Origin: Pseudoalteromonas sp. GCY
Lineage (GTDB): Bacteria > Pseudomonadota > Gammaproteobacteria > Enterobacterales > Alteromonadaceae
Assembly: GCF_016695175.1 (NCBI RefSeq)
Contig: NZ_CP068023.1
Coordinates: 1,290,501-1,354,500 of the forward strand
Direction of reading: 5' to 3'
DNA length: 64,000 nucleotides
In this document: one piece after another, positions 1-64,000 of the stretch
Layout: each line of letters opens with the position of its first letter
How positions within the stretch are numbered: the first letter of the stretch is position 1
Position numbers and translations under genes: made by a program
Notes under the pieces: model-generated
What the model was told of the DNA's origin: nothing
The model's database searches: none
The model's input: the letters and a program-made list of their open reading frames with translations, nothing else

Positions 1-854
1 ACAGGTGCTAAAGTAATATAGCGTTTGTTCCAGGTTAGGCTAATACCTAATACTTCTTCACCTTCCCATTCACCTTTACATACCACACCAAAGTCAGGGA
101 TAGATGAAGCATCAGAGCCCGCTTCAGGTGACGTTAATGCAAAACAAGGGATTTCATCACCCACTGCTAGGCGAGGTAAGTAGTGTTCTTTTTGCTCGTC
201 AGTACCGTAGTGCTGAAGTAGTTCGCCTGGGCCTAACGAGTTAGGTACGCCCACGATAGAAGATAGTAAAGTTGATTTACTGGTAAGCTTTTGTAGTACA
301 CAAGATTGCGCGTAAGCTGAAAACTCAAGACCACCGTATTGCTTTTTGATGATCATCGCAAAGAACTTGTTGTCTTTTAAGTATTGCCACACGTCTTGCG
401 GTAAGTCAGTCAGTTCGTGTGTTGCTTCCCAATCGTTAAGCATGGCACACACTTCTTCCACCGGACCATCCAAAAACGCTTGCTCTTCAACGCTCAAACG
501 CGGCTTTGGAAACTGATGAAGTTTATCCCAGTTTGGGTTACCACAAAATAGATCGGCTTCCCACCAAGTAGTACCAGCATCAATCGCTGACTTCTCGGTT
601 TCTGACATTGTCGGCGTAACTTTTTTGAACGCTTTAAATGCTGGAGCCACGATGTACTGCTGACGCAGGTTCGTTACTGAAAGTGGAATAACAATCGCTA
701 AGAAAATTAACCAAGAGATAATGCCAAATGCACCAGCAAAGGTGCCAACTAGCATTGTAACTGCTGCAATACCTAGAGCGGTATTCCAGCTTGCGCGATG
801 ATAGCTTGCTGCACTGAGCAAGGCTAACAACGCGAGAACAAATATAAGTGTCAT
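1..854 (-). CDS. fadE: Acyl-CoA dehydrogenase FadE, 5' part (runs off the window)
   Basis: This is the N-terminal 284 residues of FadE, the FAD-dependent acyl-CoA dehydrogenase of the first step of fatty-acid beta-oxidation. Reading from the ATG at 854 gives an N-terminal stretch of about 60 residues with two hydrophobic segments, as in membrane-associated FadE proteins. The acyl-CoA dehydrogenase N-terminal region follows, with recognisable stretches such as [17 protein letters not shown] and [16 protein letters not shown] ribosome site (AAGGAAGA) precedes the start. The catalytic C-terminal half lies outside the window. A possible FadR-type operator lies just upstream of the start codon. 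The family assignment rests on the conserved motifs; the window edge causes the truncation. Confidence 0.93.
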
Positions 855-869
855 GTTGTTCTTCCTTAT

Positions 870-901
870 AAGAGGTCTGACCACCCAGTTAGACTAGCTG
901 G
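870..901 (-). promoter_or_regulatory. Possible FadR-type operator upstream of fadE
   Basis: The segment holds GGTCTGACC (874-882), a perfect odd palindrome matching the core of the FadR operator (consensus AACTGGTCNGACCAGTT). A second imperfect dyad, CCAGTTAGACTAGCTGG (885-901), follows immediately. It sits 16-47 bases upstream of the fadE start, where a repressor could block transcription. E. coli fadE is FadR-repressed. The outer bases of the operator are not conserved, so this is suggestive only. Confidence 0.45.
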
Positions 902-1388
902 TTAACGCTGATATTTCAAGCGTCTTCATATCTTCTGGGCGAATTAGTTGATGCCTTGTTGTGACATATTACTTACGTTTTGTACTGAATCTGAGTGTTA
1001 AATGACTCATACCTCTCTTATTGTTAATTTGAAGGTTACTTTGACTAAACCCCATCTACAACCTAAGAGGATTTTCAACGTTATTAATTACTGACCGATA
1101 TTTAAGTGTAATGGGCATAGTGCAATGTGACGAAAATGCACATGAATTTTCTTTCAGCGAAGTGCCTAATATGTGCATTATAATTGCCAAAACTTCATGT
1201 CTGATTTGCATTGAAATACACGTTAATGTTTCTACAATTGGGTTAAGCATAGCAACGAAATGGTGCTTTTAAGAATTGCTAAGGAGTAGCAAATGCAGTC
1301 CATTTTTTTGGTAGCTATGTGAGTTAGGATTTACCGCCACGATCTTGTGTAGCGGTTGATATTGCTGTCCATGTTAAGGAGAAACAAG
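902..1388. other. Intergenic region between divergent fadE and a small membrane protein gene
   Basis: About 490 AT-rich bases separate the divergent genes. I see one 9-bp perfect inverted repeat, AATGCACAT at 1135-1143 and ATGTGCATT at 1171-1179, and a minute reading frame at 1293-1322 with its own AAGGAG site. No convincing tRNA, terminator or longer gene was found. Promoters for both flanking genes must lie here but no clear -35/-10 pair stands out. Confidence 0.5.
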
Positions 1389-1709
1389 ATGCAGCAAAGT
1401 ATTTTTTATCTAGTGACTATTTTGGCCTTTGCCGCCATGTTGTCGGCCTTTCACCTCTTTCCTGAAGCGGTGCTTTTTAATGTTTTTAGCAGTTTGTTTG
1501 CTGCATTACTTGGCTACCGTGCTTATACTCGTTGGGCCTTATTACTGTGCTGTATTAATGTGTTGGCCATGACGTTTTGCCCTTTACTTGATTCAGGTGG
1601 CTGGTTAAGTCTAAAAGGTGCTGTGGTTTTTGTATGCTGCGTGATGTTTTTTGCAATTGCCTTTGGTTGCAATAAAGCGGTGACACAAAATAAAAGGTTT
1701 TATTATTAG
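1389..1709 (+). CDS. Small integral membrane protein, unknown function
   Basis: The 106-residue protein is almost entirely hydrophobic, with three or four predicted membrane segments (roughly residues 4-22, 26-44, 47-65 and 74-96), several cysteines, and a short basic tail ending KRFYY. I chose the ATG at 1389 because AAGGAG lies at 1376-1381 with good spacing; upstream in-frame TTG and ATG codons have no ribosome site. I do not recognise a family. It lies alone upstream of pdxB and is separated from it by a strong hairpin, so it is probably a single transcript. Confidence 0.65.
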   Translation: MQQSIFYLVTILAFAAMLSAFHLFPEAVLFNVFSSLFAALLGYRAYTRWALLLCCINVLAMTFCPLLDSGGWLSLKGAVVFVCCVMFFAIAFGCNKAVTQNKRFYY

Positions 1710-1737
1710 TCGCCTACCTTGCCATGTTAAACTCGAT

Positions 1738-1760
1738 TCAGGCGATGTGTTATCGCCTGA
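1738..1760 (+). other. Perfect 9-bp hairpin in the pdxB leader
   Basis: TCAGGCGAT and ATCGCCTGA form a perfect stem around the five-base loop GTGTT. Flanking CTCGA and TCGAG can extend the pairing. No run of T follows, so it is not a standard intrinsic terminator, although it could still mark the 3' end of the preceding small gene. It lies 33 bases before the pdxB start. Confidence 0.5.
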
Positions 1761-1792
1761 GTACTCGAGACAATAGGTGACAGGAAACCCGC

Positions 1793-2917
1793 ATGCGAAT
1801 ATTAGCCGATCAAAATATGCCCTTAGTTGAGTCATTCTTCTGCGAAATTGGGGAGGTAACTCGGTTTGATGGCCGTAACCTTCAACCTGACGAGCTAAAA
1901 AATGTCGATATTCTGTTGACTCGCTCAGTTACTAGGGTCAATGAGGCCCTGTTAGCGCATGCTGATAAACTGAAATTTGTGGGGACTGCGACAATAGGAA
2001 TTGATCATATTGATACCTCATTGTTGGCGAGCGCCAATATCTCGTTCAGCAGCGCACCAGGCTGTAATGCGATAGCCGTTGCCGAGTACGTGATAAGCGC
2101 TCTACTTGCATACGCACAAGAAACCTCCACGCCACTTCAAGATAAAACGATTGCCATTATTGGTGTTGGTAATATTGGCGCGTGTTTGGCGTCAAAGCTT
2201 AAAGGGCTTGGTCTTACGATATTATTGTGTGATCCAGTAAGGCAGCAAGCAGGTACATTGGATTCACACATAGCCTTAGATGAAGCATTGGCTCGCGCGG
2301 ATATCGTGACATTTCACGTTCCATTAGTTAAGCAGGGCCCGCATAAAACGGTTCATCTACTTGATGCATCGCGGATAGCGGCATTAAAGCCGGGTACGGT
2401 GATAGTCAATGCAAGCCGTGGAGATGTTATCGATAATCAAGCACTTTTGCACGCGGTAGAGGGGGGGCAAGCGCTTGAGCTGATCTTAGACGTTTGGGAA
2501 AATGAGCCGAATATTTTACAGCCATTATTGCAATATACTCGTTTTGCCTCTGTACATATTGCCGGCCATACGCTAGAAGGCAAGGCACGAGGCACGCAAA
2601 TGTTATACGAAGCCGTATGCCGAGAATTCGATTTACCAGCTAGCAAAACGATTAGTGATTTTCTCCCTAAACCAAGTGTCACTGGCTGCCAGTTGCAAAG
2701 TACTGCCAACGAGCAGGATATTGTCAATTTAGCGCATCTTGTTTATGACATTCGTCGTGATGATGGCATCATGAGAAAACAGCTAAACACATTGGGCTTT
2801 GATACCTTGCGTAAAGCATATCCCGTGCGTCGAGAATTTAGTACAATTGCAGTCAATAATGACTCACCAATCAGTGAAAAGCTTTACCAACTTGGCTTTT
2901 CTGAGCACAAGAGTTAA
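1793..2917 (+). CDS. pdxB: Erythronate-4-phosphate dehydrogenase
   Basis: PdxB oxidises 4-phosphoerythronate with NAD in the DXP-dependent pathway to pyridoxal 5'-phosphate (vitamin B6). The 374-residue length fits the family (E. coli about 378). It is a D-2-hydroxyacid dehydrogenase: the N-terminus MRILADQNMP is characteristic, the Rossmann glycine motif is GVGNIG near residue 123, and NASRGDVID and the catalytic IAGHTLEGKARG region are present. The C-terminal PdxB dimerisation domain follows. AGGA lies before the ATG. As in E. coli it heads the pdxB-asd(usg)-truA-accD-folC-dedD-cvpA-purF group; here it is followed after 37 bases by asd. Confidence 0.96.
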   Translation: MRILADQNMPLVESFFCEIGEVTRFDGRNLQPDELKNVDILLTRSVTRVNEALLAHADKLKFVGTATIGIDHIDTSLLASANISFSSAPGCNAIAVAEYVISALLAYAQETSTPLQDKTIAIIGVGNIGACLASKLKGLGLTILLCDPVRQQAGTLDSHIALDEALARADIVTFHVPLVKQGPHKTVHLLDASRIAALKPGTVIVNASRGDVIDNQALLHAVEGGQALELILDVWENEPNILQPLLQYTRFASVHIAGHTLEGKARGTQMLYEAVCREFDLPASKTISDFLPKPSVTGCQLQSTANEQDIVNLAHLVYDIRRDDGIMRKQLNTLGFDTLRKAYPVRREFSTIAVNNDSPISEKLYQLGFSEHKS

Positions 2918-2954
2918 GTGCTGTGGTTGGTATTTTACAGAATGAGGAAAAATA

Positions 2955-3971
2955 ATGTCGCAAAAATATAATGTTGCGGTACTTGGCGCAACAGGTCTTG
3001 TTGGCAAGCAAATTATCGAATTACTAGCGGAACGAAAATTTCCTGTAGACACATTGTACCCACTCGCGAGTAGCCGAAGCGCGGGTGAAGAAATTGACTT
3101 TATGGGTGAAAAAATCGAAGTCCTAGATGTTGAAGAGTTTGATTTTTCTAATGCCCATATCGGTTTGTTTTCAGCGGGTGGTTCCGTGTCGGAGAAATAT
3201 GCACCAATCGCCGCTGAAGCTGGCTGCATTGTGATAGACAATACCTCACATTTTAGATACGACTTTGATATTCCATTAGTAGTTCCTGAGGTGAATAAAG
3301 ACAGTCTTGCAGATTTTAGAAATCGTAACATCATTGCTAACCCAAACTGCTCTACAATCCAAATGCTAGTGGCGCTTAAACCAATTTATGATGCCTATGG
3401 CATTGACAGAATTAATGTCTCAACATACCAAGCGGTATCTGGTGCAGGTAAAGAAGCGGTAGATGAGTTGGCTAAGCAAACTGCAAACTTAATGAATGCA
3501 AGACCGATGGAAAACGAAGTATTTAGCAAACAAATCGCTTTTAACGTTATTCCTCAAATTGATGCATTCCAAGAAAATGGTTACACCAAAGAAGAAATGA
3601 AGATGGTGTGGGAAACGCAAAAAATCTTGGGCGATTCGAGTGTTTTGGTGAACCCGACTGCGGTTCGCGTTCCTGTGTTTTTTGGTCATGCTGAGGCCAT
3701 TCATCTTGAAACGCGCATGCCTTATGATCTTGAACATGTTAAGCAGTTACTTGCTGATGCGCCGGGTGTTGAGCTAATTGAAGACGAAAACGATTACCCA
3801 ACACCGGTAAGTGATGCAAGTGGTAACGATACCGTCTATGTAGGTCGTGTAAGGCAAGATATTTCACATCCACTGGGCTTAAACTTATGGGTGGTATCAG
3901 ACAACACCAGAAAAGGTGCCGCAACAAATAGCATCCAAATTGCAGAAGCCCTGATAGAAAGCTATCTATAA
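2955..3971 (+). CDS. asd: Aspartate-semialdehyde dehydrogenase (usg position)
   Basis: The 338-residue enzyme makes aspartate semialdehyde from aspartyl phosphate with NADPH, the branch step to lysine, threonine, methionine and diaminopimelate. The nucleotide-binding motif GATGLVG is at residues 11-17, the catalytic cysteine in NPNCSTIQ is Cys132, and the acid-base histidine in VPVFFGHAEAIH is His245. It occupies the place of usg in E. coli, but Usg is a catalytically dead homologue, whereas this protein keeps the catalytic residues and should be a true dehydrogenase. A ribosome site (GAGGAA) precedes the start. Several hairpins follow the stop. Confidence 0.94.
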   Translation: MSQKYNVAVLGATGLVGKQIIELLAERKFPVDTLYPLASSRSAGEEIDFMGEKIEVLDVEEFDFSNAHIGLFSAGGSVSEKYAPIAAEAGCIVIDNTSHFRYDFDIPLVVPEVNKDSLADFRNRNIIANPNCSTIQMLVALKPIYDAYGIDRINVSTYQAVSGAGKEAVDELAKQTANLMNARPMENEVFSKQIAFNVIPQIDAFQENGYTKEEMKMVWETQKILGDSSVLVNPTAVRVPVFFGHAEAIHLETRMPYDLEHVKQLLADAPGVELIEDENDYPTPVSDASGNDTVYVGRVRQDISHPLGLNLWVVSDNTRKGAATNSIQIAEALIESYL

Positions 3972-3990
3972 GTACCCATTGATATCGCAA

Positions 3991-4074
3991 AGTAAGCAGA
4001 GTTTTGCTTACTTCATTTGCGCTATAACGGCAAACTTCTGCCAAGAAGTTTGCCGTTAAGTCAAATACTTGACT
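3991..4074 (+). terminator. Three consecutive hairpins after asd
   Basis: Three perfect inverted repeats stand in line: an 8-bp stem (AGTAAGCA/TGCTTACT, 3991-4012), a 15-bp stem with a four-base loop (4025-4058), and a 6-bp stem (AGTCAA/TTGACT, 4059-4074). Only the first is followed by a weak T-rich stretch. Together they probably end or process the pdxB-asd message before fimV. The 15-bp stem is the strongest hairpin in the region. Confidence 0.55.
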
Positions 4075-4261
4075 ATTCTTCACCTATATCAGCTATTCCA
4101 AAATCAGTAAAAAGCATTATAACCATGTTAACTTTCAATACGTTGCAATGGATATTCCAACATATCTGGTTTATAGTTTGCATTTGGAATAGAGCTTGCT
4201 TCAAAGCCATAATAATAAAACGTCGTTTAACGGGTGTTAAACATTTGAGTAAAGGATCGGC

Positions 4262-7200
4262 ATGCGCGGTTTAGCCTTATTTAGTATCTTTGTATTCGCA
4301 CTGATTGCCACACCAGTATATACCCAAGAGGGGGTAGTGCTAAAAGGCCCTAAAGGGGTTGATTATGGGGCTCAAGGTCGCTCAATAGGGCCTATCAGAC
4401 CCACGGATACATTGTGGCGGATAGCACAAAAAGTGCGACCAGATGACTCGGTCACCATTTATCAGGTGATGAAGGCGCTTTACGATAAAAATCCTAATTC
4501 ATTTCTAGATAAAAACCTCAACCATATGCAGGATGGGGCGTATTTACGTATTCCTACCATCAATGAAATTCGCAGTGTTAACCCTGAGTTGGCAAAGCAA
4601 AAGTCGGATCAAGATGACAAACTTTGGGAAATGAAGCGTAAGGGATTATTGAACTCAAATGCAATAAACGAAGCTGAAAAAAAGGTTACACAAGCTCGCA
4701 AAGTCGATGTAGAAGAAGCAAAAGAAGACCTGACTAATCAACTGCGCTCTTTAAAGATGGAACAGGACATGCGTCTGATGGACTTACAAAAAGAGTTCAA
4801 ATCCTCGGTGCGCAATGTTGAAGAAATCCTATCTGAAAACAATAAATTAAAGCAGCAGCTCGGCGCTATTTCTACTGAACTTCAAACGGTTCGTACCCAA
4901 CTTGGTAAAGACAGCGAAATCCAGCAACAGCTCAAGGCTGTTATTGACTTGCAAAATGAAATGATTGACCAGCAGGCGGCTCAGGCAAAAGCGCAAGAAA
5001 GTAGCGAGTTAAGCGCATTCTTTAGCTCGCCAGCTGGAATTGCGTTACTTGCCACATTACCAGCACTACTGGCAATTGCTGGATTAGTTATGTTCCTACG
5101 CCGGAGAAACCAATCTCAAGCGTCGACAGATGACGACGATTTTCTTCCGCAAACACCATCCGTGGCTGCAGGCGCTGCGGCGGCGGGAGCTGCAACCGCT
5201 GCGACTGCATTTGACCCTGAGCCAGACCCACTTGATATCGGAATGGGCGACGATGAAGACGCGCTAGGCGCAAGCGTACAGTTAGATGACGATATCTTAC
5301 CTGAAGACGATGAGATTACCTTTGACTCACTTGATGACGACTTCGATGAAGGAAATGACACGTTAGATCAAGATGAACTGGATAGCTTGCTAAACGAAGA
5401 TATTTCGTTTGGTGATGATCATGACGAAGACTTTATGCAACAGAGCTTCAATGAAGCTGGCGATGAAGTTTCGCTTGATGTTGATGATAGCCAAGATATC
5501 TTAAGTGACAGCGATCTAGATGATTTATTCAACGAGTCTCAAGATGAAGAAATTGATGTTAGCGATGATGCCCTTGCAGCCCTGAGCGAAGAACTCGCTG
5601 ATGAGCAAGCGGGTGCTGTTGCAAATGACGATGATATCGATTCAATCCTTGACGGTGCGCTAGATGAAGAGCCTGAATTTAGCGGCAATTTTGATAGTGA
5701 GAGCTTGGTCGATGCTGATGATATCGATGCGCTACTTGATGCCTCTCAAGATGCTGACGATGATGCACTGCCTGATTTTGAGGAGCCAAGCACTGAGCTT
5801 GCGGGTGATGATATTGATGCCCTGTTAAATGAAGTGCAAGACGATGCATTAGCTGAAATTAACGAAGAGCCAGATACGCTTGACGGTGATGATATCGATG
5901 CTTTATTGGATGAAGCGCAGGAAGATACGTTGCCGGAACAGGAAGAAGAGTCCGATGATCTCGCTGGTGATGATATTGATGCTTTATTGGATGAAGCGCA
6001 GGAAGATACGTTGCCGGAATTAGAAGAAGAGTCCGATGATCTAGCAGGTGATGATATCGATGCTTTATTGGATGAAGCGCAGGAAGATACGTTGCCGGAA
6101 CAGGAAGAAGAGTCCGATGATCTCGCTGGTGATGATATTGATGCTTTATTGGATGAAGCGCAGGAAGATACGTTGCCGGAATTAGAAGAAGAGTCCGATG
6201 ATCTCGCTGGTGATGATATTGATGCTTTATTGGATGAAGCGCAGGAAGATACGTTGCCGGAATTAGAAGAAGAGTCCGATGATCTAGCTGGTGATGATAT
6301 TGATACTTTATTGGATGAAGCGCAGGAAGATACGTTGCCGGAATTAGAAGAAGAGTCCGATGATCTAGCTGGTGATGATATTGATGCTTTATTGGATGAA
6401 GCGCAGGAAGATACGTTGCCGGAACTGGAAGAAGAGTCCGATGATCTAGCAGGTGATGATATCGATGCTTTATTGGATGAAGCGCAGGAAGATACGTTGC
6501 CGGAACTGGAAGAAGAGTCCGATGATCTAGCAGGTGATGATATCGATGCTTTATTAGATGAAGCGCCAGAAGACGTTTTACCAGAGCTGGAAGAAGAATC
6601 TGATGAACTGGCAAATGACGAACTCGATGCATTAGTTGACGAAACACCAGAAGATGTTTTGCCAGAGCTGGAAGATGAGTCTGCTGAACTGGCAAATGAC
6701 GAACTCGATGCATTAGTTGACGAAACACCAGAAGATGTTTTGCCAGAGCTGGAAGATGAGTCTGATGAACTGGCAAATGACGAACTCGATGCATCACTAG
6801 AGGAAACGGCAGAAGATACTTTGCCAGAGCTTGAAGAGGAAGTTGATGAGCCGGCAGATGACGAACTCGATGCATTACTAGAGGAAACGGCAGAAGATAC
6901 TTTACCAGAGCTGGAAGAAGAATCTGATGAACTGGCACATGACGAACTCGATGCATTAGTTGACGAAACACCAGAAGACGTTTTACCAGAGCTGGAAGAA
7001 GAATCTGACGAACTGGCAAATGACGAACTCGATGCATTAGTTGACGAAACACCAGAAGATGCTTTGCCAGAGCTTGAAGAGGAAGTTGATGAGCCGGCAG
7101 ATGACGAACTCGATGCATTAGTTGACGAAACACCAGAAGATGCTTTGCCAGAGCTTGAAGAGGAAGTTGATGAGCCGGCAGATGACGAACTCGATGCATT

Positions 7201-9103
7201 ACTAGAGGAAACGGCAGAAGATACTTTACCAGAGCTTGAAGAAGAATCTGACGAGCCTGAACTGGGGTCTGAACAGCCTTCAGTAGAGTCTGAGCAAACG
7301 GAGTCAGGGCACTTGTCGGGTATGTTGGATGAAGAGGATGCTATTCCGGAATCACCTGAAGAACCGGTGGAAGATACATTACAGTCCGATCTAGCCAATG
7401 AAGCAGATTTTAGTGATGAGAATGTTCAAGCTGACGAAGACAGTGAATTTGAAGATCCTGATTTAAAAAGTGTTGATGAGCTATTACAGGAGCTTCAAGC
7501 CGAAGAACAGTTTGAGTTGAATGCTGAACTTGAAGACGACTTTTCGGATGAAGAAGTTGAAATTGAGCTGGGAGATGATCCACTTAATGACGAAGTGGAT
7601 TTACTGGCAGAAGAAGAGTTTCTTGATGAAGAAGATCTGCAACCAAGCGCAGAGCTAGAGAGTTACCCTGAGCTGGAGCTTGGCGAAGAGCTTGAAACTA
7701 CAGACTCGCAAAGCGAAACCGAAAAAACATTATCAGAAGCATTATCTAATGACGCTCAATTTGATATCGAAGATGGGCTTGATGACGATCTTCTCGACGA
7801 TGAAATCTCTGGCTTTGATGAAGATGACTTGCCTGAATTTAGTGCGGATTTCGACGAAGAAACTTTGCTTGAAGACGAACCTGAAGCACCAGTCGAAGCA
7901 GCAGAAAGTGACACGTTTGAGTCTGAGCTTGAAATCGAAGACGAGCTGCCAGAGTTAAATGCAGATTTCGACGAAGAGACTTTACTTGAAGACGAACCTG
8001 AAGCACCAATCGAAGCAGCAGAAAGTGATACGCTTGAGTCTGAACCTGAACTGGAAGTCGAAGACGAGCTGCCAGAGTTAACTGCAGATTTTGACGAAGA
8101 TACCTTGCTTGAAGACGAGCCAGAAGCGTCACTAGAAGAAGCCGAAAGTGACACGTTTGAGTCTGAACCTGAACTTGAACTTGAACTGGAAGTCGAAGAC
8201 GAGCTGCCAGAGTTAACCGCAGATTTCGATGAAGAGGCTTTGCTTGAAGACGAACCTGAAGCACCAATCGAAGCAGCAGAAAGTGATACGCTTGAGTCTG
8301 AACCTGAACTGGAAATCGAAGACGAGCTGCCAGAGTTAACTGCAGATTTTGATGAAGAGGCTCTGCTTGAAGGTGAGCCTGAAGCGCCAGTCGAAGAAGC
8401 TGCAAGTGATACGCTTGAGTCTGAACCTGAACTGGAAATCGAAGACGAGCTGCCAGAGTTAAACGCAGATTTTGACGAAGAGGCTTTGCTTGAAGACGAG
8501 CCAGATCTTGAAATTGAAGAGGCTCTGCCAGAATTAAACGATGAAGATGACTTGGAAACTCTACTTTCTGAGCCACAAACAGAATCTGAATTACCAGAGG
8601 TCAATGAAGCCGAAATTGAAAAAGAATTTATGGCTGACTTTACCCAAGCAGACTTCGATGCTCTACTCAGCGAACTGGAGGATCCCAGTGACTTTGACGC
8701 CGGAAATGCAGAAGATTTTGAAGTAGATTTCGATAGCTTGTTACAAGACGAATTGGTCGCAGGGGAAGTCCAAGCGCTACCTACGGACGCCGAAGGTTCA
8801 GAAGACTACTTAGAAATTGAAGACCTACTTGAACAAAGCGACGATCTTGATAGCGATGTTGAACCTTACGTTGGCGCAAATATGGACGTTGGGCTTGGCG
8901 ATTTTGAAGAGCTATTAGCGGGAGAAAATACTACGGATGTTGATTTAGAGGATGAAGGATTTGCCGCTAAATTAGATTTAGCAAAAGCTTACATCGAAAT
9001 TCAAGATTATGATTCGGCTATATCAACGCTCAACGATGTTATTGAGAACGGTCCGGATTCGGTGCAAGCTGAGGCTAAGTCGCTTAAATCCAGTCTTACA
9101 TAG
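4262..9103 (+). CDS. fimV: FimV-type giant acidic repeat protein (LysM, membrane anchor, C-terminal FimV motif)
   Basis: A 1613-residue FimV/HubP-like polar organiser. A signal peptide (about 1-21) is followed by a LysM-like peptidoglycan-binding stretch (about 46-100, TDTLWRIAQK...LRIPT), coiled coil (about 135-245) and one membrane segment (about 258-279). A huge acidic cytoplasmic region (about 285-1540) comes next, and the protein ends with a conserved TPR-like FimV motif (LDLAKAYIEIQDYDSAISTL). The acidic region contains 18 uninterrupted 27-residue repeats and a second family of about 40-residue repeats. In relatives, FimV/HubP proteins mark the cell pole and organise type IV pili, flagella and chemoreceptors. 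AAAGGA lies before the ATG. The location between asd and truA is usual in Alteromonadales and Vibrio relatives. Confidence 0.93.
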   Translation: MRGLALFSIFVFALIATPVYTQEGVVLKGPKGVDYGAQGRSIGPIRPTDTLWRIAQKVRPDDSVTIYQVMKALYDKNPNSFLDKNLNHMQDGAYLRIPTINEIRSVNPELAKQKSDQDDKLWEMKRKGLLNSNAINEAEKKVTQARKVDVEEAKEDLTNQLRSLKMEQDMRLMDLQKEFKSSVRNVEEILSENNKLKQQLGAISTELQTVRTQLGKDSEIQQQLKAVIDLQNEMIDQQAAQAKAQESSELSAFFSSPAGIALLATLPALLAIAGLVMFLRRRNQSQASTDDDDFLPQTPSVAAGAAAAGAATAATAFDPEPDPLDIGMGDDEDALGASVQLDDDILPEDDEITFDSLDDDFDEGNDTLDQDELDSLLNEDISFGDDHDEDFMQQSFNEAGDEVSLDVDDSQDILSDSDLDDLFNESQDEEIDVSDDALAALSEELADEQAGAVANDDDIDSILDGALDEEPEFSGNFDSESLVDADDIDALLDASQDADDDALPDFEEPSTELAGDDIDALLNEVQDDALAEINEEPDTLDGDDIDALLDEAQEDTLPEQEEESDDLAGDDIDALLDEAQEDTLPELEEESDDLAGDDIDALLDEAQEDTLPEQEEESDDLAGDDIDALLDEAQEDTLPELEEESDDLAGDDIDALLDEAQEDTLPELEEESDDLAGDDIDTLLDEAQEDTLPELEEESDDLAGDDIDALLDEAQEDTLPELEEESDDLAGDDIDALLDEAQEDTLPELEEESDDLAGDDIDALLDEAPEDVLPELEEESDELANDELDALVDETPEDVLPELEDESAELANDELDALVDETPEDVLPELEDESDELANDELDASLEETAEDTLPELEEEVDEPADDELDALLEETAEDTLPELEEESDELAHDELDALVDETPEDVLPELEEESDELANDELDALVDETPEDALPELEEEVDEPADDELDALVDETPEDALPELEEEVDEPADDELDALLEETAEDTLPELEEESDEPELGSEQPSVESEQTESGHLSGMLDEEDAIPESPEEPVEDTLQSDLANEADFSDENVQADEDSEFEDPDLKSVDELLQELQAEEQFELNAELEDDFSDEEVEIELGDDPLNDEVDLLAEEEFLDEEDLQPSAELESYPELELGEELETTDSQSETEKTLSEALSNDAQFDIEDGLDDDLLDDEISGFDEDDLPEFSADFDEETLLEDEPEAPVEAAESDTFESELEIEDELPELNADFDEETLLEDEPEAPIEAAESDTLESEPELEVEDELPELTADFDEDTLLEDEPEASLEEAESDTFESEPELELELEVEDELPELTADFDEEALLEDEPEAPIEAAESDTLESEPELEIEDELPELTADFDEEALLEGEPEAPVEEAASDTLESEPELEIEDELPELNADFDEEALLEDEPDLEIEEALPELNDEDDLETLLSEPQTESELPEVNEAEIEKEFMADFTQADFDALLSELEDPSDFDAGNAEDFEVDFDSLLQDELVAGEVQALPTDAEGSEDYLEIEDLLEQSDDLDSDVEPYVGANMDVGLGDFEELLAGENTTDVDLEDEGFAAKLDLAKAYIEIQDYDSAISTLNDVIENGPDSVQAEAKSLKSSLT
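5807..7264 (+). repeat. Tandem 81-bp repeats in fimV (18 in-frame units)
   Basis: Eighteen consecutive 81-bp units encode the 27-residue pattern DDIDALLDEAQEDTLPELEEE plus SDDLAG, with no change of period. Units starting at 5888, 5969, 6050, 6131, 6212, 6293, 6374 and 6455 are nearly identical in DNA. Later units diverge to a DELDALVDETPEDVLPELEE form that is again homogenised among themselves. This indicates recent unit duplication or conversion. Confidence 0.95.
7823..8520 (+). repeat. Second repeat family in fimV (about 39-45 residues per unit)
   Basis: Six imperfect units carry the pattern DELPEL(N/T)ADFDEE(T/A)LLEDEPEAP, each followed by an AESDTLESEPELE-type stretch. Length variation comes from extra ELE tripeptides, for example ELELELEVE in the third unit. 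These are distinct from the 27-residue units upstream. Confidence 0.9.
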
Positions 9104-9122
9104 TCTTAATACTCACATCAAC

Positions 9123-9164
9123 GATACCGACCAAACAAAATAATTGCCTTGTTTGGCCGGTATC
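9123..9164 (+). terminator. Hairpin terminator after fimV
   Basis: A 15-bp stem with one mismatch (GATACCGACCAAACA against TGTTTGGCCGGTATC) encloses a 12-base AT-rich loop 19 bases after the fimV stop. The downstream T tract is poor, so termination may be incomplete. Confidence 0.5.
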
Positions 9165-9251
9165 ATCATCTACTTCTTAGCTTAAGCGCTTTAATTCACA
9201 TCGCCAATCGCATAAAATGTCGTTTTTGTTATGGGTTGCGATTGAAAAAGT

Positions 9252-10046
9252 ATGCGAGTAGCGTTAGGCATTGAATATAATGGTGCAAATTATAGTGGTT
9301 GGCAGAGGCAAAATCATGTCAGCAGTGTCCAAGAAGAAATAGAAAAAGCGCTATCGAATATCTGTAATCATCCCGTTGAGATAACTTGCGCGGGGCGCAC
9401 TGATGCGGGGGTTCATGCTACGGGCCAACTAGTGCATTTTGACACGGACTCTGCTCGCGATATGAGCGCCTTTACATTAGGAATGAACTCTCAGCTTCCT
9501 GACGACATTGCGGTACGATTTGCTAAAGAAGTCGACCCAGAGTTCCATGCTCGTTTTTCTGCGACAGCTCGCCGATACCGCTACGTTATTTATAATCACA
9601 CCTACAGACCGGGCATTTTACGCAGTGGCGTAACGCATTTTCACCACGAGCTTGATGTTGAAAGAATGAAAGCAGCGTGCCCTGTGATGATAGGGGAGCA
9701 AGATTTCACTTCTTTCAGGGCGGTACATTGCCAGTCTAATACGCCGTTTCGTAATATCCATCACTTAGAGGTGAAACGCATTGGCAAATACATCGTCATT
9801 GATATTAAAGCAAACGCGTTTTTACATCATATGGTGCGCAATATTACGGGTTGTTTACTTGATATAGGTGTCGGCAAGCAAGAGCCTGAGTGGATGGCGG
9901 AGCTCTTAGTTGCCAAAGATCGCACCTTAGCAAGTGCCACAGCAAAACCTAACGGATTGTATTTAGTTGATGTGGACTACCCTGAACAATGGCAAATAGA
10001 AAAGATGCCGCTTGGGCCTTTATTCTTGCCTGAGGAATTAGTGTAA
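9252..10046 (+). CDS. truA: tRNA pseudouridine(38-40) synthase
   Basis: TruA isomerises uridines 38, 39 and 40 in the anticodon arm of many tRNAs. The 264-residue length is normal. The catalytic aspartate sits in GRTDAGVHA (Asp51). The family stretches YSGWQRQ near the N-terminus and [13 protein letters not shown] in the C-terminal half are intact. It follows fimV after 148 bases and precedes accD by 134 bases, the conserved order of this cluster apart from the inserted fimV. Confidence 0.96.
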
Positions 10047-10180
10047 CGGTCATATTTATGTAGTACCTTGTACTCTTAAGACCAGTTTTTTATATCACCT
10101 ATAGCTAAATCATGATTTAATTGGGAAAAGATGTCTGTCTTTGCTGACGGAACAGAATAAAGCACGATAGAGAGTTGCAA

Positions 10181-11056
10181 ATGAGTTGGTTAGAAAAGAT
10201 CTTACCTAAAACCACTAAATCTTCTGGTAAAAAAGAGATCCCAGAAGGGGTTTGGGCAAAGTGTACAGATTGTGATTCAATCCTATACAAAGCGGAATTA
10301 GAAAAGTCTCTAAACGTATGTCCTAAGTGTGATCATCACATGCGTATTACGGCACGTAAACGTCTTGAAAGTTTCTTAGATGATGCGGATCGTCAAGAGC
10401 TTGGCACAGAGCATGAGCCACAAGACGTATTAAAGTTTAAAGACTCTAAAAAATACTCGGATCGTATCATTCAAGCACAAAAGGCAAGCGGTGAGAAAGA
10501 CGCTTTAGTTGCAATGAAAGGCCGCGTAAAGGGTATTCCTGTTGCTGCTGTTGCTTTTGAATTTTCCTTTATGGGTGGCTCAATGGCGTCGGTTGTTGGT
10601 GCGAGATTTGTTGATGCAGTTAACGTTTGTTTAGAACATAACATGCCGTTAATTTGTTTCTCTGCATCTGGTGGTGCACGTATGCAAGAAGCACTTATGT
10701 CATTGATGCAAATGGCAAAAACAAGTGCTGCATTGGCAAAAATGAGTGATAAAGGCTTGCCATTTATCTCAGTATTGACCGATCCAACTATGGGTGGTGT
10801 TTCAGCATCATTAGCGATGCTTGGTGATATCAACGTTGCAGAGCCAAAAGCACTTATCGGTTTTGCGGGTCCACGTGTTATCGAACAAACAGTACGTGAA
10901 ACCTTACCAGATGGTTTCCAGCGCAGTGAGTTCTTATTAGAGCATGGTGCGATTGACATGATCGTCGACCGTCGTGAAATGCGTGATACGTTAGCACGCA
11001 TTTTAGCGAAGTTTATGGACTTGCCTTCCACTGAACAAGAGCATAGAGTAGCGTAA
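10181..11056 (+). CDS. accD: Acetyl-CoA carboxylase carboxyltransferase, beta subunit
   Basis: AccD is the beta subunit of the carboxyltransferase that makes malonyl-CoA for fatty-acid synthesis. The start at 10181 ([10 protein letters not shown]) matches the usual MSW start of the family; an upstream in-frame TTG is less likely. The zinc ribbon has Cys28, Cys31, Cys47 and Cys50 (CTDC...CPKC). The crotonase-like carboxyltransferase domain follows, with [10 protein letters not shown] and [10 protein letters not shown]. At 291 residues it is complete. folC starts 26 bases downstream. Confidence 0.97.
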
Positions 11057-11082
11057 ATTTTTCAAATTGAGCTACTCAACTT

Positions 11083-12339
11083 ATGACGGTTAAACAGCCT
11101 AGCCAATCATCAAGCCTTGATGATTGGCTTTGTTATTTAGAAGCAATTCATCCAGCCACCATTGAAATGGGACTTGAGCGTGTAGCGCAAGTTGCCGAGC
11201 AAGCCGGATTACTTGAGCCTTTCAGTAAAATTATTCTAATTGGTGGTACCAATGGTAAAGGCACAACAGCGAGATGTTTGGAGTCGTTGTTGCTGGCACA
11301 AGGATTGTCGGTTGGCACCTACGCTTCACCACATTTAGTACGCTACAACGAGCGTGTTCGAGTGAATGGGGCAGAGCTTGAAGACCAGTATCATATCGAT
11401 GCATTTAAATTCCTCGACGACACCCGCAAAGACACTCAGCTAACTTATTTTGAGTTTGGTACGCTTGGCGCGTTAAGTATTTTCAAGCGCTGTAAGGTTG
11501 ATTATATTTTGCTTGAAGTTGGTTTAGGCGGGCGGTTTGATGCGACAAATATAGTCTCGCCATTTGCCTCTGTTATCACGACTGTCGACTTAGATCATAA
11601 AGAGTATCTGGGTGATACTAGAGAACTGGTAGGTTATGACAAAGCTGGCATTTTCCGCAGTGGTAAGCCTGCAATCGTTGGTGATTTAAATATTCCACAT
11701 ACGGTTACAGACTATGGCGACGAAATTGCCGCAGATATGGTGTTATCAAAACGAGATTTTTATTTTACCCCGTTAGATTCTCAGTTTAGATGGCAATATC
11801 TTGATTTTGATTGGCACTTCGACAAACCAGCCATTCCAGCACAAAATGCTGCGACAGCGTTAACGGTTTTAGCTAAACTTGAGTTGCTACCTAGCTATGA
11901 TGCAGTGAAAGCTTGTTTGGCAAATTTGCAGGTAGAAGGTCGCTTTCAGCAACTCAATACCACGCCGTTAGTGTATACAGATGTTGCTCATAATCCAGAA
12001 TCTGCAAGATATTTGGCAACTAAGTTACAAGAACTCAAGCAAAAAGGGTTTAAAATTCATGCCTTAGTCGCTATGCTTGCGGATAAAGACAAAGCCAGTG
12101 TGCTGAAAGAAGTCACCCAATATGTAGATAGCTGGAGTTTAGCTTCACTTTCTGGGCCTCGCGGAGAGCGTGCGGAAAACCTTAAACCATTGCTTGACTC
12201 AAGTTGCAATGTCACCTTATTCGATAGCGTTACAGCAGCACTTGATACTCAGCTCGATACGCTTGCAAGCGAGCAGGTACTAGTGATATTTGGTTCGTTC
12301 TTTACCGTTGCTGAGGCAATGGAGTACTGGCGAAAGTAG
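11083..12339 (+). CDS. folC: Dihydrofolate synthase / folylpolyglutamate synthase
   Basis: The bifunctional FolC adds glutamate to dihydropteroate and to tetrahydrofolates with ATP. The 418-residue protein carries the P-loop GGTNGKGTT (about residues 54-62), the substrate loop YASPHLVRYNERV, LLEVGLGGRFDATN, and the C-terminal Mur-ligase-type domain beginning near VEGRFQQ and DVAHNPES. It lies between accD and dedD, as in E. coli, probably in one transcript. No strong ribosome site precedes the ATG, so translation may depend on upstream ribosomes. Confidence 0.95.
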   Translation: MTVKQPSQSSSLDDWLCYLEAIHPATIEMGLERVAQVAEQAGLLEPFSKIILIGGTNGKGTTARCLESLLLAQGLSVGTYASPHLVRYNERVRVNGAELEDQYHIDAFKFLDDTRKDTQLTYFEFGTLGALSIFKRCKVDYILLEVGLGGRFDATNIVSPFASVITTVDLDHKEYLGDTRELVGYDKAGIFRSGKPAIVGDLNIPHTVTDYGDEIAADMVLSKRDFYFTPLDSQFRWQYLDFDWHFDKPAIPAQNAATALTVLAKLELLPSYDAVKACLANLQVEGRFQQLNTTPLVYTDVAHNPESARYLATKLQELKQKGFKIHALVAMLADKDKASVLKEVTQYVDSWSLASLSGPRGERAENLKPLLDSSCNVTLFDSVTAALDTQLDTLASEQVLVIFGSFFTVAEAMEYWRK

Positions 12340-12374
12340 TTATAGATGATTAATGTAAAGTAGAGAGTAAAGTT

Positions 12375-13001
12375 GTGAACTCAGTATTTATAAATCGCCT
12401 TGTTGGAACAAGTATCGTCGTCGTAGCTGCGGTGATCTTTATTCCTAATATCCTTGATGGTGAAAAGGTCCACTACAAGGAAGGATTTCAAGCGATCCCT
12501 GAAAGACCTGAGTTCAAAACCATTGATCTGCAAGAAAAAGTGGATGCGCAAGCCAAGCTTGCGCCAGAGTTGCCCTCTGAGCCATTGGAAGATATTGACG
12601 CTGATGATGCAAAACTAGAGGGCACAGAAGAGACAACGCTAGCCAACACGCAGCAATCAGATACGTCATCTACACAAGTTGAGGCAAAACCCGTCGCAAC
12701 GACCGACAAAGTTGAGGTGGCGAAATTAACACGTCCTGAGACTGCTAACTTTTCAAAAATGGCCTATGTTATTCAGCTTGGTAGCTTTTCGCATAAGTCG
12801 AACGTTGATGCACTGACGAAAAAGCTCGCAGATAATGGCTTTAAAACTTTTACTAAACCCGTTAAAACGCCTAATGGTACACTGACAAAAGTGTTTGTCG
12901 GACCAGATTTAAATAAAGCAGAACTTGAAGCTAAGTTACCAGAATTAAAGAAATTAACTAAGTTAAATGGTCGTTTGACACAATTTGAAGTGACAAAATG
13001 A
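12375..13001 (+). CDS. dedD: SPOR-domain cell division protein DedD
   Basis: The 208-residue protein starts with GTG. It has one N-terminal membrane segment (about residues 9-25), a long acidic and polar linker, and a C-terminal SPOR domain (about 130-208) that begins YVIQLGSFSHKSNVDAL and ends RLTQFEVTK. SPOR domains bind denuded peptidoglycan at the septum; DedD takes part in constriction. The synteny folC-dedD-cvpA-purF supports the name. A short hairpin (TGGCAT/ATGCCA, 13004-13019) follows the stop. Confidence 0.9.
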   Translation: MNSVFINRLVGTSIVVVAAVIFIPNILDGEKVHYKEGFQAIPERPEFKTIDLQEKVDAQAKLAPELPSEPLEDIDADDAKLEGTEETTLANTQQSDTSSTQVEAKPVATTDKVEVAKLTRPETANFSKMAYVIQLGSFSHKSNVDALTKKLADNGFKTFTKPVKTPNGTLTKVFVGPDLNKAELEAKLPELKKLTKLNGRLTQFEVTK

Positions 13002-13062
13002 TCTGGCATTTAGATGCCAAACCTTTTAGAATGCGCCCCACATTAACGACTTATTGGTTACT

Positions 13063-13557
13063 ATGATCTGGGTTGATTACGCCATTCTTGGTATTGTTGG
13101 TTTATCGACTATCTTTGGCTTGCTTCGAGGCTTTGTCAAAGAAGCGATGTCACTTGTCGTATGGATCGGCGCTTTTTTCATCTCTAGTATTTTTTACCAA
13201 TATCTCGCAACCTTCCTAACATTCATTTCAGAACCCCTTTTAAGAAATGCAGCCGCAATAGCCATACTCTTTTTTGCGACCTTGATGTTAGGTGGGCTTG
13301 TTAATTATGTCTTGAGTGAATTGGTTCAAAGAACTGGGCTCTCAGGCACCGATAGGATCTTTGGGATTGTATTCGGTGGACTTCGAGGTGTGTTGGTCGT
13401 TAGCGCCTTACTCTTTTTCCTTGATGCGTTTACCAGTGCACCAGACACGCAGTGGTGGAAAACATCAAACTTAATTCCTGAATTTGGCTTTGTGATAGAG
13501 TGGTTTTTTTCCTATCTTGAACATAACTCAAGCTTTTTAGATTCAGTAAACCGTTAA
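13063..13557 (+). CDS. cvpA: CvpA family inner-membrane protein
   Basis: CvpA is a four-helix inner-membrane protein, named for colicin V production and linked to envelope stress tolerance. I start at the ATG at 13063 ([10 protein letters not shown]), which aligns with the E. coli start MVWIDYAI; an in-frame TTG nine bases earlier is possible. The 164 residues include hydrophobic segments at about 4-22, 28-46, 63-83 and 104-124. The family stretch [12 protein letters not shown] is present. purF starts 18 bases later, so the two are almost certainly cotranscribed. Confidence 0.93.
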
Positions 13558-13575
13558 TCGGCGAGGAAATTTTTA

Positions 13576-15108
13576 ATGTGTGGTATCGTTGGGATAGTCG
13601 GAACATCTCCTGTTAATCAGGCGATTTATGACGGCTTAACTGTTTTGCAACACCGCGGCCAAGATGCGGCTGGCATTATTACCATTGACAACAATACGTT
13701 TAGCTTACGAAAAGCAAACGGTCTAGTGAAAGACGTATTTCATACAAGACACATGAAACGCCTACAGGGCAACATTGGTCTTGGTCACGTACGTTATCCT
13801 ACTGCTGGTTCTTCAAGCTCAGCAGAAGCTCAACCTTTCTACGTAAACTCTCCATTTGGTATTGCCCTTGCGCACAACGGCAACTTAACCAATGCAGAAA
13901 AATTAAAAGAGCGTTTGTTTACTCAAGCGCGTCGTCACGTTAATACTACGTCTGATTCAGAGATCCTGCTGAACATCTTAGCTCACGAGCTTGGCAAAAC
14001 AGACAAGATGAAATTAGACGCGGAAGACATGTTTACGGCAGTAACTGAGGTTGTGTCTATTGTTTCTGGTGGTTACGCGAGTATCGCGATGATCATTGGC
14101 CATGGTATTTTGGCATTTAGAGACCCTCACGGTATTCGTCCGCTTGTTTTCGGTAAGAAAGAAACTGAGCGTGGCATGGAATACATGTTCGCTTCAGAGA
14201 GTGTTGCATTGGCAACGGATGGCTTTGAGTTTGTGCGAGATGTTGCACCTGGTGAAGCTATTTACGTAACCGAAAAAGGTGAGTTTTTCTCTCAGATCTG
14301 CGCTGCTAAAACGACGCTTGCACCTTGTATCTTCGAGTTTGTATATTTTGCTCGTCCAGATTCAAACATTGATAAAATGTCTGTTTATGCGACTCGCGTG
14401 AATATGGGTACCAAGCTCGGTGAGAAAATCGCAACTGAGTGGGGCGATAAAGATATCGACGTAGTTATCCCAATCCCTGAAACATCATGTGATATCGCAC
14501 TTGAAATTGCTTCCGTGCTAGGGCTTCCTTATCGTCAAGGGTTTGTTAAAAATCGCTACATTGGCCGTACTTTTATTATGCCGGGCCAAGAGATGCGTAA
14601 GAAGTCTGTACGCCGTAAACTTAACGCGATTGACCGAGAGTTTGCTGGTAAGAACGTGCTACTTGTCGATGATTCTATTGTGCGAGGCACTACATCAGCG
14701 CAAATCGTTGAGATGGCGCGTGAAGCGGGTGCAAAGAACGTGTACTTTGCATCAGCAGCACCAGAGGTAAGATTCCCGAACGTATATGGCATCGATATGC
14801 CTTCTGCATCAGAGCTAATCGCTCATGGTCGTGAAGTGGAAGATATCAATGCAAGTATTGGCTCGGACGGTTTGATCTACCAATCGCTAAGTGATTTGAT
14901 TGCAGCCGTAGGTCAAGAAAATCCAGAGATCGCTCGCTTTGAGACTTCGGTATTTGATGGTCAATACATCACAGGTGATGTTGACCAAAACTACCTCAAC
15001 CATATTGATGAGCTACGCAACGATTCGGCAAAGTCTAATCGTGAAGCTGCGATGTCTGCAAGCCTTGAGCTACATAATCAAGAAGCGGAAAGCGCCGAAA
15101 GCGATTAA
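13576..15108 (+). CDS. purF: Amidophosphoribosyltransferase
   Basis: PurF makes 5-phosphoribosylamine from PRPP and glutamine, the first committed step of purine synthesis. The N-terminal nucleophile is Cys2 (MCGIVGIVG), exposed after removal of Met1. The Ntn glutaminase domain covers about residues 2-240. The phosphoribosyltransferase domain carries the PRPP loop [16 protein letters not shown]. At 510 residues it is complete. GAGGAA precedes the ATG. A strong terminator follows, marking the end of this long run. Confidence 0.97.
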
Positions 15109-15139
15109 ACTATTTGATGATGTGAATAAGCATTATGAT

Positions 15140-15169
15140 AAAAAACCCAAGTTTAACTTGGGTTTTTTA
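15140..15169. terminator. Bidirectional terminator between purF and the minus-strand mipA-like gene
   Basis: CCCAAGTT and AACTTGGG (15146-15162) form a near-perfect stem flanked by A6 on the left and T6 on the right. It therefore works as an intrinsic terminator for purF and, read in reverse, for the converging gene that ends at 15194. Confidence 0.9.
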
Positions 15170-15193
15170 TTTAATTTTAACTCAGGCAACAGC

Positions 15194-15979
15194 CTAAAAT
15201 TGATAGACTAGGCCAACATAAGCGAGGTCACTGGTGTCTCTGTCTAGCAAAGGACTATTGGCAATAACATCATCGAGCTTGGTTCGTGTTATCCCACCAA
15301 CCAAACTGAGTTGTGTTTTTAACTGATAATGTGCGGTAAACCCCGCCGAATAGTTCACGGCGTCATCAACAGTTAAATAGCCCACTCGACCACGGCTTAT
15401 ATCGATGTTTTTCCCGCTCACCCCGTAAATATAATTGACGTAATCAGATTGCTGCCATTCTACGTTACCTACTGCCGAGATTTTAAATCCTCGACCATCG
15501 TTGTACAGTGGGATTGATACCGAAAAAGTAGCCGTGGTTGAATCTGAGTTATCGGAAATATCACTGTGACCAGTGAGCGTAAACCACAGATAGGTGACGC
15601 CATAGTTAACGGTAACATCGCCATCCGGTGCGTCATATCCTTCAAAAACCTCGTCCTCGGATTTCGCATCTCGGAACACACCGTCATAGCCGTCTTGACG
15701 ATAGCCCAATCCGGAGTAGACAGATAAATCTTCGGTAATAGGAAAGCGATAGCCAATTAAGCTGTCTTTGTTGATAAACCAGTTTCCTTTTTGGATATCG
15801 ATAATGGGAATTGAAATCAGCTCACTTTCAATGCCTTTCCACGGCAAATCTGCAGCGGCTGCCCCTCCTCCTAGACGAACTTGCCATTCGTCAGATGACG
15901 TTTCAATGGCGTGGCTACAAGAAGCAAAAGCGAGAGTGAAGATGGCAGCAGACGTAAGTACTGACTTGATGAGATACAT
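15194..15979 (-). CDS. MipA/OmpV family outer-membrane protein
   Basis: The 261-residue protein has a signal peptide (about 1-24, ending SHA), alternating polar and aromatic strands of a beta-barrel, and the terminal aromatic signature VYQF of outer-membrane proteins. The C-terminal stretch NSPLLDRDTSDLAYVGLVY resembles MipA/OmpV proteins, which were first described as scaffolds for MltA and PBP1B and later as small barrels with varied roles. A ribosome site (AAGGAAT) precedes the start. The family call rests on pattern; the exact function is unknown. Confidence 0.75.
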   Translation of the reverse strand: MYLIKSVLTSAAIFTLAFASCSHAIETSSDEWQVRLGGGAAAADLPWKGIESELISIPIIDIQKGNWFINKDSLIGYRFPITEDLSVYSGLGYRQDGYDGVFRDAKSEDEVFEGYDAPDGDVTVNYGVTYLWFTLTGHSDISDNSDSTTATFSVSIPLYNDGRGFKISAVGNVEWQQSDYVNYIYGVSGKNIDISRGRVGYLTVDDAVNYSAGFTAHYQLKTQLSLVGGITRTKLDDVIANSPLLDRDTSDLAYVGLVYQF

Positions 15980-16124
15980 ACAGAATTCCTTTCTTAGGTT
16001 AAAGGTTGCGAGAATTTAGAATGTAAGAAGTTTGTTACAAGATTTGGGAAAGTGCTGTTAGAAAGTGTAATAAATTGTCGGGAAGCGTTGTCTGGTGTGT
16101 TAGGAGTTATGCGCCACATTTCCT

Positions 16125-16172
16125 ATCTATTCGCTATTTCTATGGTTGTTTGCATAAAAGTAGCGAATAGAT
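16125..16172. repeat. Perfect 12-bp inverted repeat between barA and the mipA-like gene
   Basis: ATCTATTCGCTA (16125-16136) and TAGCGAATAGAT (16161-16172) are perfect complements 24 bases apart, 18 bases beyond the barA stop. No T tract follows on either strand. It could be the 3' hairpin of barA mRNA or a protein site in front of the mipA-like gene. Confidence 0.6.
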
Positions 16173-16189
16173 GAGTGTGAACATAAAGA

Positions 16190-18955
16190 TCAGTTGGATT
16201 GTGCGGGCTCGGAATCAGAAAGCAATAAAGTGAGTCCATCAACCAGCTCAAATAGCTCAGGCTCGATATCACTGAGTGGTTTTTCTTGTTTTAATCCGGT
16301 TTCAATGGTTTCAGCCAATTTCTTCAGGGTTGGTACGCCAGTGTAACAACATGCCCCGTGAAACTTATGCACTACCTTGAGCAGTGTTGGGAGATCCTCT
16401 GCGTCTTGTGCAGACTCCAACTGCTGCAACGTTTCGGGCACGCTAGAAAGCAGCATGTTAAGCATTTCCAATGCTAAATCAGGTTTATTACCCGCACGCT
16501 GTAACGCTAACCCCCAATCTAACATTTGGCTGTTAAATGGCGGCACACTGTGCTGATGACTCTCAATATTTTTTTGTCTCGCGACTGGTGAAGATGCGCT
16601 ATGGTCGCAAATAATTTGCTTGAGCATATCTTCATCTATGGGTTTAGTCATGTAGTTACTAAAGCCATCTTTAAGCAATTGCTCTTTTTCGCCAGCAAGC
16701 GCATGAGCGGTCACAGCGATGATGGGCGTATCCTCGTTCAAGGATGAGTCTCTAATGCTTTTACAGGCGCTTATGCCATCCATGATAGGCATTTGAATAT
16801 CCATAAATATGAGGTCGTATTTTCTAGACTTGCATAAACTGACTGCCTGAGCACCATTATGCGCTGTATCTATTGCCTCTACTTGCTCATCTAACAAAGT
16901 ACAGATCAACTTTAAGTTAGCATCGTTATCGTCCGCAACGAGCACTTTAAGTGGCAGACTTGTGGCTTCTATTTCGTTGGCACTCATGTCTGGGTGGTCT
17001 AAACGATAAGGGGCTGCAAGCATTTCACATAGTTTTCTGTGATTAAGCGGTTTGCTTAAACAAGCGTCTGCGCCACTGCCAATAAGCGCCTCACGCATAT
17101 TATGAGACACGGTATTAACCATCAAATATAGATAGTCTGCGGAACCACGAGCTTGCTTGATGTAACTCTTAACCGTTTGCATTTGGTCAACACTTGCCAT
17201 AGAGCCGATTAAGCAAATATCGTAATTAAAATCCTGCGCTAAAGCAGTATCAAATTCCTCTTCGGTGAGGCAGCGTGTTACCTGCATGTCCCACGCCTGT
17301 AACTGAGCTATAACTGCATAATGAGTATGCTCTTGTGGTTCAAAGTAAATGACGCGTTTGTTTTCCAGCGGCTTACTCGGTAAGTCATCGTTGTAGAGTC
17401 GGTTTGGCAGGGCAAAGACGGCATTAAATGAGAAACAGGTACCATTCCCAGGTGCCGAGTTCAGAGTGATACGGCCATTCATCGCCTCAACAATATGCTT
17501 AGTGATGATAAGACCTAGGCCTGTGCCGCCAAATTTACGGGTGATACTGGTATCGGCTTGAGCAAACGGCGTAAATAGCGCGTCTTGCTTATCCTGCGCA
17601 ATACCGACCCCAGTATCGCTGACAGACACTAACAAAGAGGATTGAGATTCATCCATCAAGCGATGGTTAATATCCACTTTGACTGAGCCTTTCTCCGTGA
17701 ACTTGATGGCATTACTAATTAGATTGGTCAATACCTGTTTAAATCGCGTAGGGTCGCCAATTAAGTTGTCGGGCACCTGGCGATTAACAGAAATCGAAAA
17801 CTCTAGCTGTTTGTCGTGGGCACTTGGCGCTAATAAGGTCATGACCTCATTAACGGCGTCGCGTAATTCAAACTGGATATTCTCCAGCTCCATAGCACCG
17901 GCTTCTAGTTTTGAGAAATCCAAGATGTCACTAATGATGGTAAGCAGGCTATTTGCGGATAGCTCTATGGTATCTAAATAATCTTTTTGGTGTTTATTTA
18001 ATGGTGTTTTATAAAGTTGACGAGTAAAGCCTATGACCCCGTTGAGCGGCGTTCTAAGTTCGTGACTCATCTTAGCCAAGAAATCCGATTTTACGCGGTT
18101 AGCGTCTTGTGCTTCTTTTTTGGCAATATTGAGCTGAATATTCTGCGTTTCATACTGCTCTAGGGTTTCGCGATAATCACTAGTTGCCTGATCAATGTGC
18201 TTTTGCATTTCGTCTTTTTGATTGGCCATCTTTCTGCCAATAACAATCAAACCTTGGCGTAATAGCTCAAATTCCCCCCGCATCGGCTCATTGATAGCGA
18301 TGTCTTGTTTACCTTCGTTGAGTTTGTCTGTGGCCAAAATCAAACTGGCAATCGGTTTGGTCAGCATACGTGATAATCGCATGGCCAACATAACACTAAG
18401 TAAAAAGGAGAAAATAATAACAATAGCACTCAAGATCAGCGCGCGCTGCTGCGATATCAACGCTTGGTCTTTACTGATCTCTACAACTAAAACTGCGAGC
18501 GTAGCTGGCTCTGCACTATGCCAATCGGTTTTTTTGGCTAAATGGTTTTTAACTGGTGAATAAAACACAAAGGTATTTTTTAGTGTAGTAACTTCGGTGA
18601 TTTGTAGCTTTTGCACTTCACCAAAATAATGTAATTTGTCGAATTCACTATGATAATTACTGGTAAGAATAAGCTGATTTTGGTTATCAAACAGCGCGAT
18701 ACTTTTTACCAGTGGTGCGTGTTTATTATGTGCCTGGCTTAAAATGCGGTGTAAATGCGCTTTATCTTGTTTTTCTATTGGGTATTCTACTGACATGGCC
18801 AGAGAATCTGCAATGCGATTTCCCTGACTTATCAGAATTTCCTCAAGCTCTACGTAGCGATTTATAGTAAAATAACCACCAAGTAGCAAGCCAACCAAAA
18901 GGGTTGGCAAAAGAGTGAGTAGTAAAATACTGTCACGCAGGTTTAATTTTGTCAT
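16190..18955 (-). CDS. barA: Hybrid sensor histidine kinase BarA
   Basis: The 921-residue protein matches BarA, which phosphorylates UvrY/GacA to switch on CsrB-type small RNAs. Order of parts: membrane segment about 10-28, periplasmic loop to about 170, second membrane segment about 172-190, HAMP (about 190-243), HisKA with phospho-acceptor His298 in FLAKMSHELRTPLNG, HATPase with DTGVGIA and GGTGLGL, a degenerate receiver (about 533-650), a full receiver with Asp719 in LIFMDIQMPIMDG, and a C-terminal HPt domain with His863 in VVHKFHGACC. It is transcribed divergently from rlmD, as barA and rumA/rlmD are in E. coli. Confidence 0.94.
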   Translation of the reverse strand: MTKLNLRDSILLLTLLPTLLVGLLLGGYFTINRYVELEEILISQGNRIADSLAMSVEYPIEKQDKAHLHRILSQAHNKHAPLVKSIALFDNQNQLILTSNYHSEFDKLHYFGEVQKLQITEVTTLKNTFVFYSPVKNHLAKKTDWHSAEPATLAVLVVEISKDQALISQQRALILSAIVIIFSFLLSVMLAMRLSRMLTKPIASLILATDKLNEGKQDIAINEPMRGEFELLRQGLIVIGRKMANQKDEMQKHIDQATSDYRETLEQYETQNIQLNIAKKEAQDANRVKSDFLAKMSHELRTPLNGVIGFTRQLYKTPLNKHQKDYLDTIELSANSLLTIISDILDFSKLEAGAMELENIQFELRDAVNEVMTLLAPSAHDKQLEFSISVNRQVPDNLIGDPTRFKQVLTNLISNAIKFTEKGSVKVDINHRLMDESQSSLLVSVSDTGVGIAQDKQDALFTPFAQADTSITRKFGGTGLGLIITKHIVEAMNGRITLNSAPGNGTCFSFNAVFALPNRLYNDDLPSKPLENKRVIYFEPQEHTHYAVIAQLQAWDMQVTRCLTEEEFDTALAQDFNYDICLIGSMASVDQMQTVKSYIKQARGSADYLYLMVNTVSHNMREALIGSGADACLSKPLNHRKLCEMLAAPYRLDHPDMSANEIEATSLPLKVLVADDNDANLKLICTLLDEQVEAIDTAHNGAQAVSLCKSRKYDLIFMDIQMPIMDGISACKSIRDSSLNEDTPIIAVTAHALAGEKEQLLKDGFSNYMTKPIDEDMLKQIICDHSASSPVARQKNIESHQHSVPPFNSQMLDWGLALQRAGNKPDLALEMLNMLLSSVPETLQQLESAQDAEDLPTLLKVVHKFHGACCYTGVPTLKKLAETIETGLKQEKPLSDIEPELFELVDGLTLLLSDSEPAQSN

Positions 18956-19033
18956 AGGGTCAAAAAAGTGCAGAGAAATCTGTAACTAAGATTATCTTTT
19001 ACCGACGTGATAAGCAAACAAATGAGGAACCCA

Positions 19034-20353
19034 ATGGCACAGATTTTTCGTGCTAAGAAAGCTGCTAAGCCGTCAAAGCAAATAGAATTAAACATAGAGT
19101 CAATGGATCATCAGGGGCGAGGTGTTGCTCGCCATGAGGGTAAGGTCTGTTTTGTGACTGGCGCCTTGACTGGCGAGCGAGTGAGCGCACAGGTTGTACA
19201 GGCCAAGTCTAAACTGTTGGAAGCGAAGGTGACCAAAGTACTTAATGCCTCCAAAGAGCGTGTTAAACCGTTTTGCCCGCATTACCAGCAGTGTGGTGGT
19301 TGTAGCTTGCAGCATCAAAGTGTTGATGGTCAGCTCAATGAAAAGCAACATGCAGTTGAAAAACTTTTTGCGCGTTTTGCCAACATCAAGCATATACCTT
19401 GGCAAGCACCGATCACCTCTATGCCGCTTCATTATCGCCGTGCAGCTCGTTTGGCATGTATCTACGATAAACAAAGCAAAAGCATGAAGTTAGGCTTTAG
19501 AGCAAGTCAGTCGAAGCAGATTATCGAAATAGCGCAGTGTGACGTATTGGTGTCGCCTTTTGATCGTATTGTTAACACGTTAAGTGCGCTTGCACAGTCG
19601 CTAAGTGAGTTTAGGCTGATCAGTCATATTCAGCTTTGTCAGGCCGACAACCATAACTATGTGTTGTGTCGTCATACAAAGCCACTGTCCGCTTCGACTC
19701 GCGAAACGTTACAAAATGAGCTGGAAAATTGTCAGGTCCTGTTTGACGATGGCGAGACGCCAGTTGTGTACTCTCAGTTGCCGTACTATCACCTTGATGA
19801 ATTTGGCTTAACACTTGAGTTTAAATTGAACAACTTTATTCAAGTGAATCAATCAGTAAATGAAGCAATGCTGCGCCAAGCGACAGACTGGCTACAGCTG
19901 AGTAACGATGAAAATGTGCTCGATCTTTTCTGTGGGGTGGGAAATTTCTCTTTGGTGCTCGCAAAACAAGCAAAAAATGTGATTGGGGTAGAAGGTGAAG
20001 CGCAATCGGTTGCAATGGCTCAGCAAAATGCGCAAACTAATCAAATCAGTAATGTTCAGTTTCACTGTTTTGATCTAACTCAGTCGATTACAGAGGCCGC
20101 TTGGTTCGACGCAAATCTGGATGTGTTGGTGCTGGACCCATCAAGGCCTGGTGCACTTGAGGTTCTGCAGCAATTACCGTTGACGCAGTTTACCCGTATT
20201 TTATACGTGTCATGCGATCCGGTGACACTGGCGCGCGATTCTTTGGTAATAGCGCAGGCAGGCTTTGAATTAGAAAAGCTTGGCTTAATGAATATGTTTG
20301 TCCACACGGGACATATCGAAACCATGGCGCTGTTTAAAAAACAGCGTAAATAA
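19034..20353 (+). CDS. rlmD: 23S rRNA (uracil-1939-C5)-methyltransferase
   Basis: RlmD (RumA) uses SAM to make m5U1939 of 23S rRNA. I start at the ATG at 19034 (MAQIFRAKKA), preceded by GAGGAA. The [4Fe-4S] ligands Cys81, Cys87, Cys90 and Cys169 stand almost exactly where E. coli has them. An N-terminal TRAM domain (about 15-70) precedes them. The methyltransferase core carries LDLFCGVGNFSL, and the catalytic cysteine lies in YVSCDPVTLARD. At 439 residues it is complete. It is next to relA, as in E. coli. Confidence 0.96.
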   Translation: MAQIFRAKKAAKPSKQIELNIESMDHQGRGVARHEGKVCFVTGALTGERVSAQVVQAKSKLLEAKVTKVLNASKERVKPFCPHYQQCGGCSLQHQSVDGQLNEKQHAVEKLFARFANIKHIPWQAPITSMPLHYRRAARLACIYDKQSKSMKLGFRASQSKQIIEIAQCDVLVSPFDRIVNTLSALAQSLSEFRLISHIQLCQADNHNYVLCRHTKPLSASTRETLQNELENCQVLFDDGETPVVYSQLPYYHLDEFGLTLEFKLNNFIQVNQSVNEAMLRQATDWLQLSNDENVLDLFCGVGNFSLVLAKQAKNVIGVEGEAQSVAMAQQNAQTNQISNVQFHCFDLTQSITEAAWFDANLDVLVLDPSRPGALEVLQQLPLTQFTRILYVSCDPVTLARDSLVIAQAGFELEKLGLMNMFVHTGHIETMALFKKQRK

Positions 20354-20398
20354 CCTGAGCTTTGAGGCCGTTATTGCCCGAGCATTAGGTTAGATAAT

Positions 20399-20421
20399 TT
20401 ACCCGAAAATGAGGCGGGTAA
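20399..20421 (+). other. Hairpin between rlmD and relA
   Basis: TTACCCG and CGGGTAA form a 7-bp stem with a nine-base loop, followed by GTAATTTTA and then the relA ribosome site AGGAGG. It could act as a weak terminator for rlmD or as a leader structure of relA mRNA. Confidence 0.35.
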
Positions 20422-20445
20422 GTAATTTTAAGGAGGTATCAAAAC

Positions 20446-22599
20446 ATGGTTGCTACTCGGCAGTCGCATCAAACCACTTTGCCACTAGAGTTTGATGCGC
20501 GACTCACTATCTTAAACTTGTCTGAGGATCAAAGGGACTGGCTGCAAAAGGCCTATGAACTTTGTCCTGCGGATGAGTCAACAGAACATCTCAATAATGC
20601 CATCGAAATGGTAGAGATCCTTGCAGACTTAAATTTTGATAGCGAATCTTTAGCAACTGCGTTTTTAACTCCTTATTTTGTTGCTGGAAAGTTGTCCCTT
20701 GAGCAAGTAGAGGAAGCGCTTGGCAAAAACATCTCTCTGCTTTTAAGAGGGGTGGAGAACATGGACACCATCAGCACTTTGGCACACCAAAGCTCGGGTA
20801 AGGTACAAGTCGATAATATCCGCCGTATGTTACTCGCTATGGTGGAAGATGTGCGTGCTGTAGTGATTAAGCTTGCTGAGCAAATCTGCCATTTGCGTGC
20901 GGTTAAGAAAGCATCGGAAGAAGAAAGAGTCGTTGCTGCAAAAGCCGCGGCCAATATTTTTGCGCCACTTGCGAACCGTTTGGGGATTGGCCAATTAAAA
21001 TGGGAACTTGAAGATCTCTCTTTCCGTTATTTGCATCCGGATACGTATAAGTCTATTGCCAAGAAGCTTTCTGATAAACGCCTAGACCGCGAAGCTTATA
21101 TGGAAAATATGGTTAATTCGGTGGCACAAAAACTTGCGGATGCAGGCATTAAAGCGCAGGTCTACGGTCGCCCTAAGCATATTTACAGCATTTATAAAAA
21201 AATGGCGCAGAAAAGCTATGAATTCGAACAGTTGTTCGACATTCGCGCGATGCGAGTAGTGGTAGATGAAATTCAAGATTGCTACGCCGCTTTGGGTATA
21301 GTGCACACCAGCTGGCGGCATTTAAACAAAGAGTTTGACGACTATATTGCTACGCCCAAGCAAAACGGCTATCAGTCTATCCACACCGTGGTATTTGGTC
21401 CTGAGGGCAAAACGGTAGAAATCCAAATCCGCACCGAGGCTATGCATCGAGATGCAGAGCTTGGGGTGGCGGCACATTGGATGTACAAAGAAGGTGCATT
21501 GCCGGGCAGAAACTCCGGATACGAGCAAAAAATTAGCTGGCTACGCAAACTGTTGCAGTGGCAAGAAGAAGTGGTAGATGGCAGTGAAATAGCAGATGAG
21601 CTAAAGAATCAGGTTGTCGAAGACCGTGTTTATGTATTCACGCCCAAGGGCGATATCTTTGATTTGCCGCTAGGCTCGACGCCACTCGATTTCGCTTACT
21701 ACATTCATTCCAATGTTGGACATCGCTGCATTGGTGCAAAAGTGTTTGGTAAAATAGTGCCTTTCACTTACACATTGCGCACAGGCGATCAGGTAGAGAT
21801 TCTTACCCAGAAAAATGCTTCACCAAGTCGAGATTGGTTAAACCCATCGCTGGGATATATTCATTCTTCAAGAGCGCGCAGTAAGATCCATCACTGGTTT
21901 AAGCAGCAAGATAGAGACAAAAATCTCCAAGCGGGTAAGGAAATTTTAGATAGCCATCTGCAAAAACTAGATATTACCTATAAAGATTTAGAACCCGCGA
22001 TTGACCGCTTTAACTTTAAAGAGCTCGACGATTTAATGGTGGCGATTGGTGCCGGTGATATTCGTATCAATCAATTCCTGAACTATGTACAAGATAAACC
22101 TGAAGATACACCTAAGTTAAAAATCTCCTCGCCAAAACACAGTAAAGGTGACAAAAACGCAGTGGTCGTTGATGGGGTTGGCAGCTTGATGAGCCATATG
22201 GCGAAATGCTGTGAGCCAGTACCAGGCGATGAAATTGTGGGTTATATCACGCAAGGGCGAGGTATTGCAGTGCATCGCTCTGACTGTGAGTCGTTCGCTC
22301 ATATTACGGATATACATCCAGAACGAGAGATTGCGGTCAGTTGGTCAGATGATGTTAAAGCGTCTTACGCCATTACATTAAAAATTGAAGCGCACGACCG
22401 CCAAGGGCTGATCCGAGACATTAGCGCTGTGCTTGCCAATGAAAAAGTCAATGTGCTCAATATGAATGTACAAACGCAAGACGATAAAAACGTGGCGGTA
22501 TTTATGATGAAGGTAGAGGTGGATGACCTTTCTGCTATGCATCGCTTGCTGACTAAATTGATGCAAATCGAAGGTGTTTTTGATGCCAAACGACTCTAA
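20446..22599 (+). CDS. relA: (p)ppGpp synthetase I
   Basis: RelA makes pppGpp and ppGpp on ribosomes stalled with uncharged tRNA. The 717-residue protein contains a degenerate N-terminal hydrolase region (no intact HD pair), the synthetase domain with YGRPKHIYSIYKKM, and the acidic EFDD motif (296-299) that marks monofunctional RelA rather than SpoT. TGS (about 402-462), a zinc-finger-like region with AKCCEPVPGD, and a C-terminal ACT domain (about 640-717) follow. The ribosome site AGGAGG is strong. Its 3' end overlaps the start of mazG by 17 bases. Confidence 0.97.
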   Translation: MVATRQSHQTTLPLEFDARLTILNLSEDQRDWLQKAYELCPADESTEHLNNAIEMVEILADLNFDSESLATAFLTPYFVAGKLSLEQVEEALGKNISLLLRGVENMDTISTLAHQSSGKVQVDNIRRMLLAMVEDVRAVVIKLAEQICHLRAVKKASEEERVVAAKAAANIFAPLANRLGIGQLKWELEDLSFRYLHPDTYKSIAKKLSDKRLDREAYMENMVNSVAQKLADAGIKAQVYGRPKHIYSIYKKMAQKSYEFEQLFDIRAMRVVVDEIQDCYAALGIVHTSWRHLNKEFDDYIATPKQNGYQSIHTVVFGPEGKTVEIQIRTEAMHRDAELGVAAHWMYKEGALPGRNSGYEQKISWLRKLLQWQEEVVDGSEIADELKNQVVEDRVYVFTPKGDIFDLPLGSTPLDFAYYIHSNVGHRCIGAKVFGKIVPFTYTLRTGDQVEILTQKNASPSRDWLNPSLGYIHSSRARSKIHHWFKQQDRDKNLQAGKEILDSHLQKLDITYKDLEPAIDRFNFKELDDLMVAIGAGDIRINQFLNYVQDKPEDTPKLKISSPKHSKGDKNAVVVDGVGSLMSHMAKCCEPVPGDEIVGYITQGRGIAVHRSDCESFAHITDIHPEREIAVSWSDDVKASYAITLKIEAHDRQGLIRDISAVLANEKVNVLNMNVQTQDDKNVAVFMMKVEVDDLSAMHRLLTKLMQIEGVFDAKRL

Positions 22600-23395
22600 G
22601 CCTTCGGCAACAATGGGGATAGAGCAGCTGCTAGAGATTATGTCGCAGCTGCGCGACCCAAGCACTGGATGTGACTGGGATAAGAGGCAAACCTTTAAAA
22701 CCATTGTCCCTCATACGTTAGAAGAAGCGCACGAAGTTGCCGACGCTATCGAGCAAGGCGACTTTGCTCACTTAAAAGAAGAGTTGGGGGATTTGCTGTT
22801 CCAAGTGATTTTTTATGCTCGGCTTGGAAAAGAGCAGGGGTTGTTTGACTTTGCAGACATAGTGCAAACCCTCAATGACAAATTAGTGAGACGTCACCCT
22901 CATGTATTTGAAAAACAGGAGAGTTTAAGCGAAGCAGAGCTTGAGCAGCAATGGCACGCCATTAAGCAGCAAGAAAAACAGGCGCAAAAAAAAGGAGCGT
23001 TCGCGGCGGATATTCCGAGCAGCTTACCAGCATTATCAAAAGCCTACAAAATTCAAAAGCAAGCAGCCAAACTCGGATTTGACTGGCCAAGTTATCACGG
23101 TGCGTGGGATAAAGTACAAGAGGAAGTTGCAGAGGTGAGCGAGGCGCTGCAAGTTGATCCACTCTCTGAACATACTGCGGAAGAGGTGGGCGACTTATTG
23201 TTTGCGACCGTGAATGTGAGCCGACATATTAAACGAGATCCGGAGCAGTTGCTACGCCAAGCCAATGAGAAATTTAAAAATCGCTTTGTGCAAGTCGAAG
23301 CCGTTTTGAATGAGTCCTCACTATCATTTAAAGATGCGAGCTTAGAGGAGATGGATGGTGCTTGGGAGACAGTGAAACGTCGTCAACGCAGTTAA
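22583..23395 (+). CDS. mazG: Nucleoside triphosphate pyrophosphohydrolase MazG
   Basis: MazG hydrolyses NTPs and dNTPs to monophosphates and, in E. coli, lowers ppGpp during starvation. The 270-residue protein has the two-repeat MazG fold: GCDWDKRQTFKTIVPHTLEEAHEV with EELGDLLFQV, and again KVQEEVAEV with EEVGDLLFATVN. I choose the ATG at 22583 because AAGG lies about eight bases upstream, inside relA; ATG 22613 would match the E. coli start but has no ribosome site, and a GTG at 22574 is also in frame. The overlap with relA suggests translational coupling of synthesis and control of ppGpp. Confidence 0.93.
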   Translation: MPNDSKPSATMGIEQLLEIMSQLRDPSTGCDWDKRQTFKTIVPHTLEEAHEVADAIEQGDFAHLKEELGDLLFQVIFYARLGKEQGLFDFADIVQTLNDKLVRRHPHVFEKQESLSEAELEQQWHAIKQQEKQAQKKGAFAADIPSSLPALSKAYKIQKQAAKLGFDWPSYHGAWDKVQEEVAEVSEALQVDPLSEHTAEEVGDLLFATVNVSRHIKRDPEQLLRQANEKFKNRFVQVEAVLNESSLSFKDASLEEMDGAWETVKRRQRS

Positions 23396-23461
23396 AACTG
23401 AGACTGATTTTACGGTTTGGTCGTTAATTAAAACCACCCTCGGATAAAATATATTACCGCA

Positions 23462-25199
<1,738 letters not shown>

Positions 25200-25203
25200 T
25201 AAG

Positions 25204-25232
25204 AAAAAGCCGTGCTCTTGCACGGCTTTTTT
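25204..25232 (+). terminator. Intrinsic terminator after pyrG
   Basis: AAAAAGCCGTGC and GCACGGCTTTTT form a stem around TCTT, ending in a T tract. It lies directly after the pyrG stop and would separate pyrG from eno. Confidence 0.93.
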
Positions 25233-25363
25233 GTTGCAAAAGGTTTTGCAATAGGCGCTAAGTGTAGTGTTTATCGCCAAACTTTTTCTTATCTGCCGGC
25301 GCGTCAATGTGATACGTGTAAATTCTTCACTTTGCGAAGCAACAGAGATAAGGCAAACTTTAA

Positions 25364-26734
<1,371 letters not shown>

Positions 26735-26756
26735 TTAGCATTCCTCGGAATATTTT

Positions 26757-26787
26757 AAAAACGCCAGTTTAGCTACTGGCGTTTTTT
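26757..26787. terminator. Bidirectional terminator between eno and the RiPP-like gene
   Basis: ACGCCAGT and ACTGGCGT pair around TTAGCT, flanked by A4 and T6. It ends eno on the plus strand; the minus-strand gene ends five bases beyond it and could use the same hairpin, although its T tract (from A4) is short. Confidence 0.9.
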
Positions 26788-26791
26788 ATTG

Positions 26792-26983
26792 CTAGCGGTC
26801 GTCACCCCAAATTTCACAATTTGCTTGGCCATTTCTAAATGTCCAACAGACTTGAAGTGAATTACAAGCATCATCCATTGTTGCAGGACCATTACCTCCA
26901 GCAACAGCCGGCGTCATCTTAGTAGCAAGTGTTTTGTTCACACTAAGTTCTTTAATCGATTTTTTGTTGAACTTTAATTTCAT
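26792..26983 (-). CDS. Putative RiPP/bacteriocin-like precursor peptide with double-glycine leader
   Basis: The gene encodes 63 residues. A basic leader (MKLKFNKKSIKELSVNK and so on) runs to MTPAVAGG at residue 30, a double-glycine motif of the kind cut by C39-type peptidase transporters. The predicted core of 33 residues has three cysteines (DDACNSLQVC and ANCEIW), two tryptophans and an acidic end. AAGGAAA lies at good spacing before the ATG, supporting translation. Leaders of this style are common in precursor peptides of Pseudoalteromonas and Shewanella natural-product clusters, but no modifying enzyme or transporter gene is in this window. It has its own putative promoter downstream of mutH. 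The peptide class and activity are unknown. Confidence 0.65.
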   Translation of the reverse strand: MKLKFNKKSIKELSVNKTLATKMTPAVAGGNGPATMDDACNSLQVCWTFRNGQANCEIWGDDR

Positions 26984-27050
26984 TGTCGTTTCCTTCTATA
27001 AAAATATAAATGTTAACCAAATCCATACAAGATGTTGGTTGTTTTACATT

Positions 27051-27074
27051 TGTACTTTTTGTACAAAAAGTCAA
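27051..27074 (-). promoter_or_regulatory. Putative promoter of the RiPP-like gene with an 18-bp perfect palindrome
   Basis: On the minus strand TTGACT (27074-27069) is a good -35 element. The perfect palindrome ACTTTTTGTACAAAAAGT (27054-27071) overlaps its end and fills the spacer, where a dimeric repressor would block RNA polymerase. A further TGTAC lies at the edge. The -10 element is weak (AATGTA or similar). Placement between the mutH stop and the peptide start makes this the obvious control site. Confidence 0.5.
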
Positions 27075-27083
27075 CAGGTGTTT

Positions 27084-27758
27084 TTAAGCACCAAACTCTT
27101 GCGCCAATATCGATTGGGTGAAATTGATTTTTAAATAAAAACCTCTTGGCAAAGTTTGCACTATTTTACCGTTCGGCCCTATGGCGTCGGTGAGTGCTTT
27201 GGCATTTGCCGCCTTTGGCCTTATCTGCATGACTTCTCCAAGATGCCCTGAGATTTTTTCTACGTGACCCGTAGCGATTAACTCGATTTGCTCTTCCCAG
27301 TCTCTTCGTAACAACTGTTCTTGATTCGCGTCTGGCCGCCATAGGAAGCCGTGTCCAATAACCCTAGCTATTAAAGGAATTTCTCGTTCGGCTAATATGG
27401 GTAGCCAGAGAACGTGAGCTAATTTCTTTTTAACACTCGACGCTTCCCACGTTAATCCTGTTAACTGAGTAAGCGGCACGACAGAAACATAGGTGGTCTC
27501 TAGTGGTTTGCCTTGATAGCTTATTGGCAAAGTCTTGAGTTCAACGCCGATATGCTCAAAATCAGGCACAGGCTTTGAACCCGCTGTGGCACCTAAGGCT
27601 GCTTCTATGAGTTGTCCTACCCAACCTTTCTCTCTGAGCAAGTCTTGTGGTGTTTTAAACGAGAGCTGCTGAGCGAGTTCACCCAATGTTAAACCAGCTA
27701 TATTTTCAACACGCTGCATAAGTTCGCCCACAGAGCGTGGTGGTGTAACTGATGGCAA
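27084..27758 (-). CDS. mutH: DNA mismatch repair endonuclease MutH
   Basis: MutH nicks the unmethylated strand at hemimethylated GATC when activated by MutS-MutL. The 224-residue protein holds the PD-ExK nuclease residues Asp66, Glu73 and Lys75 in PDFEHIGVELKTLP, with the same spacing as E. coli Asp70/Glu77/Lys79. Its presence implies Dam-directed repair, restricting the host to gammaproteobacteria of that type. It is divergent from rppH, as expected for this region. Confidence 0.96.
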   Translation of the reverse strand: MPSVTPPRSVGELMQRVENIAGLTLGELAQQLSFKTPQDLLREKGWVGQLIEAALGATAGSKPVPDFEHIGVELKTLPISYQGKPLETTYVSVVPLTQLTGLTWEASSVKKKLAHVLWLPILAEREIPLIARVIGHGFLWRPDANQEQLLRRDWEEQIELIATGHVEKISGHLGEVMQIRPKAANAKALTDAIGPNGKIVQTLPRGFYLKINFTQSILAQEFGA

Positions 27759-28197
27759 GCGATACTCCTGAGTCTATCCCTTAAAAATACGATTATAAAA
27801 GAAATCATGTGGCGAAGTAAGTTGGTTGTTTTGCACTCAATTTAAGTGTGGCTTGTTATTTCAGCATATGGCTAAAGTAATGCCTTTATTATCTATATGA
27901 TAAATATGAAGTTATTTTTATTTTGCTACAGTCGGAGCAGCTTAGAAATCTTATGGCTTTGGATAAATACAAGACTATAAACATAATTATCCACAGAATA
28001 TGTGGAAAACCTTAGGTTTGAAGTGTGTAATTGTGGATTTGTTCGTAATTTGAACTGAAAAATGCTTGGTTATGCACAAGTTGTGGGTAACTTGCGAGTA
28101 TGCTGAGATAATTTAGGTATAGAATGGAATTAAATTTGCCGTGACGCGGGAGTTGTGGAACAATCATTAAAAATCGACTTATAAATGAGGCACTAAG
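27759..28197. other. mutH-rppH intergenic region, AT-rich, with DnaA box cluster
   Basis: The 439 bases hold no gene I can support. The left half is AT-rich with a short dyad (TTATC/GATAA, 27889-27903). The right half carries at least five DnaA-box-like nonamers (27987-28090), described separately. The rppH promoter must also be here, but I could not pick a clear -35/-10 pair with normal spacing. Confidence 0.7.
27987..28090. promoter_or_regulatory. Cluster of DnaA boxes, candidate DARS2
   Basis: Nonamers seen: TTATCCACA at 27987-27995 (plus, perfect consensus); TTTTCCACA at 28001-28009 (minus, one mismatch); AAATCCACA at 28032-28040 (minus, two mismatches); TTATGCACA at 28070-28078 (plus, matches TTATNCACA); TTACCCACA at 28082-28090 (minus, one mismatch). 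The first two face each other five bases apart. In E. coli, DARS2, which recharges DnaA-ADP to DnaA-ATP, lies in the mutH-rppH intergenic space, the same place as here. IHF and Fis sites were not identified with confidence. Confidence 0.7.
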
Positions 28198-28722
28198 GTG
28201 ATTGATGCCGAAGGGTTTCGTGCCAATGTCGGAATAGTGATTTGTAATAATCAGGGGCAGGTTTTTTGGGCCCGTCGTTACGGACAACACTCTTGGCAAT
28301 TTCCTCAAGGTGGAATAGATCAAGGGGAAACACCTGAGCAAACGATGTATCGTGAACTTCATGAAGAAGTTGGACTTAGGCCAGAAGATGTTGAAATAGT
28401 AGCAAGTTCTAAACATTGGTTACGTTACAAACTACCAAAAAGGTTAATTAGACGAGATTCAAGCCCAGTTTGTATCGGGCAAAAGCAGAAATGGTTTTTA
28501 TTGAAACTTAGGTGTAAAGATGAAGACGTAGACTTATTACGTACGCATCACCCTGAGTTTGATGATTGGCGTTGGGTTAGCTATTGGTATCCAGTACGTC
28601 AAGTTGTATCGTTTAAGCGTGATGTCTATCGTCGAGTGATGAAGGAATTCGCTCCGTTTGCGATGCCATTTGGTAAACGTGAACAGCAAGGGCAGAAGGA
28701 TTTCTGGCGCACGAAACGATAA
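28198..28722 (+). CDS. rppH: RNA pyrophosphohydrolase
   Basis: RppH removes pyrophosphate from 5'-triphosphorylated mRNA, opening it to RNase E decay. The protein of 174 residues starts with [18 protein letters not shown] aligns with the E. coli N-terminus. The Nudix box runs from residue 38 to 60 ([20 protein letters not shown] and VGL) with all consensus residues. ptsP begins 15 bases after the stop with the ribosome site in between, the conserved rppH-ptsP pair. Confidence 0.97.
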
Positions 28723-28737
28723 AAAAAGGAGCAGCAG

Positions 28738-31026
28738 GTGTTAGCAACGTTAAGATCGATTGCTGAGTCAGTGGCACAGCAAAGTGACCTACAAAGCGCG
28801 TTAAATTGCTTTGTTACTATGGTCAAAGATGCCATGCACACTGAATGCTGCTCAGTTTATTTTGCCGATTACAGTCAAGATAACTTTATCTTGATGGCAA
28901 CAGATGGCTTAAACCCTGAAGCAATTGGGAAATTCCGAATGGGATTTACCGAAGGCTTAGTCGGTCTTGTTGCCCAGCGTGAAGAGCCAATTAACGTTGC
29001 CCATGCTCAATCACACCCAAGATTTAAACTGTCACCCGAGGTCAATGAAGAAGGCTACAATGCTTTCTTATCAGTGCCTGTTGTACACCAGCGCAAAGTG
29101 CTTGGGGTTATTGTGGTGCAGCAAAAGATTGCTCGTGTATTTAGCCATGATGAAGAGTCCTTTCTTATTACGCTTTCAGCGCAATTGGCTTCACAGCTTG
29201 CCAACACCGAGATCCAAACTTTACTTCAACAAGATGCAAGCAGTCACAGAACCTCAGTGTTAAAAGGGGTATCGAGTGCACCAGGTATTGCCTTAGGTGA
29301 TGGTTATGTGGTGTTACCCCATATTGATTTTGCGAGTATTGAACCGCAGCATAGTGACAATATTCAGCAGCAAATTCAGCTGTTTCATCAAGCGGTGGCC
29401 GCGACTCGGCAAGAATTCCATATTTTAGCCAAAACTCTGAGTGATGATATTCCGAAAGAAGCGGTAGCTGTGTTTGAGGTTTACCAGCAACTTTTGGATG
29501 CCAAGAGTTTAGGTAAACAAGTGGAGTCTGAAATACAACAAGGCTGGAACGCAAAAACCGCGCTAAAGCTTGTTATCGAAAAGCTTGTGGCTCAGTTTGA
29601 TATGATGAGCGACCCCTATATCAAAGAGCGTGCGATTGATGTTAATGATATTGGCCTGCGCGTGCTCCAGCATTTAGTCTCAACTGAGCAAGCTGTTAAA
29701 CACTATCCAGATAATACGATTCTAATCGCCCATACCTTGACCCCAACTATGTTAGCGCAAGTACCAAAAGAAAAGCTCAAAGGGGTAGTCAGTGTGCATG
29801 GCTCGGCCAACTCTCATGCCTCCATTCTCACTCGCGCGATGGGCGTCCCCGCTATTTGGGGGATAGAAGACATTCCATTATTACAGTTTGATGGTAAGTC
29901 TATGATCATGGATGCGTATTCTGGACGGCTTTATATTTCGCCTTCGCAAATGTTGGTCAATGAGTACGTTGAAATCAAACGTAAAGATAACATTCTGCAT
30001 GATAAGTTTGAAGCGGAACATGATTTGCCGCCTATTACACTCGATGGTGAGCGTATAAATTTACTCTTAAATGCTGGGCTTGATCTATCGACCGAAACAT
30101 TAAGCGCCAGTTATTGCGATGGGGTTGGTCTTTATCGTACTGAGTCTTGGTTTATGCAAAAAGGCCAATTCCCAACACAATCGGAGCAAGAAGTCTGGTA
30201 TCGCGAGGTGCTATCACGTTATCACCCTGAGCCCGTAGTGATGCGGACTTTAGATATCGGTGGCGACAAAATTCTAGATTACTTTGATATAAAAGAAGAA
30301 AACCCATTTTTAGGGTGGCGGGGCATTCGTGTATCGCTGGATCACCCCGAGCTTTTCTTGGATCAGATCAAAGCCATGATCAAAGCAAATGCGGGTCTTG
30401 GCAACTTACAGATCATGTTGCCTATGGTGGGTCATAGTGAGGAAATAGATGAAGCGATGGCGCTCATTGAGCAGGCTTGTTTTGAGCTGCAAGACGAATG
30501 GGCCGATCCTTTTTACACCATCGACCGGCCAGAAATCGGCGTAATGCTTGAAGTACCGTCTAGCGTGTACTTGTTACCTGAGTGGTCGAAAAAAATCGAT
30601 TTTTGCTCTGTGGGCAGTAACGATTTAACGCAGTATTTATTGGCAGTAGATAGAACAAATGCACAAGTGGCGGATCTTTTTGAGCCCTATCATCCCAGTG
30701 TATTACGAGTGTTAAACCAGATTGCACAGCAGTGTGAGCTGCACGAGCTACCTTTTAGCCTGTGTGGAGAGTTAGGCGGTGAGCCTGAGGGCGCAATCTT
30801 GCTTATTGCAATGGGGTATCGCCGTTTGAGCATGAATATTTCATCACTGAACAAAGTAAAATGGGTGCTACGCAGACTGAGAGTAACGGATATGGAAGCT
30901 TTACTTGAAAGGTGTTTAGCACAACCTTCATCTAAGCAAGTGCGCCGAATTATTAAAGAATTCATGATTGAACATCATTTTGCAGAATTACTCTATACCA
31001 GCCACCAAGCAAAGGGTGCTTCTTAA
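28738..31026 (+). CDS. ptsP: Phosphoenolpyruvate-protein phosphotransferase PtsP (enzyme I-Ntr)
   Basis: PtsP starts the nitrogen phosphotransferase chain (PtsP to NPr to PtsN), passing phosphate from PEP. The 762-residue protein has an N-terminal GAF domain (about 15-160), then the enzyme I parts: an N-terminal segment from about 175, the swivelling phospho-histidine domain with His360 in GSANSHASILTRAMG, and a TIM-barrel PEP-binding domain with GSNDLTQYLLAVDR and SLCGELGGEP near the end. The start is GTG, with AAGGAG ahead. It shares an operon with rppH and probably with the following permease, lgt and thyA. Confidence 0.96.
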   Translation: MLATLRSIAESVAQQSDLQSALNCFVTMVKDAMHTECCSVYFADYSQDNFILMATDGLNPEAIGKFRMGFTEGLVGLVAQREEPINVAHAQSHPRFKLSPEVNEEGYNAFLSVPVVHQRKVLGVIVVQQKIARVFSHDEESFLITLSAQLASQLANTEIQTLLQQDASSHRTSVLKGVSSAPGIALGDGYVVLPHIDFASIEPQHSDNIQQQIQLFHQAVAATRQEFHILAKTLSDDIPKEAVAVFEVYQQLLDAKSLGKQVESEIQQGWNAKTALKLVIEKLVAQFDMMSDPYIKERAIDVNDIGLRVLQHLVSTEQAVKHYPDNTILIAHTLTPTMLAQVPKEKLKGVVSVHGSANSHASILTRAMGVPAIWGIEDIPLLQFDGKSMIMDAYSGRLYISPSQMLVNEYVEIKRKDNILHDKFEAEHDLPPITLDGERINLLLNAGLDLSTETLSASYCDGVGLYRTESWFMQKGQFPTQSEQEVWYREVLSRYHPEPVVMRTLDIGGDKILDYFDIKEENPFLGWRGIRVSLDHPELFLDQIKAMIKANAGLGNLQIMLPMVGHSEEIDEAMALIEQACFELQDEWADPFYTIDRPEIGVMLEVPSSVYLLPEWSKKIDFCSVGSNDLTQYLLAVDRTNAQVADLFEPYHPSVLRVLNQIAQQCELHELPFSLCGELGGEPEGAILLIAMGYRRLSMNISSLNKVKWVLRRLRVTDMEALLERCLAQPSSKQVRRIIKEFMIEHHFAELLYTSHQAKGAS

Positions 31027-31073
31027 GGCTATTTACGCTACCATTACGGCGCTATAAGAATAAGAGCTTGTTG

Positions 31074-31883
31074 ATGGAAACTATTATACTCATCGTTGTA
31101 CTTTGCGCTTTGCTCGGCTGTGCAGTTGGCTTTTTGGCAGGTCTGCTTGGTATCGGCGGCGGGCTGCTGATAGTCCCTATTTTATCTGTCATCTTGACCA
31201 AATTTAATGTTATACCCACAGATCAAGTGGTGTTAGTTGCAATTGCGACGTCTCTCGCCTCCATTATTTTCACTTCGACATCTTCAGCCAAAGCGCATCA
31301 TAAAAATGACAATGTTCCATGGCACATTGCTCCATGGGTGATGTTGGGTGTGGCAGTCGGCGCGTTGGGCAGTGGTTTTGCCGCAGTGCTGTTGCCTGAA
31401 AAACTCGTCAGAATTATTTTTGTGGTTAGTGTTGTGGGCATTGCATTGAAAATGGCGTGGAGTTCCAGAAGACCGCCACAATCAACCAGAGTTATACCGC
31501 AAGGACCGATACTTGCGATGCTAACCTCGGTAACGGGGGCGCTGTCTGCAATGATTGGTATTGGCGGGGGAGCATTAATCGTCCCACTACTGACATTTTT
31601 CTCTGTTGATATGAAAAAAGCGATAGGATGTGCGTCTGCCAGTGGTATCGTTATCGCTATCTTTGGCTCCTTTGGCTATATCGCCTCTGGCAGCCAACAT
31701 GTGGATATTGAACATGGATTTTTAGGTTTTGTCTATTTACCGGCTTTGTTTGGTATAGTGGCAACTTCATGGTTTATGGCGCCTATAGGTGCTAAAGCTA
31801 CGCACCACTTACCAGTCACAACGATTAAGAAAGTGTTTGCGGCGTTACTCATTGTTATCGCTGGCAATATGTTAATGAATTAA
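31074..31883 (+). CDS. TauE/SafE family sulfite exporter-like permease
   Basis: A 269-residue polytopic membrane protein with the two repeated TauE/SafE (DUF81) motifs: FLAGLLGIGGGLLIVP near the N-terminus and MIGIGGGALIVPLLTF in the middle. About eight membrane segments are visible. Family members export sulfite, sulfoacetate or other small anions, but the substrate cannot be read from the sequence. I start at the ATG at 31074; TTG codons just upstream are in frame. It is placed nine bases before lgt, so the two are cotranscribed. Confidence 0.9.
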   Translation: METIILIVVLCALLGCAVGFLAGLLGIGGGLLIVPILSVILTKFNVIPTDQVVLVAIATSLASIIFTSTSSAKAHHKNDNVPWHIAPWVMLGVAVGALGSGFAAVLLPEKLVRIIFVVSVVGIALKMAWSSRRPPQSTRVIPQGPILAMLTSVTGALSAMIGIGGGALIVPLLTFFSVDMKKAIGCASASGIVIAIFGSFGYIASGSQHVDIEHGFLGFVYLPALFGIVATSWFMAPIGAKATHHLPVTTIKKVFAALLIVIAGNMLMN

Positions 31884-31892
31884 GGAAAGGCT

Positions 31893-32705
31893 ATGGCTTT
31901 GCAGTTTCCACAGATAGACCCTGTGATTTTTTCCATCGGACCTTTAAGTGTTCGTTGGTATGGATTAATGTATTTAATCGGCTTCATGTTTGCCATGTGG
32001 TGGGCAGGGAAAGAAGCAAAAAAACCAAACTCTGGTTGGAATAAAGACCAAGTTGGCGACCTAGTTTTTTACTGTATGCTTGGCGTGATCTTGGGCGGGC
32101 GAATTGGCTATGTGCTGTTTTATCAATTCTCTCATTTTATTGAAAACCCGCTTTATTTGTTTAGGGTGGATCAAGGCGGTATGTCTTTCCATGGCGGCGC
32201 ATTGGGCGTTATCACGGCAATTATCGTGTATGCGCTTAAAAACAAACGTTCGATTTTATCGGTAGGTGACTTTGTCGTTCCTATGGTGCCTGTTGGGCTT
32301 TTTGCTGGTCGTATCGGTAACTTTATTAATGGCGAATTATGGGGTCGCGTAACGGATGTTCCTTGGGCATTTATTTTCCCAACGGGCGGACCACAGCCGC
32401 GCCACCCATCACAACTTTATGAAGCGTTTTTTGAAGGGTTGGTATTGTTTGTGATGCTGGTATGGTTTAGGAAAAAACCGCGCCCAGCGGGCAGTGTAGC
32501 AGGTTTATTTTTAGCCGGTTACGGTGTCTTCCGCTTCTCAATCGAGTATTTCCGTGAACCAGATGCACATATTGGCTTATATGGTGGCCTTATTTCTCAA
32601 GGTCAGATCTTATCTCTGCCTATGGTGATTGCAGGCGCTATCCTTATGGTGTGGGCATATAAGCGAGAAGGTAGCAACCCATCTACCGGGCAAGTTAAAA
32701 GTTAA
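31893..32705 (+). CDS. lgt: Prolipoprotein diacylglyceryl transferase
   Basis: Lgt transfers diacylglycerol from phosphatidylglycerol to the lipobox cysteine of prolipoproteins in the inner membrane. The 270-residue protein has seven membrane segments, HGGALGVI with its conserved histidine (His100), and the Lgt signature [14 protein letters not shown] (139-152). It is essential for all the lipoproteins seen downstream (FlgO, FlgP, FlgH and the pilus-locus lipoproteins). AAGGA precedes the ATG. thyA follows by 14 bases, the widely conserved lgt-thyA pair. Confidence 0.97.
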
Positions 32706-32719
32706 TAGAGTAGCGAACA

Positions 32720-33553
32720 ATGAAGCAATATTTAGAACTGATGCGCCATGTGCGTGACAATGGTACAAAAAAAGAAGACCGTACGGGCACTGGCACAGTG
32801 AGTGTTTTTGGATACCAGATGCGCTTCAACTTGCAAGAAGGCTTTCCGCTTGTAACGACGAAAAAGTGTCATCTACGCTCGATTATTCACGAGCTACTTT
32901 GGTTCTTGCAAGGCGATACTAACATCAAATACCTAAAGGAAAATGGCGTTAGTATTTGGGATGGCTGGGCAACGGATGATGGGGACTTAGGGCCAGTTTA
33001 TGGTAGCCAGTGGCGCTCTTGGACGGGGCCAAATGGTGAAGTGATAGATCAAATCAAAGATGTTGTAGAGCAAATCAAAACCAACCCTGACTCTCGTCGC
33101 CTGATTGTGAGTGCTTGGAACCCTGCGCTTTTACCTGATACTAACTATTCACCCAAAGAAAATGCAGCGATGGGCAAACAAGCGTTGCCACCTTGCCACA
33201 CGTTATTCCAATTTTATGTATTAGATGGCAAGCTTTCTTGCCAGCTTTATCAGCGCAGTGCGGATATTTTCTTAGGCGTGCCCTTTAACATCGCAAGCTA
33301 TGCGCTGTTAACGATGATGATTGCACAAGTTTGTGACTTAGAAGTGGGTGATTTCGTACATACCTTCGGTGATGCCCATTTGTATCTAAATCATATGGAA
33401 CAAGTTGAAGAACAATTAGGCCGAGCGCCGTTTGCGAAACCGCAAATGCAGATCAACCCTCAAGTAAAAGACATATTTGGTTTTAAGTTTGAAGACTTTG
33501 AGTTGGTAAACTACGAATGTCACCCGCATATAAAGGCACCAGTCGCGATTTAG
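32720..33553 (+). CDS. thyA: Thymidylate synthase
   Basis: ThyA methylates dUMP to dTMP with methylenetetrahydrofolate. The catalytic cysteine is Cys159 in [13 protein letters not shown]. At 277 residues the protein is 13 longer than E. coli ThyA because of an insert just before the active-site loop (around residues 139-153, [13 protein letters not shown]). The remaining motifs, such as [17 protein letters not shown] and the C-terminal HIKAPVAI, are intact. galU follows after eight bases. Confidence 0.97.
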
Positions 33554-33561
33554 GAGCATTT

Positions 33562-34446
33562 ATGAAAGCCGTTATTCCAGTGGCGGGTCTTGGCACTCGC
33601 ATGTTACCCGCGACGAAGGCCATTCCAAAAGAAATGCTGCCAATTGTCGATAAGCCTTTGATCCAGTATGTAGTAGATGAAGCTGCGGCCGCAGGCGTCA
33701 AAGAAATCGTACTGGTAACCCATTCAAGTAAAAACTCAATTGAAAACCACTTCGATAAGAGTTTTGAGCTGGAAGCGACACTGGAAAAACGGGTTAAGCG
33801 TCAACTGCTAGAAGAAGTACAATCTATATGCCCCAAAGGCGTTACGCTGATCCATGTGCGCCAAGGTGAGGCTCGTGGCCTTGGTCATGCCATCAATTGT
33901 GCTGCCCCTGTGATTGGCGATGAGCCTTTTGTGGTTATGCTGCCCGATGTATTAGTTGATGACACTGCATGCGATCTAACAAAAGATAATCTTGCTGATA
34001 TGATCGCGCGTTTTAAAGCATCAGGTAATAGCCAAGTGATGGTAGAAGCGGTAGCGCCTGAACTCGTCTCCCAGTTTGGCATTGTGGATTTGGGAGGAGC
34101 AGCGCTCGCGCAAGGAGAGTCAGCCGCGATGCAGTCTATTGTCGAAAAGCCCGAACTTCAAAGTGCACCTTCAAACTTAGCCGTTGTTGGTCGTTACGTG
34201 TTAAACAAATCTATTTGGCCACTTTTGGCAAAAACACCGCTAGGTGCGGGTGGCGAAATTCAATTGACCGATGCGATTGCCATGTTGATGGAGCAAGAGC
34301 AAGTCGATGCATACTCGTTACGTGGAAAAAGCCATGACTGCGGAAGTAAAATCGGCTATTTAAAAGCGATAGTTGAGCATGCGATGCGAAGAGACGAGTA
34401 TTCAACTGAGCTTGCTTCTCTTATTGACTCTATTACAAGAAGTTAA
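33562..34446 (+). CDS. galU: UTP-glucose-1-phosphate uridylyltransferase
   Basis: GalU makes UDP-glucose for LPS, capsule and glycosylation. The 294-residue protein has the nucleotidyltransferase signature [19 protein letters not shown] at the N-terminus, [13 protein letters not shown], and [19 protein letters not shown] in the sugar-binding half. The start at 33562 ([11 protein letters not shown]) is preceded by TAGGAG. It follows thyA by eight bases; a hairpin after the stop likely ends the operon. Confidence 0.95.
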
Positions 34447-34460
34447 ATGTATCGATATTT

Positions 34461-34492
34461 GCGGTAAAAGCATTTGGTTATTTACCGCGATT
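34461..34492 (+). terminator. Probable terminator after galU
   Basis: GCGGTAAA (34461-34468) and TTTACCGC (34481-34488) pair around a 12-base loop, followed by GATTTAT. The T tract is weak, so efficiency is uncertain. Confidence 0.5.
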
Positions 34493-34533
34493 TATGTACC
34501 ATAGCAGAAAATGGATTTTTGTTATAACTTATT

Positions 34534-35043
34534 GTGGATATTCGGTTTTTTAAATTTTTACTACTTGGCTCTTTAATCACCTTAGGTGGCTGTAGTCATT
34601 CATCTAAAGAGCCTTCGCTGTTAAGTGAGCAGCAGCTCAAAAGTATTGAGCGATTGAGCTCGTTAGAGCAGGACCTCTCAAACCTGCTGACTTTGTTAGA
34701 GTCGCAAGCTAGCGTCGATAATATCCAAGCATTGCCAAATAATGGCGCAAAAATTAAGCGCTATTCCGCGAGTAAACAAAAAGCGAATCAAACGACTGGA
34801 ATTCAACTGAAGTTATTTCCGGTATCTATCAATTCCACGCCTCAAATTGAGCAGCATCAAGCTCTGTTAGCGGCAGTAAAGCAGAAGTTTCCCAGTATAT
34901 TCTCTGAGGCAGAATTTCAAATACAAGCGTTTGAAATGCGAGATTGGGCAACAGTTTCTGGATTAAGATCAACTCAAGAAGCAAAAGTCTACTGTAGACT
35001 ATTTTCTATCCAAAGCATTGATTGTAGGCGGTTAATGTTTTAA
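34534..35043 (+). CDS. Lipoprotein with C-terminal SPOR-like module
   Basis: The 169-residue protein starts with GTG and has a lipoprotein signal with lipobox LGGC (Cys20). A coiled linker follows, then a C-terminal segment (about 90-169) resembling a SPOR fold, with DWATVSGLRSTQEAK and Cys154/Cys164 in C-x9-C spacing. The same spacing occurs at the C-termini of the usher-like protein and the second lipoprotein downstream. No good ribosome site is visible before the GTG, and no better start exists because a stop lies three codons upstream. It precedes the sigma-28 promoter of the DUF4402 genes, so it may be transcribed separately. No named family recognised. Confidence 0.7.
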   Translation: MDIRFFKFLLLGSLITLGGCSHSSKEPSLLSEQQLKSIERLSSLEQDLSNLLTLLESQASVDNIQALPNNGAKIKRYSASKQKANQTTGIQLKLFPVSINSTPQIEQHQALLAAVKQKFPSIFSEAEFQIQAFEMRDWATVSGLRSTQEAKVYCRLFSIQSIDCRRLMF

Positions 35044-35050
35044 TTTTTAC

Positions 35051-35077
35051 TAAAGTTTTCCCACTTGGGAACGATAA
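35051..35077 (+). promoter_or_regulatory. Sigma-28 (FliA) promoter of the DUF4402 locus
   Basis: TAAAGTTT (35051-35058), a perfect -35, and AACGATAA (35070-35077), six of eight matches to GCCGATAA with the core CGATAA intact, are separated by exactly 11 bases. The start codon of the first DUF4402 gene lies 66 bases downstream. No competing sigma-70 promoter stands out. Confidence 0.7.
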
Positions 35078-35142
35078 AGAATGAGTCACCAAAAAAACGG
35101 CATTGCGGTGACGATAAAAATGACCTCCAAAGGAATTTAAAG

Positions 35143-35724
35143 ATGAAAACACTGATTAAATCTGCGCTTATTGCAAGTTCTATTTCCGCTGCTCTACTTA
35201 CTTCTTCAGCAATTGCTAAAGATACTGCTCGTCTTGAAGTTAAAGTAGAAGTTAAAAACTTATTTTCAGCTGAAGCCGGTGATCCACTTGATTTCGGTAT
35301 CATTCGAGTACAGGGCGATGCAGCTGATGTGGCTACGATGAAGATTGAGGCGGACCCTACACTGACCGATCCTGAAATTAAGAATACTGGTGATGCAGTA
35401 ATAAACCTTATTAGTACAGGTGGAGCAGGCACTATCAATATCACAGATGCAGCGCCAAATACTGAGTTAACGATTACGGTTCCGGCCGCAACTACGGTTG
35501 ATAGCGTAGGTAATGCCTCTTTTGATTTAAAGGATTTTGAATTTTATGTGGTAAGCGGTGCACAACCGAATAGCGAAGTGACAAACAACAAGTTTAGGGT
35601 TGATGCAAATGGTGCCGCAACGCTTTCCGTTGGTGCGACATTAAGTACGAAAGCACTTTCTGGAACAGATACGTATGGCGGTGGTGTATACACCAGTAAA
35701 GTTGATATCGAAATCGCTTACTAA
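35143..35724 (+). CDS. DUF4402-type secreted protein, probable fibre subunit
   Basis: A 193-residue exported protein with a signal peptide ending AIA at residue 25. The rest is beta-rich and matches the DUF4402 pattern: PLDFGIIRV near the mature N-terminus, repeated small-residue strands, and the terminal DIEIAY, which would fit a donor strand or chaperone-bound end. AAAGGA precedes the ATG at 35143; upstream in-frame codons are not supported. It opens the sigma-28 transcript, followed three bases later by a second DUF4402 protein. The high content of Ala, Thr and Asp, with no cysteine, is typical of abundant surface subunits. Major subunit is an inference from position. Confidence 0.75.
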   Translation: MKTLIKSALIASSISAALLTSSAIAKDTARLEVKVEVKNLFSAEAGDPLDFGIIRVQGDAADVATMKIEADPTLTDPEIKNTGDAVINLISTGGAGTINITDAAPNTELTITVPAATTVDSVGNASFDLKDFEFYVVSGAQPNSEVTNNKFRVDANGAATLSVGATLSTKALSGTDTYGGGVYTSKVDIEIAY

Positions 35725-35727
35725 AAC

Positions 35728-36186
35728 ATGTGGCGTTACATGGTACTGGCATTGCTTTTTGCCAGTCACTTGGCCAAAGCTCAAGATATATCGGTCGTTA
35801 AGAAATTGAGCTTTGGCACTATTGCGATTATTGACAAAAGTAGCGCAGGCACAGTGACGATAGAACCTAATGTTAGGCCACAAACCTCAAGCAATATTCT
35901 ATTCGTAGAGTTTGGTCATGCGGCAGAAATCCTCTTGACCGATTTTCCTCACAATCGCCAAATTAGCGTCCAATCTACCGTTTACAACGACTGGTTTGGC
36001 TATTGGAATCTTGGTGCATCCGATGCCTTCCAATTGACAGAGTTGTATCACGAGAAGGCTATTTACACGGATAGTGTTGGGTCTGGTGAGTTTAAAGTCG
36101 GTGGTCAATTGCGCTTTGCTGGCAACGGTAAATCGCTATCGGATGGGGTGCAAACTCTGAACGTTGAAATAACTTTGTCTTACTAA
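35728..36186 (+). CDS. Second DUF4402-type secreted protein, probable minor or tip subunit
   Basis: The 152-residue protein has a signal peptide (cut after AKA, residue 18), then KKLSFGTIAI, the usual DUF4402 opening, and ends LNVEITLSY, echoing the terminal strand of its neighbour. It begins three bases after the previous stop with no clear ribosome site, so translation is probably coupled. Its smaller size and position just before the chaperone fit a minor subunit, but this is inferred. Confidence 0.72.
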   Translation: MWRYMVLALLFASHLAKAQDISVVKKLSFGTIAIIDKSSAGTVTIEPNVRPQTSSNILFVEFGHAAEILLTDFPHNRQISVQSTVYNDWFGYWNLGASDAFQLTELYHEKAIYTDSVGSGEFKVGGQLRFAGNGKSLSDGVQTLNVEITLSY

Positions 36187-36189
36187 ATT

Positions 36190-36972
36190 ATGAATAAATT
36201 AATATTAACGCTGCTTTTGTTTTGTTGCTGTAAAGTAAGCGCCAATCTGATGATCACCCCAACACGGGTTGCTTTCGAAGAGCGTCAGAGAATTGAAAGG
36301 GTTACAATCATTAATAATGGTGATGTGACCAAATCTTATCGACTTGAATTTCAAGAGAAGCTAGCACTAAAAGAAGGTGGCTATGCCAACTTTGCCGAGC
36401 AAAAAATGAATCCTATGGCTGCAAGCCATTTCATCCGTATTTCACCTAGGCAAGTAACACTGGGGCCTGGTGAGCGTCAGGTAATAAAATTGGCTGTGCG
36501 CAGAAAGGCGAATATGGAACAAGGAGAGTATCGCTCACATTTGCTTTTTAGGGAGCTGCCGAATAATAAAGGCAAGCTGCAAGAAGGTATCAATATTGAC
36601 GTGCTGATGAGCTATAGCATTCCGGTGATACTACGAGTTGGCGATGCGAACCCGCAAGTACAGCTTGAGGATGTCATTGTAAGTGATGCAAAAAATGGTC
36701 GTCAGGCAATTACGGTACTACTTAATCGAACTGGGAAATATAGTAGCTTTGGCGAATTATCCGCTTATTGGCTGGGGAAAAATGACGTTAAACCAGTGCG
36801 GATCGGTGTGTTGAATAAGTTTGCCGTATATCCAGAGCTTAATCAAAGGAGTGTAGAGTTCTCAATAGACCCTGCAATCAAGCTCGGGCCATCAGGCAAG
36901 GTCTTAATCAAGTATTTGGGTGATGAGGAGTACACTGACCGCACCTTTGTAGATGATTCGGTATCTTTGTAG
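36190..36972 (+). CDS. PapD-like periplasmic fimbrial chaperone
   Basis: A 260-residue periplasmic protein with a signal peptide (cut after VSA, residue 18). It has the pili-chaperone architecture: an N-terminal Ig-like domain (LMITPTRVAFEERQRIERVTIINNGD), the ISPRQVTLGPGERQVIKL strand corresponding to the PapD G1 region, RSHLLFRELP, and a second domain. The family holds unfolded subunits by donor-strand complementation and delivers them to an usher. Here the clients would be the two DUF4402 proteins. It starts three bases after the second subunit gene. Confidence 0.82.
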   Translation: MNKLILTLLLFCCCKVSANLMITPTRVAFEERQRIERVTIINNGDVTKSYRLEFQEKLALKEGGYANFAEQKMNPMAASHFIRISPRQVTLGPGERQVIKLAVRRKANMEQGEYRSHLLFRELPNNKGKLQEGINIDVLMSYSIPVILRVGDANPQVQLEDVIVSDAKNGRQAITVLLNRTGKYSSFGELSAYWLGKNDVKPVRIGVLNKFAVYPELNQRSVEFSIDPAIKLGPSGKVLIKYLGDEEYTDRTFVDDSVSL

Positions 36973-36991
36973 TTTAGGGTAAGCGAACGTA

Positions 36992-39925
36992 ATGAGAGCA
37001 CCCGCTATTTGGCGCACGTTACTAATAGGCATACTATGCTATCAACCTGCTATGGCATCGCAGGTTGATACTTTGCAACAGCTATTAGAACGGGTTGAAC
37101 GAGTGAAAGCAAAACTTGCGATACAGCAAAGTGAACGGGTGGTCTCTCGGGTTGATATTGGTACAGAACTGTTTTTATCCGCCTATAAAGGAAATTTATA
37201 TTTAGGTGAAGTGATCGCGGTGACGTCAGAACAAGGCGTCAATGTGGAACTCTTGAGCTTGTTTTCAGCTTTGGGGTTTGTGGTATCAGAAGATGTCTCA
37301 GGAACCTTTGACGGCTGGTTCTTCACACCTGAAAACACCTTTAGTCTTAATGCCAAAGCGCATTTAGTTGAGAGCAAAGGGCAGCGAACGCAATTGAGTG
37401 ATAGGGAGATTCAGGTTATCAATGGTGAGGTATTTCTCGCTGATTATATCGTGGCGACTTTATTTGACGTCAGTCTGTTTACCGATATACAGGATTTATC
37501 TCTGATAGTTAAGAGTAAACAAATTCTGCCAATAGAAGCGCAGCAACAGCGATTAGGTAGAGAGGTTGTCAGGTTTGACCGCAATGCCAGCGCAACATTA
37601 CCGTGGCGACCAAGTCCTTATCAAAGCATCGGTAAACCAGTGCTGGATGCTCAGATAAATGCGCAGGTGACTGAAGACATTAGCCAGACGTCTTATTCCC
37701 TTATTGGTTCGCAAGACATCGCCTATTGGCAAGCCCAGTATTTTATTGCAGGTAGAGAGGGAGATGTTATTAATCGCTCGCGATTATCCCTCAACCGTGC
37801 TTCAAAAAAAGCCGATGTTTTACCGTTTGGCAACTTTACCAAGGTATCGCTCGGTGATGTACAGAGTGTTCAAGTTGGAGTTGATGCGCTAAATGAAGAA
37901 GGGCGAGGAGTGAGTTTCAGTAATACGCCGTTAGATAAGCGTACGAACCGTCAGCGCATTGTCATCTCAGGCCCAGTTCAGGTAGGGTGGGACGTAGAGC
38001 TTTATCGAAATGGATTACTAATAGGGCAAGAAAATAATGTCCAATCTGGGCGCTATGAGTTTGAAAATATTGATTTACTATTTGGTGAAAATACCTTTGA
38101 ACTCGTGATGTATGGAGGGCAAGGTCAAGTATCAAAAGAAGTGCAAACCTATTATGTTGAACAGAGCACCGCAAACGAAGGTGAAGGCTTTTTTGCCGTA
38201 TCAATAACTGAAACGGGCAAAACTATACTGGGTGACAAGACTGCGGCATCAGGAGCATCAAGCTGGCAAGTAAATGGCCGCTTTGACTACGGTCTTACGA
38301 CAGACTTTGCGGTGTATGCAGGTTGGCAGCATCGTCAAGGTATGAAAAATAGTGCGTCACAACAATACTTTTCTACAGGGTTCAACACCAATATTAATAA
38401 ACGACTATTATTGGATGTAGACTATAGTAAGAGCGAAGCGATCCAGCGGTTCTCTGCAAATACTCGAACCCGTTTACTTGGTCAGCAGGTAGGCGCCAAA
38501 GTTGAGTTAAAGGAGGATCTAGAACGGGATGAAAAAGCGACCGAGATAAAATTAACGGCGGCAGGAGATTGGTCTCTTTTTGACGCTGCTAAGATTTACT
38601 ATCGTGCTGAATACTTCTACCTCGATAAAGCTAATACGACAGAGCAAGCGTCGTTACTTTTTAGTACCGGTAATTATTGGGGTACTTTCAGTAACCAATT
38701 TGTGTGGCAAGAGCAGACAAATCAAGCCAGTGACATAAGTGGCTACTTGCGCTGGCAGCGCAGGGTTTTTGGGGTATATAGTCGCTTTACTACTTGGTAT
38801 GACATAAAACCTTCCAATGAAATTACAGCAGCAGAGCTTGAGTTGAGCAAAGAGCTAAGTCCTGAGCTTGATCTTGGCATTACCTTATACAAAGACTTTG
38901 CTGCAGATTACTATAAAACCGAACTTGGATTGAGCTGGAACCATGATAAGTTTAGGTTGTTAACAGACTTGCAATACGATAACGATGATAACTGGCAAGT
39001 AGGCCTCTCTGGACAAATAAGTATTGGAGCGGGCGAAACCGTAGGTCAGGTTTTTTTAACTGGCAAACGCTTGTCGCAGTTTGGCTCTTTGATGGTTCGT
39101 ACTTTTATCGACCAAAATAATAATGGCTATCTTGATGAAGGGGAGTTACCGCTGAAGGGAGTAACTATAAAAGCATTGCAAAGCTTTGCACAAGGTAAAA
39201 CAGACGACGACGGTGTTGCACTATTACCCGCAATGGTTAATTACAAACGAACAGATATTATTGTTGACAAAGAAACGATCCCCGAACCCTTTTTAATTCC
39301 CGCTAACGATGGCTTTTCATTCACTCCAAGACCCGGTCATATTGAATACGTTGAAATACCATTTGTAAACTCGTCGGAAGTTGAAGGTATTGTTGAAATC
39401 AATGAGGGTACTGAGCGCCGACCTGCAGGATTCACCACCGTGAGTTTACTAGATGAAACGGGTAACGAAGTCGCGCGCACTCAGACGGCATATGACGGCT
39501 ACTATGTATTTACTGGTTTGAAGCCAGGGACTTACCGTACATCGATAAGTGATGCTAAAAGGCTCGCGGTAAGTACTCAACAGGTAGAAGTGGAGTTAAG
39601 TGCAGAGGGAGACCTGTTGCTTGATGTAAATCACGAATTACAACGACAGCGAGCAACCACGCAAGAGTTTGCTGTAGTTGGACGCTTCAAGACACTAACG
39701 ATATTAAAAGTGTATGCGGCGATTTTAGCTAAGCGTTATCCCGCGTTATTAAGCGGTGGTTTTGGGTATGCGCAAAAAGAAGGCGATGCCACTTATTTAC
39801 TTATATTAAGAGATGACGCCACACAAAATGCGGCAAATATTTGCCAAAATCTACTTCCCTTCAAAGTTTCTTGCACGGTGGAAGCCTTAACTATTTATGA
39901 AAGAGAAAACAATGCAATCAATTAA
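36992..39925 (+). CDS. Usher-like outer-membrane assembly protein with C-terminal SPOR-like module
   Basis: A 977-residue exported protein (signal peptide about 1-22, ending AMA). After a coiled N-terminal stretch and an N-terminal beta domain comes a long region of alternating barrel-like strands (about 200-700). An EF-hand-like DQNNNGYLDEGE loop follows at 707-718. Next are two carboxypeptidase-regulatory/SdrB-like beta domains, the second with YDGYYVFTGLKPGTYR. The last 80 residues look SPOR-like (VVGRFKTLTILKVYAAI, then Cys951 and Cys961 in C-x9-C spacing). The size, the place after a PapD-like chaperone and the single ordered run of genes suggest an usher of the alternative CS1/TcfC kind. 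The C-terminal module is not what I expect of an usher. Its 3' end overlaps the next gene. Confidence 0.72.
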   Translation: MRAPAIWRTLLIGILCYQPAMASQVDTLQQLLERVERVKAKLAIQQSERVVSRVDIGTELFLSAYKGNLYLGEVIAVTSEQGVNVELLSLFSALGFVVSEDVSGTFDGWFFTPENTFSLNAKAHLVESKGQRTQLSDREIQVINGEVFLADYIVATLFDVSLFTDIQDLSLIVKSKQILPIEAQQQRLGREVVRFDRNASATLPWRPSPYQSIGKPVLDAQINAQVTEDISQTSYSLIGSQDIAYWQAQYFIAGREGDVINRSRLSLNRASKKADVLPFGNFTKVSLGDVQSVQVGVDALNEEGRGVSFSNTPLDKRTNRQRIVISGPVQVGWDVELYRNGLLIGQENNVQSGRYEFENIDLLFGENTFELVMYGGQGQVSKEVQTYYVEQSTANEGEGFFAVSITETGKTILGDKTAASGASSWQVNGRFDYGLTTDFAVYAGWQHRQGMKNSASQQYFSTGFNTNINKRLLLDVDYSKSEAIQRFSANTRTRLLGQQVGAKVELKEDLERDEKATEIKLTAAGDWSLFDAAKIYYRAEYFYLDKANTTEQASLLFSTGNYWGTFSNQFVWQEQTNQASDISGYLRWQRRVFGVYSRFTTWYDIKPSNEITAAELELSKELSPELDLGITLYKDFAADYYKTELGLSWNHDKFRLLTDLQYDNDDNWQVGLSGQISIGAGETVGQVFLTGKRLSQFGSLMVRTFIDQNNNGYLDEGELPLKGVTIKALQSFAQGKTDDDGVALLPAMVNYKRTDIIVDKETIPEPFLIPANDGFSFTPRPGHIEYVEIPFVNSSEVEGIVEINEGTERRPAGFTTVSLLDETGNEVARTQTAYDGYYVFTGLKPGTYRTSISDAKRLAVSTQQVEVELSAEGDLLLDVNHELQRQRATTQEFAVVGRFKTLTILKVYAAILAKRYPALLSGGFGYAQKEGDATYLLILRDDATQNAANICQNLLPFKVSCTVEALTIYERENNAIN

Positions 39926-40517
39926 GCGATACCTCATTATGCTCAGTTTCGTTGCGTTAAGTGGTTGTCAAGCAACTGCAAGCAAGAGTCAACTAGACAC
40001 ATTACAAATGAAGAAGCAATTGTCTTTACTGGAGCAACAGGTAAGTACCTTACAACAAGAAGTGGAGCAGCTTAGACAGTTAAAACAACAAGTCGCTAAG
40101 TTTGAAGAAGTGCAGGAAGATTTAGATGTTATTGCGATGCAGCTATCAAGCACGCTTGCAAAGCAAAAGGATACTGAACTTTTAGCAAAGCAGCCTGAGC
40201 GAGTGGAAGAGCGAGAAACAAAGCCCGTCGAGAAACAAGATAAGCCTGTGGAAATGGCTGAATTTGCAATCCAATTGGCCTCTACAACAGAGTATGCCAA
40301 GCTTAGGCAGACCTACGAACAGCTCAAGGATAAGTTACCGCAAGGCTTTGCAGCAAGCGAAGTGAATATAGAACAAGTAGATATTCAAAGTACGAAATAT
40401 TACCGGCTCAAATTAGGTGCATTCACAGACAAGGCCTCTGCATATAAAGGCTGCCAGCAGCTTAAGCGTGCAGGTCTGAGCTGCCTAGTTAGTCATTACA
40501 CCAGTCATCGACTTTAA
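39912..40517 (+). CDS. SPOR-domain lipoprotein
   Basis: A 201-residue lipoprotein: lipobox LSGC (Cys19), a glutamine-rich coiled coil (about 28-75), a charged linker, and a C-terminal SPOR domain (about 117-200) with FAIQLASTTEYAKL, YYRLKLGAFTDKASAYKGC and Cys181/Cys191 in C-x9-C spacing. It would be anchored to the outer membrane and bind peptidoglycan. I choose the ATG at 39912, which puts a good signal sequence first; an in-frame ATG at 39897 is possible. It overlaps the usher-like gene by 14 bases, so the two are translationally coupled and very likely work together. Confidence 0.85.
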   Translation: MQSIKRYLIMLSFVALSGCQATASKSQLDTLQMKKQLSLLEQQVSTLQQEVEQLRQLKQQVAKFEEVQEDLDVIAMQLSSTLAKQKDTELLAKQPERVEERETKPVEKQDKPVEMAEFAIQLASTTEYAKLRQTYEQLKDKLPQGFAASEVNIEQVDIQSTKYYRLKLGAFTDKASAYKGCQQLKRAGLSCLVSHYTSHRL

Positions 40518-40521
40518 AACT

Positions 40522-40538
40522 TGGTGCGTATTTTGCAT
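40522..40538 (+). promoter_or_regulatory. Sigma-54 promoter of the FlgO-like cluster
   Basis: TGGTGCGTATTTTGCAT has the GG-N10-GC spacing of a -24/-12 promoter, 34 bases before the first FlgO-domain gene. It separates this cluster from the pilus locus in regulation. Confidence 0.65.
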
Positions 40539-40571
40539 TCTATCCGGTAAGTTTATCGTGGACTTGGTGAA

Positions 40572-41153
40572 ATGAAATATCTAGCACTCATAGTGATTAT
40601 GTTGTTGGTAGGGTGTACAAACAACCAGCAGGTTGGCAAAAGAGAAGCGACCCAGCAGCAAGAAATCTTGCCTGACTTAGACACATTTGGCGCTCAGTTA
40701 GCCGTAGAGCTTGGTCAATATGTACGGCCGTTCAAGCCTAATTCGACCGTTGCAGTGACGAGTTTTTTTAAGGCAAATCAGCTGGATGATACCGTTGCTG
40801 GGCAAGGTTCTGGTTTAAGCGTTGCCTTGCAAGAATCCTTAATGACCCATTTAAGTCAAATGGGGGCCGATGTTGTGGAATACCGACTCAGAAACGCTTT
40901 ATCTTTACAAAGTTCTGCCGATAGTATGTTAAGTCGAGAGTTAAATAGCCTGAATCAACGCCAGAAAATTGACCTCGTGGTAGTCGGGACAATCGTAGAA
41001 AGTCGAGATACCTATTTAGTCAATGCGCGGCTGGTTGATACGCTGCATAATCGAGCCGTCTCAGCCGCATCAATCAGCATTCCTAAAGCTGTGATGTGGG
41101 GTACGGAGCGTGTCACAAATCGTGACGGTCAGATTATACGAAGCCAATATTAG
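40572..41153 (+). CDS. FlgO-domain lipoprotein, paralogue 1
   Basis: A 193-residue lipoprotein (lipobox LVGC, Cys15) with a FlgO-like domain: VAVTSFFKANQLDD, GLSVALQESLMTHLSQMGADVVEYR, and VVVGTIVESRDTYLVNARLVD. FlgO is an outer-membrane protein at the base of polar sheathed flagella in Vibrio. This copy is the most diverged of the three and lacks the usual FSRD stretch. The next gene begins around its stop codon. Confidence 0.82.
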   Translation: MKYLALIVIMLLVGCTNNQQVGKREATQQQEILPDLDTFGAQLAVELGQYVRPFKPNSTVAVTSFFKANQLDDTVAGQGSGLSVALQESLMTHLSQMGADVVEYRLRNALSLQSSADSMLSRELNSLNQRQKIDLVVVGTIVESRDTYLVNARLVDTLHNRAVSAASISIPKAVMWGTERVTNRDGQIIRSQY

Positions 41154-41167
41154 TGGAGATGAAAGTA

Positions 41168-41821
41168 ATGAAAAAAGTATTAAGTTTGGTTTTGCCGCTT
41201 TCATTGATGGTTGGCTGTGCTCCAAGTAGCTTTTTTGCGGTGGATAATGCTCAGGCTGAGCCTGTGCGCAATGGCTTTGAGAAATCTTCGATGTATCAAA
41301 GTAATCCAAACGGTATGAAGCAATTTTCTGTTTCTCAGCAAATGGCTGGTAAAAATGTCACTCACTATGTCCAGTCTATTATGCAAGACATGGTAGCAAA
41401 CTTGAAACACGTGAATGAGAAAACGCCAGTAGCAGTGACAAGCTTTGTATTTTTAGATAAAGAATTTGATAAAGGTTCCTTGCTGGGTAACCAGCTGGCT
41501 GAAAGCTTTATCCATGAGCTTCATGCGTTTGGGATCCCCGTTGTGGATTTTAAAACAACAGACTATATCCGTGTTACACCTGAAGGCGATTTTGTTTTTA
41601 GCCGTGACTTTTTAGAGTTATCTGACGACCATCCCTTTTTGTACGTGCTAGGTGGTACTTTGGTTAATCATCAGGGCGGAGTTATGGTTAATGCCCGAGT
41701 TGTTGGGCTTAGAAGTAAAAGTGTCGTAGGCTCTGCTCAAGGCTTTTTACCGCAAAACGTAGTTAACGCCCTACAAGATGGTGCGGCATACGATGGCATT
41801 CGTATAGAGCGTGCGAACTAA
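41168..41821 (+). CDS. flgO: Flagellar outer-membrane lipoprotein FlgO
   Basis: The closest of the three to Vibrio FlgO. The 217-residue lipoprotein (lipobox MVGC, Cys17) contains LGNQLAESFIHELHAFGIPV, VDFKTTDYIRVTPEGDF, FSRDFLELSDDHPF, and VMVNARVVGLRSKSVVGSAQ. FlgO with FlgP and FlgT stabilises the outer basal body (H ring) of fast polar flagella. I start at the ATG at 41168, nine bases after GGAG; upstream GTG 41153 and ATG 41159 are in frame. Confidence 0.88.
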   Translation: MKKVLSLVLPLSLMVGCAPSSFFAVDNAQAEPVRNGFEKSSMYQSNPNGMKQFSVSQQMAGKNVTHYVQSIMQDMVANLKHVNEKTPVAVTSFVFLDKEFDKGSLLGNQLAESFIHELHAFGIPVVDFKTTDYIRVTPEGDFVFSRDFLELSDDHPFLYVLGGTLVNHQGGVMVNARVVGLRSKSVVGSAQGFLPQNVVNALQDGAAYDGIRIERAN

Positions 41822-41834
41822 TTCGGAGGCGATG

Positions 41835-42473
41835 ATGAAAAATGTAGTGCTATTCGCGACGACACTTGCATTACTCGGTGGCTGCGAAATGACAAAACAG
41901 ACTGCTCCTGAATCTACAGAAACGCAGCAATCCGATATGGAAATATTATATGCCATGATGGAAGAGCAAGAGCGTAATGATGATTCACAAGCTGTGGTAT
42001 CGCAAGATATTGGCTTCATTAGCTATCGTCATCGCAAAGAAATTGCTAACTACACCAATCAAATTGCGCTGGAATTGTCAGATACTGTATTAGGGCAAAA
42101 GCCGGAGTCGATAGCGGTAGCCAGTTTTGTTAACTTTAATGAATCATTAAGGGAGACAAACCAGCTAGGAAACCAATTGGCTGAGTCTTTAATGCATCAA
42201 ATGCAAAAGCTGGGTTATCAAGCGTTAGACTTTAAAGCATTAGGGAAAATTGAAGTGACATCCAGTGGCGATTTGACTTTTTCGCGTAACGCAAGTCGCT
42301 TGAAAAACACGCAATCGCCCAGCCATTTGCTGACAGGCACTATGGTTTACCGTCCACGAGGCGTGGAGGTAAATGCAAGGTTGTTAGAGTTTACCACCAA
42401 CTTAGTGATCGCAAGCACGGTGGTGACCATCCCGTATTTTATCCTTGATGATCAGGCAACCGCTTCAAGGTAG
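41835..42473 (+). CDS. FlgO-domain lipoprotein, paralogue 3
   Basis: The 212-residue lipoprotein (lipobox LGGC, Cys17) repeats the FlgO pattern: SIAVASFVNFNESLRETNQLGN, QLAESLMHQMQKLGYQ, LDFKALGKIEVTSSGDLTFS. GGAGG precedes the tandem ATG codons; 41835 has the better spacing. It begins 13 bases after the flgO stop, so the three genes are one transcript. Duplication of flgO within the operon is the simplest reading. Confidence 0.83.
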   Translation: MKNVVLFATTLALLGGCEMTKQTAPESTETQQSDMEILYAMMEEQERNDDSQAVVSQDIGFISYRHRKEIANYTNQIALELSDTVLGQKPESIAVASFVNFNESLRETNQLGNQLAESLMHQMQKLGYQALDFKALGKIEVTSSGDLTFSRNASRLKNTQSPSHLLTGTMVYRPRGVEVNARLLEFTTNLVIASTVVTIPYFILDDQATASR

Positions 42474-42804
42474 TACTTCAATAGCGTTTTTTAGAAGAAA
42501 ATACCGTTTGGGTTTTATTAAAAACGAAGAACTATCCTACTTCTTACTCACATCTCAAGCGAAGTAACTGATAGCGCAGTAGTGAGTCCTAACTGCTGCG
42601 TATTCGCCTATTTAACCTTATTTATTATCGTGAATAATTTGATTATTAATCTTTAAAAGTTCATTAAGATCAGTATACTAAAGCGAAGTCACTGAGATGC
42701 AGTACAACAGAGAATCGGCAACTCCAGACTTTCATTGGTATTAAGTAACGCAGATCCCGCTAGTGAAGGTCAAAAAAGGCGATTGTTACCTGATTTTGGA
42801 GATT
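42474..42804. other. Intergenic region before tRNA-Arg with two related 24-25-base repeats
   Basis: No gene is visible in these 330 AT-rich bases. Two imperfect direct copies of AAGCGAAGTNACTGA followed by GCAGTA stand at 42557-42581 and 42681-42704. TATACT at 42674-42679 could be a -10 for the tRNA, but no -35 fits. Confidence 0.5.
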
Positions 42805-42879
42805 GTCCCCATAGTTTAATGGATAAAACAAGGCCCTCCTAAGGCTTAGATGTAGGTTCGATTCCTACTGGGGACGCCA
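42805..42879 (+). tRNA. tRNA-Arg (anticodon CCT)
   Basis: A 75-base cloverleaf can be drawn. The acceptor pair is GTCCCCA/TGGGGAC. The anticodon stem AGGCC/GGCTT (one G-T pair) holds the seven-base loop CTCCTAA with anticodon CCT. The T arm is GTAGG-TTCGATT-CCTAC, the discriminator is G, and CCA is encoded. It reads the rare arginine codon AGG. It stands alone between the flgO cluster and flgT. Confidence 0.95.
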
Positions 42880-42990
42880 TTTATATTCACTTCAGCTTGG
42901 AATTACCAAAGTAAATGGGCGGCAGAAGCATGGTGTAGAGGGTGTAAAGTCATCGAAAATCTTGCCTTTTACCACAGGAAGGCTCAGCAC

Positions 42991-44187
42991 TTACAGTGCA
43001 AACTCATTTTCATTTTCTATTTGAATTTCAACCAAATCATTAATTTGCACATTGTGAAGTGGGCGATTGCTGATATTTACCGCAATGGCGTTTTGCGCAT
43101 TCACCTGGATCACTTGTAGCTTATTAATGGTTTTAATTTGATGCATAAATATTTTACCATCGACATTAGTCAGCGGATTACTATGCGCTACGTTAAGGAT
43201 CTGGCCATTCTCTAAGCCATGCATGCGGCCCAAATTAATAACGACTTGTTCATCATCGATATGTAGGATTTTGCCATTGGTTGGTAAGCAGGCGACCGCT
43301 GTGTTTAAATCAGTTGCGATTTGTGTCAGCGTGGTTTGGATCTCATCAGCATAATCTGTCTGCCAAAAGCGCTCACTGTACACATCAATTAATTTGGTCT
43401 TCTTAAACGGCCACACGCCTTGAGTGGCATATTGCTTTTGCCACACCCTTTCATGAGAAAGTGCATCAAACAGCGCAAAGTCTACCTTGAAGCTTCTTAA
43501 GTATTTATCGCTTTGCCAAAATGCGAGGTCACTATTAAGTTTATCGACACCAGCAATATCAGTAATTTGACTCAATAATACAAATTGGCTATTTGTATTT
43601 GCTGTAATGGTCTCGATTAGTTGTTCATTATAATCAAAACGCTGACTGAAAAAGCGGCTAACATCTATGGTCTGTGCAAAATAGGGAACAGGTTCTAAGC
43701 TCGACTTTTGTTCGGTCATTGTCTGATATAGGCGCTCGCTCACCGCTTTATTTATGTCAAAAATTTGACCTAAAGTTGCTTGGTGTTTATTTTTTAGCTG
43801 GCTTTGTGTGACTGCAACCTGTTTATTGTATGCACTAGTTGGGCACTGAGCACTTTGTGGGGTAATATCAATATGTAACGTCACTTGCCATGAGTCACCG
43901 ACTTTTGCTTCAGCAATCACGTTGGCGCTCTGGATTTCGGCATTTGAGCGGATCTTAAGTTGATCTTGGGTGAGCACACCATCGGTGACGGTTTGTACAC
44001 TACTCACAGAAGCGCCAGAAAACAGCAATGCTTGTGTGATGGCGTCGTTTACGGCCTTTCTTTTTGCTTTTTGATGATCGCCATTTTTAACGTCAGCCAT
44101 GCCGGTAACTTCAAACCATTCAGCATAAGCAGGATTAGTTAAGGTGATACACAACAATGATAGACTGGTCGCGAATTGCTTTTTCAT
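42991..44187 (-). CDS. flgT: Flagellar H-ring protein FlgT
   Basis: The 398-residue periplasmic protein (signal peptide ending AYA at about residue 22) matches FlgT, which forms the H ring around the LP ring of sodium-driven polar flagella and helps recruit the motor. Early FlgT features are EWFEVTGMADV and KAKRKAVNDAITQALLFSGASV. A middle domain and a C-terminal domain (NGKILHIDDEQVVINLGRMHGLENGQ) follow. It is transcribed alone from a sigma-54 site back to back with that of flgP. Confidence 0.92.
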   Translation of the reverse strand: MKKQFATSLSLLCITLTNPAYAEWFEVTGMADVKNGDHQKAKRKAVNDAITQALLFSGASVSSVQTVTDGVLTQDQLKIRSNAEIQSANVIAEAKVGDSWQVTLHIDITPQSAQCPTSAYNKQVAVTQSQLKNKHQATLGQIFDINKAVSERLYQTMTEQKSSLEPVPYFAQTIDVSRFFSQRFDYNEQLIETITANTNSQFVLLSQITDIAGVDKLNSDLAFWQSDKYLRSFKVDFALFDALSHERVWQKQYATQGVWPFKKTKLIDVYSERFWQTDYADEIQTTLTQIATDLNTAVACLPTNGKILHIDDEQVVINLGRMHGLENGQILNVAHSNPLTNVDGKIFMHQIKTINKLQVIQVNAQNAIAVNISNRPLHNVQINDLVEIQIENENEFAL

Positions 44188-44223
44188 GTTTAAATGCCCA
44201 GATCAAAAACTACCCTTTAACTC

Positions 44224-44239
44224 AGCAATACCTGTGCCA
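44224..44239 (-). promoter_or_regulatory. Sigma-54 promoter of flgT
   Basis: On the minus strand TGGCACAGGTATTGCT gives GG-N10-GC with a full TGGCAC -24 box, about 37 bases before the flgT ATG. Confidence 0.7.
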
Positions 44240-44244
44240 AATTT

Positions 44245-44261
44245 TGGCAAGGTTCGTGCAT
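44245..44261 (+). promoter_or_regulatory. Sigma-54 promoter of flgP
   Basis: TGGCAAGGTTCGTGCAT gives GG-N10-GC on the plus strand. Its -24 box and that of flgT form the dyad TGCCAAATTTTGGCA (44235-44249). Confidence 0.6.
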
Positions 44262-44391
44262 AATCATATTTTATGAAAGTTAATTTTATTTATTGCCAAT
44301 ACTCGATGAAACCACAACAACCCTTGCGAGACGAATATGCTCGGGAAGCGTTAAATTTTGATTGGTATTTATTGTAGCGGAGTGTAGTGAA

Positions 44392-44868
44392 ATGCGTATC
44401 ACTAATTCTATCAGTGCAGTTGTTATGGTTTGCTCGCTAGCAGGGCTCAGTGGCTGTTCAAGTCTCGTTGACAAGCACATTGAATATGAAACGGTGCAAC
44501 CGGAAACGTTTCCTGTTTTACGGGCTGTGGGGTACGCTCCTTTGAGTGCTCAGCCGGGCAAAACTGCTGGTGAGAAGCAGTTAATGGCTATTAAAGTCTC
44601 AAAATTAGAAGCGTATCGTGAATTGGCTGAGCAACTGTATGGCCAGAATTTGACATCCACTATTACGGTAAAAGGTGCTATTGCGCAAAACGACGGTCTT
44701 AAGAGCCAAGTGAATGGACTCGTTCGTGGGGCTAAGGTGCTGAAAAGTTACGCAGTTGGTGACACTTACGCAACAGAATTAGAGCTTGATATGAAACGCG
44801 TTTATGATTTGTATATTACTCAAGTCAAGCCGCAGAAAATTAAGAAAATATCTTATAGTTTTAAGTAA
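44392..44868 (+). CDS. flgP: Flagellar assembly lipoprotein FlgP
   Basis: The 158-residue LPP20-family lipoprotein (lipobox LSGC, Cys22) contains VLRAVGYAPLSAQPG, KVSKLEAYRELAEQLYG and NGLVRGAKVLKSYAVGDTYATELEL. FlgP forms an outer-membrane disk around the polar flagellum in Vibrio and Campylobacter. The start at 44392 (MRITNS) has GGAG nine bases upstream. It is separated from its usual partner flgO by the tRNA and flgT. Confidence 0.92.
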   Translation: MRITNSISAVVMVCSLAGLSGCSSLVDKHIEYETVQPETFPVLRAVGYAPLSAQPGKTAGEKQLMAIKVSKLEAYRELAEQLYGQNLTSTITVKGAIAQNDGLKSQVNGLVRGAKVLKSYAVGDTYATELELDMKRVYDLYITQVKPQKIKKISYSFK

Positions 44869-44891
44869 GCACTCCTCGTATGTTGCTTACT
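44864..44891. terminator. Hairpin after flgP, converging with flgN
   Basis: AGTAAGCA and TGCTTACT pair around a 12-base loop, beginning inside the flgP stop. The stem is the same as that following asd at 3991-4012. The downstream T tract is weak. Confidence 0.5.
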
Positions 44892-44942
44892 TAACATGCT
44901 TCATTTTGGGTATTCTTTAATACTAAAATACGGCTAACGTAG

Positions 44943-45371
44943 CTACGCCTTTAGGTTACGTACTAATTCACTGTCGCTACTTTTCACGCTGCCATCTTGA
45001 CCATAAGTGATCGAAGTAGGTGCTCCAATTAAGATCCCTTTTAGTTCACGTGTGCTTACATTCGCCTGATGAGCCGTTTTAGCATTGATTTCATTTTTGG
45101 TTTGGCACTCACTGAGTAGTGCTCGCACTTTAGCAACGAGCGGGGCTACTTCACTGTGTTCAAAGACGTGAGACTCAGTTTTTGACAATTCGTTGTCGAT
45201 CTTTTGTAGTTTTGAAATGAGAGTTAGCTTTTCACGAGCGATTTCTTTTAAATTGTCGCCACGTCGGGACGCAAGCTCGTCAAGCTCAAGTGCTAGAAGC
45301 TGGGTCATCGCTTCTAGCGTCGAGATTTGTTCTGAAAGTTTGTGGTGGCAAAGCCGAACCAAATCATCCAT
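44943..45371 (-). CDS. flgN: Flagellar export chaperone FlgN
   Basis: FlgN is the cytoplasmic chaperone for the hook-filament junction proteins FlgK and FlgL. The 142-residue protein is mostly alpha-helical, with the family pattern LEAMTQLLALELDELASRRGDNL and EIAREKLTLISKLQ. I start at the ATG at 45371, which overlaps the flgM stop (ATGGATGA); a TTG at 45386 is also in frame. The overlap shows translational coupling with flgM. Confidence 0.9.
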   Translation of the reverse strand: MDDLVRLCHHKLSEQISTLEAMTQLLALELDELASRRGDNLKEIAREKLTLISKLQKIDNELSKTESHVFEHSEVAPLVAKVRALLSECQTKNEINAKTAHQANVSTRELKGILIGAPTSITYGQDGSVKSSDSELVRNLKA

Positions 45372-45687
45372 ATATTTCGAACTCAAATGCAGCTATGTTT
45401 TTGGCGAGTTTTTCCGCGTCAACTTGATACTTGCCTTCTGCAATTGCTTTTTTCAGTTCTTCGACTTTCTTGTCGTCAAAGCCTGATGACTGCTGCGCTT
45501 TTTCGTTGACCGTTTTCAGCTGTTGCGCTTGTGGAGTCAGACTGACTGAGTCCGCAGCCGCTTTCGGTGTAGCTGGTGATTTAACTGATGCGCTGTTGGC
45601 ATCATTTCTTTGCAATTCAGCCTTCTGTTGCTTAACATTATTAGCAACGGATGTAGACTGATTTTGACCGTTAACTTGATTAACCAT
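45364..45687 (-). CDS. flgM: Anti-sigma-28 factor FlgM
   Basis: FlgM binds FliA (sigma-28) until the hook is complete and is then exported. The 107-residue protein has a disordered, Gln/Asn/Ser-rich N-terminal half and the conserved C-terminal helices (KKVEELKKAIAEGKYQVDAE, then LAKNIAAFE). It has its own sigma-28 promoter, giving the usual negative feedback. It controls the flagellin genes and, by the promoter evidence here, perhaps the DUF4402 locus. Confidence 0.94.
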   Translation of the reverse strand: MVNQVNGQNQSTSVANNVKQQKAELQRNDANSASVKSPATPKAAADSVSLTPQAQQLKTVNEKAQQSSGFDDKKVEELKKAIAEGKYQVDAEKLAKNIAAFEFEIYG

Positions 45688-45723
45688 GTTTGTAGACCCA
45701 ATAAAATTATACTCTCAGCCATG

Positions 45724-45750
45724 TTATCGGCGTTCAGTAGTATTACTTTA
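45724..45750 (-). promoter_or_regulatory. Sigma-28 promoter of flgM
   Basis: On the minus strand TAAAGTAA (45750-45743), an 11-base spacer and GCCGATAA (45731-45724, a perfect -10) match the FliA consensus. It lies 36 bases before the flgM start, in the gap after flgA. Confidence 0.9.
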
Positions 45751-45759
45751 GCAAATTTT

Positions 45760-46467
45760 TTATAAATTCACCTCTACTGTTTCCACTTCTATTACTCTAG
45801 CACGTAAGGTTTTGCCAGAGCGAGCGTTTTTAATATTAATAAGTTCACCCCGGTTGCCATCTTGCTGCGCTTCTCCTTGAGTTTTGATCACGAGTCCACC
45901 TGATTTGGCAATAATCGTTACAGTATCGCCTTTGCAGACCATGCAAATATGAGCTTGGGTAAAGGCTTGGCCTTCTCTTATGTTACGTTTACTTCTGCTA
46001 CCTATTAGTATCGACTTATCTTCTATATAAGAAACTCTACGAAAACGTTTTGGCTGATATTCTATTTTTACATCTTCATCCTGAATAACACGGCCTTTCT
46101 CTAACATGGTCGCGCTAACCAATATAGGGAAGAGGTGATCGATACGCACATGGACGTATTGAGTCCAGCTGAGGGTATCGTTGCATCTAATTTGTACTGT
46201 CACTTGAGTATCAAAAGGCGGAGCCATCGCTGTACTATATTGCAACGGCGATTGACAATCACGTGCTGGAATTCTTGAATCAAGTGGTATAGCAGTCAGT
46301 GACAGCTGGCTGTCGGGATCTTGCTCTACATTCGGTTTAACAAATTCTATTGCGCTTTGTTCTAAAGTTTTGTTGTCATATTGCTGACAATAACCATAGT
46401 CAACGCCTATAAAATAAGCGAACAAACAAAAAAACTGAATGTAATGGGTTTTTTTTAACAAACTCAT
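45760..46467 (-). CDS. flgA: Flagellar P-ring assembly chaperone FlgA
   Basis: FlgA is the periplasmic chaperone for P-ring subunit FlgI. The 235-residue protein has an N-terminal signal sequence (about 1-28), the SAF-type domain starting near LFPILVSATMLEKGRVIQ, and the conserved end GEAQQDGNRGELINIKNARS with KTLRARVIEVETVEVNL. It is divergent from cheV and upstream of flgM-flgN, the standard flgAMN order of Vibrio and Pseudoalteromonas. I could not pick its promoter. Confidence 0.93.
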   Translation of the reverse strand: MSLLKKTHYIQFFCLFAYFIGVDYGYCQQYDNKTLEQSAIEFVKPNVEQDPDSQLSLTAIPLDSRIPARDCQSPLQYSTAMAPPFDTQVTVQIRCNDTLSWTQYVHVRIDHLFPILVSATMLEKGRVIQDEDVKIEYQPKRFRRVSYIEDKSILIGSRSKRNIREGQAFTQAHICMVCKGDTVTIIAKSGGLVIKTQGEAQQDGNRGELINIKNARSGKTLRARVIEVETVEVNL

Positions 46468-46607
46468 GATGTTTCGACTATGCTTATGGGGTGAAACAAG
46501 GTATAAAGATTCTGCTTTAATAACTGCACCTAATCAAGGGTGGTAAACCATATCAGAGTCGAAGCAAAGATCGTTCCGATTAGCGGTTTATACAGTAGGA
46601 GATTGAA

Positions 46608-47540
46608 ATGGCAGGTATTTTAGACTCGGTTAACCAACGTACACAGCTAGTTGGACAAAACCGTCTCGAGCTATTACTTTTTCGACTTCAAGGTCGACAG
46701 CGCTTCGGCATTAATGTTTTCAAAGTCCGAGAAGTGCTGCAATGTCCAGCATTGACAAGCATGCCCAAGTCAAACCCGCTTATCCGAGGGGTTGCTCATA
46801 TTCGAGGCCAAACGATATCCGTAATTGATATGTCACTTGCGGTAGGTGGACCTCCTATTCAAGATATTCGTAACTGTTTTATTGTGATTGCAGAATACAA
46901 CCGTTCAGTTCAAGGTTTTCTAGTCAGTGCAGTAGAACGCATTGTGAATATGAACTGGGAAAAAATAATGCCCCCGCCATCTGGGGCAGGTCGTTATTCC
47001 TATTTGACAGCGGTCACAGAAATTGAAAACGAGCTAGTTGAAATATTAGACGTAGAAAAGATCCTCAATGAGATTTGCCCAATCAACACAGAAGTCAGTG
47101 CTGACATTGTCTCTGATGGTGAAATGCAAAAAGATTTAGGCGAACGTATTGTCTTTATCGCTGATGACTCCGCGGTTGCTCGTAATCAGGTCAAACGTGC
47201 ATTGGAGCCATTAGGTGTTCAGACTGAGCTTGCGAAGAACGGCAAAGAAGCACTTATCAGGCTTCGTGAAATTGCGGAAATGGACTGTCAAAATAATGTC
47301 ACTGAGCGAGTAGGGCTATTAATTTCTGACGTTGAAATGCCGGAAATGGATGGTTATACGCTAACGGCTGAAATAAAAGCTGATCCAAAATTAGCGCCAT
47401 TGCATGTGATACTCCATACTTCACTGAGTGGTGTATTTAATCAGGCCATGATTGAGAAAGTCGGCGCTGATGATTTTATTGCTAAGTTTAACCCAGATGA
47501 ATTAGCCTCAGCGGTTAAGAAATGGGTTCATTGTGATTAA
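46608..47540 (+). CDS. cheV: Chemotaxis coupling protein CheV
   Basis: A 310-residue hybrid of a CheW-like scaffold domain (about 17-160) and a receiver domain (about 178-308) with phospho-acceptor Asp241 in LLISDVEMPEMDGY. CheV links chemoreceptors to CheA and tunes adaptation. GGAGA precedes the ATG. It is followed 15 bases later by cheR, and both lie upstream of flgB, as in Vibrio. Confidence 0.95.
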   Translation: MAGILDSVNQRTQLVGQNRLELLLFRLQGRQRFGINVFKVREVLQCPALTSMPKSNPLIRGVAHIRGQTISVIDMSLAVGGPPIQDIRNCFIVIAEYNRSVQGFLVSAVERIVNMNWEKIMPPPSGAGRYSYLTAVTEIENELVEILDVEKILNEICPINTEVSADIVSDGEMQKDLGERIVFIADDSAVARNQVKRALEPLGVQTELAKNGKEALIRLREIAEMDCQNNVTERVGLLISDVEMPEMDGYTLTAEIKADPKLAPLHVILHTSLSGVFNQAMIEKVGADDFIAKFNPDELASAVKKWVHCD

Positions 47541-47555
47541 AGCTGGTGGTAGCAC

Positions 47556-48389
47556 TTGGAAAATAAGCATTTAGAGCAAAAAGAGTACGACCAATTTAGA
47601 ACCTTTTTGGAGCAGCAGTGCGGTATCGTACTGGGTGACAATAAATTGTACTTGGTCAAAAGCCGGCTCGCTCCTCTGATGGCTCGCTTTGGTGTAGAAA
47701 CACTATCGTCTTTAGTAGCTAAAACACTCAGTCCCCATGAGCGGCAATTGCGTGCCGCTGTGGTGGATGCCATGACAACGAATGAAACGCTTTGGTTTAG
47801 AGACACTTATCCGTTTGAGTTGATTAAGTCGAAAATCTTACCAGAGTTTAAAGACTTAAGACGTCCAGTTAAGATTTGGTCGGCGGCAAGTTCATCAGGG
47901 CAAGAGCCGTACTCAATCGCAATGTCTGCGAGTGAATATGTGAGCAAAAGCCCAGGCGCGCTAAAAATGGGTGTTCAAATCGTTGGTACAGATATTTCTA
48001 ACACTATGCTGGATATGTGTAAGAATGCTGAATATGATGCGCTGGCGTTGGCGCGAGGGTTATCGCCTGAGCGTAGAAAGAAGTTTTTTATGGATAGTGG
48101 TAATGGAATGGCCAAAGTAGTGGAACCGATCCGTAAAATGGTTAGCTTTAGACATCTAAACTTGTTGGATTCTTATGCGCTTATGGGTAAGTTTGATGTT
48201 ATTTTCTGCCGTAACGTCCTGATCTATTTTTCACCTGAAGTGAAAGCCAAAATTATTTCGCAATTTGCTCAGTCGCTAAATCCTAATGGTTATTTATTTT
48301 TAGGGGCGTCGGAATCGATGGCGGGTTTGAGTGATGATTTTAATATGATCCGTTGTAATCCAGGGATTATCTATCAGAAAAAGACCTGA
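47556..48389 (+). CDS. cheR: Chemotaxis protein methyltransferase CheR
   Basis: CheR methylates glutamates on chemoreceptors with SAM. The 277-residue protein appears to start with TTG at 47556 (MENKHLEQKEYDQF), which brings in the N-terminal helical domain (CGIVLGDNKLYLVKSRLAPL). No ATG exists before residue 43, so the TTG start is likely. The SAM-binding domain has WSAASSSGQEPYSIAM, GTDIS and FDVIFCRNVLIYF. It ends 285 bases before flgB. Confidence 0.94.
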   Translation: MENKHLEQKEYDQFRTFLEQQCGIVLGDNKLYLVKSRLAPLMARFGVETLSSLVAKTLSPHERQLRAAVVDAMTTNETLWFRDTYPFELIKSKILPEFKDLRRPVKIWSAASSSGQEPYSIAMSASEYVSKSPGALKMGVQIVGTDISNTMLDMCKNAEYDALALARGLSPERRKKFFMDSGNGMAKVVEPIRKMVSFRHLNLLDSYALMGKFDVIFCRNVLIYFSPEVKAKIISQFAQSLNPNGYLFLGASESMAGLSDDFNMIRCNPGIIYQKKT

Positions 48390-48674
48390 TACTCACATAT
48401 AGCGGCAGGGACGGTCGCTATAGCTAGCATTTGCAATTTGTAACGCAATTCTAATAACTATCTCCAACCTTTTAACCGTGAATTGCTTCAGCCAAGCCGC
48501 CAATTATTCAGACGCTTCCTCTTATTTACTTCATTCCTTAATCTCAATATTGGTTCAAGGTTAATTATTCCAAAAAAATAATTTAACATATTGAAATTTA
48601 AAGTATAAATTTATTTTTAAAACTGGCCTAAAGATTGCTTTGTCATACCTGAGTCAATTTTTTGGAGTCAGATA
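48390..48674 (+). promoter_or_regulatory. flgB upstream region with sigma-54 promoter at 48624-48641
   Basis: The 285-base gap is AT-rich. TGGCCTAAAGATTGCTTT (48624-48641) has the GG-N10-GC spacing of a -24/-12 promoter, 34 bases before the flgB ATG. It would drive flgBCDE, which ends at a terminator after flgE. Upstream bases may hold the enhancer for a FlrC-type activator, but I could not define it. Confidence 0.7.
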
Positions 48675-49085
48675 ATGGCAATTAGTTTCGATAAAGCGTT
48701 GGGGATACACCAGCATACGATGCTGCTGCGGTCACAGCGCGCTGAAATTCTAGCAAGCAATATCGCAAACGCAGACACTCCAGGATACAAAGCTAAAGAT
48801 ATTGACTTTGCTGGTGCTTTAAAAGCGGCAAAGACAATGCAAAGAAGCGGCAATGATATGGTTAGAACAGATGCAAAACACCTCAGTGGTGGTACCAAAA
48901 TGAGTAATTCATCTGAACTATATCGTTCGCCAAATCAAGCAGATACAGGTGATGGTAATTCAGTTGATATACAAGTGGAACGAAACTTGTATGTACAGAA
49001 TGCATTAGAGTACCAAGCCAGTTTGCAATTTCTTGGTGGTAAGTTCAGTGGCCTTAAGAAGGCACTCGGCGGGCAAGGGGCATAA
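48675..49085 (+). CDS. flgB: Flagellar proximal rod protein FlgB
   Basis: FlgB is a proximal rod subunit. The 136-residue protein begins MAISFDKALGIHQHTMLLRS and has the rod signature LASNIANADTPGYKAKDIDF. The variable middle and C-terminal helix YVQNALEYQASLQFLGGK are present. GGAG lies before the ATG. flgC follows after two bases. Confidence 0.96.
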   Translation: MAISFDKALGIHQHTMLLRSQRAEILASNIANADTPGYKAKDIDFAGALKAAKTMQRSGNDMVRTDAKHLSGGTKMSNSSELYRSPNQADTGDGNSVDIQVERNLYVQNALEYQASLQFLGGKFSGLKKALGGQGA

Positions 49086-49087
49086 TT

Positions 49088-49519
49088 ATGAGTTTATATA
49101 ACGTTTTCGATATTGCGGGTTCAGGAATGAGTGCACAGAATGTGCGACTGAATACCACCGCAAGTAATATCTCAAACGCAAACTCAGTGAGTTCTAGTCA
49201 AGATACCGTGTATCGCGCTAGACACCCTGTATTTGCTGCTGAACTTTCCAAAGCTGCAGCTTCCCAAAACAATGTTGCGGGATCTTCAGTAGGAGTAAAA
49301 GTCTTAGGTGTGGTTGAGAGCGATAAGCCGCTTCAAGTTGAGTACAACCCAAACCACCCAAGTGCTGACGCAAATGGCTACATTTATAAACCGAATGTGA
49401 ATGTGGTAGAGGAGATGGCAAACATGATTTCTGCTTCTCGCTCTTACCAAACCAATGTTCAAGTTGCAGACGCTGCAAAGCAAATGCTTAGTAAAACATT
49501 GCAACTGGGCCAGCGCTAA
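49088..49519 (+). CDS. flgC: Flagellar proximal rod protein FlgC
   Basis: The 143-residue rod subunit carries the N-terminal rod motif (GMSAQNVRLNTTASNISNAN), YNPNHPSADANGYIYKPNVN, and the C-terminal helix MISASRSYQTNVQVADAAKQ. It is translationally linked to flgB (two-base gap) and followed by flgD after 17 bases. Confidence 0.96.
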   Translation: MSLYNVFDIAGSGMSAQNVRLNTTASNISNANSVSSSQDTVYRARHPVFAAELSKAAASQNNVAGSSVGVKVLGVVESDKPLQVEYNPNHPSADANGYIYKPNVNVVEEMANMISASRSYQTNVQVADAAKQMLSKTLQLGQR

Positions 49520-49536
49520 ATTGGGAGTAACAGCTG

Positions 49537-50220
49537 ATGAGTAATAATGTAAATGCCACTTCTTCAACGGGTGTTGATTCACTCTACTGGGATAGGCAAA
49601 AACAGGCCGAGGAGAAAAAGCCCAGAGATGAGCTATCGCAAGAAGACTTCTTCTCGCTGCTTACTCAACAGCTCTCTTTCCAAGATCCAAGTAAGCCTGC
49701 GGACAACGATCAAATGATCGCGCAGATGACAAGCTTTACCATGGCTGAGGGGATCTCCAAGCTAAATGAGAACTTTGACTCATTAGCTGCATCAATGACT
49801 TCTAACTCAGCGCTTCAAGCTTCAACGCTGATTGGTAAAAAAGCACTACTTGAATCAACGACGTTGGAACATGGCGACGACGCACTTACGAAAGGGTCTG
49901 TGATAGTACAGGAACCGGTTCAGAATCTATCCGTGGATATTTATGATGAGTCAGGTGCCTTGGTCAATACGCTTGAGTTTGGTGAGCAAAGTGTAGGTGC
50001 TGTGCGTTTCGAGTGGGATGGTAAGAATAAAGATGGCGAGATGATGCCCCCTGGTGAATACACCATAAAAGCGGAAGGCATGATTGAAGGTGAATATCAA
50101 ACTTTACCTTCGGCCACATTCAGAAATATAGATAGTGTTAATGTTAATGGTGCTAATGGCATCGTCATTAATACCAAAGAAGGCGCGGTGCGCTTAACTG
50201 ATATTGCTGAAATAGCATAG
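49537..50220 (+). CDS. flgD: Flagellar hook assembly scaffold FlgD
   Basis: FlgD caps the growing hook and is discarded afterwards. The 227-residue protein has the N-terminal FlgD region LSQEDFFSLLTQQLSFQDPS with KPADNDQMIAQMTSF. FlgD Tudor-like and FnIII-like domains follow, with the characteristic VRFEWDGKNKDGEMMPPGEY. It is followed by flgE after 42 bases. Confidence 0.95.
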   Translation: MSNNVNATSSTGVDSLYWDRQKQAEEKKPRDELSQEDFFSLLTQQLSFQDPSKPADNDQMIAQMTSFTMAEGISKLNENFDSLAASMTSNSALQASTLIGKKALLESTTLEHGDDALTKGSVIVQEPVQNLSVDIYDESGALVNTLEFGEQSVGAVRFEWDGKNKDGEMMPPGEYTIKAEGMIEGEYQTLPSATFRNIDSVNVNGANGIVINTKEGAVRLTDIAEIA

Positions 50221-50262
50221 TAGTTTTAAAAGAATTAACCTTAAGAACTTAGAGGTGAGAGT

Positions 50263-51663
50263 ATGAGTTTCAATATAGCACTGACAGGTATTGCCGCCGC
50301 GCAAAAAGACTTGGATGTAACAGCAAATAACATTGCTAACGTGAACACGACGGGTTTTAAAGAGTCTCGCGCAGAATTTGCTGATGTTTACGCATCTTCG
50401 GTTTTTAGCTCTGGCAAAACGAAAAATGGTGATGGTGTACAAACGACCATGGTTGCGCAGCAGTTTCACCAAGGGTCATTAAAGTTTACGCAAAACTCGC
50501 TAGACTTGGCGATTGAGGGAGAAGGCTATTTTGCCATGTCAAACTCTCTTCAGTCGCAGGATTTCACCTATTCTCGAGCTGGTGCATTTAAACTAAATAA
50601 AGATAACTTTATCGTGAATGCTAAGGGTGACTACTTACAAGGTTTTCCGGTCGATCCATCGACAGGTGATACAACGTCTTTGAGTCTAAGTACAACATCA
50701 CCTGTTCAAATTCCTGATGCATCGGGTTCTCCTCGTGCAACATCGCAAATCTATACCTCGTTTAACCTAGATGCCACGGCACAGCCACCTACGATTGCAT
50801 TCGATCCTACGCAAAGTGCATCGTATAACTCAAGAACGGCAATTACGGTATATGACTCATTGGGTGAGTCGCACACATTACAACTGTTCTTTAGAAAAAC
50901 AGCTGATAATCAATGGTCAACTTATGCAACAATGGACGATAAGCCATTTAACCATAACGCGCAGCAAATTGACCCAACCGCCACGCCACCAGTGCCATAC
51001 ACCCCAGTAAGTGTGTTCCGTTTTGATGCAAGTGGTATTCCTTCGCAAACAGCGGATGATCCATCAGCTTCACCACTGACATTTAGTAACAACGCTGGAA
51101 CAACTTTTAATCCACTTAGTTTAGCAGGTCCTCAAGATGCGACAGATCCAACTATTGGTATGTCAAACTTGTTAGAAAATGGCGCAACTTTCCCGAATGA
51201 TATCGTTGTTAACTGGCGTGATGAAGCAAACACTGCTCAGAAGTTACCGACACAATATTCATCAGGTCGATTTGAAGTGAAAGCACTGGAACAAGACGGT
51301 GCAACCGTAGGTCGATTAGCAGGTATTGATATTGGTACTGATGGGAAAGTAGTGGCTTCATACACTAACGGTGACTCGACTTTCCTAGGGCAAGTCGCGC
51401 TAGTACGCTTCCCGAATTCTCAAGGCCTCCAGGCGATCGGTAATACTGAGTGGAAGAAAAGCCTATCTTCTGGTGAGCCACTTGCAGGCGAGCCAAACAC
51501 AGGTACTCTTGGTGGTATTAGTTCATCGGCGTTAGAGCAATCGAACGTTAACCTCACAAACGAGTTAGTCGACCTTATCAGTGCTCAACGTAACTTCCAA
51601 GCGAACTCTCGAGCGCTTGAGGTTAACTCAACATTACAACAAAATATATTACAGATCCGATAA
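50263..51663 (+). CDS. flgE: Flagellar hook protein FlgE
   Basis: FlgE builds the hook. The 466-residue protein starts MSFNIALTGIAAAQKDLDV with the rod/hook signature TANNIANVNTTGFKESRAEF, has variable middle domains (about 150-380), and ends with the conserved QSNVNLTNELVDLISAQRNF and SRALEVNSTLQQNILQIR. GAGGTGAG precedes the start. A terminator 17 bases after the stop closes the flgB-flgE unit. Confidence 0.96.
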   Translation: MSFNIALTGIAAAQKDLDVTANNIANVNTTGFKESRAEFADVYASSVFSSGKTKNGDGVQTTMVAQQFHQGSLKFTQNSLDLAIEGEGYFAMSNSLQSQDFTYSRAGAFKLNKDNFIVNAKGDYLQGFPVDPSTGDTTSLSLSTTSPVQIPDASGSPRATSQIYTSFNLDATAQPPTIAFDPTQSASYNSRTAITVYDSLGESHTLQLFFRKTADNQWSTYATMDDKPFNHNAQQIDPTATPPVPYTPVSVFRFDASGIPSQTADDPSASPLTFSNNAGTTFNPLSLAGPQDATDPTIGMSNLLENGATFPNDIVVNWRDEANTAQKLPTQYSSGRFEVKALEQDGATVGRLAGIDIGTDGKVVASYTNGDSTFLGQVALVRFPNSQGLQAIGNTEWKKSLSSGEPLAGEPNTGTLGGISSSALEQSNVNLTNELVDLISAQRNFQANSRALEVNSTLQQNILQIR

Positions 51664-51679
51664 TATATTATGCCCTCCA

Positions 51680-51706
51680 AAGGCTGCTCCAAAGGCAGCC
51701 TTTTTT
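51680..51706 (+). terminator. Intrinsic terminator after flgE
   Basis: AAGGCTGC and GCAGCCTT pair around TCCAAAG, ending in a run of T. It lies within the flg cluster and is followed directly by the flgF sigma-54 promoter. Confidence 0.92.
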
Positions 51707-51733
51707 ATGTCCGTCAAAAACATCTCATCACTT

Positions 51734-51750
51734 TGGCACTGTGCTTGCAT
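51734..51750 (+). promoter_or_regulatory. Sigma-54 promoter of flgFGHI
   Basis: TGGCACTGTGCTTGCAT is nearly the full sigma-54 consensus (TGGCAC-N5-TTGCA), 37 bases before the flgF ATG. Confidence 0.88.
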
Positions 51751-51786
51751 TAACTAGATTAAGTTTGAATTTTATAGGTCATCGTC

Positions 51787-52551
51787 ATGGACAAAATGGT
51801 GTATATCGCAATGTCAGGCGCTAAGCAAAGCTTGCGCGGTGTGGCACTCAAAGCGAATAACCTTGCTAATGCCAACACGACTGGCTTCAAAGCAGATTTT
51901 GCACAAGCGCGCTCAATGCAGGCGTTTGGCGAAGGGCTACCTACTCGAGTTTTCGCGATGCAGGAGCGCCCAGGTACTAATATGACCGGCGGTGCAATCG
52001 TTGAAACTGGCCGTGAGCTTGATATTGCAGTAGATGATAAGTCGTGGATAAGTGTAGTTGACGCCTCGGGCGAAGAAGCTTACACCAAAGTCGGCACGCT
52101 TAACATTCGTAATGACGGTGCGTTAGTCACCGCTCACGGGCGTCAACTTATTGGCGAAGGTGGACCTATTGTTTTACCTATCCCCGTTGATAAAGTGGTT
52201 TTTAGTGACGATGGTTCTATTCAAGTGCGTCCACAAGGCGCCCCTGCTAACTTTCTTGAGGTGGTTGATAGGCTGAAAATTATTGAAGCAGATAATAGTA
52301 AGCTACAAAAAGGCAATGACGGCCTTTATAGACCAAAAGAAGATAAGTTAGAAGATGGGATCTGTGGCTTTTGTGAAATATCTCCAACCGCAAAAGTGAT
52401 GAGTGGCTTCTTAGAGATGTCCAACGTCAATCCTGTTCATGAGATGGTCGATATGATCAACCATCAAAGACAATTTGAAATGCAAATTAAGCTGATGAAA
52501 ACAGCTGAAGAAATAGATGAGCGACACACTTCGCTCCTACGCATAGTTTAA
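51787..52551 (+). CDS. flgF: Flagellar proximal rod protein FlgF
   Basis: The 254-residue rod subunit begins MDKMVYIAMSGAKQSLRGV with NNLANANTTGFKADFAQARS. The middle has VETGRELDIAVDDKSWISV, and the C-terminus MSNVNPVHEMVDMINHQRQF. It is the first gene of the second flg transcription unit and is followed by flgG after 16 bases. Confidence 0.95.
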   Translation: MDKMVYIAMSGAKQSLRGVALKANNLANANTTGFKADFAQARSMQAFGEGLPTRVFAMQERPGTNMTGGAIVETGRELDIAVDDKSWISVVDASGEEAYTKVGTLNIRNDGALVTAHGRQLIGEGGPIVLPIPVDKVVFSDDGSIQVRPQGAPANFLEVVDRLKIIEADNSKLQKGNDGLYRPKEDKLEDGICGFCEISPTAKVMSGFLEMSNVNPVHEMVDMINHQRQFEMQIKLMKTAEEIDERHTSLLRIV

Positions 52552-52567
52552 GAGTGAGGTAGAGATT

Positions 52568-53356
52568 ATGAATCCGGCATTGTGGATAAGTAAAACAGGC
52601 TTAGATGCTCAGCAAACTGATATTTCAGTTATTTCGAACAACTTGGCGAACGCCAGTACCGTTGGCTACAAAAAGAGTCGGGCGATATTCGAAGATTTAC
52701 TATATCAAAACATCAATCAACCAGGTGGCCGCAGCTCTCAAGATACAGAACTACCATCAGGCTTAATGCTTGGTGCAGGTGCCAAAGTGGTAGCCAACCA
52801 AAAGAATTTTTCTCAAGGTAATATGTTAAGTACCGAAAACTCTTTGGATTGGATGATCCAAGGTCCGGGCTTTTTTGAGATTCAGATGCCAGATGGCACA
52901 ACTGCGTATTCAAGAAACGGTCAGTTCACGACGGATGAAGAAGGTCGGATTGTTACCTCTGGCGCTGGTTTTCCAGTTTTACCTGAGATGAACGTACCCG
53001 ACGATGCACAATCAATCACTATCTCTCAAGATGGTGAAGTATCGGTCCGTGTTGCTGGACAAGCTGAAAACGTTGTCATTGGGCAATTGACGATCAGTGA
53101 CTTTATTAATCCATCAGGTCTTGAGCCGATTGGACAAAACCTTTATACAGAAACTGCTGTGAGTGGTGCACCAGTACAGGGTAACCCAAGCGTTGAAGGC
53201 CTAGGTAAAGTTGTTCAAGGCGCACTTGAAACGTCAAACGTTAATGTGACCGAAGAGCTTGTAAATCTAATCGAAACACAACGTGTGTATGAGATGAACT
53301 CAAAAGTGATTTCAACGGTAGATCAGATGCTGAGCTACATTAATCAACAGTTGTAA
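52568..53356 (+). CDS. flgG: Flagellar distal rod protein FlgG
   Basis: FlgG forms the distal rod through the P and L rings. The 262-residue protein begins MNPALWISKTGLDAQQTDIS with SNNLANASTVGYKKSRAIFE, carries the rod-specific stretch (about 45-60), and ends with the conserved ETSNVNVTEELVNLIETQRV. Length and motifs are standard. Confidence 0.96.
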   Translation: MNPALWISKTGLDAQQTDISVISNNLANASTVGYKKSRAIFEDLLYQNINQPGGRSSQDTELPSGLMLGAGAKVVANQKNFSQGNMLSTENSLDWMIQGPGFFEIQMPDGTTAYSRNGQFTTDEEGRIVTSGAGFPVLPEMNVPDDAQSITISQDGEVSVRVAGQAENVVIGQLTISDFINPSGLEPIGQNLYTETAVSGAPVQGNPSVEGLGKVVQGALETSNVNVTEELVNLIETQRVYEMNSKVISTVDQMLSYINQQL

Positions 53357-53372
53357 TTGGGTAGGGGGTATT

Positions 53373-54056
53373 ATGCGTGCATTATATTTAGCCATCGTAA
53401 CGGTCGCTGCATTATCTGGATGTAGTACAACACAAAATAAAAATGTGGTGCGTGACGATCCGTATTATGCACCTATCTATCCCGAGGATAATCAAGCCCA
53501 AATGGTGGCAACAGGGTCATTGTTTAATACTCAGTTTTCCAATGATCTTTATGCTGACAAAAAAGCGTTAAGAGTTGGTGATATCATTACTATTGTGCTC
53601 AGAGAAACGACTCAGGCAACCAAAGCTGCAAATTCTGAACTGGATAAATCCAGTGATTCAAGCCTAGACCCTGTGATTGGTCTTGGTGGCAATGCCATCA
53701 ATATCGGGAAGGAAGCAATACAGTTTGGTGCTAAATCCAGCTCTTCTTTCTCTGGTGATTCGAAATCTAATCAGTCAAATAGCTTATTCGGGAATATATC
53801 GGTCAATGTCACCCGAGTATTGCCTAACGGTAATTTAGTGATCCGCGGCGAAAAGTGGTTAACCCTTAATACTGGCGAGGAATTTATTCGCTTAGAAGGG
53901 TTGGTAAGACCTCAGGATGTAACGGCAGATAACACTGTTGAGTCTAATCGGGTGGCAAATGCCAGAATTCAATATTCGGGTAAAGGTGACCAGCAAGAAG
54001 TGCAAAGTGCAGGTTGGTTAACGAGTTTCTTTATGAGCGCGCTGATGCCGTTTTAA
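53373..54056 (+). CDS. flgH: Flagellar L-ring protein FlgH
   Basis: FlgH is the outer-membrane L-ring lipoprotein. The 227-residue protein has lipobox LSGC (Cys17) and the family stretch [40 protein letters not shown] and [20 protein letters not shown]. It is followed immediately by flgI. Confidence 0.96.
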
Positions 54057-54066
54057 GGTGCTGAAA

Positions 54067-55176
54067 ATGAACAATATGCTTAAGAATATTTTGCTTATCG
54101 GTGCGGCCATTACGTTGGTTGGTTTTTCTTCTTTGGCTTCTGCTGAGCGAGTTAAAGATGTCAGTATGGTTGAAGGTGTTCGTTCAAACCAACTGGTTGG
54201 CTACGGCCTAGTTGTAGGCTTGCCTGGTACCGGTGAGCAAACCAGATTTACCGAGCAAAGCTTTAAAGCGATGTTGAATAGCTTTGGGATCACGATGCCC
54301 GCAAGCTTAAAGCCAAAAATTAAAAATGTTGCGGCTGTTGCGGTTCACGCAGATCTACCACCTTTTGTTAAACCCGGTCAAACCATTGACGTTACCGTTT
54401 CATCTATTGGTAGTGCTGGTAGCTTACGAGGCGGCACTTTACTTCAGACCTTTCTTAAAGGGGTCGATGGTAACGTGTATGCAATCGCGCAAGGTAGCTT
54501 GATTGTTGGTGGCTTGGGCGCCGATGGTGCCGACGGGAGTCGAGTTGTGATCAACACCCCGACAGTAGGGCGTGTGGCAAATGGCGCGACAGTGGAGCGA
54601 GCGGTACCAAGTCCGTTTACTCAGGGTGATTACATTACCTTTAACTTGAATAGACCAGATTTTACTACCGCAAAACGCTTGGCTGATACTATCAATGGAC
54701 TTGTTGGACCAAACAGTGCTAAGCCGATGGATGCTGCCTCAGTTCGAGTAATTGCACCAAGAGATCCGTCTCAGCGCGTTGCGTATCTATCTACGCTTGA
54801 GAATCTTGAATTCAAACCAGCGGATACCGCTGCGAAGATCATCGTTAACTCGCGCACTGGTACTATCGTTATCGGCAAAAATGTCAAGTTACAGCCTGCG
54901 GCAATTACTCATGGCGGACTTACCGTAACAATTGCTGAGCAGCAAAATGTGTCACAACCTAATGCGCTGGCGAATGGCGAAACAACAGTGACGCAGCAAA
55001 GTATTATCGACGTAAACCAGGATGATTCTAGAGCTTTTGTGTTTGACCCAGGCGTGAGCCTTGATGACTTGGTTAGGGCAATTAACCAAGTTGGCGCAGC
55101 ACCTGGCGATTTAATGGCGATCCTTGAAGCGCTAAAAGAAGCGGGCGCGATAAATGGTCAATTAGTCGTCATTTGA
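54067..55176 (+). CDS. flgI: Flagellar P-ring protein FlgI
   Basis: FlgI forms the periplasmic P ring. The 369-residue protein has a signal peptide (cut near ASA, about residue 27), then [39 protein letters not shown] and the C-terminal [21 protein letters not shown] choose the ATG at 54067, eight bases after AAGG; a GTG at 54058 is also in frame. A terminator follows. Confidence 0.96.
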
Positions 55177-55200
55177 TGTTCTATTGTTAATCAACTAGTT

Positions 55201-55226
55201 AGCCTCACAATTGTGAGGCTTTTTTT
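55201..55226 (+). terminator. Intrinsic terminator after flgI
   Basis: AGCCTCACAATTGTGAGGCT is a perfect 20-base palindrome followed by T6. Its last T is also the first base of the flgJ sigma-54 promoter. Confidence 0.93.
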
Positions 55227-55242
55227 GGCTCGGATTTTGCAT
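55226..55242 (+). promoter_or_regulatory. Sigma-54 promoter of flgJKL
   Basis: TGGCTCGGATTTTGCAT has GG-N10-GC and TTGCAT at -12, 42 bases before the flgJ ATG. It abuts the flgI terminator. Confidence 0.75.
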
Positions 55243-55283
55243 TTCTATTTGTATAGTTATTAACGTCAAACAGTGCTGAGTGT

Positions 55284-56252
55284 ATGAACACCGACCAATT
55301 GAAAAATCAAAGCTTTTTTGACCTAGGAAACCTTGATTCGATCCGTAAAGAGGCGCTGAAAGGTGCGGGTGATCAAGGTGCCTCAGATCAGGCATTGAAG
55401 AAGGCGGCACAACAGTTTGAGTCTATCTTTACGCAAATGTTGTTACAAAGCATGCGTAAAGCGAATGAGGCGCTAGAGGATAAAGACAGCCCTTTTAACT
55501 CTAGTGGTGTCAAGTTTTTTGAAGAAATGCATGATCAGCAACTTTCGATGCACTTATCTGAGCAGGGCAGCTTAGGACTTGCAGATCTGATTGTGCAGCA
55601 GTTGTCTCCTAATTCTGAAAAGTATAAGCCTGCCTCTGTTATGAGAGCTGACGGTGATATTTCCTTTAAAAAACAGGCGACAGCGAGTGTGAGTAAACCT
55701 GAACCGGAGGCTGTCAATGTTAAGGCTGATATCTCAAGCGATGAACAAACAGGCTTTGGTTCTCCTGAGGAATTCGTCGACAGAATTTGGGAATACGCTC
55801 AAACAGCTGCGAAAAAGCTAGGCTTGAACCCTGCGGTAATGGTTGCACAAGCTGCACTGGAAACCGGTTGGGGTAAACACATCATCAGCAAAAAAGATGG
55901 TAGTAGCAGTTTTAATCTATTCAATATCAAAGCGGATAGCCGCTGGAGTGGTGAAAGTGCCAGAAAATCGACACTTGAATTTGAGCAAGGGTTACCTGTG
56001 CAAAAGCAAGCTGATTTCCGTGCTTATAAGTCGCTAGAACAAAGCTTTGATGATTATGTCAGTTTCCTAAAAGGTAATCCGAGATACGAGCAAGCCTTAA
56101 ACAAGGCTGGTGATAGTCATGCTTATTTAAGTGAGCTTCAAAATGCAGGCTACGCGACCGATCCGAATTATGCCAACAAAATTAAGTCAGTTTTAAAGCG
56201 TATTGATGTATCCGATTTCTTATCCGGTGCGCTAACAAAGGGAGTCAGATGA
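55284..56252 (+). CDS. flgJ: Flagellar rod-cap/peptidoglycan hydrolase FlgJ
   Basis: FlgJ helps rod assembly and opens the wall. The 322-residue protein has the N-terminal rod-binding domain (about 30-110, QFESIFTQMLLQSMRKANEA) and a C-terminal glucosaminidase domain (about 155-310, VMVAQAALETGWGKHIISK with the catalytic glutamate in ALETGWGK). The linker between is charged. flgK starts one base after the stop. Confidence 0.95.
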   Translation: MNTDQLKNQSFFDLGNLDSIRKEALKGAGDQGASDQALKKAAQQFESIFTQMLLQSMRKANEALEDKDSPFNSSGVKFFEEMHDQQLSMHLSEQGSLGLADLIVQQLSPNSEKYKPASVMRADGDISFKKQATASVSKPEPEAVNVKADISSDEQTGFGSPEEFVDRIWEYAQTAAKKLGLNPAVMVAQAALETGWGKHIISKKDGSSSFNLFNIKADSRWSGESARKSTLEFEQGLPVQKQADFRAYKSLEQSFDDYVSFLKGNPRYEQALNKAGDSHAYLSELQNAGYATDPNYANKIKSVLKRIDVSDFLSGALTKGVR

Positions 56253-56253
56253 G

Positions 56254-58266
56254 ATGTCATTTGATCTATTAAATATTGGTGCGGCAGGGGTTAGGGCTAA
56301 CTCCGAGTTACTACAAACCACCAGTAAAAACATCGCTAACCTAAATACCAAAGGGTATATCCGTGAACGGACTGAACACGGAACAATGATAGGTGGCATG
56401 GTTGGCCGCGGTGAAACCGTGCGTTTGCTCAACCAATTTGCGCAGCAGCAATTAAATCGTGATATTTCTAATCAATCTTACTATGAGCAGTTTGTCACTG
56501 AGGCAAGCCGCGTTGATACGTTGTTTGCACAAGACTCAAACAGTCTGAGCAAGAGCATCAACTCGATGTTTAATAATTTACAAAGCGCGATTAACTTGCC
56601 TTCATCGACAACTAACCGCTCTTTATTTATGACGGGCGCTCAAGGCCTAGTCGATCAAATGGATAGATTGTCAGGTATTGTTGTTGATCAAAATAGTATT
56701 GTGAACGAGCAATTGGATATTTTCTCGGAAGAAGCCAATAACCTTGTTCAAAAAATAAGCGAATTAAATAAACAAGTAGCGAGTAAATCAGCACTCAATC
56801 TGAACAATGTCGATCACAGTGTACTTAACGAGCGAGATCAAGCTATCAAGGAGCTCGCTGAACTTGTAGATATAGAAACACTTGATGGTGAAAATGGCGA
56901 GAAGCTCGTATTTTTAGGCACTGGGGATGCACTTGTGATGCAAGGTGGAGCCTTCAATTTATTCGCGATGAAAGGCAACCCAGATCCTAACCATAAAGAA
57001 CTAATCCTAGACATAAAAGATAAAAATGTTGTGCAACTCGAGTTAGATAGCGGCAGCTTGAAAGGCAAAATCGGCGGGTTACTGGCATTTAGAGATGAAG
57101 TGTTGATCCCGGCACAAAACCAATTAGGTCAAATTGGCCTTGCATTGGCAGATGCTTTTAATCAGCAAAATAGATTGGGAATGGACTTAGATGGCAACAT
57201 AGGTGGAGATATATTTAAAATACCTACCGTGGGTGGCTTTGCTTACAGCGAAAATACAGGCACCGCAGCGCTTACGGCAACACTTGAGCCTGGGCGCGGC
57301 AATGAGTTGCCAGCTACCGATTTCCAAGTTACTTATACCAGCGCAACAACCGTTGAAATAACAGCTGTAGATGCCAAAGGCAATCCTATCGGTACTCCGA
57401 CGACTGGTAATATTGCAGGTGGAGTCATCACGGGAACGGGCGATTATTTTGGCTTACAAATGAACGTAACTGGTAGTGGTGCAACAGGCGATAGATTTCT
57501 TGTGAAATTAAATCAACAGGCTGCAACTGGGTTGGAGCTTGCAACTCAAAGACCAGAAGCACTCGCATTAGCGTCGCCAATTCGTACTGAAAAATCAGCA
57601 GACAATAATGGTACGGCGACCATTTCAGCTGGAGTCGTCACTGATACCGACCCCGCGACCAGTGCGTTTACTGCGGGAACGCCGCCAACGTTGAATGATG
57701 GTCCTTATACTTTGACTAAAACAGCCAACGCTAACGAATATACGTTGACCAGTAATTCAGGTACAACGCATACCTTTACGGCTCCTGCGGATGGTAAAGA
57801 TATTCTCTCTGGAGTGGGAGCAGCGCCTGCACCTTTTGATAACCTTGGCTTCACTTTCGATATTGAGGGTACACCGAATACCGGTGATAGTTTTGAGATT
57901 AGCTTTAACACCGGTGGCTTTGATGACAACCGTAATGGTGCAGCGCTCGATGGTCTGAAATCATCGGATTTAGTTAGACAAAATGTAGAGTCTACAGGTA
58001 GTACCGAAAGCCATAAAACCTTTAATGAAGCATATGCCGATATTGTCACTGGTGTAGGGGTTATCACCAATCAAGCAAAAACCAATGGCGCTGCATTTGA
58101 AGCGCTGGCTAATCAGTCAAGTGCATGGTTTGAGTCTCTATCGGGTGTAAACCTAGATGAAGAGGCGGCCAATTTGTTACGTTTTCAACAGTCTTACTCG
58201 GCTTCAGCGCAAGTCATTTCGGCAGCGAGAACTGTGTTCGATACCTTATTAAGTGCAGCGAGGTAA
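56254..58266 (+). CDS. flgK: Hook-filament junction protein FlgK (HAP1)
   Basis: FlgK joins hook to filament. The 670-residue protein is longer than E. coli FlgK (about 547). The extra length is a Thr/Gly/Asn-rich variable domain at about 330-560. The N-terminal helices (FDLLNIGAAGVRANSELLQT and SKNIANLNTKGYIRERTE) and C-terminal helices (GVNLDEEAANLLRFQQSYSA and SAQVISAARTVFDTLLSAAR) are intact. It overlaps no neighbour but is only two bases from flgL. Confidence 0.95.
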   Translation: MSFDLLNIGAAGVRANSELLQTTSKNIANLNTKGYIRERTEHGTMIGGMVGRGETVRLLNQFAQQQLNRDISNQSYYEQFVTEASRVDTLFAQDSNSLSKSINSMFNNLQSAINLPSSTTNRSLFMTGAQGLVDQMDRLSGIVVDQNSIVNEQLDIFSEEANNLVQKISELNKQVASKSALNLNNVDHSVLNERDQAIKELAELVDIETLDGENGEKLVFLGTGDALVMQGGAFNLFAMKGNPDPNHKELILDIKDKNVVQLELDSGSLKGKIGGLLAFRDEVLIPAQNQLGQIGLALADAFNQQNRLGMDLDGNIGGDIFKIPTVGGFAYSENTGTAALTATLEPGRGNELPATDFQVTYTSATTVEITAVDAKGNPIGTPTTGNIAGGVITGTGDYFGLQMNVTGSGATGDRFLVKLNQQAATGLELATQRPEALALASPIRTEKSADNNGTATISAGVVTDTDPATSAFTAGTPPTLNDGPYTLTKTANANEYTLTSNSGTTHTFTAPADGKDILSGVGAAPAPFDNLGFTFDIEGTPNTGDSFEISFNTGGFDDNRNGAALDGLKSSDLVRQNVESTGSTESHKTFNEAYADIVTGVGVITNQAKTNGAAFEALANQSSAWFESLSGVNLDEEAANLLRFQQSYSASAQVISAARTVFDTLLSAAR

Positions 58267-58268
58267 TT

Positions 58269-59504
58269 ATGCGTTTATCTCAAAATCAAATTTTTAATTC
58301 TAATCTTAATTCTATTTTGCGTAATCAGCAGGACGTGAATAAAGCAACACAGCAGCTGAACACGCAAAAGCGGGTACTGAGCGCTTCTGATGATGCTTCA
58401 GCGACTGCTAGAGCCATGCTTTTTGATGACAGGATCCAAGCAAATGAGCAGTTTACTAAGAACCTGACTATGTTGTCTTCGAGATTAGATACTCAAGAGT
58501 CAGTGCTAGAAAATATTAAAACGGCCATTGATAGCGCTTATGCGAAGTCAATACAGGCTGGTAACGGTGGGTTATCTGACGTTGACCGTGAAGCGATTGC
58601 TGATGAGCTAGAATCCATTCAGGATACTATTTTGGATTTAATGAACTCAAAAAGTGAGGATGGTAAGTTTATATTTTCCGGCTACCAAGATAATACGCAA
58701 ACCTACAGCTTTGATTCTGCCACTGGAAAGTACGTATATAATGGTGACCAAGGACAGCATAAAATAAAAGTCTCTGAAGGGGTCGAGATACGTTCCAGTG
58801 ATAACGGTTTTGATGTATTTGAAAGTGCAGAGAAGCGACTGAATATTACGTCAAATACAGGTGCGGTTTCTGGTGGTATCACCTCTGCATCGGTTTATGT
58901 AGATGAGCAAGCTGTGTTTGATAAGTTTCATAAAGCGAATTACAACGCGGATCCAAGCGCGCCTGCAGGTGCAAACACCTTTGACTTAGTAGTGACAGCG
59001 GGTACGCCAAATACTTACCAGCTTGAGCAGGGAGGAACCGTTATTTCAACGGGTAGCTTTGAAGGTAATTCGGTCAAAGTCGCAGGTATGGAATTTAAAT
59101 ATGAAGGTACCGGATCTGGTCAAATCAGCTTTGATTTAGAAAAACCCCAGAAAGAAAACATTCTAAATACGTTGGGATCTATGATTACGTCATTGAGAGA
59201 CCCCAGTATTACGGGTGATGATTACAAACAGGTACTTGCAGACGGGATCTCTGGACTAGACAATGCCAAAATCAAGATATCGCAAGGACAAGCGGGGCTT
59301 GGTGGCAGGTTAAATGCTGCAAAGCTTGTATCTGATGCAAATTCAGACTTGGACGTTGATAATAAGGCAAATAAAGCGGCTTTAATAGAAGTCGATTTTT
59401 ATTCTGCGATTTCAGAGCTCACCAAGCATGAAACTGCGCTGCAGGCCTCTCAGGCAACATTTGGCCGCCTAACTAATCTTTCTCTATTAGACTATATTCG
59501 TTAA
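58269..59504 (+). CDS. flgL: Hook-filament junction protein FlgL (HAP3)
   Basis: The 411-residue junction protein shows flagellin-like ends: MRLSQNQIFNSNLNSILRNQ with LNTQKRVLSASDDASATARA at the N-terminus, and ISELTKHETALQASQATFGR with LTNLSLLDYIR at the C-terminus. FSGYQDNTQTYSFDSATGKY is the family signature near residue 137. A weak hairpin follows the stop. Confidence 0.95.
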   Translation: MRLSQNQIFNSNLNSILRNQQDVNKATQQLNTQKRVLSASDDASATARAMLFDDRIQANEQFTKNLTMLSSRLDTQESVLENIKTAIDSAYAKSIQAGNGGLSDVDREAIADELESIQDTILDLMNSKSEDGKFIFSGYQDNTQTYSFDSATGKYVYNGDQGQHKIKVSEGVEIRSSDNGFDVFESAEKRLNITSNTGAVSGGITSASVYVDEQAVFDKFHKANYNADPSAPAGANTFDLVVTAGTPNTYQLEQGGTVISTGSFEGNSVKVAGMEFKYEGTGSGQISFDLEKPQKENILNTLGSMITSLRDPSITGDDYKQVLADGISGLDNAKIKISQGQAGLGGRLNAAKLVSDANSDLDVDNKANKAALIEVDFYSAISELTKHETALQASQATFGRLTNLSLLDYIR

Positions 59505-59821
59505 AAGACGGCCTTTACGGGCCGTTTACTTTCACACTGCTTTAAACTCTACTTTTCCTCGTAACAAGCTGAATAATAAAATATTTTCATTTAACTCTCT
59601 GACCGTAACCTAGGTGCGTCAAAACTTTGCCATATTTGTTTGCTCAATAATAAAAGCATATAGAAATCATGACGATAATTTTTTTTTAAAAAAAATACTA
59701 AAGGAAATTTTTTGCCGACCGATAACTTAATTAACCAAGCCGGAGAGTGAAAAACATTCAAAGGTTGGAAAAGAATCTAAGTTTGAGAGTGAAAGACTCG
59801 ATTTAAAGTGGGAGAACCATC
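59505..59821 (+). promoter_or_regulatory. flgL-flagellin 1 gap with sigma-28 promoter at 59699-59725
   Basis: A hairpin (ACGGCC/GGCCGT, 59508-59525) followed by weak T bases may end flgJKL. After an AT-rich stretch, TAAAGGAA (59699-59706), an 11-base spacer and ACCGATAA (59718-59725) form a sigma-28 promoter. The leader of about 90 bases is purine-rich with GGGAGAA before the ATG. Confidence 0.75.
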
Positions 59822-60784
59822 ATGGCACTTTATGTAAATACTAACGTAAGTTCATTGAACGCACAAAGACAATTAATGAATTCTGGTAACTCACTAGATA
59901 CCTCATTCAAGCGTCTATCATCAGGCTTTCGTATCAACAGCGCTGCTGATGATGCTGCAGGCCTACAAATTTCTGACCGTTTGAGTTCACAAATCAATGG
60001 TCTTAACCAAGGTAACCGTAACGCGAACGACGGCATATCTTTAGCACAAACTGCTGAAGGTGCGATGGACGAAGTAACGTCAATGTTTCAGCGTATTCGT
60101 ACCCTAGCTCAACAAGCAGCGAATGGTTCAAATACAGACGAAGATCGTTTGGCGATTCAAGAAGAGATCCGCTCATTGTCTTCAGAGGTAAACCGTGTCG
60201 CTGCTGATACGACCTTTGGTGGTCAAAACTTACTGGATGGTAGTTACTCAGCAAACTTTCAGGTAGGTGCTGATGCGGTACAAACTATCGGTTTCAGTAT
60301 GCAAAATGTTGCTGGTACAGCAAATGATATGCAGGCAAACGGCGGTTTTACACTGTCAGGTATCGCGGGTATCGCAAGTGGAGTAACAGGTGTAGCACTG
60401 AGTGCAACAACAGGAACTATCAGTACAAACATTGGTACTGAAGCTGATGCAAAAGTATTCTCAGACGTATTCACAGCTGGGGGCATCTCAGTATCTTCGC
60501 AAGCGAATGCTCAGGCTGTACTGGCTGGTATGGATAACTTGATTGCGGTAGTTGATAAGAAACGTGCGGAGTTAGGTGCGGTTCAAAACCGATTCCAATC
60601 AACGATCCGTAACCAAGCAAATATCTCTGAGAACTTGTCGGCTGCGAAATCACGTATCAAAGATACTGACTTCGCTCAGGAAACTGCAAGCTTAACCAAA
60701 ATGCAGATCCTTCAACAGGCTAGCCAAACAATCCTAAGTCAGGCTAACCAACGTCCTCAGGCTGCTTTAAGTCTTCTAGGATAA
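59822..60784 (+). CDS. Flagellin 1
   Basis: Filament subunit of 320 residues. The D0/D1 N-terminal region (MALYVNTNVSSLNAQRQLMN and SFKRLSSGFRINSAADDAAG), a short variable middle (about 165-235, rich in Ala, Thr, Gly) and the C-terminal D1/D0 region (GAVQNRFQSTIRNQANISEN, and QASQTILSQANQRPQAALSL) are complete. Sigma-28-driven. It is very similar to the third flagellin, sharing a 41-base identical DNA block. The name fliC or flaA cannot be assigned to one copy without comparison. Confidence 0.96.
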   Translation: MALYVNTNVSSLNAQRQLMNSGNSLDTSFKRLSSGFRINSAADDAAGLQISDRLSSQINGLNQGNRNANDGISLAQTAEGAMDEVTSMFQRIRTLAQQAANGSNTDEDRLAIQEEIRSLSSEVNRVAADTTFGGQNLLDGSYSANFQVGADAVQTIGFSMQNVAGTANDMQANGGFTLSGIAGIASGVTGVALSATTGTISTNIGTEADAKVFSDVFTAGGISVSSQANAQAVLAGMDNLIAVVDKKRAELGAVQNRFQSTIRNQANISENLSAAKSRIKDTDFAQETASLTKMQILQQASQTILSQANQRPQAALSLLG

Positions 60785-60961
60785 CAGTTGGAAGGTAAAG
60801 GTGCCTAAGCCGAATGGGGTATTTGCTTAGGCACCGAATTGGATGATAAAGCGGAGGTGCTTAAATCCAATAGCGTTCATTAAAACAATGAACACGTTAA
60901 TTAAAGCATTAAGTATGCCAACTTTATGCTAGAAAAATGACACTCACTCTCAAATTTATCT

Positions 60962-60985
60962 AAAGAGGCCAACTGGCCTCTTTTT
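60962..60985 (+). terminator. Intrinsic terminator after flagellin 1
   Basis: AAAGAGGCCA and TGGCCTCTTT pair with a two-base minimum loop (four or more in practice), followed by T5. Confidence 0.92.
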
Positions 60986-61135
60986 ATATTTCCTTACTCT
61001 TTGAACGGAAGCCTCTCCACCCCCAAAAAAGCTGCGGCTAGATGCCGAAATGCTAGATAGTCGTTCCTCGATAAACAAAGTATTTAATACCTATTTTTAA
61101 GTTCCCTCTGTTATTTAATCATAGCTTTGTATTTT

Positions 61136-61152
61136 TGGCCTGCTATTTGCTT
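61136..61152 (+). promoter_or_regulatory. Sigma-54 promoter of flagellin 2
   Basis: TGGCCTGCTATTTGCTT has GG-N10-GC and TTGCTT at -12. The resulting leader is about 125 bases, longer than for other genes here. No sigma-28 match was found in this gap. Confidence 0.65.
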
Positions 61153-61289
61153 ACTACTAGTTACAGTAAATTCTGGCGTCAAAGTGGCAATTGGTTGCCT
61201 TAGTTGGTTGAATACCCGATGCATAAGTGCCGCTTTGTCATTTAACTATCTATCAATTAGATATTGATTTGACAAAAAGAGAGTGAATT

Positions 61290-62255
61290 ATGGCTTTATA
61301 TGTAAATACAAATGTTAGTGCTATTAATGCACAGAGACAGCTAACTAACTCGGGCAATGAACTAGATACATCTTTCAAACGTTTGTCATCTGGTATGCGT
61401 ATTAATAGTGCTGCTGACGATGCAGCCGGGTTACAAATCTCCGATCGATTACAATCTCAAATTTTAGGTTTAACCCAAGGGAACCGAAACGCCAATGACG
61501 GAATTTCATTAGCTCAGACCGCTGAAGGGGCAATGGATGAAATCACTTCTATGTTCCAACGTATCCGTACCCTATCTCAACAGGCAGCGAATGGTTCTAA
61601 CACTGATGAAGATCGCTTAGCCATTCAAGAAGAAATTAGACAGTTAGCCTCTGAGGTTAATAGGGTAGCGTCTGATACCACTTTTGGTGGACAGAACTTA
61701 CTTGACGGTTCTTATGCTGCTAATTTCCAAGTTGGTGGTGATGCGGTTCAAACTATTGGGTTTAGCATGCAATATGTAGGTGCGACAGCAAATAGTTTGG
61801 CTGACAATGGTGGCTTTACACTTTCTGGGATTGCAGGGGTAGCGAGTGGTGTTTCTGGCGCTGCATTAAGTGCAACAACGGCTACGATTAGTACAAATAT
61901 TGGTACTGAGGCTGATGCCAAAGTGTTCTCAAATGTTTTCACAGCAGGAGGGATCTCGGTTTCTTCACAGGCCAATGCACAAGCCGTTATGGCAGGTATG
62001 GATGCGCTGATTGCGGTAGTTGATAAAAAGCGTGCAGAGTTGGGTGCTGTACAAAACCGATTCCAGTCAACAATACGGAACCAAGCTAATATTTCTGAAA
62101 ACTTGTCGGCAGCAAAATCGCGAATTAAAGATGCTGATTTTGCACTAGAAACAGCGAAATTAACTAAAAATCAGATATTACAGCAAGCAAGTCAGACGAT
62201 TCTCGGCCAGGCAAATCAGCGTCCACAAGCGGCACTGAGCCTACTTCAGGGCTAG
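61290..62255 (+). CDS. Flagellin 2
   Basis: Flagellin of 321 residues with the same ends as its neighbours (MALYVNTNVSAINAQRQLTN and RPQAALSLLQG). It differs from the other two at many positions (IGFSMQYVGATANSLADNG, LETAKLTKNQILQQASQ) and its codons are richer in A and T. With a sigma-54 rather than sigma-28 promoter it may be made earlier than the others, as is the sigma-54-dependent core flagellin of Vibrio. Confidence 0.96.
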   Translation: MALYVNTNVSAINAQRQLTNSGNELDTSFKRLSSGMRINSAADDAAGLQISDRLQSQILGLTQGNRNANDGISLAQTAEGAMDEITSMFQRIRTLSQQAANGSNTDEDRLAIQEEIRQLASEVNRVASDTTFGGQNLLDGSYAANFQVGGDAVQTIGFSMQYVGATANSLADNGGFTLSGIAGVASGVSGAALSATTATISTNIGTEADAKVFSNVFTAGGISVSSQANAQAVMAGMDALIAVVDKKRAELGAVQNRFQSTIRNQANISENLSAAKSRIKDADFALETAKLTKNQILQQASQTILGQANQRPQAALSLLQG

Positions 62256-62290
62256 AAATGAATAAAAAATAAAAAAATTACAAATAAAGC

Positions 62291-62317
62291 TCAAGCTTTC
62301 GCTTTAGCAGCCGATAG
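62291..62317 (+). promoter_or_regulatory. Sigma-28 promoter of flagellin 3
   Basis: TCAAGCTT (62291-62298), 11 bases, and GCCGATAG (62310-62317) resemble the FliA consensus (six of eight and seven of eight). The leader is about 95 bases and ends with GCGGAGG. Confidence 0.72.
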
Positions 62318-62417
62318 CAGAATTAGAGAACTATAAATTTAGGACTCTTATTCATCGTTGGTAGCAGGGTAGGGGTATCCCGCTCCAGCGAGTTATGTTG
62401 ATAAAGCGGAGGCTATT

Positions 62418-63380
62418 ATGGCTTTATATGTAAATACCAATGTGAGTTCATTGAACGCACAGCGGCAACTAAATAAATCCTCAGGTGCGTTAGATACATC
62501 CTTTCAACGCTTGTCGTCAGGTTTGCGCATTAACAGCGCAAAAGATGATGCTGCAGGTATGCAAATCACAAACCGTCTAAATGGTCAGATCAATGGTCTG
62601 AATCAGGGCATGAGAAACGCCAACGACGGTATTTCATTAGCGCAAACAGCCGAAGGTGCACTGGATGAAACCACTCAGATGTTCCAGCGTATTAGAACGC
62701 TTGCTCAGCAGGCTTCGAACGGTTCGAATACGGATGAGGATAGGCTTGCACTACAAGAGGAAATTCGTTCATTAGCTGAAGAAGTAAACCGCGTCGCTGC
62801 GGATACGACATTCGGTGGTCAAAACTTGCTTGATGGCAGTTATGATGCGAACTTCCAAGTTGGTGCCGATGCAGTTCAAACTATCGGCTTTAGTATGCAA
62901 AACGTAGCAGGTACTGCAAACGATTTACAAGCGGATGGCGGCTTCACACTGTCTGGTATTGCAGGCATCGCAAGTGGTGTAACTGGTGTGGCACTCAGTG
63001 CGACTACAGGTACAATTAGTACCACGATTGGTACCGAAGCAGATGCGAAAGTCTTCTCAGATGTATTCACGGCGGCTGGTATTTCTGTATCTTCGCAAGC
63101 GAATGCCCAGGCTGTATTAGCTGGTATGGATAACTTGATTGCGGTAGTTGATAAGAAACGCGCAGAGTTAGGTGCGGTTCAAAACCGATTCCAGTCAACT
63201 ATTCGTAACCAATCGAATGTTGCTGAAAACTTAACGGCTGCACGTTCTCGGATCCAAGATACAGACTTCGCACAAGAGACTGCAAACTTGACTAAGATGC
63301 AGATTTTGCAACAAGCAAGTAGTTCTATCTTGAGCCAAGCGAATCAAAGACCGCAAGTAGCTTTATCGCTACTAGGTTAA
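62418..63380 (+). CDS. Flagellin 3
   Basis: Flagellin of 320 residues. The variable middle is almost identical to that of flagellin 1 (TLSGIAGIASGVTGVALSAT), whereas the N-terminal D0/D1 (NKSSGALDTSFQRLSSGLRI, MQITNRLNGQINGLNQGMRN) and C-terminal regions (SNVAENLTAARSRIQDTDFA) have diverged. A mosaic of this sort suggests gene conversion with flagellin 1. Confidence 0.96.
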   Translation: MALYVNTNVSSLNAQRQLNKSSGALDTSFQRLSSGLRINSAKDDAAGMQITNRLNGQINGLNQGMRNANDGISLAQTAEGALDETTQMFQRIRTLAQQASNGSNTDEDRLALQEEIRSLAEEVNRVAADTTFGGQNLLDGSYDANFQVGADAVQTIGFSMQNVAGTANDLQADGGFTLSGIAGIASGVTGVALSATTGTISTTIGTEADAKVFSDVFTAAGISVSSQANAQAVLAGMDNLIAVVDKKRAELGAVQNRFQSTIRNQSNVAENLTAARSRIQDTDFAQETANLTKMQILQQASSSILSQANQRPQVALSLLG

Positions 63381-63462
63381 TTGATTAGTATTGTAGCGTC
63401 AGGTTTGTGAATAATTCTCAAACTTGGCGTATACTTTACGGTAAAAGGTTCGGAGGTGTGTT

Positions 63463-63873
63463 GTGAAAGAAGTTCAAGCGTCTACACCAAATGGATTCGT
63501 CAATCATACAAAACCAGAAGAATTAATTAGGACGGCATCTTCTGCAGAGACGACTCGTGCGGTTGAGTCTACTAGCAAAACAGAATCTAGTACGAAGCAA
63601 AGCGAGGAACAAGGTGCTGTAAAGCCTGACATTGTGGAAGAAATTAAAAGCAACTTAGAAAAGCTGAATCAGTTTATTCCTGTTACAGCAACTAATTTGT
63701 CTTTCGAGTTTGACGAACGTGGAGATCCTCCCGTTGTAAAGGTGATCGATACGAACAATGACGAAGTAATACGGGAAATTCCTTCCGAGGAGTTTCGTGA
63801 AATGGCTAAAGCTCTCGAAGAGTTTGCCGATAAGGTGTCAAGTAGAGGATTGCTGTTTGATAAAACAGCTTAA
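63463..63873 (+). CDS. flaG: FlaG family protein
   Basis: A 136-residue FlaG protein, which limits filament length in related bacteria. A disordered Ser/Thr/Glu-rich N-terminal half precedes the conserved FlaG domain (about 62-130, LEKLNQFIPVTATNLSFEFD and VIDTNNDEVIREIPSEEF). It starts with GTG behind GGAGG. A sigma-70-like pair, TTGTGA (63406-63411) and TATACT (63430-63435), lies upstream. It sits between the flagellins and fliD as in Vibrio and Pseudoalteromonas. Confidence 0.93.
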   Translation: MKEVQASTPNGFVNHTKPEELIRTASSAETTRAVESTSKTESSTKQSEEQGAVKPDIVEEIKSNLEKLNQFIPVTATNLSFEFDERGDPPVVKVIDTNNDEVIREIPSEEFREMAKALEEFADKVSSRGLLFDKTA

Positions 63874-63891
63874 TATTGGGTTGGAGGTTGT

Positions 63892-64000
63892 ATGCCATTA
63901 ATTACATCAGCGGGTATAGGCTCGGGGCTTGACTTAGAAAGCATCATTAAAGCGACAATTGATGCTGAAAATGTTCCTAAGTTACAAGCATTTGCCAAAA
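63892..64000 (+). CDS. fliD: Flagellar filament cap FliD, 5' end (runs off the window)
   Basis: The first 36 codons read MPLITSAGIGSGLDLESIIK and so on, the FliD (HAP2) N-terminus with its GSGLDL motif. GGAGG lies before the ATG. FliD caps the filament tip and guides flagellin folding. The rest is outside the window; the flaG-fliD order supports the call. Confidence 0.92.
   Translation, partial: MPLITSAGIGSGLDLESIIKATIDAENVPKLQAFAK

Follow-up and report, generated by a model that had tools for sequence, protein, structure and literature searches.

Sites of the DARS type are marked by a head-to-head pair of DnaA boxes, I and II, joined by a stimulating box III, as described in the pertinent passages of PMC10380432 and PMC8682772. 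According to the part of PMC4585315 that deals with their location, Escherichia coli DARS1 and DARS2 lie on opposite replichores, and a speculated DARS3 is mentioned there as well. The same source quotes the deletion primers for DARS2 boxes I-III of strain MG1655, and the MG1655 DNA between the two primer arms reads TTCTTCACA-ACT-CTATCCACA-GAAAA-GGTGAATAA followed by four bases. Passages of PMC8682772, PMC4245941 and PMC10380432 report DARS-like sequences in many proteobacteria. DARS2 homologues are known in Vibrio cholerae, Shewanella denitrificans and others, and it has already been published that related gammaproteobacteria conserve the core together with IBS1-2 and FBS2-3 (PMC8682772, PMC4245941). 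A further non-coding element, datA, likewise carries DnaA boxes and an IHF site, but the description in PMC10380432 sets it apart by its different box set and its opposite biochemical effect.

Our search of the open-access literature, with most subscription papers outside its scope, found no paper joining Pseudoalteromonas, DnaA and DARS. The locus studied here is a cluster of DnaA boxes in the gap between mutH and rppH of Pseudoalteromonas sp. GCY. A sequence-only reading had called it a likely DARS2 equivalent, a view that the core grammar, the genomic address and the conservation in close relatives now support.

Results

A three-box core between mutH and rppH

The window is the whole stretch of DNA analysed, 64,000 nucleotides long (C2:1290501-1354500). 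The genome consists of two replicons of 4,181,162 and 1,291,188 bp, with dnaA at C2:16-1392. On the left of the cluster lies mutH (27084..27758, minus strand), identified by its open reading frame and a Pfam MutH match (8.2e-33) and transcribed away from the gap. On the right lies rppH (28198..28722, plus strand), identified in the same way by a NUDIX match (2e-26); the gene after it encodes a PtsP-like enzyme, in which Pfam finds GAF and PEP-utilising domains. The divergent mutH/rppH pair matches the annotation of the E. coli MG1655 region, and the order of the genes after it is the same. The two Pfam assignments bear out the earlier placement of the cluster in a mutH-rppH gap. The E. coli location named for DARS2 in the sequence-only reading is correct by the MG1655 annotation and the published deletion primers. 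Pfam on both sides, the MG1655 annotation and the gap survey described below thus all place the cluster in the intergenic position of DARS2. The gap is 439 bp long, against 696 bp in E. coli when measured alike, has 34% G+C (window 43%) and contains zero GATC. A search of 26700-28800 against Rfam returned zero matches. Elsewhere in the window, 5804-8499 consists of tandem repeats with 81-bp and 123-bp units, and the 81-bp array (5804-6571) translates in an open frame into acidic repeats (GDDIDALLDEAQEDTLPELEEESDDLA).

The core occupies 27975-28009 and reads CTATAAACA-TAA-TTATCCACA-GAATA-TGTGGAAAA, that is, box III, 3 bp, box II, 5 bp and a facing box I. Box II (TTATCCACA, 27987..27995, plus strand), the middle element of this 9-3-9-5-9 layout, is invariant in all 15 aligned Pseudoalteromonas gaps. 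Box I (TTTTCCACA, 28001..28009, minus strand) faces it across 5 bp, and neither box has a mismatch to TTWTNCACA, so the head-to-head pair of a DARS is present in exact form. The third box stands in tandem with box II at a distance of 3 bp. This box III (CTATAAACA, 27975..27983, plus strand) occupies the place of E. coli TTCTTCACA; it is weak, with 2 of its 9 positions departing from TTWTNCACA, and its position and AACA end are conserved in the genus, AACA being invariant in 15 of 15 aligned gaps. The sequence-only reading had counted five DnaA-box-like nonamers within 104 bases (27987-28090), two of them facing each other five bases apart. All five (27987, 28001, 28032, 28070 and 28082) are there, and the facing boxes are 27987 and 28001. 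It had called one box perfect; three are in fact exact to TTWTNCACA (27987, 28001 and 28070). Its list lacked box III. The left edge of the core lies 12 bp before its segment, and only 27987 and 28001 of its five boxes belong to the core.

The remaining three boxes are accessory and partly variable. The weak box AAATCCACA (28032..28040, minus strand), in the block ATTGTGGATTTGTT, has 2 mismatches to TTWTNCACA; the GTGGA at 28033-28037 does not vary among the 15 aligned Pseudoalteromonas gaps. The box TTATGCACA (28070..28078, plus strand) matches TTWTNCACA exactly, and TTATNCACA follows the core in 12 of 15 gaps of the genus. It is faced across 3 bp by TTACCCACA (28082..28090, minus strand; 1 mismatch), and TGTGnnTAA recurs downstream of the core in 14 of 15. 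On the other side of the core a weak DnaA-box-like TTATCCAAA (27958..27966, minus strand) sits in the block TTGGATAAATACA; of 16 Pseudoalteromonas gaps, 13 have GGATAAATAC at -14 relative to box III. The alignment of 15 gaps is conserved in box II and the larger part of box I, in the AACA that ends box III and the AAATACA before that box, in GTGGA (28033-28037), and in a GGAACAATC block close to rppH.

The window's site and E. coli DARS2 are alike in the III-II-I layout of 9-3-9-5-9, in spacings and orientations, and in lying within a divergent mutH/rppH gap. From the start of the core to rppH the distance is 223 bp in the window and 192 bp in E. coli. Compared with E. coli DARS2, the window has a stronger box I, a weaker box III, the extra conserved block TTGGATAAATACA beside box III and two accessory boxes downstream, and counterparts of FBS2-3 were not found in its gap. 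E. coli DARS1, in the bioD-uvrB gap, has the identical three-box layout on the other strand. The Vibrio and Shewanella DARS2 homologues, as far as the published passages describe them, have the core and the genomic position in common with the window's site.

Rarity of the core

DnaA boxes as such are not enriched in the window, which holds 9 exact boxes against a shuffle mean of 8.6. The segment 27987-28090 is the sole 104-bp stretch of the window with three exact boxes, a number that 0 of 40 dinucleotide-shuffled windows reached. When the 439-bp gap was shuffled 2000 times, a facing 5-bp pair at 0-1 mismatch never arose, and on the three-box score the best shuffle had 5 mismatches, against 2 observed. 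The pair TTATCCACA-N5-TGTGGATAA occurs at 3 places in the 5.47-Mb genome when at most 1 mismatch is allowed, namely here, at C2:881163 and at C1:420066. With up to 3 mismatches there are 6 places, against 0 for a reversed-pattern control.

The core was then expressed as a matrix, trained on rows in which the core lay 120-230 bp before rppH and had no more than 5 mismatches overall and no more than 3 in the facing pair. The set held 49 rows with 44 distinct mutH-rppH cores, a few of them doubtful and none from the window's family. The site at 27975 scores 31.8 bits and ranks first in the 64 kb; the next unrelated site reaches 6.9, also the best value over 61 off-site window pieces of about 1 kb, and the same pair read inverted gives 5.9. 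The training cores range from 15.8 to 52.3 bits and 37 of the 44 score higher than the window's core, which is therefore a divergent member. E. coli DARS1, from outside the training set, scores 37.7 bits, with the next unrelated site in 3 kb at -8.7. This 9-3-9-5-9 matrix provides a simple search tool for such sites elsewhere in the order.

Conservation across the order

All 13 named Pseudoalteromonas records keep the core, one of them (L141) being nearly the window itself, so the boxes are conserved in close relatives, on which the earlier claim had been made to depend. When a record was counted as positive if its core was reached by at most 1 in 100 shuffles, 45 of the 80 named records were positive and 35 negative. 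Besides Pseudoalteromonas, the positives are Rheinheimera (6), Alishewanella (2), Arsukibacterium (1), Alkalimonas (1), one unassigned MAG, and 21 records of Shewanella, Vibrio, Aliivibrio and Photobacterium. Among the same 80 records the core-negative gaps belong to Alteromonas, Paraglaciecola, Aliiglaciecola, Glaciecola, Salinimonas, Colwellia, Thalassotalea, Idiomarina, Pseudidiomarina, Aliidiomarina, Psychrosphaera, Gayadomonas and some MAGs. In 31 of the 35 negative records the gap measures 69-231 bp, and one negative score, that of L187 (Vibrionales SWAT-3), is owed to a contig end that leaves only about 200 bp before rppH.

A survey of further genomes covered 90 loci and E. coli. The window's family was represented by 39 of its 98 genomes (the 30 best RppH matches and 9 picked), and the other 51 loci are part of 103 non-family genomes with a match. 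The core was present in 12 of the 39 genomes of the window's family and in 34 of the 51 from other families of the order, several of the latter having their best core nearer mutH. The mutH-rppH gap of the remaining 27 family genomes had no core; among such genomes facing pairs remain by uvrB and, in many, by pta. Of 20 stretches taken before rppH from outside the order, none had a core, the best score being 2.3 bits; they came from 20 of 155 class-level genomes with a match (a set that also contains the window's genome, G000, and G001), mostly better-scoring ones, and one stretch (L286) had only 669 bases because of a contig end. The sequence-only reading had suggested that the same locus controls the DnaA cycle in this lineage. 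This fails for the family as a whole: with 27 of 39 surveyed genomes lacking the core, the locus cannot be a general controller of the DnaA cycle there, and the core has been dispensable on that time scale.

IHF-like and Fis-like sites

The IHF consensus TAAnnnnTTGATW, taken from a legend in PMC4245941, matches two places upstream of box III in the window. At 27890..27902 (plus strand) TATCTATATGATA lies 85 bp before box III with 2 mismatches, at the location of the Pseudoalteromonas -85 site, which 8 of the 16 gaps of the genus have with no more than 1 mismatch. The alternative, TAATGCCTTTATT at 27878..27890 (plus strand), lies 97 bp before box III with 1 mismatch; since this falls in the TTGA part, the site may bind weakly. 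With 1 mismatch at -97 and 2 at -85, IHF binding in the window's strain is plausible but not secure. The -85 site found in half of the Pseudoalteromonas gaps compares with a site at -87 in E. coli DARS2. We take the latter to be IBS1, because a second consensus match follows 3 bp on, as the relevant passage of PMC4245941 describes for IBS1-2.

Across 87 core-positive gaps (L141 left out as a near-duplicate; relatives not independent), same-strand matches with at most 1 mismatch fall at -83 to -88 in 19 and at -94 to -98 in 16, and the five positions between these registers hold a match in 1. Both registers together account for 35 of 87 gaps; 200 shuffles gave 1.2 on average and never more than 6. 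The registers were picked after viewing the offsets, and slid windows served as the control: slides of 5 bp either way gave 1 and 3, slides of 10 bp gave 19 and 20 because one register then overlaps the other, and other slides gave 0 to 4 of 87. The registers follow lineage. In the window's family 16 of 34 gaps have the near register and 1 the far one, this single far case being the window's -97 site, and in the Vibrio family 0 of 22 have the near and 10 the far. No IHF-like site at this threshold was present in the two registers of 52 of the 87 gaps, which include 4 of 5 from the E. coli family and all tested members of families f8, f12, f15, f16, f20 and f25. In the E. coli experiments reported in PMC4245941, moving the IHF sites towards FBS2-3 left partial activity at 5 bp and moderate activity at 10 bp, and moving them towards the core by 5 or 10 bp left partial activity in both cases, so that in this account distance as well as phase mattered.

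A scan for IHF and Fis sites had been proposed for this locus; its IHF half turned up the sites above, weak in the window, and its Fis half gave no hit to the published consensus around the window's core. A loose scan gave one doubtful Fis-like palindrome, GTTCGTAATTTGAAC (28041..28055, plus strand; 1 mismatch). Fis-like sites showed no conserved offset; 3 of 16 Pseudoalteromonas gaps have a match, which is about chance by estimate. E. coli DARS2 needs FBS2-3, whereas no Fis site at a conserved place was found here. The genome does encode relatives of Fis (68% identity to E. coli) and of DiaA (54%).

Cores at other addresses

The window's genome has a second DARS-type core at C2:881163 (L011:1501-1523). 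It lies between four tRNA-Asn genes and MATE-uvrB, 1.8 kb ahead of uvrB, which is the DARS1 address, with rnf/rsx genes on the other side; the nearby UvrB is 74% identical over 325 E. coli UvrB residues compared. Its third box stands at 3 bp with 2 mismatches, and it scores 30.5 bits in 40 kb, where the next unrelated site reaches 6.1. This three-box core is as in DARS1, and its address differs from that of the mutH-rppH site. On a scale with the origin at C2:1 and the terminus at half length, the uvrB-side core lies at 0.42 and the rppH-side core at 0.63, on one replichore. Two other genomes of the genus (G018 and G064) also have facing pairs at both the uvrB-side and the mutH-rppH addresses.

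The second replicon carries a perfect palindromic facing pair at C1:420066 (L010:1501-1523), some 85 bp before a sodium:alanine symporter gene, with the adjacent DNA masked. We set it aside as a third DARS of this genome: box III is missing on both sides, the score is 18.6, and in G018 there are just two sites. Close to the end of the same replicon, C1:1280400-1281200 (L140) holds three exact TTATNCACA boxes among recurring GATC-rich stretches that contain TTTACTAA; judged by these motifs, it is perhaps the replicon's replication origin.

When up to 2 mismatches are allowed, the family's 98 genomes hold the facing pair at 253 places, against 15 for the reversed pattern, and 97 of the 98 have one or more. 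Addresses were tabulated for 47 genomes, 38 of them from these 98, in a non-random sample that consists largely of the genomes at the head of the list of pairs and does not include every site of each genome. Placed by neighbouring genes, 35 of the 38 family genomes have a facing pair by uvrB, MATE or rsxA; in 22 a pair lies by pta, yfbV or a gene of the ACT-domain, EIIA-like or patatin-like kind. Any match to these gene families sufficed, so paralogues may be included. Pairs by pta, the ACT-domain gene, the EIIA-like gene or yfbV stand at the centres of L105, L109, L110, L115, L117, L125, L245, L247 and L319, loci of family members and of G102, and pta-side pairs often have a poor box III, with 1 to 4 mismatches. 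Other genomes of the family have additional facing pairs that lack a good box III (L232, L236, L237, L238, L134, L239 and L242). In both L232 and L134 the pair is flanked by a gene that we take to encode a CorC-like membrane protein and by one for a small lipoprotein, which may mark a further address.

The combination of addresses varies. All three (uvrB, mutH-rppH and pta) are occupied in G017, G020, G022, G042, G081, G097 and G102, the last of which appears Shewanella-like from its core and has its third core about 190 bp from pta, at 25.9 bits. The uvrB- and pta-side pairs are present and the rppH core absent, for example, in the family members G024, G062 and G096. The window's genome, G018 and G064 have the gene order yfbV-pta-ACT and no core on that side, the best scores in 20 kb each being -2.3, -0.8 and 2.0 bits, respectively. 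Some family genomes have the uvrB-side site alone, so there is no strict rule of two.

Discussion

The address, the grammar of the core, its conservation throughout the genus and the presence of a uvrB-side core make it very likely that the mutH-rppH cluster is the Pseudoalteromonas orthologue of E. coli DARS2. By analogy with the E. coli biochemistry in the passages of PMC10380432, PMC8682772 and PMC4245941, the site would reactivate DnaA. Two ADP-DnaA molecules would sit head to head on boxes II and I, a third DnaA on box III would stabilise the complex, and IHF would bend the DNA upstream of box III, possibly with assistance from Fis. Contacts between AAA+ domains would then lead to ADP release, and the apo-DnaA would depart and take up ATP, enlarging the initiation-competent pool.

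Could the boxes instead make transcription of rppH or mutH responsive to DnaA, with nucleotide exchange uninvolved? The cluster does lie between divergent genes, with the accessory boxes (28032-28090) within about 170 bp of the rppH start, and E. coli DARS1 precedes uvrB, whose transcription is reported in a passage of PMC6015884 to be controlled by DnaA. In a scan the facing pair also looks like a terminator hairpin on the minus strand (1 found, 0.2 in shuffles). We rejected the idea that the core tracks the regulation of these two genes because facing pairs recur in the family by uvrB/MATE/rsxA and pta/ACT. Moreover, mutH-rppH gaps without the facing boxes are common, and the gap has one sigma-70-like site against a shuffle mean of 2.2. 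We therefore regard transcriptional control as unlikely.

Slightly less probable still is a plain titration site, which would bind DnaA and leave its nucleotide state unchanged. Titration on the E. coli chromosome is argued for in parts of PMC12371093, and several good boxes in a short stretch would suit it. Boxes would be enough for such a site, which has no need of a set orientation, constant 3- and 5-bp gaps or phased IHF-like sites. The facing pair is also rare: allowing 1 mismatch it has 3 places, whereas exact TTATNCACA sites number 229 genome-wide. The description of datA in PMC10380432, DnaA boxes plus an IHF site, fits the gap in outline too, and the cluster would then promote ATP hydrolysis on DnaA together with IHF; given that the arrangement is that of DARS boxes I-III and the address that of DARS2, we consider this highly improbable.

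Taking the family and its kin together, we tentatively propose that cores of the DARS type turn over among three or more addresses (uvrB, mutH-rppH and, as a DARS3 candidate, pta), in which lineages may lose one and keep others, and in which IHF at mutH-rppH may take one of two lineage-set registers about a helical turn apart. The loss of the core in relatives, the pta-side address and the two IHF registers are absent from the main-text passages on DARS2 homologues. With DARS-like sequences and the Vibrio and Shewanella homologues already in print, the window's site adds a member to an established type. The comparison raises tests of why relatives could drop the mutH-rppH core, of whether the pta-side pairs are active and of whether being on the correct helical face is the main requirement for IHF. 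As the very likely orthologue of DARS2, the site would extend the DnaA reactivation system of E. coli to a two-replicon marine genus in which both E. coli addresses are occupied.
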